Positions 1 to 39,176 of a DNA stretch of 39,176 bases are shown piece after piece. How positions within the stretch are numbered: the stretch's first letter is position 1; every line of letters begins with the position of its first letter. The translations under genes were made by a program, and so were the position numbers. The notes below the pieces were generated by a model. That model had not been told where the DNA came from. It saw nothing but the letters and a program-made list of their open reading frames with translations, and ran no database searches. Source of the DNA: Bacteroidales bacterium. Lineage in GTDB: Bacteria > Bacteroidota > Bacteroidia > Bacteroidales > JAADGE01. The stretch is taken from the NCBI GenBank assembly GCA_029934515.1, contig JAOZMB010000011.1, positions 1 to 39,176 on the forward strand. The letters are read 5' to 3'.

Positions 1-595
1 TTACAGCAATAGTAGGTTTTACAGATTGTAACCATTTATTGTAAATAACAATAAAGTTATTTTTATCAATTTGATTTCTACTAATACCAAATTTATCAAC
101 AATAAAATTATTTTTTATAAATTTTTTAAGTTCTTTATCATCTTTTTCGTAGTTATAAATAAGAGTATTTTGGTCTAAAATATTTTTCACTTTATCATAA
201 ACAATTTTAAATTCTTTTGTTTTGTGATTGGAAGGTGTAATATTCCAATTAAAATCATTTATGTAAAAAATATCGTGAATATCATTGTAAGGAATAAATG
301 CAATTTTCTCAGCATCTAATGCACCTATCATTGCTGGTGGCAAATATTTATCAAAAGTTCTTGCTTTTCCGATTGTGAGTATTAACTGAACAAATGATTT
401 ATAAATGTCCGAAATTCCTTTCTTTGCTTCTGCCCAGAGTAAACTTTTTTGTTCTATAAGTTCTTGCTCGCTTTGATACATTGCAACACAAAAATCAATA
501 TCTCCGATAAGTTTTGTATTATCATAATTCTCAAAATAATCATTTGCAACTTTCTTTATAAGCTCTCCTTCTCTTATATTTAAACCGTATGGCAT
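1..595 (-). CDS. Probable type IIG restriction-modification enzyme, N-terminal part (runs off window)
   Basis: An uninterrupted reverse-strand frame begins at ATG 595 and stays open to base 1, giving the first 198 residues of a longer protein (N-terminus MPYGLNIREGELIKK). The stretch around residues 55-115 includes LLWAEAKKG, LTIGKARTFDKYLPPAMIGA and a FNWNITPSNH segment. I recognise this pattern from the N-terminal region of Bacteroidota Eco57I-like enzymes that combine endonuclease and N6-adenine methyltransferase in one chain. Further on come KNNFIVDKFGISRNQIDKNNF and YNKWLQSVKPTIAV, which match the same family from memory. Methyltransferase motifs (such as NPPY) would lie beyond the edge, so the call rests on the N-terminus only. 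It could instead be another large DNA methyltransferase of a phage-defence system. The chemotaxis gene lies just upstream on the same strand. Confidence 0.6.
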   Translation of the reverse strand, partial: MPYGLNIREGELIKKVANDYFENYDNTKLIGDIDFCVAMYQSEQELIEQKSLLWAEAKKGISDIYKSFVQLILTIGKARTFDKYLPPAMIGALDAEKIAFIPYNDIHDIFYINDFNWNITPSNHKTKEFKIVYDKVKNILDQNTLIYNYEKDDKELKKFIKNNFIVDKFGISRNQIDKNNFIVIYNKWLQSVKPTIAV

Positions 596-701
596 TGTTT
601 TATTGTTTAAAAAATAATTATAATTCGCATTGTCAAACCAATGTTATAAGCATTACTTGCATAGCATAATATGAACAAGGATTTATAAATTTTAAAAAAG
701 T

Positions 702-2048
702 TCAATTTTTTTCAGAAATAATTTGTTTCAACTGTTCTGCTTGCGCCGACAACTCTTCTGCCGATTCCGACATCTGTTTTGCTGTTACCGAGTTTATATT
801 TGTGGTCTCTATTAGTTCTTGTATTGAATTGTTTATAATATTTGCGCCTCTATTACTTGTTATTGCTATATTTTTCATCAATTCTGAATTTTCTTTAATC
901 TCAGGCAAAATTCTTTCAAGTGCTTTTCTGGCAATTAGTGATATTGTTTTTCCTGTTTTCGATAATTTTACAATCTCTTTTGATGCTATTTTGCTTTTCT
1001 CTGCAAGATTTCTTATCTCATCGGCAACAACAGCAAATCCTATTCCGTACTCTTCAGCTTTTGCTGCTTCAATTGAGGCATTTAGCGATAGTAAATTTGT
1101 TTGAAATGCTATATCTGAAATTATAGATGTTTTTTTTGATATCTTATTTACAAGTTCAATACTTTTTAAGATTACTTTACTACTTTTTTGCAGTTTTTTT
1201 GAAGAATTTTCAGATTTAATACTTGTATTCTCAGCATGCTCCATATTTGTAAGAATATTGCTAAGCATTTCTTCCATTGATAAGGATATTTCTTCTGTTG
1301 ATGCCACTTGTTTGTTTGTATTTTGAGAAATTTGTTGAGAAATTGAACTTAATTGTTCACTTGCCTGCGAGAGTTGTTTGGCACTTATTCTGATACTGTT
1401 TATGAGTTCTATATTTTGGCGATTTTGTTCTTGTTGTGTTTCGGAATATTTTGTTATTCTTTGAATTGTTTTTGCAGAAAAAACTTTAAAATACCAGATA
1501 ATTAAAAATAATAAAGAACCAGCTATCGAGTAATTTATAATCGCTATTTTCAGTGTAGCAATTGTTTGACTGTCATAAATTGATTTACTGATAATAAAAA
1601 TTGTTATTGTTCCAACAAGAATAATAACTGCATTAATTATAAGATTTAATTTTGTTGAAAATAAAGATCCAAGTACAATAAGAACAAATAAATAATAGTA
1701 TCCTCCAGCATAAAAACTATGATAATCGCCACCAGAATACAACCGTATAAAAAGTGATATAAATTCAATTATTATCATACTTGTTATCATAAAATTACCA
1801 GCAAATTTCAATAAACCTTTTTTTATTAAAAAAAAAATAATTATAATAACAAGTTCAAAAAAAATTGGTAAAAGAATATGTGTTATAAAATCATTTTTAT
1901 AATATTGGTTTATAATTACAAAGACAATATAAAATGTTATAAATAAAAATGATGCAATATTTATATTGAAAAGTGCTTTTGCTTTTTTGTGGTCTGTTAG
2001 AGAGAAATCATCATAGACTTTCAATACAGATGTAAATATTTTTTTCAT
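702..2048 (-). CDS. Methyl-accepting chemotaxis protein with six-TM N-terminal sensor region
   Basis: 448-residue transducer. Residues about 27-186 hold six hydrophobic segments joined by short loops and no large periplasmic domain. The rest is a cytoplasmic coiled coil with the signalling hairpin tip [18 protein letters not shown] followed by [16 protein letters not shown], the conserved CheA/CheW-binding region of MCPs. I see no clear HAMP between the membrane part and the coiled coil. The frame extends eight codons further to a TTG at 2072. I prefer ATG 2048 ([10 protein letters not shown]) because it is the first standard start and lies about 50 nt from a good -7 element. With no extracellular domain it probably senses membrane, redox or intracellular cues. 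No che genes are in this window. The family call is firm; the stimulus is unknown. Confidence 0.93.
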
Positions 2049-2106
2049 ATTAATTTTTGTTTTTATTTTCAATAGAATTTTTATAAAGTTTTATCACAAT
2101 AGGATT

Positions 2107-2115
2107 GCAAATATA
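2107..2115 (-). promoter_or_regulatory. Candidate -7 element for the MCP gene
   Basis: On the reverse strand this reads TATATTTGC, a full match to the Bacteroidota -7 consensus TAnnTTTGC, placed about 60 nt upstream of ATG 2048. No TTTG is at the ideal 19-21 nt upstream distance (one lies about 12 nt away), so support is partial. Confidence 0.4.
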
Positions 2116-2409
2116 ATATATATTTTTCAAAATAAAAAAAAAATTAAAATTTAATCATGTATTGGTTTACTTTGCGCTTCTCATTTTTAATACTTAAATT
2201 TGTTGCTTTATATTAACAATTTAATTTTAAAAATTTGTATTCATCTTAAAATCAGCGTGTTCAAAAAAATATTGTTTATTATTTTTTTTGTTAAAGCATA
2301 TAAATTATAATTATATATGTTATTTATAATAACAAAAATCAGAAACAAATCTTTAATTGTGGACATGATTTTTTATTTAAAGTGTTTTTTTCAAATTTAA
2401 TTCATAATT
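2116..2409. other. AT-rich divergent intergenic region
   Basis: The region between the divergent MCP and PBP4 genes is extremely AT-rich. It holds a forward-strand TACTTTGC at 2168-2175 (TAnnTTTGC type) far upstream of PBP4, and a short dyad GTTAT/ATAAC near 2319-2333. I see no small gene, RNA gene or strong terminator here. Confidence 0.5.
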
Positions 2410-3900
2410 ATGAAACATAATTTTTTATTAATTTTTATTTTATTTGGTTTATTTCAGTATTCTTGCAGTCAGAATTTGGTATTGCAGGATAATAAATTAG
2501 ATGCAGAGCTTAAAAAAATGATAAGTGATAAAGACCTAAGAAATGCTGGAATATCTTTTTTTGCAATTGATATTACAACTGGAGATACAATATCCGAATA
2601 TAATCCAGATTTAGCTCTTGCGCCAGCTTCCACTCTAAAATTATTAACAACAGCAACAGCCCTTGAAATATTTGGTGCCGATTTTCGTTTCAAAACAAAA
2701 ATTAAATATACAGGACGGATAGATACAGTTAAAAAAATTCTTTTTGGAGATATTATTATTGAAGGAGGAGGCGACCCTACACTTGGCTCTAAGTATTTTA
2801 AAAAAACAATGTCGCATGCGTTTTTGGATAATTGGTCGGCGGCAATAAAAAATGCAGGAATAGATAGTATTACAGGAAGCATAATAGGCGATGCAAGAAT
2901 ATACAGTTATGATATTGTTCCGCCTTCGTGGACATGGGAAAATATGGGCAATTACTTTGGTGCAGGAGCATGTGGATTGTCTATTTATGATAATTTTTAT
3001 ACATTGTTTTTTAAGACAAGCTCTTCCGCTGGTGGCAAAACAAAGATACTTAAAATAGAACCAGAAATACCTGGTTTGGTGTTTAAGAACAATGTAAAAT
3101 CTTATTCAGGACGTTCAGATTTGTCGTATATATTTGGAGCACCTTATTCTTATCAAAGATATATTAATGGTAAATTGCCAAGAAATAAAGCCGAATATAA
3201 AGTGAAAGGTTCGCTACCAGACCCAGCTTACACAACAGTATGTGAGTTGGAAAAAAAATTGAAACTTGATAGTATAAAAATAGGAAAACCAGCAACAACA
3301 ATAAGACTAAACCCAGAGTTAGAATCTATTGACAAATCAAAACAAGAATTACTTTACACGAGTTTATCGCCGACACTTTTCGAAATTATTAAAAGTACTA
3401 ATTTTATAAGTGTTAATTTATTTGCCGAACATCTTCTTAATCACATAGGTTACAAAAAAATTAAACAGGGAAGAACACAACCAGCAGCCAATTTTATTGA
3501 AGCATTTTGGCAGGAACGTGGAATGGATATCGGAGGAATGGCAATAAACGATGGAAGCGGACTGTCGAGATATAATACAATAACAGTTAGACAGATGGTG
3601 TTTATGTTGCAATATATGAAAAAGAAAAGTAAGAACGCAGATATTTTTTACAATACAATGGCTATTGTCGGCAAAGAAGGAACAGTAAAAAAACTTTGTA
3701 AAGGCAGCGCAGCACAAAATAATATGCGTGCCAAAAGTGGTACTATAAGAAACGTAAAATGTTATGCTGGTTATGTTAAAACAGCATCGGGAAGAGAGCT
3801 TGCCTTCTCGATTATGATTAATAATTTCAACTGTAAATCAAGCGAAGCTAAAAAGAAAATCGAAAAAATTTTTATAGCAATGGCTGATTTAGATATTTAA
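2410..3900 (+). CDS. dacB: D-alanyl-D-alanine carboxypeptidase/endopeptidase (PBP4 family)
   Basis: 496-residue class C penicillin-binding protein that trims or cleaves peptidoglycan cross-links outside the cytoplasmic membrane. The three active-site motifs of the S13 family are present: SxxK as S74-T-L-K77, SxN as S334-V-N336 and KTG as K442-S-G444, the Ser variant being normal for the family. The segment DGSGLSRYN (about 381-389) is also typical. The N-terminus is a hydrophobic signal ending in QYSC (C19), so a lipoprotein is likely although the lipobox is imperfect. Length is normal. It converges with the metallo-hydrolase gene at 3923, only 22 bp away. Gene symbol by family; the E. coli orthologue is DacB. 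Confidence 0.92.
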   Translation: MKHNFLLIFILFGLFQYSCSQNLVLQDNKLDAELKKMISDKDLRNAGISFFAIDITTGDTISEYNPDLALAPASTLKLLTTATALEIFGADFRFKTKIKYTGRIDTVKKILFGDIIIEGGGDPTLGSKYFKKTMSHAFLDNWSAAIKNAGIDSITGSIIGDARIYSYDIVPPSWTWENMGNYFGAGACGLSIYDNFYTLFFKTSSSAGGKTKILKIEPEIPGLVFKNNVKSYSGRSDLSYIFGAPYSYQRYINGKLPRNKAEYKVKGSLPDPAYTTVCELEKKLKLDSIKIGKPATTIRLNPELESIDKSKQELLYTSLSPTLFEIIKSTNFISVNLFAEHLLNHIGYKKIKQGRTQPAANFIEAFWQERGMDIGGMAINDGSGLSRYNTITVRQMVFMLQYMKKKSKNADIFYNTMAIVGKEGTVKKLCKGSAAQNNMRAKSGTIRNVKCYAGYVKTASGRELAFSIMINNFNCKSSEAKKKIEKIFIAMADLDI

Positions 3901-3922
3901 ATAAAAGACAGAGAAAAATAAA

Positions 3923-4690
3923 TTAATGAACATAAATTTCTAAATTATCATAAGCAATAAATACATTTTCTGGAAGCTCTTTTGATACTATTTTATGTAA
4001 ACCCATCGCATGGCTTATATGTGTGAGATATGCTTTTCGTGGTTTAACTTCATTAATTATTTCTAAGGCTTGTTCCAGATTAAAATGCGAAATATGGTAT
4101 TTTTTGCGAACAGCATTTATCACTAAGACATCTAAATTTTTTAATTTTTCTTTTTCTTTTTTGCTGATATAGTTCATATCTGTTATATAAGCAAAATTTT
4201 TAATTCTAAATCCAAAAACAGGTAATTTTAGGTGAACACCTCTAATTGGTATTATTTCGATGTCTTTTATTATAAATTTTTTATTGATAATTTCGCAAAG
4301 GTTCATCTTTGGAATACCCGGATATTTTTTTTTGGCAAATACATAAGAAAATTCTTTTGTTCTGATAGCTTCGGCGACTCTATTTTCAGCATAAATATCA
4401 ACGGGTTTTTTATATTTATGATTAAATGCTCTAAGATCGTCTAAACCTCCGATATGGTCTTTATGCTCGTGGCTTAATAAAATTGCATCAATTTTTTTTA
4501 CTTCAGCGCGAAGCATTTGCTGTCTAAAATCGGGACCAGCATCAATTAAAAAAATGATATTGTCAATTTCAATTAGCACAGAACTTCTTAAACGTTTATC
4601 TTTGCTCTCCAAAGACTGACAAACATCACATTCACAAGCAATTACAGGAACTCCTTGTGAAGTCCCAGTACCAAGAAAAGTTATTTTCAA
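3923..4690 (-). CDS. MBL-fold metallo-hydrolase, PhnP-like
   Basis: 255-residue metallo-beta-lactamase-fold hydrolase. It opens with MKITFLGTGTSQGVP, typical of the PhnP/RNase Z-like branch. The metal motif HxHxDH is H74-E-H76-K-D78-H79, and further His residues (SHFNLEQ, LTHISHAMG) supply later ligands. Residues C19, C21 and C24 resemble the extra structural zinc site of PhnP. PhnP itself hydrolyses 5-phosphoribosyl 1,2-cyclic phosphate, but no phn genes are nearby, so a general phosphodiesterase role is as likely. The gene is divergent from the RsmI-like methyltransferase, with 43 bp between start codons, so the promoters must overlap or lie inside the coding ends. Confidence 0.85.
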   Translation of the reverse strand: MKITFLGTGTSQGVPVIACECDVCQSLESKDKRLRSSVLIEIDNIIFLIDAGPDFRQQMLRAEVKKIDAILLSHEHKDHIGGLDDLRAFNHKYKKPVDIYAENRVAEAIRTKEFSYVFAKKKYPGIPKMNLCEIINKKFIIKDIEIIPIRGVHLKLPVFGFRIKNFAYITDMNYISKKEKEKLKNLDVLVINAVRKKYHISHFNLEQALEIINEVKPRKAYLTHISHAMGLHKIVSKELPENVFIAYDNLEIYVH

Positions 4691-4733
4691 AATTTATTTA
4701 TTTAAAATATTTTACAAAAAAATTAATAGAAAT

Positions 4734-5447
4734 ATGAAAAAAGGAAAATTATATTTAATACCCGTTACATTAGGCGACTCTGAAATAGAATTAGTTATTC
4801 CGCCAGAGATTATAAAAATAACCAGTAAATTAAAATTTTTTATTGTCGAGAATATAAGAACAACAAGACGTTTTATAAGAAAAATTGATAAATTAAAAGA
4901 TATAAATGAGCTTACTTTTTTTGAGCTTAATAAATATTCAAATCCAAATAATTTTAGTAAATATCTTGCACCAGCTCTTAACGGAAACGACATAGGTATT
5001 CTCTCGGAAGTTGGAAATCCAGCTATTGCCGACCCTGGCAGCGAAATAGTAAAAATTGCACACAAGAAAAATATAAATGTCGTACCTCTCGTTGGACCGT
5101 CTTCTATTTTGCTGGCATTAATATCTTCTGGAATGAACGGACAAAAATTTGTTTTCAATGGATATTTACCAATCCAAAGCGACGAAAGAATAAAAAAAAT
5201 AAAAATACTTGAGAACAGGTCGAAACGTGAACAACAAACAGAAATATTTATGGAAACACCATACAGAAACATGAAACTTTTATACGATATTTTGCAAACA
5301 TGCAACAAGCAAACAAGTTTATGTATAGCGGCAGATATTACACTCAAAAATGAATTTATAAAAACGAAAACAATTTTTGAATGGAAAAAAAATATCCCGC
5401 AAATAAATAAACGTCCAGCAATTTTTTTAATTTATTCCGGACAATAA
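4734..5447 (+). CDS. RsmI-like SAM-dependent methyltransferase (tetrapyrrole methylase fold)
   Basis: 237-residue protein of the tetrapyrrole (corrin/porphyrin) methylase superfamily. Seen in the sequence: GKLYLIPVTLGD at the N-terminus, SEVGNPAIADPGSEIV (about 95-110), the VVPLVGPSSILLALISSG segment, and FNGYLP followed by a FMETPYRN motif. This order is that of RsmI, the 16S rRNA C1402 2'-O-methyltransferase. The N-terminal part is divergent from RsmI, and Bacteroidota often carry this shorter paralogue beside a canonical RsmI. I therefore give no gene symbol. rRNA methylation is the likely role but not proven by sequence. The 3' end is followed by a hairpin shared with the convergent Crp/Fnr gene. 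Confidence 0.8.
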   Translation: MKKGKLYLIPVTLGDSEIELVIPPEIIKITSKLKFFIVENIRTTRRFIRKIDKLKDINELTFFELNKYSNPNNFSKYLAPALNGNDIGILSEVGNPAIADPGSEIVKIAHKKNINVVPLVGPSSILLALISSGMNGQKFVFNGYLPIQSDERIKKIKILENRSKREQQTEIFMETPYRNMKLLYDILQTCNKQTSLCIAADITLKNEFIKTKTIFEWKKNIPQINKRPAIFLIYSGQ

Positions 5448-5456
5448 GTTTATAAA

Positions 5457-5508
5457 CAATTGATAATGATAATAATAATTATCCATTTTTACTTATCATT
5501 TTCAATTG
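5457..5508. terminator. Bidirectional hairpin between convergent genes
   Basis: The arms CAATTGATAATGAT and ATCATTTTCAATTG pair over 14 bp with one mismatch around a loop of about 24 nt. The forward strand continues into TTTTTTATTT. The right arm overlaps the last codons of the reverse-strand regulator gene. The stem is AT-rich, so strength is uncertain. Confidence 0.4.
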
Positions 5509-6162
5509 TTTTTTATTTAATATTTCTATTTTTTTCCCTTCCAGATTAATTATTCCTTCTTTATTAAACTCAGTAAGAATACGACTAATACTTTCTCTTG
5601 TTGTATCAATATAATTTCCGAATTCATTTCTTGTAAGCGGTAATTTATATGAATCACTCTCATAAATTATTTCGCTAAAAAAAATTAAAGCGTCTGAAAC
5701 TCTACCTCGTATATTTTTTTGTGTTCTATTTATATATTTATGAAATAAATTTATTTCGTTCCTGCACAGTTCGACTATTATTTCATAAGCAAAATTACCA
5801 TTATTTTGCACAAATTCTTTGAACGTATCAATATCAATAAAACAGGCGTTCGACTTTGCTATAGCTGTTGCAGAGTAACGATTATATTTTTCGTCAAATG
5901 TTGTAGGAATACCAAGATATATTGGACCTTTTGCTATTTTAATTATCTGTTCCTTATAAAGACCCTCTATATAAAATTTTACAATACCTTTTTTGAGATA
6001 AACAATATTTGATGACAAAATGCCTTGTTTGAATATCATATCTCCTTTCTTCAATTCTATCTCTGCACAATTATTCTCCAAATTACCAAGTTCGTCTTCA
6101 TTTAAAAATTTTGCTGCTGCTGATTTGAATTGACAATTTTTACACGCTGGGCTGTTAAACAT
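5479..6162 (-). CDS. Crp/Fnr-family transcriptional regulator
   Basis: 227-residue regulator with an N-terminal cyclic-nucleotide-binding-type beta-barrel (about 20-120, with KKGDMIFKQG and YLKKGIVKFY) and a C-terminal winged helix (about 164-205, LTRNEFGNYIDTTRESISRIL). Cysteines occur at C7, C10, C32, C107 and C133. The CxxC near the N-terminus plus C32 and C107 recalls the four-Cys arrangement of oxygen-sensing FNR, though the spacing differs. The frame extends upstream to GTG 6246 with another ATG at 6195. I choose ATG 6162 because the protein then has the usual family length and the longer starts lie upstream of the likely -7 element. It is divergent from the octaheme cytochrome operon and probably regulates it. 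Confidence 0.9.
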   Translation of the reverse strand: MFNSPACKNCQFKSAAAKFLNEDELGNLENNCAEIELKKGDMIFKQGILSSNIVYLKKGIVKFYIEGLYKEQIIKIAKGPIYLGIPTTFDEKYNRYSATAIAKSNACFIDIDTFKEFVQNNGNFAYEIIVELCRNEINLFHKYINRTQKNIRGRVSDALIFFSEIIYESDSYKLPLTRNEFGNYIDTTRESISRILTEFNKEGIINLEGKKIEILNKKQLKMISKNG

Positions 6163-6173
6163 ATTTTTTTTTA

Positions 6174-6181
6174 CAAAAGTA
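6174..6181 (-). promoter_or_regulatory. Candidate -7 element for the Crp/Fnr gene
   Basis: On the reverse strand this reads TACTTTTG, matching TAnnTTTG within a longer ATACTTTTGTA that also occurs at the divergent operon promoter. The predicted transcript starts only a few bases before ATG 6162, which argues against the longer GTG/ATG starts and implies a near-leaderless mRNA. Confidence 0.4.
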
Positions 6182-6250
6182 TAAAAAATAAACATAAAAC
6201 ACTTTTTTATATAATTTTCTTTACAATATTTTGTGATATAAAACACAATT

Positions 6251-6294
6251 TTTGTTAATTACAAACACGCATAATTTATTGAATAATAAATTAT
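6251..6294. promoter_or_regulatory. Two dyad-symmetric candidate operators in the divergent promoter region
   Basis: Dyad 1 is TTTGT-N5-ACAAA at 6251-6265. Dyad 2 is ATAATTTATT-GAAT-AATAAATTAT at 6271-6294, a perfect 10-bp palindrome with a 4-bp centre. The core TTATT-N4-AATAA has the same geometry as Crp/Fnr sites (5-bp half-sites, 4-bp spacer). It overlaps the -33 region of the forward promoter, so the bound protein could repress or act as a class II activator. Assignment to the neighbouring regulator is inference. Confidence 0.4.
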
Positions 6295-6309
6295 TAAAAC
6301 ATACTTTTG
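6278..6309 (+). promoter_or_regulatory. Promoter of the octaheme cytochrome operon
   Basis: TACTTTTG at 6302-6309 is a full TAnnTTTG -7 match. ATTG at 6278-6281 lies exactly 20 nt upstream and matches three of four bases of the -33 TTTG. The start site would fall near 6316, leaving a leader of about 35 nt before ATG 6352. Confidence 0.55.
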
Positions 6310-6351
6310 TATTGTGTTTTTTTGTTAAAATTTATATAAAAATATAGAATT

Positions 6352-6609
6352 ATGGGAAATCAAAATGTTGTATTAAAAGGAGCTTTAATTTTTGGAGTAA
6401 TAGGGTTTGCTGTATTTGTGATACTTATTGTTTTTGGAATGGTAATGGCAGCTTTGGGATTTACATGTAATTGCTACAAAGTATTTGCATGGTCGCTGAT
6501 AGGTGTAGCTATCATTTCGGGATTGATTTTTTGGTTTGGATGCTGTTGCAGAAAACCAGATGGTGAAGAATGTAAAGGAATTAAAGGTTTTAAAAACAAA
6601 AGTAAATAA
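6352..6609 (+). CDS. Small Cys-rich two-TM membrane protein
   Basis: 85-residue protein I do not recognise. Two hydrophobic helices span about residues 9-36 and 45-63. Cysteines cluster at the membrane edges: C39 and C41 in the short loop, the triplet C64-C65-C66 just after the second helix, and C74 in the basic tail. Both termini probably face the same side. It is the first gene behind the operon promoter and ends 18 bp before the rhodanese lipoprotein. The Cys groups could bind metal, carry sulfane sulfur or take part in thiol exchange. None of this can be decided from sequence. Confidence 0.8.
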   Translation: MGNQNVVLKGALIFGVIGFAVFVILIVFGMVMAALGFTCNCYKVFAWSLIGVAIISGLIFWFGCCCRKPDGEECKGIKGFKNKSK

Positions 6610-6627
6610 TCTTTAAATTTTAAAATT

Positions 6628-7680
6628 ATGAAAAAATTTATTTGTTTACATACAGTATTATTTTTTTTGATATGTGTGGGAAGTTTTTCCTGTATGAATG
6701 ATAAAATTGCAAATGAAGATACTCTGAACATAAAAGAAAAAATAAGCAATTCACAAGTTTTGTTAGATGAATTTGTGAAGAACGGAGATTTTATAAATAG
6801 TAATAAAATTCCAACGTTGATTGATGCAAAGGAAGTAAATCAACTAATTGACAGTAACGTTCTTATCATAGATATAAGAGGAGCAAAATATTATGCCGAA
6901 GGACATATAAAAAATGCAATAAAATTGAAATATAATGAGCTTATTGATTTCTTTCAGGTGAGCGGAACACAGGATTATGACAAGGTTATTCTGGTGTGTT
7001 ACACTGGACAATCGGCGAGTTATGCTACTGCTGTTCTTCAATTTTTGGGATACAAAAATGTTTATGCAATGAATAGAGGAATGTGCGCGTGGAACAAAAA
7101 ATTTAGTAAAAAATGGTTGAAAAATTCTACGGATAGGTTAATAGATAAACTAGAAAAAAAATCGAACAATAAAAATAATATTACAAAATTACCTGATTTT
7201 GAAAGTCATAAAAAAGCTGGTGCCGAAATATTGAATATTAGAGCAAATAAATTATTGGACGAAGGTTTTAAAGAAGCTGCAATTACAATTGATGATATTA
7301 TTTCTGAACCAGGTGCTTTTTATATAGTAAGTTATCAGATGCCTGAAATATACGAACTCGGACATTTGAAAAGTGCTATTTTGTATAATCCTAATAAATC
7401 TTTGAAAAAAAATACAGAGTTATTAACAATGCCTGTGGATAAAACAATTGTTGTTTATTCAAATTCAGGACAGTATAGTGCTTATGTTACAGTATTTTTA
7501 CGAATGCTTGGCTACGATGCAAAAACTTTAAAATATGGAGCAAACGGATTTATGAACAAATTTATAATTGAAAATATTGATACAAAACAGGGTTTCAGTG
7601 AAGAGATTATAAATAATTTTAATTTTGAAACAAGCGAATACGAAGAAGAAGAAAGTGGTGTAGAAGAAGGAGGTTGTTGA
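6628..7680 (+). CDS. Lipoprotein with two rhodanese domains (second lacks the catalytic Cys)
   Basis: 350 residues. The N-terminal signal ends in GSFSC (C22), a good Bacteroidota lipobox, so the protein is exported and lipid-anchored. Rhodanese domain 1 (about 62-165) has the active loop C124-YTGQSAS and the usual DIRGAKYYAEGHIKNA segment. Domain 2 (about 195-312) keeps the fold, with ELGHLKSAIL and a YSNSGQYSAY loop, but Ser278 replaces the catalytic Cys, so it is probably regulatory or binds substrate without transfer. The protein ends in an acidic tail closing with GGC (C350). It sits between the small Cys-rich membrane protein and the octaheme cytochrome, which suggests handling of sulfane sulfur or a thiol intermediate near the cytochrome. 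Confidence 0.88.
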   Translation: MKKFICLHTVLFFLICVGSFSCMNDKIANEDTLNIKEKISNSQVLLDEFVKNGDFINSNKIPTLIDAKEVNQLIDSNVLIIDIRGAKYYAEGHIKNAIKLKYNELIDFFQVSGTQDYDKVILVCYTGQSASYATAVLQFLGYKNVYAMNRGMCAWNKKFSKKWLKNSTDRLIDKLEKKSNNKNNITKLPDFESHKKAGAEILNIRANKLLDEGFKEAAITIDDIISEPGAFYIVSYQMPEIYELGHLKSAILYNPNKSLKKNTELLTMPVDKTIVVYSNSGQYSAYVTVFLRMLGYDAKTLKYGANGFMNKFIIENIDTKQGFSEEIINNFNFETSEYEEEESGVEEGGC

Positions 7681-7724
7681 TAATTTTGTAATTGTTATTA
7701 TTTTAAATAAAAAAATAAATAGTC

Positions 7725-9353
7725 ATGCAGGAAAACAAAAATAGAGCTTACCAGATAAAAAAGATTATTATATATCCGGTAATAATTTTATTGCCTTGGT
7801 ATCTAATATTTCTTATAGGAAATTCAATCGAAGAGAGTCAAATTATAATTAAAGACAGTGTTATTGTTAATTATAAAATTGATACTTTGCCATCGGTTGT
7901 TGACCACAGTAAATTTGAGGTATTAAAACAGAAATTTGATAGTCCGAAACAAGTAACGGAGGCATGTGTGAGTTGTCATAACAAACGGCATAAAGAAGTT
8001 ATGGCATCGGCACACTGGACTTGGGACAGAGAATCAGTGAGACCGGGAGGAGATACAGTAAGATACGGAAAAACAAATGCAATAAATAATTTTTGTATCA
8101 CAGCAACATCAAATCGTTGGAAGTGTACAAGTTGTCATATTGGGTATGGTTGGAAAGATAAGGATTTTGATTTTTCGGATTATAAAAATGTTGATTGTTT
8201 GGTGTGCCACGACACAACAGGTGCTTATGAAAAACAACCGCTTGGTTCGGGGTTTCCGGTTGAAGAGAAACGTGCATTTACAGATAAAACTTATTTCCCA
8301 CCAAACTATAATTATATTGCAAAGAATGTAGGTAAACCGAAGATTGAAAATTGTGGAAAGTGTCATTTTTTTGGTGGCGGTGGCGATAATGTTAAACACG
8401 GTGATTTATCAAGCGACTTGTATCATGCCGACAAAGATATGGACGTTCACATGGACGAAGGCGGAACAAATATGTCTTGTGTTGATTGTCATCAAACGGA
8501 AAGACACAATATTACAGGTAAATTGTACTCCGTTTCGAATGACAATAATAATCGAATGACTTGTAAAAAATGTCACACAGGTGATGTTCATAAGAATAAT
8601 ACAATAAATAGACATACAAACAAAATTGCCTGTCAGACGTGCCATATTCCTGTTTATGCAAAAGGAACTGCAACAAAAATGATTTGGGATTGGTCGACAA
8701 GTGGTAAAGTTGATAAGAACGGTAAACAATTTAAGGAATACGATAGTTTGCATAATGTAACTTATAAATCTGGAAAAGGAACTTTTGAATGGGCAACAAA
8801 CGTAGAGCCTGAGTATGTATGGTTTAACGGAACGGCAGACCAATATGTTCCCGGCGATATTATTAAAGATACCTCTGCTGTGTTAAAAATTAATACATTA
8901 TTTGGTTCGTATGGCGACCATGAATCAAAAATTATTCCAGTAAAAATTCATCGCGGTAAACAAATTTTTGATACACAAAATAAAATGCTTATCATACCGC
9001 ATATTTACGGACACGACAGTACCGCATATTCAAAAGGTATGGACTGGAACCTCGCCGCCAAAGCAGGAATGAAAGATGCTGGATTGCCTTACAGTGGAGA
9101 ATATTCTTTTATCAGCACTGAAATGTACTGGCCTTTGAACCACATGACAGCACCTGTGGAGCAGTCTTTGAAATGTATTGATTGTCATTCAAAAGAAAGT
9201 AAATTAAAAAATTTGACAGGTTTTTACATGCCAGGCAGAGACAGTAATGTTTTTATGGAAATACTCGGAATTCTTATGATAGTGGGAACGTTCGGCGGTA
9301 TAATAGTACACAGCGTTATTAGAATTTTAAAAGCAAAACATATTATAAATTAG
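7725..9353 (+). CDS. otr: Octaheme cytochrome c, tetrathionate reductase (Otr) family
   Basis: 542 residues with exactly eight CxxCH heme sites: C81, C134, C158, C210, C252, C280, C303 and C484 (first Cys of each). An N-terminal hydrophobic helix (about 13-32) and a C-terminal one (about 511-535) suggest membrane anchoring with the heme domain outside. Family landmarks are NNFCITA before heme 2, SCHIGYGW, and MIWDWSTSGK after heme 7. Shewanella Otr reduces tetrathionate, nitrite and hydroxylamine in vitro and has a Lys-ligated active-site heme; I cannot pick the matching Lys here. The physiological substrate of this family is unsettled. The next gene encodes a b-type cytochrome that could supply electrons from quinol. 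The gene starts 44 bp after the rhodanese gene. Confidence 0.9.
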   Translation: MQENKNRAYQIKKIIIYPVIILLPWYLIFLIGNSIEESQIIIKDSVIVNYKIDTLPSVVDHSKFEVLKQKFDSPKQVTEACVSCHNKRHKEVMASAHWTWDRESVRPGGDTVRYGKTNAINNFCITATSNRWKCTSCHIGYGWKDKDFDFSDYKNVDCLVCHDTTGAYEKQPLGSGFPVEEKRAFTDKTYFPPNYNYIAKNVGKPKIENCGKCHFFGGGGDNVKHGDLSSDLYHADKDMDVHMDEGGTNMSCVDCHQTERHNITGKLYSVSNDNNNRMTCKKCHTGDVHKNNTINRHTNKIACQTCHIPVYAKGTATKMIWDWSTSGKVDKNGKQFKEYDSLHNVTYKSGKGTFEWATNVEPEYVWFNGTADQYVPGDIIKDTSAVLKINTLFGSYGDHESKIIPVKIHRGKQIFDTQNKMLIIPHIYGHDSTAYSKGMDWNLAAKAGMKDAGLPYSGEYSFISTEMYWPLNHMTAPVEQSLKCIDCHSKESKLKNLTGFYMPGRDSNVFMEILGILMIVGTFGGIIVHSVIRILKAKHIIN

Positions 9354-9386
9354 AATATTTTCAAATATTTTTAAAATTTACTTATT

Positions 9387-10766
9387 ATGATTAAATTACA
9401 AAAAATAGATAAAATAATAAGACCTGAAAATAACCAGACAAAGCGAGCTTATATTTATAAAGGTTTTGAAAGATTTTGGCACTGGTCGCAGGCATTGTTG
9501 ATAATATTTCTTGTTATAACGGGTTTTGAGGTACATGGTTCTTATGAGTTATTGGGTTATCAAAGAGCTGTTTTATATCACGATATTGCGGCATGGGCTT
9601 TATTGGTATTGATTATTTTTGCTGTATTTTGGCATTTTGCAACAGGCGCATGGAAACAATATGTACCAACAATGAAACTTGTAAAAGCACAGATTAATTA
9701 TTATATACTCGGCATATTCAAAGGCGCAGCACACCCGACAAAAAAAACATCATATAATAAATTCAATCCATTGCAAAGACTTACATATCTTGGCTTTAAA
9801 GTTTTTATTATACCGTTGCAAGTAATTTCAGGTTTTTTGTATATGTATTATATGTATCCCGAAAATCCTATCCATATAGAACGTCTTGACATCATAGCAA
9901 TAATACATACGTTTGGTTCATTTTTGCTGATTGTCTTTTTACTTGCACATTTGTATCTGCTCACAACAAGCGAATCGCCGAAAGAGAGTTTTGTGGCAAT
10001 GTTGCACGGCTGGGAAGAAGTTACAGTAGACCCAGAAGAAGAACACAGAGAACATTTACAATATGCTGTGGATAAAAGTATTGCCGGATATTACAGATTG
10101 GATTTAGATGGTTTGTTTATCAGTGTTAATGATGCTTGGATGGAGTTATACAAATGTAAGGAAAGAAATAATATTATTGGAATGCATTGTTCGATTACAC
10201 GTAACGATAAAAATGCAAAAAGATTAAACGGAATGGTTAGTTCTGTTTTAAAAGGAAAATCTTTACGTGGAGTTTATGTTGATAGAAAATGTTTTGATGG
10301 AACAATAGGAAAGCATATTCTTTCGATGAATCCTACTTTTGAAGACGATATTATTGTTGGTGTTGAAGGTTTTATTATTGATGTTACTGATATTCATCGA
10401 CTTCAAGAACAGATGTATCATTCGGTAAGGAACAGTGAAGCTGGTTATTATAGATTGAATAGTAAAGGTTATTACGAAGAGATTAACGATGCTTGGCTAA
10501 AAATGTATAAATGTGTTGATAAAGATAATATTATAGGAAAACATTATTCGTTAAGCAGAACTATAAAAGATTTAAAACAGGCAAATGAAATTTTTGAAAA
10601 AATTATGAAAGGTGAAACAATTTCGAGTATGATTGTAACACGAAAATGTAAAGATAACACAACAGCACAGCATATTTTATCTGCAAATCCTGTTTATGAA
10701 AATAATAAAGTCATAGGAGCAGAAGGTTTTATTATTGATATTTCTGGTTTGGAAAAGGATATTTAA
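9387..10766 (+). CDS. Cytochrome b561-like membrane subunit fused to two PAS domains
   Basis: 459 residues. The first 200 or so form a membrane cytochrome b of the thiosulfate-reductase/hydrogenase b-subunit kind, with His in or next to TM helices at H32 (RFWHW), H65, H83 (FWHFATG), H174 (IIHTFG) and H188 (LLAHLYL). A short acidic linker (about 210-225) leads to two tandem PAS-like domains (about 226-335 and 345-455). These align with each other at a 119-residue offset: AGYYRL, NDAWMELYKC versus NDAWLKMYKC, HILSMNP versus HILSANP, EGFIID in both. No kinase, cyclase or other output domain follows. It probably donates electrons to the octaheme cytochrome while the PAS pair senses a ligand or redox state. 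The fusion is unusual. Confidence 0.85.
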   Translation: MIKLQKIDKIIRPENNQTKRAYIYKGFERFWHWSQALLIIFLVITGFEVHGSYELLGYQRAVLYHDIAAWALLVLIIFAVFWHFATGAWKQYVPTMKLVKAQINYYILGIFKGAAHPTKKTSYNKFNPLQRLTYLGFKVFIIPLQVISGFLYMYYMYPENPIHIERLDIIAIIHTFGSFLLIVFLLAHLYLLTTSESPKESFVAMLHGWEEVTVDPEEEHREHLQYAVDKSIAGYYRLDLDGLFISVNDAWMELYKCKERNNIIGMHCSITRNDKNAKRLNGMVSSVLKGKSLRGVYVDRKCFDGTIGKHILSMNPTFEDDIIVGVEGFIIDVTDIHRLQEQMYHSVRNSEAGYYRLNSKGYYEEINDAWLKMYKCVDKDNIIGKHYSLSRTIKDLKQANEIFEKIMKGETISSMIVTRKCKDNTTAQHILSANPVYENNKVIGAEGFIIDISGLEKDI

Positions 10767-10806
10767 TAAATTAAGAATAAATTATAAATTTTAAAAATAA
10801 ATAAAA

Positions 10807-10992
10807 ATGGCACATAAAAGAACACACGAAATGGGAAGAGGCGGAGTTTGTACATGTCCGAAATGCGAAACAAAAATTCCGCATAAACGAGGTGTACCAT
10901 GTATAAAAACAATTTGTCCTGAATGTGGCGCAAAAATGTTGAGAGTAGATTCCGAACATCATAAAAGTTTCTTAAATAAAAAGAAAAAGTGA
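10807..10992 (+). CDS. Small zinc-ribbon/rubredoxin-like protein
   Basis: 61 residues with six Cys: C15, C17, C20, C32, C37 and C40, reading CTCPKC then CIKTICPEC. The CPxCG-like knuckles predict a small zinc-ribbon or iron-binding fold. The N-terminus MAHKRTHEMGRGG and the segment KIPHKRGVPC match short proteins often found beside NifX/NifB-type cofactor-binding proteins in anaerobes (recognised from memory). It lies 40 bp after the cytochrome b-PAS gene and probably shares its transcript. Too short to assign a function. Confidence 0.8.
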   Translation: MAHKRTHEMGRGGVCTCPKCETKIPHKRGVPCIKTICPECGAKMLRVDSEHHKSFLNKKKK

Positions 10993-11002
10993 TTGAAATT
11001 TA

Positions 11003-11116
11003 GGGCAAACGCATCAAAAATAAATCAATAAGTGATATAGTGGTTAGTTGTTAGTTGTTAGTGGCTATTTGTTTGTTATCTATTTTTCAAAATAGTAATT
11101 CTTTGATGCGTTGCCA
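11003..11116. repeat. MITE-like element, copy 1 (114 bp)
   Basis: Left end GGGCAAACGCATCAAAAATA, right end CTTTGATGCGTTGCCA, forming imperfect terminal inverted repeats. A TA dinucleotide flanks each side (11001-11002 and 11117-11118), as expected for an IS630/Tc1-type insertion. The interior contains GTTAGTTGTTAGT repeats and no open frame. The element at 30741-30871 is a relative in the opposite orientation. Confidence 0.7.
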
Positions 11117-11190
11117 TATTATTAAAAACTGTAAGAAGCAAAAACTAATTTATATAGAATACTAATTTATTATTTAATGATTATTAAGTT

Positions 11191-11296
11191 GTTAGTAATC
11201 GTTAAAAAATAAATTATGATTTGTTTTTTGTAAAATATTTATTATCAGGTGTAAACCAATTCGTAATTCATAATTTATAATTCGTAATTTACTTAG
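11191..11296 (+). repeat. Dispersed repeat family 2, copy A
   Basis: About 106 bp, ending in ACCAATTCGTAATTCATAAT followed by a TTATAATTCGTAATTTACTTAG-type tail. It matches the copy at 18490-18596 almost base for base, with shorter relatives at 17719-17797 (inverted) and 29859-29900 (truncated). No coding potential; the tail repeats AATTCGTAATT. Confidence 0.75.
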
Positions 11297-11396
11297 CGGT
11301 TGTGTTTGCAAAATAGTGAATTTTAATCATTCTAAAAAAAATAGAAACTAACAAATAGAAATTAAAAATTAAAAACTAAAAACTAAAAACTAAAAC

Positions 11397-11777
11397 ATGA
11401 AAATAGCAATTCCGTCAAACGACAGGAAAACAATATTAGGACATTTTGGACGCACAAAAGGATTTATGATTTATGATATTGAAGGAGATAAAATTATAAG
11501 TAAAGAATATCGTTCAAATAATTTCACTGGACATGCAAAAGGACATCACGAACATAGCAACGAGCATCATCATGCTCACAGTCATGCTGGAATATTTAAG
11601 GCTCTTTATGATTGTAAAACAGTTATTGCTGGTGGAATGGGTCGCAGACTTTACAATGATTTTGAAACCCAAAATATCAAAATATTTGTAACCAAAGAAA
11701 AAGATATTAATACAGCAGTAGGTCTTTTTATAAATGATGTTTTGGATAATAGCTCTGATAAATGTTGTTCGCATTAA
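11397..11777 (+). CDS. NifX/NifB-type iron-molybdenum cofactor-binding domain protein with His-rich insert
   Basis: 126 residues of the dinitrogenase iron-molybdenum cofactor-binding superfamily: MKIAIPSNDRKTILGHFGRTKGFMIYDIEG at the start (read in parts: IPSNDRKT, HFGRTKGF) and VIAGGMGRRLYNDFETQNI later. Residues about 46-66 form a loop with nine His (HAKGHHEHSNEHHHAHSHAG), which would bind metal ions. The C-terminus SSDKCCSH adds Cys and His. There are no nif genes in the window, and stand-alone members occur widely in anaerobes with unclear roles. It is downstream of the octaheme block but separated by about 400 bp of repeats. A terminator follows it. Confidence 0.85.
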   Translation: MKIAIPSNDRKTILGHFGRTKGFMIYDIEGDKIISKEYRSNNFTGHAKGHHEHSNEHHHAHSHAGIFKALYDCKTVIAGGMGRRLYNDFETQNIKIFVTKEKDINTAVGLFINDVLDNSSDKCCSH

Positions 11778-11815
11778 ATACAATATTGAAGTTTTATTAT
11801 CAGGAAGAAAAGAAC

Positions 11816-11856
11816 AAAAATTTGTGGTATTGTAAGCTCGCAAACCACAAATTTTT
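11816..11856. terminator. Bidirectional terminator
   Basis: The arms AAAAATTTGTGGT and ACCACAAATTTTT pair perfectly over 13 bp around a 15-nt loop. T-rich sequence follows on both strands. It lies between the converging NifX-like gene (stop 11777) and L,D-transpeptidase gene (stop 11877). Confidence 0.75.
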
Positions 11857-11876
11857 CTCTTTTATTCCGCAAACGT

Positions 11877-12611
11877 TTATTTAAAAATATATTTTGCTTT
11901 TACTGTTACATTTGGTGGTTTTTTATTTTTTTCAAAATAATCATAACCTTCTTTTAAATTTTTCCAAAATTCAATATTTTCATTATTTTTATTTTCTGTC
12001 ATTTTTTTATCGGTCATATAAAAAGGAAATATATGAACTCTAAAAAATGCTTGTTTATGATTTAATGCTGTAATGCCAATTGTCCAGATTTCTTCAATTA
12101 TTTCATCAGTCATCGCAATACAACCGATTGAACAACAAGCTCCATGTATCATTATGTAACCACCTGTATAACGAAATAATCTATCATAATTATTTGGGTA
12201 ACCAATATTAAATGCTCTATGATAGCTACTGTTTTGATTAATTCTATTTTTATTCACATAATAAAATCCTTCTGGTGTTTTACAGTCTCCTTGTTTTTTT
12301 TTGGGACCAGTACCACCAGAGTAATAACATATTGGATATTTTTTGAATAATGAGAAAGTATCAACATTATTACCTTTTACCCACAATTCTAATACACCAT
12401 AGTCATAATTTTTTTTCGTTTTTATTATTCTAATAAATATGGAATTTCCAAGTGTAAGATTTTTATTTTTGAATTCGTCTTTTAATATCGGGACTAACTT
12501 CTTTATTACCTTATCGTTTTGTGCTTTTGAAAGTTTACTTTGTGAATAGGAGATATTAATATTTATAAGCGCAAAAATAAAAATAAATACTGATAGTTTT
12601 AAAATTTTCAT
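11877..12611 (-). CDS. L,D-transpeptidase (YkuD fold), exported
   Basis: 244 residues with an N-terminal signal peptide (about 1-23, ending NISYSQS). The catalytic region reads IMIHGACC then SIGCIAMTD, giving His156 and nucleophile Cys164 of the HxxxxSxGC-type YkuD motif. Upstream, GTGPKKKQGDCKTPEGFY is the usual substrate-side segment (the K-TPEG motif). It would act in the periplasm, forming 3-3 peptidoglycan cross-links or attaching proteins to peptidoglycan. The extra neighbouring Cys (C159, C160 beside C164) is unusual. The gene is monocistronic and converges on the NifX-like gene through a shared terminator. Confidence 0.87.
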   Translation of the reverse strand: MKILKLSVFIFIFALININISYSQSKLSKAQNDKVIKKLVPILKDEFKNKNLTLGNSIFIRIIKTKKNYDYGVLELWVKGNNVDTFSLFKKYPICYYSGGTGPKKKQGDCKTPEGFYYVNKNRINQNSSYHRAFNIGYPNNYDRLFRYTGGYIMIHGACCSIGCIAMTDEIIEEIWTIGITALNHKQAFFRVHIFPFYMTDKKMTENKNNENIEFWKNLKEGYDYFEKNKKPPNVTVKAKYIFK

Positions 12612-12986
12612 AAGTAGTGTACTTAGATTAAATTTTTGTAAGTATAGTTTAAGTTTTTGAAAAATAAAAAATATTTTGATTTATTTTTAATAAGAAATAA
12701 TGTTGGTGTTTATAAATATAAACAATAAAAACCAACACACAATATCATAAAATATAAAATTGATGATTAACAAATCGTTAAGTGTAAAATTTGTCGTTTA
12801 TCATAAATTATTATTAGGGCAAACGCATCAAAAATAAATCAGATTTGTCATACTCCTTAAATACAGAGTTTATTGTTCTGTTTATACTACTGTATTAAGA
12901 CATAAATATCTGAATTTTAAATAAATATTTTAATATCATTGTTTTACAAATTATTGTTTTTATATTGTGCTCAAAATAAATATATT
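12612..12986. other. Intergenic region upstream of the transposase relic
   Basis: Extremely AT-rich. It contains a hairpin-capable GTTGGT/ACCAAC pair near 12704-12736 and one terminal-repeat end at 12817-12841 that matches the MITE family. No intact gene is seen. Confidence 0.5.
12817..12841 (+). repeat. Single MITE/IS terminal-repeat end
   Basis: GGGCAAACGCATCAAAAATA followed by AATC, preceded by TA at 12815-12816. It is identical over this length to the left end of the element at 11003. It lies about 145 bp upstream of the IS630 transposase relic in the right orientation to be that element's left end. No matching right end was found downstream. Confidence 0.6.
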
Positions 12987-13290
12987 ATGTCACAGCATGT
13001 AACAATTGAATTATAATATCGAATTCAAGACATTTTAAATCAACTCGTTAGTAGGAAGAAGATAGAAAAAGATTTAGAATTACGTATCAATATTATCTTA
13101 ATGAGTTTTTGGCAATTCTTACAAAATTATAAAAGAAAAGTTAGATTGTTCTGATGCAACTATCGCTCATTTGAAGCAACGATGGAGTAATAATTACGAT
13201 AATTTAAAAATTTTCATATCTGGAATTGACTGAGAGTTTATCAGTAATGATGAAATAAAAAATGAGATTTTGATTATTTTGGGACAGTAG
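12987..13290 (+). pseudogene. IS630-family transposase N-terminal relic
   Basis: From ATG 12987 the frame reads MSQHVTIEL, then a TAA (13014-13016), then continues in frame as LNQLVSRKKIEKDLELRINI. A one-base shift in the T-run near 13105-13110 moves it to a frame reading GNSYKIIKEKLDCSDATIAH, then LKQRWSNNYDN. A TGA at 13231 and a TAG at 13288 follow. The pattern (Ser/Arg-Lys-Lys helix, then a helix-turn-helix with xCSxATIxxxxxRW) is that of IS630-type transposase N-terminal domains. The catalytic DDE part is missing. Two or three stops and a frameshift make it clearly dead. Confidence 0.75.
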
Positions 13291-13330
13291 TTACAATATT
13301 TTTAAGTAAAGACTAAATTTTATAAGATAT

Positions 13331-14857
13331 ATGAAAAAAAGAACATTACTGATGATACTTGACGGTTGGGGAATTGGAAAAAAAGATAAGTCTGATGCAA
13401 TATACAAAAGTTTAACACCTAATATGGATATGTTTAAAAAAAAATATCCTAATTCAAAATTACTAACATACGGTAAAAATGTCGGATTACCAGAAGGACA
13501 AATGGGAAATTCAGAAGTTGGACATTTGAATATTGGCGCGGGACGTGTGATTTATCAAGACCTTGTTAAAATAAATAAAAATATTAAAGATAACACTATT
13601 GCCGAAAATCTGGTTCTGGTGAAAGCATTTAAATATGCAAAAAAAAACAATAAGGCGGTTCATTTTATTGGTTTAATATCTGATGGAGGTGTACATTCAT
13701 CGGAAAAACATTTGTACAAATTATGCGACTTAACTCGTAACTACGATTTGAAAAATGTTTATATTCATGCAATTACAGACGGCAGAGATACAGACCCCCG
13801 AAGTGGGAAAAAATATATAAGACAACTTGAAAAGCATTTGCAAAATTCAAACGGTATTATTGCAAGTCTTATAGGAAGATATTACACAATGGATAGAGAT
13901 AAACGTTGGGAAAGGATAAAAATAGGATATGATATGATGGTCGCTGGAAAAGGGAAAAAAGTGAAAAATATCCAACAAGCAGTGCAAGAATCTTATAATC
14001 AAGGAATTACAGACGAGTTTATTAGACCGATTGTTAAAGTTGATAATCATGACAAGGCGATAGGAAAAATAAAAGAAGGCGATCTTGTAATGTGTTTTAA
14101 TTTCAGAACAGACAGACTGCGAGAAATTACAACAGCACTTACACAAAAAAATATGCCTAAATACAAAATGAAAACATTGAATTTGTATTATCTGACAATG
14201 ACGAGATACGACGAAAATTTCAGAAATATTAATATTGTTTACAAAAAAGAAAACCAGATAAATACAATCGGAGAACTTATAGAAAAAGCTGGAAAAAAAC
14301 AACTGCGTATTGCTGAAACAGAGAAGTTCGCACATGTAACTTTTTTCTTCTCAGGAGGAAGAGATGCAAAATTTAAAAACGAAAAAAGGATATTAATACC
14401 TTCGCCAAAAGTCGCAACTTATGACTTAGAACCAGAAATGAGCGCTTATAAAATAACAGATAAACTTCTGGAAGAGTTAAATAAACAGGAACATGATTTT
14501 ATTTGTTTGAACTTTGCAAACGGAGATATGATAGGACACACAGGAATTTATGACGCTATTAAAAAAGCTGTTGAAACTGTTGACGAGTGTGTAGGAAAAG
14601 TAGTTAAGACAGCAAAAAAAAATAATTATTCTGTGTTAATTATTGCAGACCATGGAAATGCTGATTATGCAACCAACCCTGACGGCTCGCCAAATACAGC
14701 ACATTCGTTAAACCCAGTACCTTGTATTCTCGTTGATAATCAATACAATAAAATAAAAAATGGAATACTTGCAGATGTAGCACCTACTTTGCTTAAAATA
14801 ATGAATATGAAAATACCAAAAGAAATGACAGGTAAAGTGTTGGTAGGAAAAGAATAA
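13331..14857 (+). CDS. gpmI: 2,3-bisphosphoglycerate-independent phosphoglycerate mutase
   Basis: 508 residues, normal for the family. It interconverts 3- and 2-phosphoglycerate in glycolysis and gluconeogenesis in the cytosol, using two Mn ions and a phospho-Ser intermediate. Seen: LMILDGWG with metal ligand Asp11, GNSEVGHLNIGAGR with the nucleophile Ser61, DGRDTDPRSG, FNFRTDRLRE, and the C-terminal metal motifs NFANGDMIGHTG and IADHGNADY. No damage is seen. It stands alone between the transposase relic and leuS; I see no obvious -7 element close upstream, possibly because the relic region was rearranged. Confidence 0.97.
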   Translation: MKKRTLLMILDGWGIGKKDKSDAIYKSLTPNMDMFKKKYPNSKLLTYGKNVGLPEGQMGNSEVGHLNIGAGRVIYQDLVKINKNIKDNTIAENLVLVKAFKYAKKNNKAVHFIGLISDGGVHSSEKHLYKLCDLTRNYDLKNVYIHAITDGRDTDPRSGKKYIRQLEKHLQNSNGIIASLIGRYYTMDRDKRWERIKIGYDMMVAGKGKKVKNIQQAVQESYNQGITDEFIRPIVKVDNHDKAIGKIKEGDLVMCFNFRTDRLREITTALTQKNMPKYKMKTLNLYYLTMTRYDENFRNINIVYKKENQINTIGELIEKAGKKQLRIAETEKFAHVTFFFSGGRDAKFKNEKRILIPSPKVATYDLEPEMSAYKITDKLLEELNKQEHDFICLNFANGDMIGHTGIYDAIKKAVETVDECVGKVVKTAKKNNYSVLIIADHGNADYATNPDGSPNTAHSLNPVPCILVDNQYNKIKNGILADVAPTLLKIMNMKIPKEMTGKVLVGKE

Positions 14858-14879
14858 GAATATACCTTAAATTTTCAAA

Positions 14880-14915
14880 TTTGTAAAAATTAAGCAAAAA
14901 GATTATTAACTTTGC
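14880..14915 (+). promoter_or_regulatory. Promoter of leuS
   Basis: TAACTTTGC at 14907-14915 matches TAnnTTTGC fully. TTTG at 14880-14883 could be the -33 element, though the 23-nt gap is slightly longer than usual. The leader before ATG 14957 would be about 35 nt. Confidence 0.55.
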
Positions 14916-14956
14916 AGATTGCAATAAAAAATTATAAATTATAAAAATATTATCTT

Positions 14957-17722
14957 ATGGATTACAATTTTGCCGAAATAGAAAAAAATATACAGGCACG
15001 TTGGATTAAAAATAATACCTCTTCTGTAAAAATTGACAAAGAAAAACCAAAATTTTATATATTAGATATGTTTCCGTATCCATCGGGGGCGGGTTTGCAT
15101 GTAGGACATCCTCTTGGATATATTGCTTCTGATATTTTTAGTCGTTATAAACGTTTAAAAGGTTTCAATGTTTTGCACCCTATGGGATTCGATGCCTTTG
15201 GATTACCTGCAGAACAATATGCAGTACAGACAGGAAAACACCCAGCGATAACAACAGAAATTAATATAAAAAGGTATAAAAAACAATTGCAAAAAATAGG
15301 ACTTTTTTATGACTGGAATAGAGAAGTTATAACCTCAGAACCAGACTATTACAAATGGACACAATGGGCTTTTATTAAGATGTTTAAACACTGGTATAAT
15401 AAAAAAACTAATAAAGCTGAGCCTATTGAAAAGTTAATTAATTTGTTCAAAAAAAATGGAAATATAGGTATTGATGCAGCATGCAAAAAGACTCCAGAAT
15501 TTACTTCGACAGCATGGAACGGAATGACTAACAAAGAGAAAGAAAATATTTTAATGAATTATAGGATTGCATACAGAGATACTACAAAAGTAAATTGGTG
15601 TCAAGGACTGGGAACAGTACTTGCAAATGATGAAGTAAAAGAAGGACTCTCAATTAGAGGTGGATATACAGTTGAACAAAAAGACTTGGAGCAATGGCAA
15701 TTAAGAGTTACAGCATACGCAGAGCGATTGATTACAGAACTTGAAAACCTTAACTGGTCGGATTCAATGAAAGAAATACAGAAACACTGGATAGGACGCT
15801 CCGAAGGTGCCGAAATATTTTTTCAATGTAAAAATAGCGACATACAAATTCAGATTTTTACTACACGACCAGACACTATTTACGGGGCTTCTTTTATGGT
15901 TATTGCACCTGAAAGCGAGCTTGTTGATAATTTAACAATAACGGAATATACAAAAAAGGTCAATGATTATGTTGAAAAAAGCAAAAAAAGAACAGAACGA
16001 GAACGTATATCAGATATAAAAACAATAACCGGTGTTTTCACTGGTTCTTATGCAATAAATCCTTTTACAAATAAGGAAATTCCTATTTGGGTGTCGGAGT
16101 ACGTACTTGCTGGATACGGAACAGGTGCAATAATGGCTGTTCCAGCTCATGATAGTCGTGATTATGCTTTTGCAAAACATTTCGGAATTGAAATTCTGCA
16201 AGTAGTTGATGGAGGAGATATCTCTGAAAAATATTATGATGCAAAAAATGGAAAAATGATAAACTCAGATATTATTAACGGAATGGAAGTTAAAGATGCT
16301 ATTTTGAAAATAAATGATGAAATTGAAAAAAGAAAAATTGGTAAAAGAAGAATTAATTATAGACTTAGAGATGCTGTTTTTAGTCGTCAAAGATATTGGG
16401 GTGAACCGTTTCCAGTATATTATAAAGATAATATAGCATACACGCTGGACGAAAATGAATTGCCACTTACTTTGCCAAAAATAGATAAATATCAGCCAAC
16501 AGGAACAGGTAAACCACCACTTGGAAGAGCCAAAAATTGGTTGTACGATTCAAAATATAATTACGAATTAAGCACAATGCCGGGTTTTGCTGGTTCTTCT
16601 GCTTACTATTTGAGATACATGGATCCGCAAAATAAAAAAGAATTTGTCTCAAAAGAAGCAAATGCTTATTGGCAAGATGTTGATTTGTATGTAGGCGGGA
16701 CAGAGCATGCAACGGGACATCTAATATATTCGCGCTTCTGGAACAAATTTTTATACGATTTGGGATATGTTGTTAAAAAAGAACCTTTTAGAAAACTTGT
16801 AAATCAGGGAATGATACAAGGAAGGTCAAATTTTGTTTATAGAATAAAAGGTTCAAATAATTTTGTTTCTTACAATTTAAGGAAAAATTATGATTATACA
16901 CAAATTCATGTTGACGTTAATATTGTAAATAATGATATTTTGGATATTGAAAAATTCAAAAATTGGAGACAAGAATATAATTATTCAAAATTTATTTGTG
17001 AAAAAGATGATAAATATTATTGCGGACACACGATAGAAAAAATGTCTAAATCATTATTTAATGTTGTAAATCCAGACGATATCATAGAAAAATACGGTGC
17101 TGATACTTTTAGGTTATACGAAATGTTTCTCGGACCATTAGAGCAATCAAAACCATGGAGTACAAACGGCATAGAAGGAGTTCACCGTTTTTTGAAAAAA
17201 TTGTGGAGATTGTTCTACGATGGTAATGGACTTATGAAAATATCAGAAGACAAAGCTAATAGAGAAGAGCAAAAAATTATTCATAAAACAATAAAAAAAA
17301 TAAAAACAAATATAGAACGATTTTCTTTTAATACAAGCGTTAGCGCCTATATGATTTGTGTAAACGATTTAACTAATTTGAAATGTTATAAACGTGAAGT
17401 ACTTGAAAAACTTTTGATAATTTTATCGCCTTTTGCTCCGCATATAGCAGAAGAACTTTGGCAAGCAATTGGTCATAATAACAGTATTTTATATACATCA
17501 TTTCCAGAGTACGATGATAATTTTATTAAAGAAAAGAAAATCAAATATCCAGTTGCATTTCGTGGAAAAACACGTTTTATGATTGAAATTCAAGCTGATT
17601 TATCGAACAAGGAAATAGAAAAAATTATATTAAATGATGAACGTACCAAAAAAAGACTTCAAAATTTTAAAGTAAAAAAAATAATTGTAATACCAAAACG
17701 AATGGTGAACATAGTTTACTAA
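14957..17722 (+). CDS. leuS: Leucyl-tRNA synthetase
   Basis: 921 residues, longer than the 860 of E. coli but usual for Bacteroidota. This class I synthetase charges tRNA-Leu and edits mischarged products. The HIGH motif is HVGH (H48-H51, in [15 protein letters not shown]) and KMSKS is at residues 695-699. The editing (CP1) domain includes [12 protein letters not shown] and [18 protein letters not shown]. Two lineage insertions are seen: about 150-200 before the CP1 domain (with [19 protein letters not shown]), and just before KMSKS (with [18 protein letters not shown]). The C-terminal anticodon-binding region is complete. The stop falls four bases inside the edge of an inverted copy of repeat family 2. 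Confidence 0.97.
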
Positions 17723-17797
17723 GTAAATTACGAATTATAAATTATGAATTACGAATTGGTTTACACCTGATAATAAGTATTTTTTTAAGCATTACTA
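17719..17797 (-). repeat. Dispersed repeat family 2, copy B (inverted, internally deleted)
   Basis: Reverse complement of the copies at 11191 and 18490, with about 27 bp missing from the interior. It begins at the leuS stop codon and ends 20 bp before nth. With the copy at 18490-18596 it brackets nth as a pair of inverted repeats. Confidence 0.75.
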
Positions 17798-17816
17798 ATT
17801 CTAATAGAACAAGATT

Positions 17817-18449
17817 ATGACAAAAATAGAAAGATACAAAAAAATATTACAATATTTTAAGAAAAATAAACCGATTGCCGAGACCGAGTTAAATTATAAA
17901 AATGCTTTTGAATTGCTTATATCTGTAATACTTTCTGCTCAATGTACAGATAAACGAGTTAATATAATAACTGAACATTTGTTTGCAAAATTTCCTGATG
18001 CTTATAAATTATCGGAGCTTGAACCGAATGAAATATATGATTATATAAAGACGTGTTCGTATCCTAATAATAAATCAAAATATCTCAGCGGGACAGCTAA
18101 AATGTTGATTTCTGATTTTAATAATACGGTGCCTTCGGAAGTGGAAGAGCTTATTAAATTGCCCGGTGTGGGACGAAAAACTGCTAATGTTATTGCGTCT
18201 GTAATTTTTAATAAACCAGTAATGCCTGTTGATACTCACGTATTTAGAGTATCAAATAGGCTCGGTCTAACCGAAAATGCAAAAACACCATTAGAAACGG
18301 AAGAACAACTTATAAAATATATACCAAAAAAATTAATTCCAATAGCTCATCATTGGTTTATACTTCACGGAAGGTATGTATGCAAGGCTCGAAAACCAAA
18401 GTGTAAAGAATGCGAAATTTCAAAATATTGTGTTTTTAATAATAACTGA
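17817..18449 (+). CDS. nth: Endonuclease III (DNA glycosylase/AP lyase)
   Basis: 210 residues, normal length. It removes oxidised pyrimidines and cuts the resulting abasic site. The helix-hairpin-helix reads LPGVGRKTAN with catalytic Lys121; the second catalytic residue is Asp139 in MPVDTHVFRV. The [4Fe-4S] ligands are C189-x6-C196-x2-C199-x5-C205, the exact family spacing. The gene is flanked by inverted copies of repeat family 2. A hairpin follows the stop codon. Confidence 0.96.
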   Translation: MTKIERYKKILQYFKKNKPIAETELNYKNAFELLISVILSAQCTDKRVNIITEHLFAKFPDAYKLSELEPNEIYDYIKTCSYPNNKSKYLSGTAKMLISDFNNTVPSEVEELIKLPGVGRKTANVIASVIFNKPVMPVDTHVFRVSNRLGLTENAKTPLETEEQLIKYIPKKLIPIAHHWFILHGRYVCKARKPKCKECEISKYCVFNNN

Positions 18450-18491
18450 GCATAATAAAAAATAAAGATAAAAATATATATTTATTATGCT
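18449..18491 (+). terminator. Hairpin at the nth stop codon
   Basis: The arms AGCATAATAAA and TTTATTATGCT pair perfectly over 11 bp around a loop of about 21 nt, starting at the last base of the nth stop. There is no clean T-run after the stem, so termination strength is uncertain. Confidence 0.45.
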
Positions 18492-18596
18492 TAGTAATTG
18501 TTAAAAAATAACTTTTTGATTTGTTTTTTGTAAAATACTTATTATCAGTTGTAAACCAATTCGTAATTCATAATTTATAATTCGTAATTTACTTAG
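18490..18596 (+). repeat. Dispersed repeat family 2, copy C
   Basis: 107-bp copy, nearly identical to 11191-11296: TTAGTAATTGTTAAAAAATA at the left, ACCAATTCGTAATTCATAAT near the right end, closing with TTTACTTAG. It is inverted relative to copy B on the other side of nth. Confidence 0.75.
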
Positions 18597-18653
18597 TTAT
18601 AATTGGAATTTTGAGAATAATCTTTAAATGTATTGACACAATATAAACATCAA

Positions 18654-19586
18654 TTATAAACCTGTTCCGGGTTTGTAATCAAATTTCACGAGGTTGATAA
18701 ATTTTTGCACTCTTTCGTATATTTCATTTTTGCTAAGGTTTTGCAATTTTATTGTACCAAATTTTTCTACCGTAAACGAAGCCATTGCCGACCCCATTAT
18801 AACAGCATTTTTCATATTATTAAATGAAATATCATTACTATTTGTCAGATAGCCAATAAATCCACCAGCGAAAGAATCTCCCGCTCCTGTTGGGTCAAAA
18901 ACATCGGCAAGCGGTAACGCAGGAGCAAAAAATATTTCGTTTTTATCAAAAAGCAATGCTCCATGCTCGCCTTTTTTTATAATTAAATATTTGGGCCCCA
19001 TAGACATGATTTTCTTTGCCGCTTTTACAAGCGAATATTCTCCTGAAAGCTGACGAGCTTCTTCATCATTAATTGTAAGAATATCAACCTTGCTAATTGT
19101 ATTTTTTAGTTCACTAAGCATAGTATCCATCCAGAAGTTCATTGTATCGAGAACAATTAATTTAGGTCGTTTGTTGAGACGTTCAATAACAGTACTTTGA
19201 ACAGAAGGTAATAAATTTCCAAGCATTAGGAAATCTACATTTTGATATTCTTCTGGAATGATAGGGTCAAAATCGGCAAGAACGTTCAACTCTGTAACAA
19301 GACTCGTACGACTGTTCATATCATTATGGTAACGTCCAGACCAAAAAAAAGATTTACAACCTTTTTTTATTTGTATCCCTTTTGTATCGATTTCGTGTTT
19401 TTTTAACATCTCAAAATATTCCTGAGGAAAATCATCTCCAACAACAGATATAACATTTGGTTTTGTATTGAAATATGAAGCGGCAAGACTAATATAACTA
19501 CCTGCGCCACCTATTGTTCTTTCAGTTCTTCCGAAAGGTGTCTCTATTGTATCAAAGGCAACACTGCCAACAATTGTTAAACTCAT
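18654..19586 (-). CDS. PfkB-family carbohydrate/nucleoside kinase
   Basis: 310 residues, ribokinase fold. It starts SLTIVGSVAFDTIETPFG and has the glycine-rich TIGGAGSYISLAAS segment (about 24-37). The C-terminal PfkB signature is DPTGAGDSFAGG with catalytic base Asp237. NDEEARQL and LIIKKGEHGALLF are further family landmarks. Substrate is not evident: Bacteroidota members of this type are annotated as sugar kinases or adenosine-kinase-like. The gene is alone, with a likely promoter close upstream. Confidence 0.9.
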   Translation of the reverse strand: MSLTIVGSVAFDTIETPFGRTERTIGGAGSYISLAASYFNTKPNVISVVGDDFPQEYFEMLKKHEIDTKGIQIKKGCKSFFWSGRYHNDMNSRTSLVTELNVLADFDPIIPEEYQNVDFLMLGNLLPSVQSTVIERLNKRPKLIVLDTMNFWMDTMLSELKNTISKVDILTINDEEARQLSGEYSLVKAAKKIMSMGPKYLIIKKGEHGALLFDKNEIFFAPALPLADVFDPTGAGDSFAGGFIGYLTNSNDISFNNMKNAVIMGSAMASFTVEKFGTIKLQNLSKNEIYERVQKFINLVKFDYKPGTGL

Positions 19587-19614
19587 AAAATTTTGTTTTT
19601 ATTTTTATTTTTTT

Positions 19615-19623
19615 GCAAAAGTG
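19615..19623 (-). promoter_or_regulatory. Candidate -7 element for the PfkB kinase gene
   Basis: Reads CACTTTTGC on the reverse strand, one mismatch from TAnnTTTGC, giving a leader of about 22 nt before ATG 19586. No clear -33 element is seen in the T-rich sequence upstream. Confidence 0.35.
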
Positions 19624-19696
19624 TTTTTTTTTTTTCTTTTAACAAATTTTTTTTTCTTATTGTAATAAGTATTAACATAATTAAATATATTATTTT

Positions 19697-20458
19697 ATGA
19701 AAAACAAAAAACGAAATTTGATTTTTACTTGTATTACAATTGTTATTTTTTTAAGCGGAGGTTTTATTTCTTTGGACTGGTCTCGATTTTTTTTACTTCC
19801 TCATCCAGAAGATTCTTATAAATATGTAAAAGTTACAAAACTATTTGTTTCGTTCTTGTGTACTTTTATTGTTTTTATGATAGGTGTTGATAGATTTACA
19901 AAAGAAGATTCTTTGAGGTTAAAAATTGCATTTTTATTTATTTTTGCTGGCGATATTTCTTTTTATTTTGGAAAAGATTTACTTGGAATAAGTACATTTA
20001 TGTTTGGTCAGATTGCTCTTATTTATAGAAGTTCGATAGGTATAATTCCTTATTTTAAAAAGATTGGTAAAGATGATATTAAATTCCCGATGATTCTTGC
20101 GATTGTAATTATTTCTATTACAGTATTGATTATTGCATTCGTTTTTTGGAAACATATTGATGATTTAAGTTTTAAATTGTTGTTCCCCGTTTATGGATTA
20201 TTTTTATGTATATCTGTTTGGGTTGCATGGATGTCAAAAAAAATAGGATACTTTAATGAAAAAAATGCTTTATTAATTGCTATTGGAATGTCTTTTTTTT
20301 ATTTTTGTGATTTAACAGTAGGATACGGTCTTCTTGAAATAAATGATTATAGTAAAATGTTTGTAACAAGTTTGACATGGATGTTTTATACTCCAGCATT
20401 ACTTTTACTTGCAATTAGCGCTTACAATCAAAATAGAATAAAAAAAATAGATTCATAG
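19697..20458 (+). CDS. Polytopic membrane protein, possibly YhhN-like
   Basis: 253 residues, about seven to eight hydrophobic helices spread over the whole length, ending in a short basic tail. The segments RLKIAFLFIFAGDISFYFG and STFMFGQIALIYR, and a later SFFYFCDLTVGYG, recall the paired acidic-residue helices of the YhhN (lysoplasmalogenase-like) family. The match is weak and made from memory. There is no signal peptide and there are no soluble domains. Stand-alone gene converging on the small protein at 20641, with a long hairpin between them. Confidence 0.6.
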   Translation: MKNKKRNLIFTCITIVIFLSGGFISLDWSRFFLLPHPEDSYKYVKVTKLFVSFLCTFIVFMIGVDRFTKEDSLRLKIAFLFIFAGDISFYFGKDLLGISTFMFGQIALIYRSSIGIIPYFKKIGKDDIKFPMILAIVIISITVLIIAFVFWKHIDDLSFKLLFPVYGLFLCISVWVAWMSKKIGYFNEKNALLIAIGMSFFYFCDLTVGYGLLEINDYSKMFVTSLTWMFYTPALLLLAISAYNQNRIKKIDS

Positions 20459-20466
20459 AAAAATAT

Positions 20467-20482
20467 GGTAAACGCATCAAAA
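20467..20482 (+). repeat. Single MITE terminal-repeat end
   Basis: GGTAAACGCATCAAAA preceded by TAT, one base different from the MITE family end GGCAAACGCATCAAAA. Repeat family 3 follows directly. No partner end is seen nearby. Confidence 0.45.
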
Positions 20483-20526
20483 TCCGTGAAATATCCGTAT
20501 AATCTGCGTTCTTCCGCGTTCCTATT
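20481..20526 (+). repeat. Dispersed repeat family 3, copy 1
   Basis: Pattern AATCCGTGAAATATCCGTAT, then AATCTGCGTTCTTCCGCG, then TTCCTATT. It matches 25725-25769 with scattered differences. It has a CCGTG/CTGCG word periodicity and no coding capacity. Confidence 0.5.
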
Positions 20527-20556
20527 TATCGTAGTAATGGAACACTGTCTCTATGG

Positions 20557-20614
20557 TTTTGTTTTTAGTGTTTTTTGAAGTTGTGAAATACCCAAAAAAA
20601 CACCAAAAACAAAA
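20557..20614. terminator. Long bidirectional hairpin between convergent genes
   Basis: The arms TTTTGTTTTTAGTGTTTTTT and AAAAAAACACCAAAAACAAA pair over about 20 bp with one mismatch and one bulged base, around a loop of about 15 nt. It lies between converging genes ending at 20458 and 20641, so it can stop transcripts from both sides. Confidence 0.6.
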
Positions 20615-20640
20615 TGACATCCGAGCCGATGATATTGTGA

Positions 20641-20958
20641 TTATTTTATATGTTGTTTATCCAACAAATCCTTATATTTGTTAATATCCAAGTCTTCGAC
20701 TATTATAACAAAACCAGCGATACCAAAACTTAGAGTTTTACTATTTACAATAGATTTTGTAGTTGAGAACACATAATTATCATGGTATGATATCATTTTC
20801 ACAAAATAGTCTCCTGTACCTAATTTGCCAGCAATAGGGTTTTCTTCTTTATATTTTTTTATAATCTCTTCTTTGTGTTTATTAAAATCTGGTTTTGATA
20901 ATAATAACAAAGCAGCAACAAGAATAATGAAGATTAAATAAGATTTGATTTTTTTCAT
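20641..20958 (-). CDS. Small membrane-anchored protein, possibly DUF4359-like
   Basis: 105 residues. One N-terminal hydrophobic helix (about 6-21, SYLIFIILVAALLLL) acts as anchor or uncleaved signal, followed by a small soluble domain. The domain contains KPDFNKHKEEIIKKYKEENP, a YHDNYVFSTTKS strand pair and LSFGIAGFVII. This order recalls DUF4359-type proteins, but I am not certain. It is 61 bp downstream of the giant T9SS gene on the same strand and may be co-transcribed with it. Function unknown. Confidence 0.7.
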   Translation of the reverse strand: MKKIKSYLIFIILVAALLLLSKPDFNKHKEEIIKKYKEENPIAGKLGTGDYFVKMISYHDNYVFSTTKSIVNSKTLSFGIAGFVIIVEDLDINKYKDLLDKQHIK

Positions 20959-21019
20959 TTTTTATTATTTTATTAAATTATTAATTATAAAAATATTAGT
21001 TTATAAGAACTATTTCAAA

Positions 21020-24000
21020 TTATCTTATTAGTGTTACATTTCCCACTTTTTCAAAAATTTGTCCATTTCTATATACACCTATAATTTTCCAAACATAAAC
21101 ATCTTGCATACAAAGTTTTCCATTATAATATCCGTCCCATCCTTCTTCGATATTTTTTGATTGGAATATTTTTTCTCCCCATCGATTAAAAATAGTAAAA
21201 TCATATTCTGAAATAGATTCATAAATACTTGGTTTAAATATATCATTTTTTCCGTCTCCGTTAGGCATAAAAGCATCAGGGATTCTTATATATCCTTCAC
21301 TTGATACAAAGACTTCGTTTTCAAAAGTGAACGAATTAGTACATTTTTTGTCAGATGTTACATACAAAGTAATATCCTTCCAGCCGGGTGATTTATAATA
21401 ATGTATAGGTTCTGTTTCGCTTGATGTGTTTCCGTCACCGAAATCCCAAAAGTATATAAAGTTATCAGTTATCAAATAATTGTAGCAATGAATTGGTTGT
21501 CTTGGAGCCATAACAGAATCTGGTTCTACATTAAAATCAATCATTGGCGATTCCCAAACATTAATTGTTGTATCCAGAACAGATGACGTACCGCAATATC
21601 CTAAGGCAGACAACATTATATCATATGTTTCAGGTTCTGAATATGTGTGTGTTGGATTTGTTTCGTTTGTATATGTTCCGTCTCCGAGACTCCAAGAATA
21701 AGAATTTGCATTTACAGATTTGTTAGAAAGGTTAAGAACAAACGGTGTACATCCGTTTGTAGTGTCTATTTCGAATATAGCTTCAGGCTGGTTTGTTGTT
21801 ATATTCATATCAAATATAGACGTTCCCGAGCACCACTTATTTGAAGCGTCTATTGATATTTTAAATACTCCGCAAGTATCATAATTATGTGAAATAGGCT
21901 GTTCTTCTGTTGAATTTGTTCCGTCATCAAAATCCCAAAAATAATTCGTATATATGTCTGGACTTATGTTTTCAATATTTACTGTTGTCTCTGGATAATA
22001 CAATGTATCCGGTGTATAAACAATATCAAATGTAGGACGCGGATAAACTGTTATTGTGTGATATGAAGTATCGTTACACATAGAAGTTGAAACAGTACAC
22101 AGATTAATTGTATAATTTATGGAGTCAAGCGTATTATTTTCAAATATATGAACAATAGTATCATTCAAAACGGTGTCTATTGGTGTTGAATCATCAAAAT
22201 CCCAAATAGCCATAACTACTTCCGAAAAACGATAAAGCTCTACACTAAGCGGACTACATCCGCTGTTTATATCAGTATTAAAACCAGCAGATGATTCTGG
22301 TGATAATATTTTATACGTATCATTACTAATTGTTGTACAGCCATTTTCGTCTTTAATAATTGGAATATATTCACCTGTCATTAGATTTTCAAATGTATTT
22401 GACTCTTGGAACTCGCCATCGTTAAGTGCGTACTGTATAGGTAAAGTTCCGCCGGTAGTGCTTATTTCTATTATTCCGTCGTTACTACCAATACATGTTT
22501 CATAATAAGTATTTACAATATAAAAATATAGAAGGTCTGGCTCATTTATATAAATTGTTCCATAGTTTGATACAACACAATCGTTTGCATCTATTATTGT
22601 AACTTCATAATCTCCTTGCGATAATCCATTAAAAAAACTGTTTGTTTGATATGTTTCTCCTCCGTTAACAGAGTATTCTAAAAATTCTGTTCCTCCATCT
22701 GCTGTTATTGTAATTGTTCCATCATCATAACCGTAACAGCTTATATTTGTTATTTCAATTTCAGTTATTTCTATTTCAGGAGGTTGAGTAAGCGTAATTG
22801 TAGTGTTGTAATTTGTTTCACAGTTATTCTGGTCAATAACAATTATATTATAATCACCAGCTGTGAGTTCAGTAAATTCATTTTCATTAAAGAACAGGTT
22901 ACCATAGTTTACCGAGTACATATATTCAGGCACTCCACCTTCGACACTTATTGTAATTATTCCAGTGTTATCTCCGTAGCAGAGTTCAATATCAGCGAAC
23001 TGAACATCTGTTATCATCAAAGAATCAGGTTCTGTAATTTCAGCCTCTTCGCTGTATCGCACACAGCCGTACTCATCTATCACTGAGAATTGATATATTC
23101 CTGCCGCAAGTCCGTAAAAAAAAGGATTGTATGTATAATCTCCTCCGTTTATTGAATACTGATAAAACGGCTCTCCACCCAATGTTGTAAGTGCAATATA
23201 TCCGTCTATTTCATTATAGCATGAGATATCCACTATGCTACTTATATCGACACTCAACTCGTCTGGCTCGTTTACTTCTATTGTTATTTCGTTTGTTGTA
23301 CAATTGTTATAATCCTGTACATTAATTATGTATATTCCAGCTGAGAGGTCTGAAAATGTACCTGTTGTATTATAATCTGAAAAAGAACCGCTACTAATTG
23401 TATATGTTATTGGTTCTGTTCCACCTGTTGTGTTTACTATAATTTCGCCAATTTCTTCTCCATTACACCCCAAAATATCAGTAACATATTGGTTTGAGAT
23501 AAGTAATAGTTCTGGTTGAGAAATAACTATAGGCTCTTCGCTACTTGCATTACAATCGTTTTCATCTTCTAAAACAATATGATAATTTCCTCCAGCCAAT
23601 CCAGTAAAAGTACTGTTTTCCGAAAAAACAATTCCACCGTCAATTGCATACCAAATTTGTCCAGTACCACCTGAACCAGTAATTGTTATAGAACCGTTTG
23701 ATTCACCAAAACAAGATGAAACATCCTCAACATATATATCATCAATAATCAATTCTGGTGGGTCTATTAGTTCATAACTTCCACCTTCGACAATACAATT
23801 ATTGCCGTCTTTAATCATTATAGAATAATCACTTCCAGCAGACAATCCTATAATGACGCTGTAACCATTGTAATCAATACCTCCGTTAATTGAATATTGT
23901 AAATCACCTGTTCCGCCAGTTGCCGATATTGCGATTTGTCCGTTGGATGCTCCATAACAGGTCGGATTTTGAACAACAATATTAGAAATTTCTATTTCAT

Positions 24001-25597
24001 TTGGTTGTTCTACTATAATTTCTTCTTCCCAAAATACTTCACATTCATTTGCATCTTTTACCTTTGCGATATATGTTCCAGCATACAATCCTGTAATAAC
24101 ATTATCCTGAAAATAATCAATCCCGTTTACAGTATATTCCAATGTACCTGTACCTCCGTAAGCAAAAGTTGTAATCGTTCCAGTGTTATCATTAAAACAT
24201 GTATTTACATCTAATACATGCGTCTGATAGATAATAATTTGAATTGGTTGATTTATCAAATGCGAACTACCTAACAGAGTACATTCATTAGCATCTTTTA
24301 CCTGAACTGAATATGTTCCTGTTGGCAATCCTGTAAATGTGCTTGTACTAAGCATTGTTCCGTGAAATGTATCACCCTGGTCTATCGAATACCAATATCC
24401 TGGTGTTCCGCCGCTGACACTTATTTCAATAGTACCTGTTGAGTCTCCAAAACAACCTTCAATATTTGTATTGGTATCATAATTTAGTACAAATTCAGGT
24501 GGTTCGTTTATTGTTACAGTACCGCCAGATATAGTACACAAATGGTCATCTCTGACAACAACTTCGTAAACTCCAGCATAAAGATTTTCAAAAACATTAT
24601 CATGTACGAAAGGCGAACCACCCTCTACTCTATAATTTAGAAAAATACCTGTTCCGCCTGATGCAATAACTGTTATCGAACCCGTTGGCATATTAAAACA
24701 GGAATCTGCATCTGTATTTGTTATTGATTCAATAATTATTTCTTCTGGCTGTCCGATTGTTATTGTTTCGCCTACAACAGTACAACCAGCACCATCTGTT
24801 ACAACAACTGGATATTCACCAGCTGTAAGTTCACTGAAATAATTGTATAATTCATAGTTCTCACCGTTGTCAATTGAATATTTCAAAGGCAAAGTACCTC
24901 CTGATGCAATAATAGCAATTGTGCCACCAGCATCGCCGTAACACATTATTACATCGGAACTTACAACACTATTTATGCCAACACTTGTTGGTTCGTTTAT
25001 AGTTATCTGTTCGTAACCACTGACGCTGCATTCGTGCAAATCTTTAACTTTTATTTGATAAACACCAGAGGCAAGTCCAGTAAAATATCCTCCGTTATCA
25101 AAAAAATTAACTCCGTTATTTATTGAATAATAAAGTTCTCCTGTTCCACCTGTTGCAGTTATTGTTATTGTTCCTGTCTCATCACCTGGACAACCTGTTA
25201 TGTTTGTGAACTCTTGCAGGTGAATAAATAATTCGTCTGGTTGAGTAATTGTTCCCCAGCCCATGGCTATTGTACCAATTGCATCTTTTACCAAAATACC
25301 GTCATAAGTATCAGCAGTTAAGTTTTCAAAAAAATTATCTGTTTGATAATTTGCTCCGTTATCTATAGAATATTCATAAGGTTCACTACCTCCAGAAGCC
25401 ATTATTGTAATGGTTCCATTATTATCTCCATAACATGTTGTAACATTGGTTACTATTACATTATCAACATCTAATGAAAAAGGTTTATTTGCAATTACTT
25501 TATCAGTTTTATTAAAAGCATATTGTGGAAATACATTTAAACCAGTAAAAATATGTAATGTTGCAAATAGTATGATGATTAATTGTTTTTTTTTCAT
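21020..25597 (-). CDS. T9SS-exported surface protein with 13 SprB-like repeats, four PKD domains and CHU_C sorting domain
   Basis: 1525 residues. An N-terminal signal peptide (about 1-25) is followed by 13 repeats of about 80 residues (about 40-1080). Each has the SprB pattern: C(Y/F)G(D/E)xxGxIxIxxxGGT, YSI(D/N)xG, FxxLxAGxYxVxVKDxxxC, ending in INEPxxL or similar. Then come four PKD-like domains (about 1080-1440) with IWDFDDSTP, YFWDFDDGTNS, YSWSLGDGTYTN and YFWDFGDGNTSS. The last 85 or so residues are the gliding-motility-associated C-terminal domain (type-B T9SS signal): PDAFMPNGDGKND, FNRWGEKIFQS, GWDGYYNGK and DVYVWKI. It should be secreted through the outer membrane and surface-attached, as an adhesin or gliding-type protein. 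SprB moves F. johnsoniae over surfaces, but motility here is not shown. Confidence 0.93.
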   Translation of the reverse strand: MKKKQLIIILFATLHIFTGLNVFPQYAFNKTDKVIANKPFSLDVDNVIVTNVTTCYGDNNGTITIMASGGSEPYEYSIDNGANYQTDNFFENLTADTYDGILVKDAIGTIAMGWGTITQPDELFIHLQEFTNITGCPGDETGTITITATGGTGELYYSINNGVNFFDNGGYFTGLASGVYQIKVKDLHECSVSGYEQITINEPTSVGINSVVSSDVIMCYGDAGGTIAIIASGGTLPLKYSIDNGENYELYNYFSELTAGEYPVVVTDGAGCTVVGETITIGQPEEIIIESITNTDADSCFNMPTGSITVIASGGTGIFLNYRVEGGSPFVHDNVFENLYAGVYEVVVRDDHLCTISGGTVTINEPPEFVLNYDTNTNIEGCFGDSTGTIEISVSGGTPGYWYSIDQGDTFHGTMLSTSTFTGLPTGTYSVQVKDANECTLLGSSHLINQPIQIIIYQTHVLDVNTCFNDNTGTITTFAYGGTGTLEYTVNGIDYFQDNVITGLYAGTYIAKVKDANECEVFWEEEIIVEQPNEIEISNIVVQNPTCYGASNGQIAISATGGTGDLQYSINGGIDYNGYSVIIGLSAGSDYSIMIKDGNNCIVEGGSYELIDPPELIIDDIYVEDVSSCFGESNGSITITGSGGTGQIWYAIDGGIVFSENSTFTGLAGGNYHIVLEDENDCNASSEEPIVISQPELLLISNQYVTDILGCNGEEIGEIIVNTTGGTEPITYTISSGSFSDYNTTGTFSDLSAGIYIINVQDYNNCTTNEITIEVNEPDELSVDISSIVDISCYNEIDGYIALTTLGGEPFYQYSINGGDYTYNPFFYGLAAGIYQFSVIDEYGCVRYSEEAEITEPDSLMITDVQFADIELCYGDNTGIITISVEGGVPEYMYSVNYGNLFFNENEFTELTAGDYNIIVIDQNNCETNYNTTITLTQPPEIEITEIEITNISCYGYDDGTITITADGGTEFLEYSVNGGETYQTNSFFNGLSQGDYEVTIIDANDCVVSNYGTIYINEPDLLYFYIVNTYYETCIGSNDGIIEISTTGGTLPIQYALNDGEFQESNTFENLMTGEYIPIIKDENGCTTISNDTYKILSPESSAGFNTDINSGCSPLSVELYRFSEVVMAIWDFDDSTPIDTVLNDTIVHIFENNTLDSINYTINLCTVSTSMCNDTSYHTITVYPRPTFDIVYTPDTLYYPETTVNIENISPDIYTNYFWDFDDGTNSTEEQPISHNYDTCGVFKISIDASNKWCSGTSIFDMNITTNQPEAIFEIDTTNGCTPFVLNLSNKSVNANSYSWSLGDGTYTNETNPTHTYSEPETYDIMLSALGYCGTSSVLDTTINVWESPMIDFNVEPDSVMAPRQPIHCYNYLITDNFIYFWDFGDGNTSSETEPIHYYKSPGWKDITLYVTSDKKCTNSFTFENEVFVSSEGYIRIPDAFMPNGDGKNDIFKPSIYESISEYDFTIFNRWGEKIFQSKNIEEGWDGYYNGKLCMQDVYVWKIIGVYRNGQIFEKVGNVTLIR

Positions 25598-25886
25598 TTC
25601 TTTGTACGATTAAAATAATTATTTTAATAATTAGTATATTGTATAATTTGTATCATTATAACACAAAATATATCTATTAAAGTATAATATTTCTTAATTA
25701 TAATTGTTTTTGTTAATATTTATAAATCTGTGAAAATCCGTATAATCAGTGTTTGTCTGTGTTCCTATTATGCTGTTCAAGTAAAGTTTATAACATGGAT
25801 TTAACAAGTTAATAATAATTTTTTTATTAAAAAGACCGCTATATTATAAAAAAAGTTGCAACAAAAACAAATAAAACATTGTAAAA
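25598..25886. other. Intergenic region upstream of mtnA
   Basis: AT-rich region between divergent genes. It holds one copy of repeat family 3 (25725-25769). I looked for a SAM-type riboswitch ahead of mtnA and did not see a convincing structure. No small gene seen. Confidence 0.5.
25725..25769 (+). repeat. Dispersed repeat family 3, copy 2
   Basis: AATCTGTGAAAATCCGTATA, then ATCAGTGTTTGTCTGTG, then TTCCTATT. Clearly related to 20481-20526 in the same orientation. Confidence 0.5.
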
Positions 25887-26900
25887 ATGAAAAATAATTT
25901 ACACAGGATAAAATCTGTCAGAGCCGAAAGGAATATGGTTTATATGATAGACCAAGTTCTTTTACCATGGGAATTTAAAATATGCAAAACGGAGCGTTAT
26001 CTCGAAACTTGCAAAGCAATAAAAACGATGATAGTAAGGGGTGCAGGAACAATAGGTGCTACAGCTGGATTTGCGATGTGGCAGGCTGTTTATGAAGCGC
26101 CAGAAAAAAATTATATAGATTTCCTTAACAAAGCAAAAATTGAAATAGAGGCTACACGTCCAACGGCAAGAGATTTGTTTGTTGCCGTAAATAGGGTTTA
26201 CGAAAGAGCCTTAATTTCGCGAAATGAGGCTGAGGAGGAGGCTCATAAAATTGCTGATGAAAATGCAGAAGCAGGAAAAAAAATAGGAGAATTTGGAAAC
26301 AATCTAATAAAAGATGGAGATAGAATATTAACACATTGTAATGCTGGACATTTGGCACTTGTTGATTATGGCTCGGCGCTTGCACCAGTGTATAAGGCTC
26401 ATTCAGAAGGTAAAAATATATTTGTATATGTAGACGAAACACGTCCGCGAAGTCAGGGCGCAAAACTTACCGCTTGGGAGCTGAACAATGCTGGTGTGCC
26501 ACATGCAATAATTCCAGATAATGCAGCAGCATGGTATATGTCGCTCGGAAAAATCGATATATTCATAACAGGTGCAGACAGGATAGCTGCAAACGGAGAC
26601 ACAGCAAATAAAATAGGAACACTTGGAAAAGCAATTGCTGCAAGACATTACAAAATACCGTTTTATGTTGCTGCTCCGCTTTCTACTTTTGATTTTGATA
26701 TTAAAACAGGAAAAGATATTCAAATAGAAGAACGAAGCCAAGATGAAGTTTTGTATCAAACAGGACCAGATAAAAAAGGAACAATAAGAAAAATTAGAGT
26801 TGCATCACACGGCTCGCCAAGCTGTAATCCAGCTTTTGATGTTACTCCGAAAAAATTTATAAAAGGATTTATTACAGAAGAAGGTATTAAGAAAATTTGA
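25887..26900 (+). CDS. mtnA: Methylthioribose-1-phosphate isomerase (MtnA family)
   Basis: 337 residues of the eIF2B/MtnA superfamily. Catalytic Cys151 is in THCNAGHLA and catalytic Asp231 in FITGADRIAANGD. The sugar-phosphate-binding RGAGTIGATAGF (51-62) and YVDETRPRSQGAKLTAWEL are intact. MtnA converts 5-methylthioribose 1-phosphate to the ribulose form in methionine salvage. No other mtn genes are in the window, and some MtnA-like enzymes act on other ribose phosphates, so the true substrate could differ. The next gene (HMG-CoA lyase type) starts six bases after the stop, so the two are almost certainly one operon. Confidence 0.88.
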   Translation: MKNNLHRIKSVRAERNMVYMIDQVLLPWEFKICKTERYLETCKAIKTMIVRGAGTIGATAGFAMWQAVYEAPEKNYIDFLNKAKIEIEATRPTARDLFVAVNRVYERALISRNEAEEEAHKIADENAEAGKKIGEFGNNLIKDGDRILTHCNAGHLALVDYGSALAPVYKAHSEGKNIFVYVDETRPRSQGAKLTAWELNNAGVPHAIIPDNAAAWYMSLGKIDIFITGADRIAANGDTANKIGTLGKAIAARHYKIPFYVAAPLSTFDFDIKTGKDIQIEERSQDEVLYQTGPDKKGTIRKIRVASHGSPSCNPAFDVTPKKFIKGFITEEGIKKI

Positions 26901-26906
26901 TTGAAA

Positions 26907-27776
26907 ATGAAAATAACAGAATCACCGCGCGATGCTTTACAAGGAATAAAAAAAATTATACCAACAAGAACAAAAATTGATTATATTAATACACTTCTTA
27001 ATGTTGGGTTTGATATTATTGATGCAGGAAGTTTTGTTTCGCCAAAAGCAATACCGCAAATGGCTGATATAGAAGACGTATTAAAGAAAATAAAAATGCA
27101 GAACACAATATCAAAAATTTTGGTTCTGTCTGGAAATGTTCGTTATGCAAAAAAAGCAGCTGAACACGAAATCGTTACATATATAAATTATCCTTTTTCT
27201 ATTTCCGAAACTTTTCAAATCAAAAATCTTAATGCAAATTTTAAAAAATCGATAAATACGATTGACAAAATAATTAATATATGTATAAAAAAGAATAAAA
27301 TACCTTTAATTTCAATTGCTTCGGCTTTCGGAAATCCTTACGGCGATGAATGGAATATTGATATTCTTATGAATTGGATTGATATTATAACAGCCAAAGG
27401 TTTAAGATTTATTTCGCTTGCTGATACAAATGCAATGTCGAATGTTGATACAATATTCAGGATTTTTTCAAGGGCATCAAAAGAATTTCCTAATGTCGAA
27501 TTTAATTTTCATCTTCATACAAAACCTCATAAAATGATAAAAAAAATTTCGGCGGCATACGATGCGGGTTGTCGAAATTTTGATACTGTATTTAACGGAA
27601 TGGGAGGCTGTCCGATGACAGGGAAAAAATTGATTGCAAATGTTAATACATTGGATTTTGTTAATTTTTTGGATACAAAAAATATAAAACACAAATTGAA
27701 TAAAGAAAAACTAACAAAGGCAAATGAAAAAGCAACTGATATACTATTTAATAGTTCGTTAAATTGTTCAAAATAA
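26907..27776 (+). CDS. Hydroxymethylglutaryl-CoA lyase family protein
   Basis: 289 residues from ATG 26907. A TTG two codons earlier (26901, directly after the mtnA stop) is possible but less likely. HMGL-like TIM barrel: ITESPRDALQG and IPTRTKIDYIN at the start (R and D of the family's xRDGxQ motif region), DAGSFVSPKAIPQMAD, HLHTKPHKM with the metal-binding His pair, and NGMGGCPMTGKK with the catalytic Cys of the G-x-GGCP motif. The enzyme would split HMG-CoA into acetyl-CoA and acetoacetate in leucine or ketone-body breakdown. Pairing with mtnA suggests a different route. The last codons lie inside a perfect 16-bp hairpin. Confidence 0.85.
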   Translation: MKITESPRDALQGIKKIIPTRTKIDYINTLLNVGFDIIDAGSFVSPKAIPQMADIEDVLKKIKMQNTISKILVLSGNVRYAKKAAEHEIVTYINYPFSISETFQIKNLNANFKKSINTIDKIINICIKKNKIPLISIASAFGNPYGDEWNIDILMNWIDIITAKGLRFISLADTNAMSNVDTIFRIFSRASKEFPNVEFNFHLHTKPHKMIKKISAAYDAGCRNFDTVFNGMGGCPMTGKKLIANVNTLDFVNFLDTKNIKHKLNKEKLTKANEKATDILFNSSLNCSK

Positions 27777-27799
27777 TAATAAAAATTTAACGAACTATT
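27750..27799. terminator. Perfect 16-bp hairpin overlapping the end of the HMG-CoA lyase gene
   Basis: The arms AATAGTTCGTTAAATT (inside the coding end) and AATTTAACGAACTATT pair with no mismatch around an 18-nt loop containing the stop codon. No strong T-run follows on either strand. It sits between converging genes (HMGL and ftsY), so it could stop both transcripts or protect the mRNA 3' end. Confidence 0.5.
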
Positions 27800-27855
27800 G
27801 ATAAAAGAACAAAAAAATATTTATATTTTGCTTATAAATATTAACTGAGTATTTT

Positions 27856-28809
27856 TTATTTGAACAAAGAATCTACAAATTCTTTTTTGTTAAATACCTG
27901 TAAATCACGTATTTGTTCGCCTATTCCTATATATTTTACAGGAATTTTAAATTGGTCTGAAATACCAATAACTACACCTCCTTTGGCTGTACCGTCAAGT
28001 TTTGTAACAGCGATTGCATTTACCTCTGTTGCTTTTGTAAATTGTTTTGCCTGTTCAAAAGCATTTTGTCCAGTAGAGCCGTCAAGAATTAATAAAATTT
28101 CGTGTGGTGCGTTAGGTACTATTTTTTTCATAACACGTTTTATTTTACTTAGCTCGTCCATCAGATGTTTTTTATTGTGCAATCTACCAGCTGTATCTAT
28201 AATAACAATATCAGCATTGTTTGTTTTTGCTGATTTCAGAGTATCAAAAGCAACGGCAGCTGGGTCTGCTCCTGTCTTTTGTTTTACAATTGGCACACCT
28301 GCACGTTTTGCCCATATATCAAGTTGCTCGACAGCTGCTGCACGAAATGTATCGGCGGCACCGAGATAGACTTTTTTACCATCTTTTTTGAACTGATGTG
28401 CTAACTTTCCTATTGTTGTTGTTTTACCAACACCATTTACACCGACAATCATAATCACATAAGGGTCATTGGTATTGTTTGAGTTCCAATTATTTGTATT
28501 CTCTATGCTTTGGTTTTCGGATAACAAACCAGCAATTTCATCTTTTAGCATTTTATTAAGACCATTAATACCAAAATATTTATCTTTGGCAACACGTGCT
28601 TCTAATCTATCTATTATCTTTAAAGTTGTATCAATACCAATATCAGAACTTATTAATATCTCTTCCAGATTATCAAGAAAATTATCATCGACCTTTGATT
28701 TTCCTGCAACTGCACGTGTAAGTTTTTTAAAAACATTTTCTTTTGTTTTTTTTAATCCTTTGTCTAATTTTTCTTTTTTCTTTTTTGAAAATATTCCAAA
28801 TAAAGCCAT
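27856..28809 (-). CDS. ftsY: Signal recognition particle receptor FtsY
   Basis: 317 residues. The membrane-targeting GTPase docks SRP-ribosome complexes at the Sec translocon. A short basic N-terminus (MALFGIFSKKKKEKLDKG) takes the place of the long acidic A domain of E. coli. The N domain spans about 25-100 and the G domain follows: G1 GVNGVGKTT (123-131), DTFRAAAVEQL (I-box region), DTAGRL, TKLDGTAKGG (G4) and GIGEQIRDLQVF at the end. Intact. It lies downstream of the rpmB-rpmG-DUF4295 genes, a gene order typical of Bacteroidota. It has its own promoter and is separated from them by a terminator. Confidence 0.97.
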   Translation of the reverse strand: MALFGIFSKKKKEKLDKGLKKTKENVFKKLTRAVAGKSKVDDNFLDNLEEILISSDIGIDTTLKIIDRLEARVAKDKYFGINGLNKMLKDEIAGLLSENQSIENTNNWNSNNTNDPYVIMIVGVNGVGKTTTIGKLAHQFKKDGKKVYLGAADTFRAAAVEQLDIWAKRAGVPIVKQKTGADPAAVAFDTLKSAKTNNADIVIIDTAGRLHNKKHLMDELSKIKRVMKKIVPNAPHEILLILDGSTGQNAFEQAKQFTKATEVNAIAVTKLDGTAKGGVVIGISDQFKIPVKYIGIGEQIRDLQVFNKKEFVDSLFK

Positions 28810-28894
28810 AAAATATTTTATTATTTAGTTTTTATTGTTTAATTTCAATTAATGATTTTTTTGCTACAATTTACAGCAGAAAATTCAAATTTTT

Positions 28895-28903
28895 GCAAAG
28901 TTA
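28895..28903 (-). promoter_or_regulatory. Promoter -7 element of ftsY
   Basis: Reads TAACTTTGC on the reverse strand, a full TAnnTTTGC match, with a weak ATTG about 20 nt upstream. It lies between the terminator at 28933-28960 and ATG 28809, with a leader of about 80 nt. This makes ftsY independent of the ribosomal protein genes. Confidence 0.5.
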
Positions 28904-28932
28904 ATTAAATAAAAAAAAATTACAATAAAAAA

Positions 28933-28960
28933 AGCTTTTTTCCTTTTTTGGAAAAAAGCT
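28933..28960 (-). terminator. Rho-independent terminator of the rpmB-rpmG-DUF4295 operon
   Basis: The arms AGCTTTTTTCC and GGAAAAAAGCT pair perfectly over 11 bp around a 6-nt loop. On the reverse strand the stem is followed by TTTTTTATTG and more T's. It is about 30 nt after the DUF4295 stop. Confidence 0.8.
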
Positions 28961-28988
28961 ACATGAAAAACAAAAAACTACTTTTAAA

Positions 28989-29147
28989 TTAATTTTTCTT
29001 TGATAGAAAATTTCTAACTTGGTCATTATGTATCATTGTTTCTTTAAATGTCCAAGCCCCTGTTTTTGGGGATTTTATCATTTTTATAACTTTGGTGAAC
29101 GATCTTCCTTCACCTTTCTGCAAACTTGCAACAACTTTCTTTGCCAT
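28989..29147 (-). CDS. DUF4295 family protein
   Basis: 52 residues, MAKKVVASLQKGEGRSFTKV at the start and VRNFLSKKN at the end. This very small basic protein occurs next to rpmB and rpmG across Bacteroidota and is annotated DUF4295. The conserved gene position suggests a ribosome-linked role, which is not established. It starts nine bases after the rpmG stop. The terminator follows. Confidence 0.9.
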   Translation of the reverse strand: MAKKVVASLQKGEGRSFTKVIKMIKSPKTGAWTFKETMIHNDQVRNFLSKKN

Positions 29148-29156
29148 GGTCTAAAA

Positions 29157-29342
29157 TTATTTGATTTCTTTATGAATTGTATAACGTCTCAGAATAGGAT
29201 TATACTTTTTTAAAGACATGCGTCCCGTTGTATTCTTTCTGTTCTTTGTTGTAACGTATCGTGATGTACCTGGTTTACCACTTTTTTTATGTTCGGTACA
29301 TTCTAAGATAACCTGAATTCTATCTCCTTTCTTTTTCGCCAT
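29157..29342 (-). CDS. rpmG: 50S ribosomal protein L33
   Basis: 61 residues, [20 protein letters not shown], then [23 protein letters not shown] in parts. It has only one Cys (in LECTEH), so this is the zinc-free (C-minus) form of L33. The gene is 17 bp after rpmB and 9 bp before DUF4295 in one operon. Confidence 0.97.
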
Positions 29343-29359
29343 TTTTAAACAATTAAATG

Positions 29360-29602
29360 TTAGAATTTACTAATATATCCTTTTTCTTTCGCGTCTTTTA
29401 AAGCTTTACTCAGTCCTTTCTTATTAATTATCCTCATTCCCTTTGCCGACACTTTAAGATTTACCCATCTGTTTTCCTCTTCAAGATAAAACTTTTTCTT
29501 AAATAAATTTGGATAAAACTTACGTCTTGTCTTTCTGTGTGAGTGGGATACATTGTTTCCCGACATCACTTTTTTTCCTGTTATTTGGCACACGTTTGAC
29601 AT
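29360..29602 (-). CDS. rpmB: 50S ribosomal protein L28
   Basis: 80 residues: [20 protein letters not shown], then [13 protein letters not shown] and [14 protein letters not shown], all typical of L28. First gene of the rpmB-rpmG-DUF4295 operon. It keeps a single Cys near the N-terminus, so it is not the full zinc-binding form. Confidence 0.97.
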
Positions 29603-29911
29603 CTTTCCGTATATTTCTCTAAATGAGCTGTTAATGATTATTATTTTCGGACTGCAAAGAAAATTATTTTTTTTTAATATTAAAAATATTTAATTTAAAA
29701 TATTATATAAATAATTCTAACTCTCTTATAATAAGAAGTTTATAATTGAAAAAAAAAATAAATTATTTAATTTTTGATGTAAATTATAAAAAAAATGATT
29801 CTTTTTATAACTTTTATATTTCTTTTAACTTTGAGTTTTTGTATAAACTCAATTATTTTCTGTAAAATACTTATTACTATGTGTAAACCAATTCGTAATT
29901 TCAGGATATAT
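29603..29911. other. Intergenic region upstream of rpmB
   Basis: Mostly AT-rich sequence without a gene. A weak reverse-strand -7 candidate TTTCTTTGC lies at 29654-29662 (one mismatch), about 50 nt upstream of rpmB. A truncated copy of repeat family 2 occupies 29859-29900, ending 12 bp before the SDR stop codon. Confidence 0.45.
29859..29900 (+). repeat. Dispersed repeat family 2, copy D (truncated)
   Basis: TCTGTAAAATACTTATTACT, then ATGTGTAAACCAATTCGTAATT. It matches the middle of the copies at 11191 and 18490, with the left part and the TTTACTTAG tail missing. Confidence 0.6.
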
Positions 29912-30655
29912 CTAAAAAATTGTACTTCCTATGCTTCTACCTCCGTCAACATGAATTATTTGTCCTGTGATAAAATTACTTTTTTCCGAAACCAAAAAAG
30001 AAACAACATTTGCAATATCTTCTGTTTTTCCTACTTTTTTTGTTGGTTGCGCCTCAATAAGTCGTTGCATGACCTTCTCTGGTAATGCCCGTGTAAGTGG
30101 TGTGTCTATTAAACCGGGAGCAACAGCATTTACATTTACATTGTATTTTCCGAGTTCCAATGCAAGTACACGTGTTAGTCCTACAATTCCAGCTTTCGAA
30201 GCAGTATAATTTGATTGTCCTCTGTTATTACCAAGCCAAGCACGTGAAGCAATATTTATAATTTTTCCGAATTTTTGTTCTCTCATTATTTTTGCAGCCT
30301 CCTTACACATCATCCATGTGCCTTTTAAATTTACATCAACAACAAAATCGAAATCCTCCTTAGACATTTTCCAAATCATATTGTCTCTAATAATTCCAGC
30401 ATTGTTCACAACAACATCAATACGACCGTATGTTTCGAAAACCATTTCGTATAATTTTGTAACATCTTCGGCATTACAAATATCACATCTAAAAAATTGT
30501 GAACCATCTTTACCTATAGTTTCAATAATTTTATTAGCTCCTGTTTCATCAATATCAACAATAATAATAAAAAAACCGTCATTAGAGAGTTGTTTGCCTA
30601 TTGATTTGCCTATTCCTTTAACTGCACCTGTTACAATTGCTATTTTTTTATACAT
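29912..30655 (-). CDS. Short-chain dehydrogenase/reductase, FabG-like
   Basis: 247 residues, classical SDR. The cofactor motif TGxxxGIG is at 9-16 (TGAVKGIG), NNAG at about 84-87, and the catalytic triad Ser137, Tyr150, Lys154 (YTASK). Asp34 and Asp36 after the second strand (IIVDIDE) suggest NAD(H) preference. The C-terminal half FITGQIIHVDGG is typical of 3-oxoacyl-ACP reductases, but no other fatty-acid genes are nearby, so the substrate is open. Stand-alone gene. Confidence 0.9.
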   Translation of the reverse strand: MYKKIAIVTGAVKGIGKSIGKQLSNDGFFIIIVDIDETGANKIIETIGKDGSQFFRCDICNAEDVTKLYEMVFETYGRIDVVVNNAGIIRDNMIWKMSKEDFDFVVDVNLKGTWMMCKEAAKIMREQKFGKIINIASRAWLGNNRGQSNYTASKAGIVGLTRVLALELGKYNVNVNAVAPGLIDTPLTRALPEKVMQRLIEAQPTKKVGKTEDIANVVSFLVSEKSNFITGQIIHVDGGRSIGSTIF

Positions 30656-30740
30656 TCTTACTTATTTTAATGATTTAATTTTAATTAATTTTGTACAAAT
30701 AAATTAGATTAAAAAAATACTAATTATAAAATAATTTTTA

Positions 30741-30871
30741 GGACAAACGCATCAAAATATTTAATTGCTGAAAATCAAGGAATTAATATTTTGAGAATAG
30801 AGAATTTTAATGGTTAAAAAAACATAACCAACAACTAACATTAATATGATTTATTTTTGATGCGTTTGCCA
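30741..30871. repeat. MITE-like element, copy 2 (131 bp)
   Basis: Left end GGACAAACGCATCAAAAT, right end ATTTTTGATGCGTTTGCCA, giving a good terminal inverted repeat. TA precedes the left end (30739-30740). Relative to copy 1 it is inverted, and its interior shares CCAACAACTAAC with the reverse complement of GTTAGTTGTT in copy 1. Non-coding. Confidence 0.7.
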
Positions 30872-31050
30872 TTTTTGTTAAAGTTAGTATTTTTTCGATA
30901 TTTTAAACATCTGAAAAAACAAAGAAATAAAAATTACATAAAATACAAAATGTAATTTCAAATTCACAAAAGTATTTTAAATTTTCAGAAAAGTGCAATT
31001 TTTTTTAATCTAAAATATTTAAAGTTATTCAAAATGTAAAAAATAAATTT
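30872..31050. other. AT-rich spacer before the histidine kinase relic
   Basis: No gene, RNA or convincing promoter seen; only A/T-rich sequence with short tracts between the MITE-like element and the kinase relic. Confidence 0.4.
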
Positions 31051-31984
31051 ATGTTTGTATTTATAGCCTCAATTTTAACTTTTATTTCTGTTTTAATTAT
31101 TCCAGAGGATTATTTTAGAAAATATAAAACAGAAGATATATTGAAATTAAAAATTTCAAACGATGCTAATATTTCTTATAAAGACATAAATGGCAACGGG
31201 AATTTGGAATTTATAGAGTATACTAAAAATGATATTTCTGCAAATAATAATTTGTGTTTTTCTTAATATTTTGGAATTTGACAAAACAATAAAAAAAATT
31301 CATCTTTTAAGAAGATAGTCTTATACTCTATAAAAATTTATAACAACTTGCCTGATGTTTATACATATAATCTTGAATTTATTGATAATAATAAAATTAT
31401 TTTTGAACTGCAATCAGGATTTAGCATTCAGTCACGAAAATTGTATTTGTATGATATAAAGAACGATACATTAATAAAAACAAAAAAAACAAGTATTGCT
31501 TCTTCTTATTTAAAAACAATAAATTATAGTTCAGAAGATTATTTTCTCTTTGATAATACTTACGCATCAGGAAATACAATTTCTTTAAAAGAACTTGAAA
31601 AATATTCAAAATCAGAAAATAAAGATACAGTAAACGTTCTGCAAAATAGCGGTAGAAGCGCATGGAGGAACTATTAGAGCCGAAAATAGACAAAACGGAG
31701 GGACTATTTTTTCGTTTACAGTATCAGGAAAAATTATATATAAAAATAGAGATAAAAATCGTAATTTAAAATCAATACATAATTTCTCGGAAAATGAATT
31801 GAAAATATTAAGAATAATGATTGATGTATTACGTAAAAAAAATATTTCTGAAGCAAGCGAAGTTCTGAAAATTCTGGAAGCAAACAAAAATAATGAGCAG
31901 AGAATTATTAATTGGAAAAATAAAGTCGAAAAGGCTGTTTTTACTGGAAACGAAAAATTATTTAATAAATTAATCGATAATTAA
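31051..31984 (+). pseudogene. Decayed sensor histidine kinase
   Basis: From ATG 31051 the frame encodes a hydrophobic N-terminus and KDINGNGNLEFIEY, then hits TAA (31264) and TGA. The intervening stretch makes sense in another frame (CVFLNILEFDKTIKKIHL), and the first frame resumes as DVYTYNLEFIDNNKIIFELQ up to about 31620. At about 31640-31745 a third frame reads KIAVEAHGGTIRAEN, then RQNGGTIFSFTVSG. This is the G2-box end of a histidine kinase ATPase domain. It continues in frame to TAA 31984 with a charged tail. So the sensor start and the kinase end remain; the TM segment, the H-box and most of the ATPase domain are gone through a deletion near 31625. Confidence 0.7.
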
Positions 31985-32241
31985 AAATAATTAGGACAAT
32001 AGTATTTTTTTATTTTTTGAAATTTATAAAAAAATAAAAAATAGAAATACCTTAAAATAAGAACATTAGCTCTGTGTAGTTACGAAAAAAAGTATTACCG
32101 AATTAAATTCGGTAAACTGTTCGTTTATTCAACAACATAGTAAGGTTGATGTACGTTCTTATTCCGTGCCATGTTATAAACATGACACGAGAACATTCTT
32201 GTGACCACTCAAATTAAATTATTAAATAAATTTTTAAAATT
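31985..32241. other. Hairpin-rich leader region upstream of the giant surface protein
   Basis: Three dyads in about 100 bp: TTACCGAATT-A-AATTCGGTAA (32095-32115, perfect), TCAAC-N11-GTTGA (32129-32149), and CGTGCCATGTT-ATA-AACATGACACG (32165-32189, one mismatch). The last is extended by GTTCT/AGAAC (32155-32159, 32190-32194) across a 5-nt bulge. No tRNA or other known RNA gene is recognisable. It could be an mRNA leader, a terminator array or an insertion remnant. Confidence 0.5.
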
Positions 32242-35200
32242 ATGAATAAATTTATATTTTTTCGATTATTTATAATCTACATGGTATTTATTTTATTTAC
32301 CATTTCTGGTTTTTCGCAGAGGGCAGATGTAAAAATGCCAAATCAGCAGGCTGGATTTTGGGAAAATAAAGGACAATACTCAGACCAAGACGGAAACAAG
32401 AGAACAGACCTTTTGTATGTATATCATGGAGAAGGTTACAAATTGCAACTTAACAAAAACAGATTTAGTTATGATTTGTATCAAAGAGTAACAGATACTC
32501 TTGGGGTTTCGGAAGCAACAGGAGAAATGGAAATAGAACAAAAATACATTTTCCACAGAGTTGATGTAGAGTTGCTCGGCGCAAACAAAAATGCAATGAT
32601 TATACAAGAAGGAAAAAGTAAATCTTTTAAAAACTTTTATCTTGAACACACAGGAAAGAAAGGAGCAACAGGAGTTCACAATTATAAAAAAATTACTTAC
32701 AAAAATATATATCCGAATATCGACATTGTTTTTTATTTAAAAAATAAGCAACTTAAATATGATTTTGTTGTGCGAGAAGGAGGAAATGTAGCGGATATTA
32801 AACTAAAAGTAAACGGCGCTGATGATTATGAAGCAGATAGTGATTTCTTAAAATTGGAAACAAGTTTAGGAACATTGTTTAATGAATTTGAGAATACGGA
32901 TATTAAAGCGGAATTATCAAACGGAATTATTCAATTTAAAACATTAAAAGTTTTAAATAATAAAACAAAGAAAATATCAGCAAGTGTAAAACTAAATTCC
33001 CAACACAAAAAAATATTATCAAAAAAATTGCCAGCACCAAAAAATAGCAAAGATTCATTGCCAGCAAATTTTACTTTCTATCAAGATAGGGCAATTGGAA
33101 CTTACTACGGTGATTCAATAGAAGATAGAATTTACGGTGTTGACGTTGATAGCGATAGAAATATTTTTGTAGTCGGCACAACAAATTCTGATGAAAATAT
33201 TGCTACAGACTATGTATTTCAAGGAATTTATAATGGAAATACAGACGGAATTATTGCCAAAACAGATACAGATATGCAAACTTTAATTTGGTCGACTTAC
33301 TATGGTGGCAATGAATTTGATTTATTGTTTGATATTTCAATTAATATGTATAATTATATTGCTGTTGTAGGTTATACAAATTCCAGTAACATGGCACACA
33401 ACGGTTTTCAATCAAGTTTCGGAGGTTCAAATGATGGAATTTTTGCTAAATTCAATTCAAATGGAGAGCGAATATGTAGCAGTTACTTAGGTGGAAGTTC
33501 AAATGATGAGATTACAGGAGTGACAGCTGACGATGATGATTTTTATATAATTGGAAGAACAACAAGTGAAAATAATATTTCAACAACAGGTTCTTATCAA
33601 CCAGAATACGGAGGTGCTAGGGATATTTTTTTAGCAAAAATAAAACAGACTGGAACTAACATAGTTAAAGATTGGTGTACTTACATAGGAGACAATAATC
33701 CAAATTGGTCTGGATCAATTAGTTCTTATAGAAATTATTCAGGTGCCATAATTACAAAAGGTGATTATGTTTATATCGCAGGAGGAACAGGTGGCGCAAT
33801 ATCAGATGATTTCCCTGGTTACAAAAATAATGATGATATAGTATTAGCAAAATTTGATAAATCTGGAAATTTTCAAACAGGTAAATGCTTCGGTGCAAAT
33901 CTGGATGACGAAGCAACATGTATAGGAATAGACAGTAATAATAATATTTGGGTTGGAGGTTATACCAATAGTAAAGAAGATTATGGTAATATAACAACAG
34001 ATAATGCACATCAACGGGAACATGGAGCTGGCGAAAATAATGATGGTTTTATCATGAAATTTAGTCAAAGTGGTGATGAAATAGTAAAAGAATACGGCTC
34101 TTATTTAGGTGGTGAAATTGATGATTATATTTATAGTCTTGCAATTGACGATTATGATTATGTTGTGTTTGTAGGCGAATCTACGAGTGAAGATAATATC
34201 TCAATTTCAGGTAGTTATCAAACTGAATTAGCAGATGGTGGCGGTGGTGGTGAACTTGATGCAATATTTGCTAAATTTAATCCAGCTGGTATTTGTATAT
34301 GGAGTACTTACTATGGACTCGCTCCTGTGGATTATGGTAATGATATAGTTGTTGATAATCAGGGTTATATTATTGGAGTAGGTGCAACAAGAACAGTCTC
34401 ACAAATGACAACTCCTGATGTTTTTAAACCAAATTATATTGCTTCAGATGAGGGTTATATAGTTCGTTTTTGTGATTTAATTATTACAACAGAAGCACAC
34501 AGTCAAACAGTTTGGACAGGGAATACAGCAACTATTTCTGTTACAGCAATTGGTTCTTATCCAGAACTGTTTACATATCAGTGGTACAAAGACGATGAGG
34601 AACTTGTAGATAATGACACAATAACAGGCTCTTCGGATAGAATATTGATTATTAACCCTGTTGTATCTACACATGAGGGAGTTTATACTTGTATAGTTAC
34701 AAATAATTGTGGAGAAGTTTCTTCGGAAGCAACGCTTACAGTTAAAGAAATAGAAATAAACCCAGCTGAAATTTGTCTAAATGAAAGTGCAACAATAACA
34801 GCATCGCCAGGAGGTACTATGTATGAATGGAGTGTTGAAACAACACCGAATAATTGGTCTGAAATACAATCTGGAGTAGGTTTAGACGAGATAACAGTTA
34901 CACCTGATGTTGCTGGAACTTATAATTATCGGCTTATTGTATATGGTTTTAATGAACCTTACGATTCGGCTTATGTTTCATTGATTGTTAATCCTTTGCC
35001 TGTTGCAACAGCAACAGCAGAACCTATTATAATATGCGACACAGAAGAGCTTACATTAAGTGGAAGTGCAACAGGTGGCACACCTGACTATAATTTTTTT
35101 TGGTCTTCTAATCCAGTAGGTTTTACATCAGAAGAGCAAAATACAACGGACACACCTGATGGAAATACAGTTTATAATCTTTTGGTTATAGACGAAAAAG

Positions 35201-38200
35201 GTTGCCAAGCAACAGATAATGTTTCAATAACTGTAAATCCTTTGCCATATCCTCACACACTGATGGGCGGTGGCGGATATTGTGACGGTGTCGATGGAGT
35301 TGAGATATTTTTTAATCCATCGGAGTCTGGAGTCAGCTATCAGCTAATATATAATGGCACAGATTACGGAGACCCAATTGAAGGAGATGCATTAAGCGGT
35401 AGAATATCCTTTGGAACAGAACTTTATCCAGCAGGTATTTACACTGTAAGAGCTTCCAGCAACAGTACGCCATGCACAAGGGATATATCAAATTCAGTGG
35501 AAGTTGAAGTTTATCCTTTGCCAGATGTTGATGCTGGACCAGATACAATAATTTGTGAAAACCCAGATGTGCTTGAACAAATTTTCGCACAAACATTAGG
35601 AGGGAGTTTCTCGGGTTCAGATTATATCGATGGTAACATTGATAACTGGACTTTTAACCCAGCTGTTACAGGAACTTATGAATTAACATATACTTATATA
35701 GAGCCTGTTCATCTTTGTGAAAATACCGATGTTAAAATCGTACAGGTTATTACATTAGAACCAGTTACTGTACCTGAAACATATGAGGTCTGTGTAGAAG
35801 GTGATTCTATAATTTTACCAATGGGAATTCCGACAACAGGCATATGGAGTGTTGAGGATGGTATTTTTTATCCTCCTTCTATTGCTGGAGATTATACATT
35901 AAGATATTTTACTGGTATTCAAGGCACAAGTTGTTATAATTACGATGAAATGATTGTAACAGTACACCCGAAGCCACATCCTCATATACTGAGGGGCGGT
36001 GGCGGATATTGTGACGGTGTCGATGGAGTTGAGATATTTTTTAATACATCGGAGTCTGGAGTCAGCTATCAGCTAATACATAACGACATAAACTACGGAG
36101 ACCCAATTGAAGGAGATGCATCAGACGGTAGAATATCCTTTGGAACAGAACTTTATCCAGCAGGTATTTACACTGTAAGAGCTTCCAGCAACAGTACGCC
36201 ATGCACAAGGGATATATCAAATTCAGTGGAAGTTGAAGTTTATCCTTTGCCAGATGTTGATGCTGGACCAGATACAATAATTTGTGAAAACCCAGATGTG
36301 CTTGAACAAATTTTCGCACAAACATTAGGAGGGAGTTTCTCGGGTTCAGATTATATCGATGGTAACATTGATAACTGGACTTTTAACCCAGCTGTTACAG
36401 GAACTTATGAATTAACATATACTTATATAGAGCCTGTTCATCTTTGTGAAAATACCGATGTTAAAATCGTACAGGTTATTACATTAGAACCAGTTACTGT
36501 ACCTGAAACATATGAGGTCTGTGTAGAAGGTGATTCTATAATTTTACCAATGGGAATTCCGACAACAGGCATATGGAGTGTTGAGGATGGTATTTTTTAT
36601 CCTCCTTCTATTGCTGGAGATTATACATTAAGATATTTTACTGGTATTCAAGGCACAAGTTGTTATAATTACGATGAAATGATTGTAACAGTACACCCGA
36701 AGCCAGATGTTTACGGTGGTGATACGGAATATGTTTGTGCAAACATAGACCCTTTTTATCTGAGCGGACATACGCCTGCGGGAGGAACTTTTACTGATAA
36801 TGAGAATAATACAATTTCTTTGGACAGTCTTTTTAACCCAGCTTCTGCCGAAATTGGTAATAATTTTCTTACATATACATATACAGATGGAAACGGTTGT
36901 ACAAATTTTGCAACTAAAATAGTACATGTTTATCCTATTCCTATTATAGAGACAGAAGATACAACATTGTGTAATCAACCAATAGGAATACAATTAACAG
37001 TTACAGTAACTACAGATAATCCTGGAAATGGTATTTTTAACATGGAGGATTATGATTATGTTACTGAGGACGGAATATTTACACCTTCTGGGCTTCCTGG
37101 CGGAACTGGAATATACGATGTTATTTACACTTATACAGACGGAAACGAATGTATTCATTCCGAAGTATTAAAAGTTACTGTTGAAGATGCAAAAATCTTA
37201 ACAATTCCAGAAGACTTTTCTTTATGCCTTAACGCCCCAGATACAACTTTGCAGGCAACTCCTGAGGGCGGTTATTGGACAGGTGATATTGTGACCCAAG
37301 CAGGAACGGTAACAACGAATCCAGCAGGAACATTTTCACTTATTTATATTTATGCTGCTGGAACTTCTTGTGAATTAAGAGACACAGTAGAAGTTACAAT
37401 ACACGGACTGCCGGTTGTAAATGCTGGAGACGATATTGAAATATGTTATGGCGACCAGAATTTTATACAAGACCCACCAGCTCAACCAGCCAACGGAATT
37501 TGGACAGGTCTCGGAATTATTGATGAAGTAACAGGATTATTTAATACTGTTTATTCAGGTACTCCTTATATTCTAACAGTTGATACTATTACATATTCTT
37601 ATACAGACAGTAACAGTTGCACTAATTCGGATACAAAAATTATTACAATAAATCCTTTGCCTGAAATTATTTTGAACAAAGATACTTTGAATTTGTGTCT
37701 TAATCCAGAAGGTTCATATCAACTTGATTCGCTTCTTGATTCGGAAGAAGGTGGAATTTGGACTTATGAAAATGAAACATTAATTCAAAACGGTATTTTC
37801 ATTCCGGATACGGAAGGAGATTTTAATGTAATTTATACTTATACAAATACAATTACAGGATGTGAAAACAGCGAGACAATAGTAATAACTGTTACAGATT
37901 ATGATGATTTAACAATGCCAGCTGATATTGAAATTTGTCATTGTGATGAGCTTGCAACTTTATTTACAAATATTTCAGGTGGAACTTGGGAATGTATAAA
38001 TTTTCCAGATTTAATCGATACTCTCGGAAATGTAAATACTTGTTATACTCCATCTTCTACACCGTATATTCTAACTTATACAGTTGGCGAAGGTACTTGT
38101 GAACAAATAGGAAATATGTCAATTAAAATTTATGCACTTCCTTTTGTTGAGGCATATCCGCAAACTATTTGTGAAGACGTACCAGAACTTACTTTGACAG

Positions 38201-39176
38201 CAAATCAATTTCCAGGTAGTTGGGATATTATTTTAGGTTCAGGAACTATTAACGACAATATTTTTTATACAGAAGTAGCTGGAAATACAGACGTAGAATT
38301 TACTTATACTGACCCAAACACAACATGTGTAAACAAGGATACAACAACTATTACAGTTAATCCTTTGCCTACAATAATTTTGAATAGAGATACTTTGCCT
38401 TTGTGTCTTAATCCCGATGGTTCATATCAACTTGATTCGCTTCTTGATTCGGAAGAAGGTGGAATTTGGACTTATGAAAATGAAACATTAATTCAAAACG
38501 GTATTTTCATTCCGGATACGGAAGGAGATTTTAATGTAATTTATACTTATACAAATACAATTACAGGATGTGAAAACAGAGATACAACAGTAATAACTGT
38601 TACAGATTATGAAGATTTAATAATGCCTAATGATACTTCTGTATGTTTGAATAGTTCGATTTTTTTATTAGAAATAAATATACCTGGTGGAACATGGACA
38701 TGTACAAACGAACCAGATGCAATTGATGAAACAGGAAATTTTGATCCAACAGGTTTATTAGCTGGAGAATATTATTTAAACTATACAGTTGGCGAAGGTA
38801 CTTGTATGCAAACAGGAAATATGACTGTTACTATTCTTCCGCTTCCAGAGGTTACAGCACATCCGCAAACTATTTGTGAAGACGTGCCAGAGATTATTTT
38901 GACAGCAGACCAATTTCCAGGTATTTGGGTAATTATTTCAGGTACAGGAACTATTAACGATAATATTTTTTATACAAATGGAGACGGAATTATAGAAGTA
39001 GAATTTACTTATACTGACAATAACGGCTGTATTAATTCAGATACAACAACTATTACAGTTAATCCTTTGCCTGAAATTATTTTGAACAAAGATACTTTGC
39101 CTTTGTGTTTTAATCCATCTAGTTCATATCAACTTGATTCGCTTCTTGATTCGGAAGAAGGTGGAATTTGGACTTA
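32242..39176 (+). CDS. Giant surface protein: DUF7948-like region, seven SBBP propeller blades, Ig-like domain and repeated modules (3' end outside window)
   Basis: Open from ATG 32242 to the window end: at least 2311 residues. A signal peptide (about 1-25, ending ISGFSQ) leads into a domain with FWENKGQYSDQ and YPNIDIVFY (about 30-230), typical of the region preceding SBBP repeats. Seven SBBP-type blades follow (about 285-746), each with (S/T)YYGG-like starts, a VDxDxxIFVVGxTNS core and GxxDGxIAKF ends, enough for a complete seven-bladed propeller. An Ig-like domain (about 752-835, with YQWYKDDEELV and GVYTCIV) comes next. The rest is many modules of about 80-120 residues with GGxW, YTYTDxNGC and ITVNPLP. 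Two sets are large tandem duplications. Export by T9SS is expected; the sorting domain lies off the edge. Confidence 0.9.
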   Translation, partial: MNKFIFFRLFIIYMVFILFTISGFSQRADVKMPNQQAGFWENKGQYSDQDGNKRTDLLYVYHGEGYKLQLNKNRFSYDLYQRVTDTLGVSEATGEMEIEQKYIFHRVDVELLGANKNAMIIQEGKSKSFKNFYLEHTGKKGATGVHNYKKITYKNIYPNIDIVFYLKNKQLKYDFVVREGGNVADIKLKVNGADDYEADSDFLKLETSLGTLFNEFENTDIKAELSNGIIQFKTLKVLNNKTKKISASVKLNSQHKKILSKKLPAPKNSKDSLPANFTFYQDRAIGTYYGDSIEDRIYGVDVDSDRNIFVVGTTNSDENIATDYVFQGIYNGNTDGIIAKTDTDMQTLIWSTYYGGNEFDLLFDISINMYNYIAVVGYTNSSNMAHNGFQSSFGGSNDGIFAKFNSNGERICSSYLGGSSNDEITGVTADDDDFYIIGRTTSENNISTTGSYQPEYGGARDIFLAKIKQTGTNIVKDWCTYIGDNNPNWSGSISSYRNYSGAIITKGDYVYIAGGTGGAISDDFPGYKNNDDIVLAKFDKSGNFQTGKCFGANLDDEATCIGIDSNNNIWVGGYTNSKEDYGNITTDNAHQREHGAGENNDGFIMKFSQSGDEIVKEYGSYLGGEIDDYIYSLAIDDYDYVVFVGESTSEDNISISGSYQTELADGGGGGELDAIFAKFNPAGICIWSTYYGLAPVDYGNDIVVDNQGYIIGVGATRTVSQMTTPDVFKPNYIASDEGYIVRFCDLIITTEAHSQTVWTGNTATISVTAIGSYPELFTYQWYKDDEELVDNDTITGSSDRILIINPVVSTHEGVYTCIVTNNCGEVSSEATLTVKEIEINPAEICLNESATITASPGGTMYEWSVETTPNNWSEIQSGVGLDEITVTPDVAGTYNYRLIVYGFNEPYDSAYVSLIVNPLPVATATAEPIIICDTEELTLSGSATGGTPDYNFFWSSNPVGFTSEEQNTTDTPDGNTVYNLLVIDEKGCQATDNVSITVNPLPYPHTLMGGGGYCDGVDGVEIFFNPSESGVSYQLIYNGTDYGDPIEGDALSGRISFGTELYPAGIYTVRASSNSTPCTRDISNSVEVEVYPLPDVDAGPDTIICENPDVLEQIFAQTLGGSFSGSDYIDGNIDNWTFNPAVTGTYELTYTYIEPVHLCENTDVKIVQVITLEPVTVPETYEVCVEGDSIILPMGIPTTGIWSVEDGIFYPPSIAGDYTLRYFTGIQGTSCYNYDEMIVTVHPKPHPHILRGGGGYCDGVDGVEIFFNTSESGVSYQLIHNDINYGDPIEGDASDGRISFGTELYPAGIYTVRASSNSTPCTRDISNSVEVEVYPLPDVDAGPDTIICENPDVLEQIFAQTLGGSFSGSDYIDGNIDNWTFNPAVTGTYELTYTYIEPVHLCENTDVKIVQVITLEPVTVPETYEVCVEGDSIILPMGIPTTGIWSVEDGIFYPPSIAGDYTLRYFTGIQGTSCYNYDEMIVTVHPKPDVYGGDTEYVCANIDPFYLSGHTPAGGTFTDNENNTISLDSLFNPASAEIGNNFLTYTYTDGNGCTNFATKIVHVYPIPIIETEDTTLCNQPIGIQLTVTVTTDNPGNGIFNMEDYDYVTEDGIFTPSGLPGGTGIYDVIYTYTDGNECIHSEVLKVTVEDAKILTIPEDFSLCLNAPDTTLQATPEGGYWTGDIVTQAGTVTTNPAGTFSLIYIYAAGTSCELRDTVEVTIHGLPVVNAGDDIEICYGDQNFIQDPPAQPANGIWTGLGIIDEVTGLFNTVYSGTPYILTVDTITYSYTDSNSCTNSDTKIITINPLPEIILNKDTLNLCLNPEGSYQLDSLLDSEEGGIWTYENETLIQNGIFIPDTEGDFNVIYTYTNTITGCENSETIVITVTDYDDLTMPADIEICHCDELATLFTNISGGTWECINFPDLIDTLGNVNTCYTPSSTPYILTYTVGEGTCEQIGNMSIKIYALPFVEAYPQTICEDVPELTLTANQFPGSWDIILGSGTINDNIFYTEVAGNTDVEFTYTDPNTTCVNKDTTTITVNPLPTIILNRDTLPLCLNPDGSYQLDSLLDSEEGGIWTYENETLIQNGIFIPDTEGDFNVIYTYTNTITGCENRDTTVITVTDYEDLIMPNDTSVCLNSSIFLLEINIPGGTWTCTNEPDAIDETGNFDPTGLLAGEYYLNYTVGEGTCMQTGNMTVTILPLPEVTAHPQTICEDVPEIILTADQFPGIWVIISGTGTINDNIFYTNGDGIIEVEFTYTDNNGCINSDTTTITVNPLPEIILNKDTLPLCFNPSSSYQLDSLLDSEEGGIWT
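35248..36705 (+). repeat. Two tandem 729-bp units inside the surface protein gene
   Basis: Unit 1 is about 35248-35976 and unit 2 about 35977-36705, offset exactly 729 bp (243 codons). About 580 bp, from 35398 to 35976, are identical to the second unit by eye. Differences cluster in the first 150 bp (for example ATATATAATGGCACAGATTA versus ATACATAACGACATAAACTA). The frame is kept, so the protein gains a duplicated 243-residue module. Confidence 0.85.
37651..39176 (+). repeat. Tandem units of about 705 bp inside the surface protein gene
   Basis: Units start at 37651, 38359 (offset 708) and 39061 (offset 702; third unit cut by the edge), each beginning AATCCTTTGCCT. A core of about 155 bp (37713-37869 versus 38421-38577) is identical by eye; the remainder is diverged. 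All offsets are multiples of three. Confidence 0.8.

Follow-up and report, generated by a model that had tools for sequence, protein, structure and literature searches.

What does a pair of PAS domains do on a membrane cytochrome when no output domain follows it? PAS domains are usually read as the input to kinases, cyclases and receptors, whereas in the gene considered here they are carried by a respiratory cytochrome b. The gene lies on a Bacteroidales contig of 39,176 nucleotides, referred to below as the window. Its ORF is real and complete (positions 9387-10766, + strand; 459 aa), leading from cytochrome b through PAS1 and PAS2 directly to the stop. Our reading of the locus as a whole is that it encodes the quinol-facing cytochrome b of an octaheme cytochrome complex, with the PAS pair, as a clade-specific cytosolic module, modulating electron flow in cis; we give this reading an even chance. 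The features of the region are as follows:

5479-6246, - strand: divergent CRP/FNR-family regulator (PF00027, PF13545; PRK11161 Fnr at 66.8 bits, below cut-off)
6352-6609, + strand: small Cys-rich protein with two TM helices, just upstream of the rhodanese gene (from sequence; Pfam match only below cut-off)
6628-7680, + strand: secreted double-rhodanese lipoprotein with a GGC end, 44 nt before OTR (PF00581 in two stretches; lipobox GSFSC)
7725-9353, + strand: OTR, an octaheme tetrathionate-reductase-family cytochrome c (TIGR04315, 1SP3 match, motif count, tail)
9387-10766, + strand: cytochrome b-PAS-PAS protein (ORF call, Pfam and NCBIfam profiles, AF2; 28 distinct homologues of full architecture)
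9456-10010, + strand: cytochrome b domain with four TM helices, residues 24-208 (PF01292; FdnI structural match; alignment with E. coli FdnI)
10041-10412, + strand: PAS1, residues 219-342 (TIGR00229; AF2; conserved Trp251, Arg272, Arg300 and His310)
10413-10751, + strand: PAS2, residues 343-455, an old duplicate of PAS1 (PF13426, structural matches)
10807-10989, + strand: 61-aa zinc-ribbon-like protein with a double CxxC, directly downstream (from sequence; Zn-ribbon match below cut-off)
11397-11777, + strand: small NifX/NifB-type (Nitro_FeMo-Co) protein (PF02579), found near cytochrome b in several PAS loci

Architecture and predicted fold of the protein

The first-pass annotation had described a b-type membrane haem protein running into tandem PAS domains without an output domain, and both the profile searches and the structural model bear this out. 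The N-terminal part matches Pfam PF01292 (Ni_hydr_CYTB) over residues 24-208 (E = 2.7e-22; 79.8 bits, cut-off 30.1), and the NCBIfam equivalogs for thiosulfate reductase, formate dehydrogenase and hydrogenase cytochrome b score below their cut-offs (114.3/204, 43.3/115.85 and 41.1/121.5 bits, respectively). PAS1 is recognized by the sensory_box profile TIGR00229 of NCBIfam over residues 219-342 (E = 1.9e-11; 44.2 bits, cut-off 22.9) and PAS2 by Pfam PAS_9, PF13426, over residues 358-453 (E = 2.6e-07; 31.3 bits, cut-off 27). PAS2 ends near residue 455 of the 459, and no further domain follows.

AlphaFold2 (AF2), run on an alignment of 34 rows, gave a model with a mean pLDDT of 78, about 80-91 in the PAS cores, and a pTM of 0.41, at which the predicted domain folds are credible and the relative placement of the domains is not. 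In this model residues 16-233 match FdnI of formate dehydrogenase-N (1kqf_C) with a Z of 14.6 (3.4 Å over 196 residues). His32, His65, His174 and His188 align with H18, H57, H155 and H169 of FdnI, which we take to be haem ligands, and are kept in all 98 rows of the family alignment; on the basis of this alignment they are the putative haem ligands of the protein. Three of these (His32, His174 and His188) were already in the ligand set proposed earlier, but its fourth member, His83, corresponds to Arg74 in FdnI and is absent from 8 of the 98 rows, its place being taken by His65. His50 and His116 are invariant in the family as well. Several cytochrome b-PAS copies have Leu or Asp at the position of His83 (L051, L055, L063, L069 and L029), and in L051 and L055 the replaced copy stands in tandem with one that retains this histidine. 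The loop charges place both the N- and the C-terminus of the cytochrome b in the cytosol.

Both C-terminal units are predicted by AF2 as PAS folds with good confidence, as the earlier description had anticipated, and in Foldseek and VIA-align comparisons both match solved PAS domains, with a match to PpsR for the tandem; PAS2 reaches a VIA Z of 17.7 against 3lyx and 16.6 against the FAD-binding PAS domain of NifL (2gj3). The two units are internal duplicates at an offset of 119 residues, as first noted, with GYY at 234 and 353 and 48 of 112 residues identical (43%), far above chance. PAS1 of the window scores higher against PAS1 of other species than against PAS2, and the duplication is therefore old.

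When the two PAS copies of the two-PAS proteins are taken together, A233, G234, Y235, Y236, N248, W251, G290, R300, D304, S313, P316, G325, G328 and F329 are conserved at 100%, His310 at 98% and Arg272 at 94%. All 48 aligned proteins have His310 in their first PAS, and the near-invariant positions correspond between PAS1 and PAS2 (His310/429, Arg300/419, Trp251/370). In close pairs, omega is 0.055-0.11 for the PAS part and 0.03-0.07 for the cytochrome b, so that both parts are under purifying selection. The PAS subtype is rare outside this cytochrome b family. Its nearest relatives, and the strong hits found elsewhere, are single PAS domains, one in the histidine kinase L125 (119 bits) and one in the histidine kinase L141 (108 bits); one of the two lies behind an apparent PocR-type N-terminal domain. 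This kinship makes the subtype look sensory. A search for phage relatives of the cytochrome b-linked PAS found none.

The octaheme cytochrome gene upstream

What the cytochrome b is for is indicated by a gene that the first-pass annotation missed: an OTR gene ends 33 nt upstream. Its product scores 588.6 bits against TIGR04315 (cut-off 375) and 430 bits against 1SP3, contains 8 CxxCH motifs, and has Lys224 at position 153 of the 1SP3 chain, presumably the active-site Lys. The match to this soluble chain stops short of the C-terminal tail, which in the window protein forms a TM helix bearing His529. It is the sole OTR in the source genome assembly.

The linkage holds across the family. OTR lies immediately upstream in 101 of the 102 cytochrome b genes with room for it, the remaining one being 1.7 kb away, and all 103 OTR frames examined end in a hydrophobic membrane helix that contains a His. 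Six of these frames have only 7 CxxCH motifs (for example L010, L011, L015 and L021). Taken together, the order of the genes, the fold shared with FdnI, the haem histidines and the OTR tail helix argue that the cytochrome b is very probably the membrane subunit of OTR.

Along the window these genes run from the small TM protein through the rhodanese lipoprotein and OTR to cytochrome b-PAS-PAS and the zinc ribbon, with the CRP/FNR gene divergent. In PAS-less loci, OTR and cytochrome b are usually accompanied by a Sulf_transp gene of the YeeE/YedE type, and a rhodanese is often present. Any assignment of the OTR substrate is uncertain. Sulfur chemistry is suggested by the neighbouring rhodanese and YeeE/YedE genes; the name OTR comes from Shewanella, whose enzyme has been reported to act on nitrite and hydroxylamine as well, in work cited in PMC7887784.

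Elsewhere in the window, a protein encoded at 702-2072 (- strand) carries an MCP signalling domain (PF00015), its N-terminal half being otherwise without a Pfam match, a 1525-aa protein (21020-25597, - strand) combines SprB repeats and PKD domains with a type IX secretion signal (CHU_C), and long direct repeats with a period of about 700 nt, 78-93% identical, occupy 35228-39176 and reach the end of the contig.

PAS copy number across the family

A scan of genome contigs and related genomes yielded 103 usable distinct homologues, whose PAS units were counted by HMM: 28 have two, 21 have one and 54 have none. The fusion is thus kept by dozens of homologues in other genomes, 49 distinct proteins carrying PAS, mostly from Bacteroidota MAGs and otherwise from genomes labelled Calditrichota, Chlorobiota and Spirochaetota. 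In none of the 103 is a kinase, cyclase or MCP domain found at the C-terminus. Those with PAS end no more than a few tens of residues after the last PAS unit, and the sole extra domain is the rhodanese of a cytochrome b-PAS-rhodanese fusion (L057:6013-7635), which has a GGC end as in the rhodanese lipoprotein of the window.

The 54 PAS-less homologues, many with more than 50% identity over the cytochrome b, show that PAS is not required for catalysis. The possibility had been raised at the outset that close homologues end shortly after the cytochrome b, with the PAS part encoded as a separate gene. These PAS-less proteins do end near residue 215, but no separate PAS ORF of the same subtype was found beside a PAS-less cytochrome b in the fetched flanks, so PAS has been gained or lost as a domain and not split off. 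On a quick tree, PAS presence changes at least four times, and a one-clade model is not rejected (p-AU 0.11), a single origin of PAS thus being possible. YeeE/YedE is present in 46 of 47 PAS-less loci, 6 of 11 one-PAS loci and none of 6 two-PAS loci; this anti-association with PAS is striking, but it spans too few independent evolutionary pairs to be used as evidence.

Literature searches on octaheme/PAS, cytochrome b561-PAS fusion and octaheme/rhodanese/YeeE themes returned no account of a cytochrome b-PAS protein and no description of a membrane-bound OTR complex. The combination of cytochrome b with PAS is genuine, conserved and, it appears, undescribed. We regard it as a variant of the PF01292 cytochrome b with PAS added, not as a categorically new system.

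Possible modes of action of the PAS pair

We infer that the cytochrome b would take electrons from menaquinol and relay them by way of two b haems to the membrane-anchored OTR, which would reduce a periplasmic acceptor, either a sulfur oxyanion or, as for the Shewanella enzyme, nitrite or hydroxylamine. The PAS pair, of a sensory subtype also known in histidine kinases, would sit on the cytosolic C-terminus; since no output domain accompanies it, its likeliest effector is the cytochrome b/OTR complex itself. Binding of a ligand or a change of state in the PAS pair may then act through the short linker after TM4 to raise or lower electron flow. Gating of electron flow and recruitment of a partner protein had both been suggested earlier, and both are plausible. 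The absence of a recurrent output gene (no recurrent kinase or response-regulator cluster was found among the neighbouring ORFs of the family loci) and the sensory kinship of the PAS subtype point to action in cis, for which we see an almost evenly balanced case. Counting against such modulation are the 54 homologues that do without PAS and the residue comparisons described below, which assigned no ligand; dimerisation or partner binding would moreover leave the same sequence pattern as gating. The more specific proposal that a cytosolic ligand gates flow to a periplasmic terminal reductase through the PAS domains of the cytochrome b itself, with no kinase or transcription step, is possible rather than probable.

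Alternatively, the cytochrome b could read the quinone pool or the electron flux through OTR, with the PAS pair reporting to a separate soluble protein, as NifL does to NifA or Aer to HAMP. Candidate partners would be a kinase, a CRP/FNR-type regulator or MinD-like Fe-S ATPases. The PAS pair does match NifL-NifA, MmoS, PpsR and other PAS structures from protein-protein signalling, and 10 of 79 loci have CRP/FNR genes in the vicinity. Several two-PAS loci (L036, L041-L045), which resemble ORP-type clusters, are close to genes for MinD-like Fe-S ATPases, NifX-like proteins and DUF5320 proteins. However, most PAS loci share no single recurring partner candidate, and CRP genes flank PAS-less loci too. 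We therefore regard signalling in trans as doubtful.

Less likely again is that the pair serves as a dimerisation or assembly module that binds no ligand. PAS domains often dimerise, and the copy number in this family is free to be 0, 1 or 2, both of which would suit such a role. Against it, the polar residues Arg272, Arg300, His310 and Asn315 are near-invariant, recurring in each of the two PAS copies and in part also in the histidine kinases, a degree of polar conservation that seems beyond the needs of a bare scaffold.

The PAS domains might also belong to the redox path itself, with a flavin, a haem or a thiol pair taking part in electron transfer or in Cys-based redox sensing. The best folds include the FAD-binding PAS of NifL and the haem-binding PAS of DosP, but resemblance of fold does not demonstrate a cofactor. 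Flavin contacts in Aer are made by His53, Arg57, Asn85 and Arg115 (PMC9668731); in a low-identity alignment testing for Aer/MmoS-type flavin binding, only the equivalent of Arg57 (Arg272) is conserved and those of the other three are not. In a similarly low-identity alignment, the axial His in the F-alpha helix of DosP, in our understanding the haem ligand, corresponds to Leu280, which is Leu in 85%. These residue tests are mostly negative for flavin or DosP-type haem, although a different binding mode is possible. The NCRFLQ-type motif with the photoactive Cys of LOV domains is absent, and most homologues have Tyr or Phe in place of Cys268 of PAS1. As to the cysteines of YKC and RKC, suggested earlier to be redox-active, those of YKC are poorly conserved in the two-PAS set (Cys257 in 19/27, Cys376 in 9/27); the hairpin Cys of RKC is commoner without being invariant (Cys302 in 20/27, Cys421 in 24/27; 44 of 54 PAS copies). 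This variation rules out a redox-Cys pair as a family-wide mechanism, and we consider any direct redox role of the PAS domains very improbable. That the joining of cytochrome b and PAS is an assembly or local fusion artefact, as might be suspected of a 39-kb contig in a fragmented assembly of 201 contigs, is practically ruled out by the occurrence of the same fusion, with unbroken open frames, in 28 distinct full-length homologues from many independent MAGs and families.

Modulation in cis would mean that PAS domains joined to an electron carrier, not to a signalling enzyme, tune a respiratory branch at the protein itself, and the family, with its 0, 1 or 2 PAS domains, is a natural variant set for testing direct PAS regulation of an electron-transfer enzyme. 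The locus also points to a putative membrane-bound OTR complex, made of octaheme cytochrome and cytochrome b and often accompanied by rhodanese and YeeE/YedE, that extends across uncultured Bacteroidota and into neighbouring phyla.

Compared with known systems, the window OTR resembles that of Shewanella oneidensis (1SP3, TIGR04315) in its profile score, its 8 CxxCH motifs and its lysine, and differs in that its C-terminus forms a His-containing membrane helix and that a cytochrome b is encoded next to it. The cytochrome b shares with those of FdnI, HyaC and thiosulfate reductase (PF01292) the four TM helices, the four haem-ligand His and the cytosolic C-terminus; unlike them, it carries PAS and falls below the named-equivalog cut-offs, and gene order suggests as its partner an octaheme cytochrome c in place of an FeS or hydrogenase subunit. 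With the redox sensors Aer, NifL and MmoS it has the PAS fold in common, NifL PAS being among the best structural matches, and sensing close to respiration would be analogous; however, the flavin contacts His53, Asn85 and Arg115 of Aer are not conserved in it, and it has no HAMP, kinase or MCP output. Finally, the histidine kinases L125 and L141 contain the same PAS subtype, with common N, R, C, D, H, S, P and EGF positions, but there the PAS domain feeds a transmitter, whereas in the window protein it comes after a cytochrome b.
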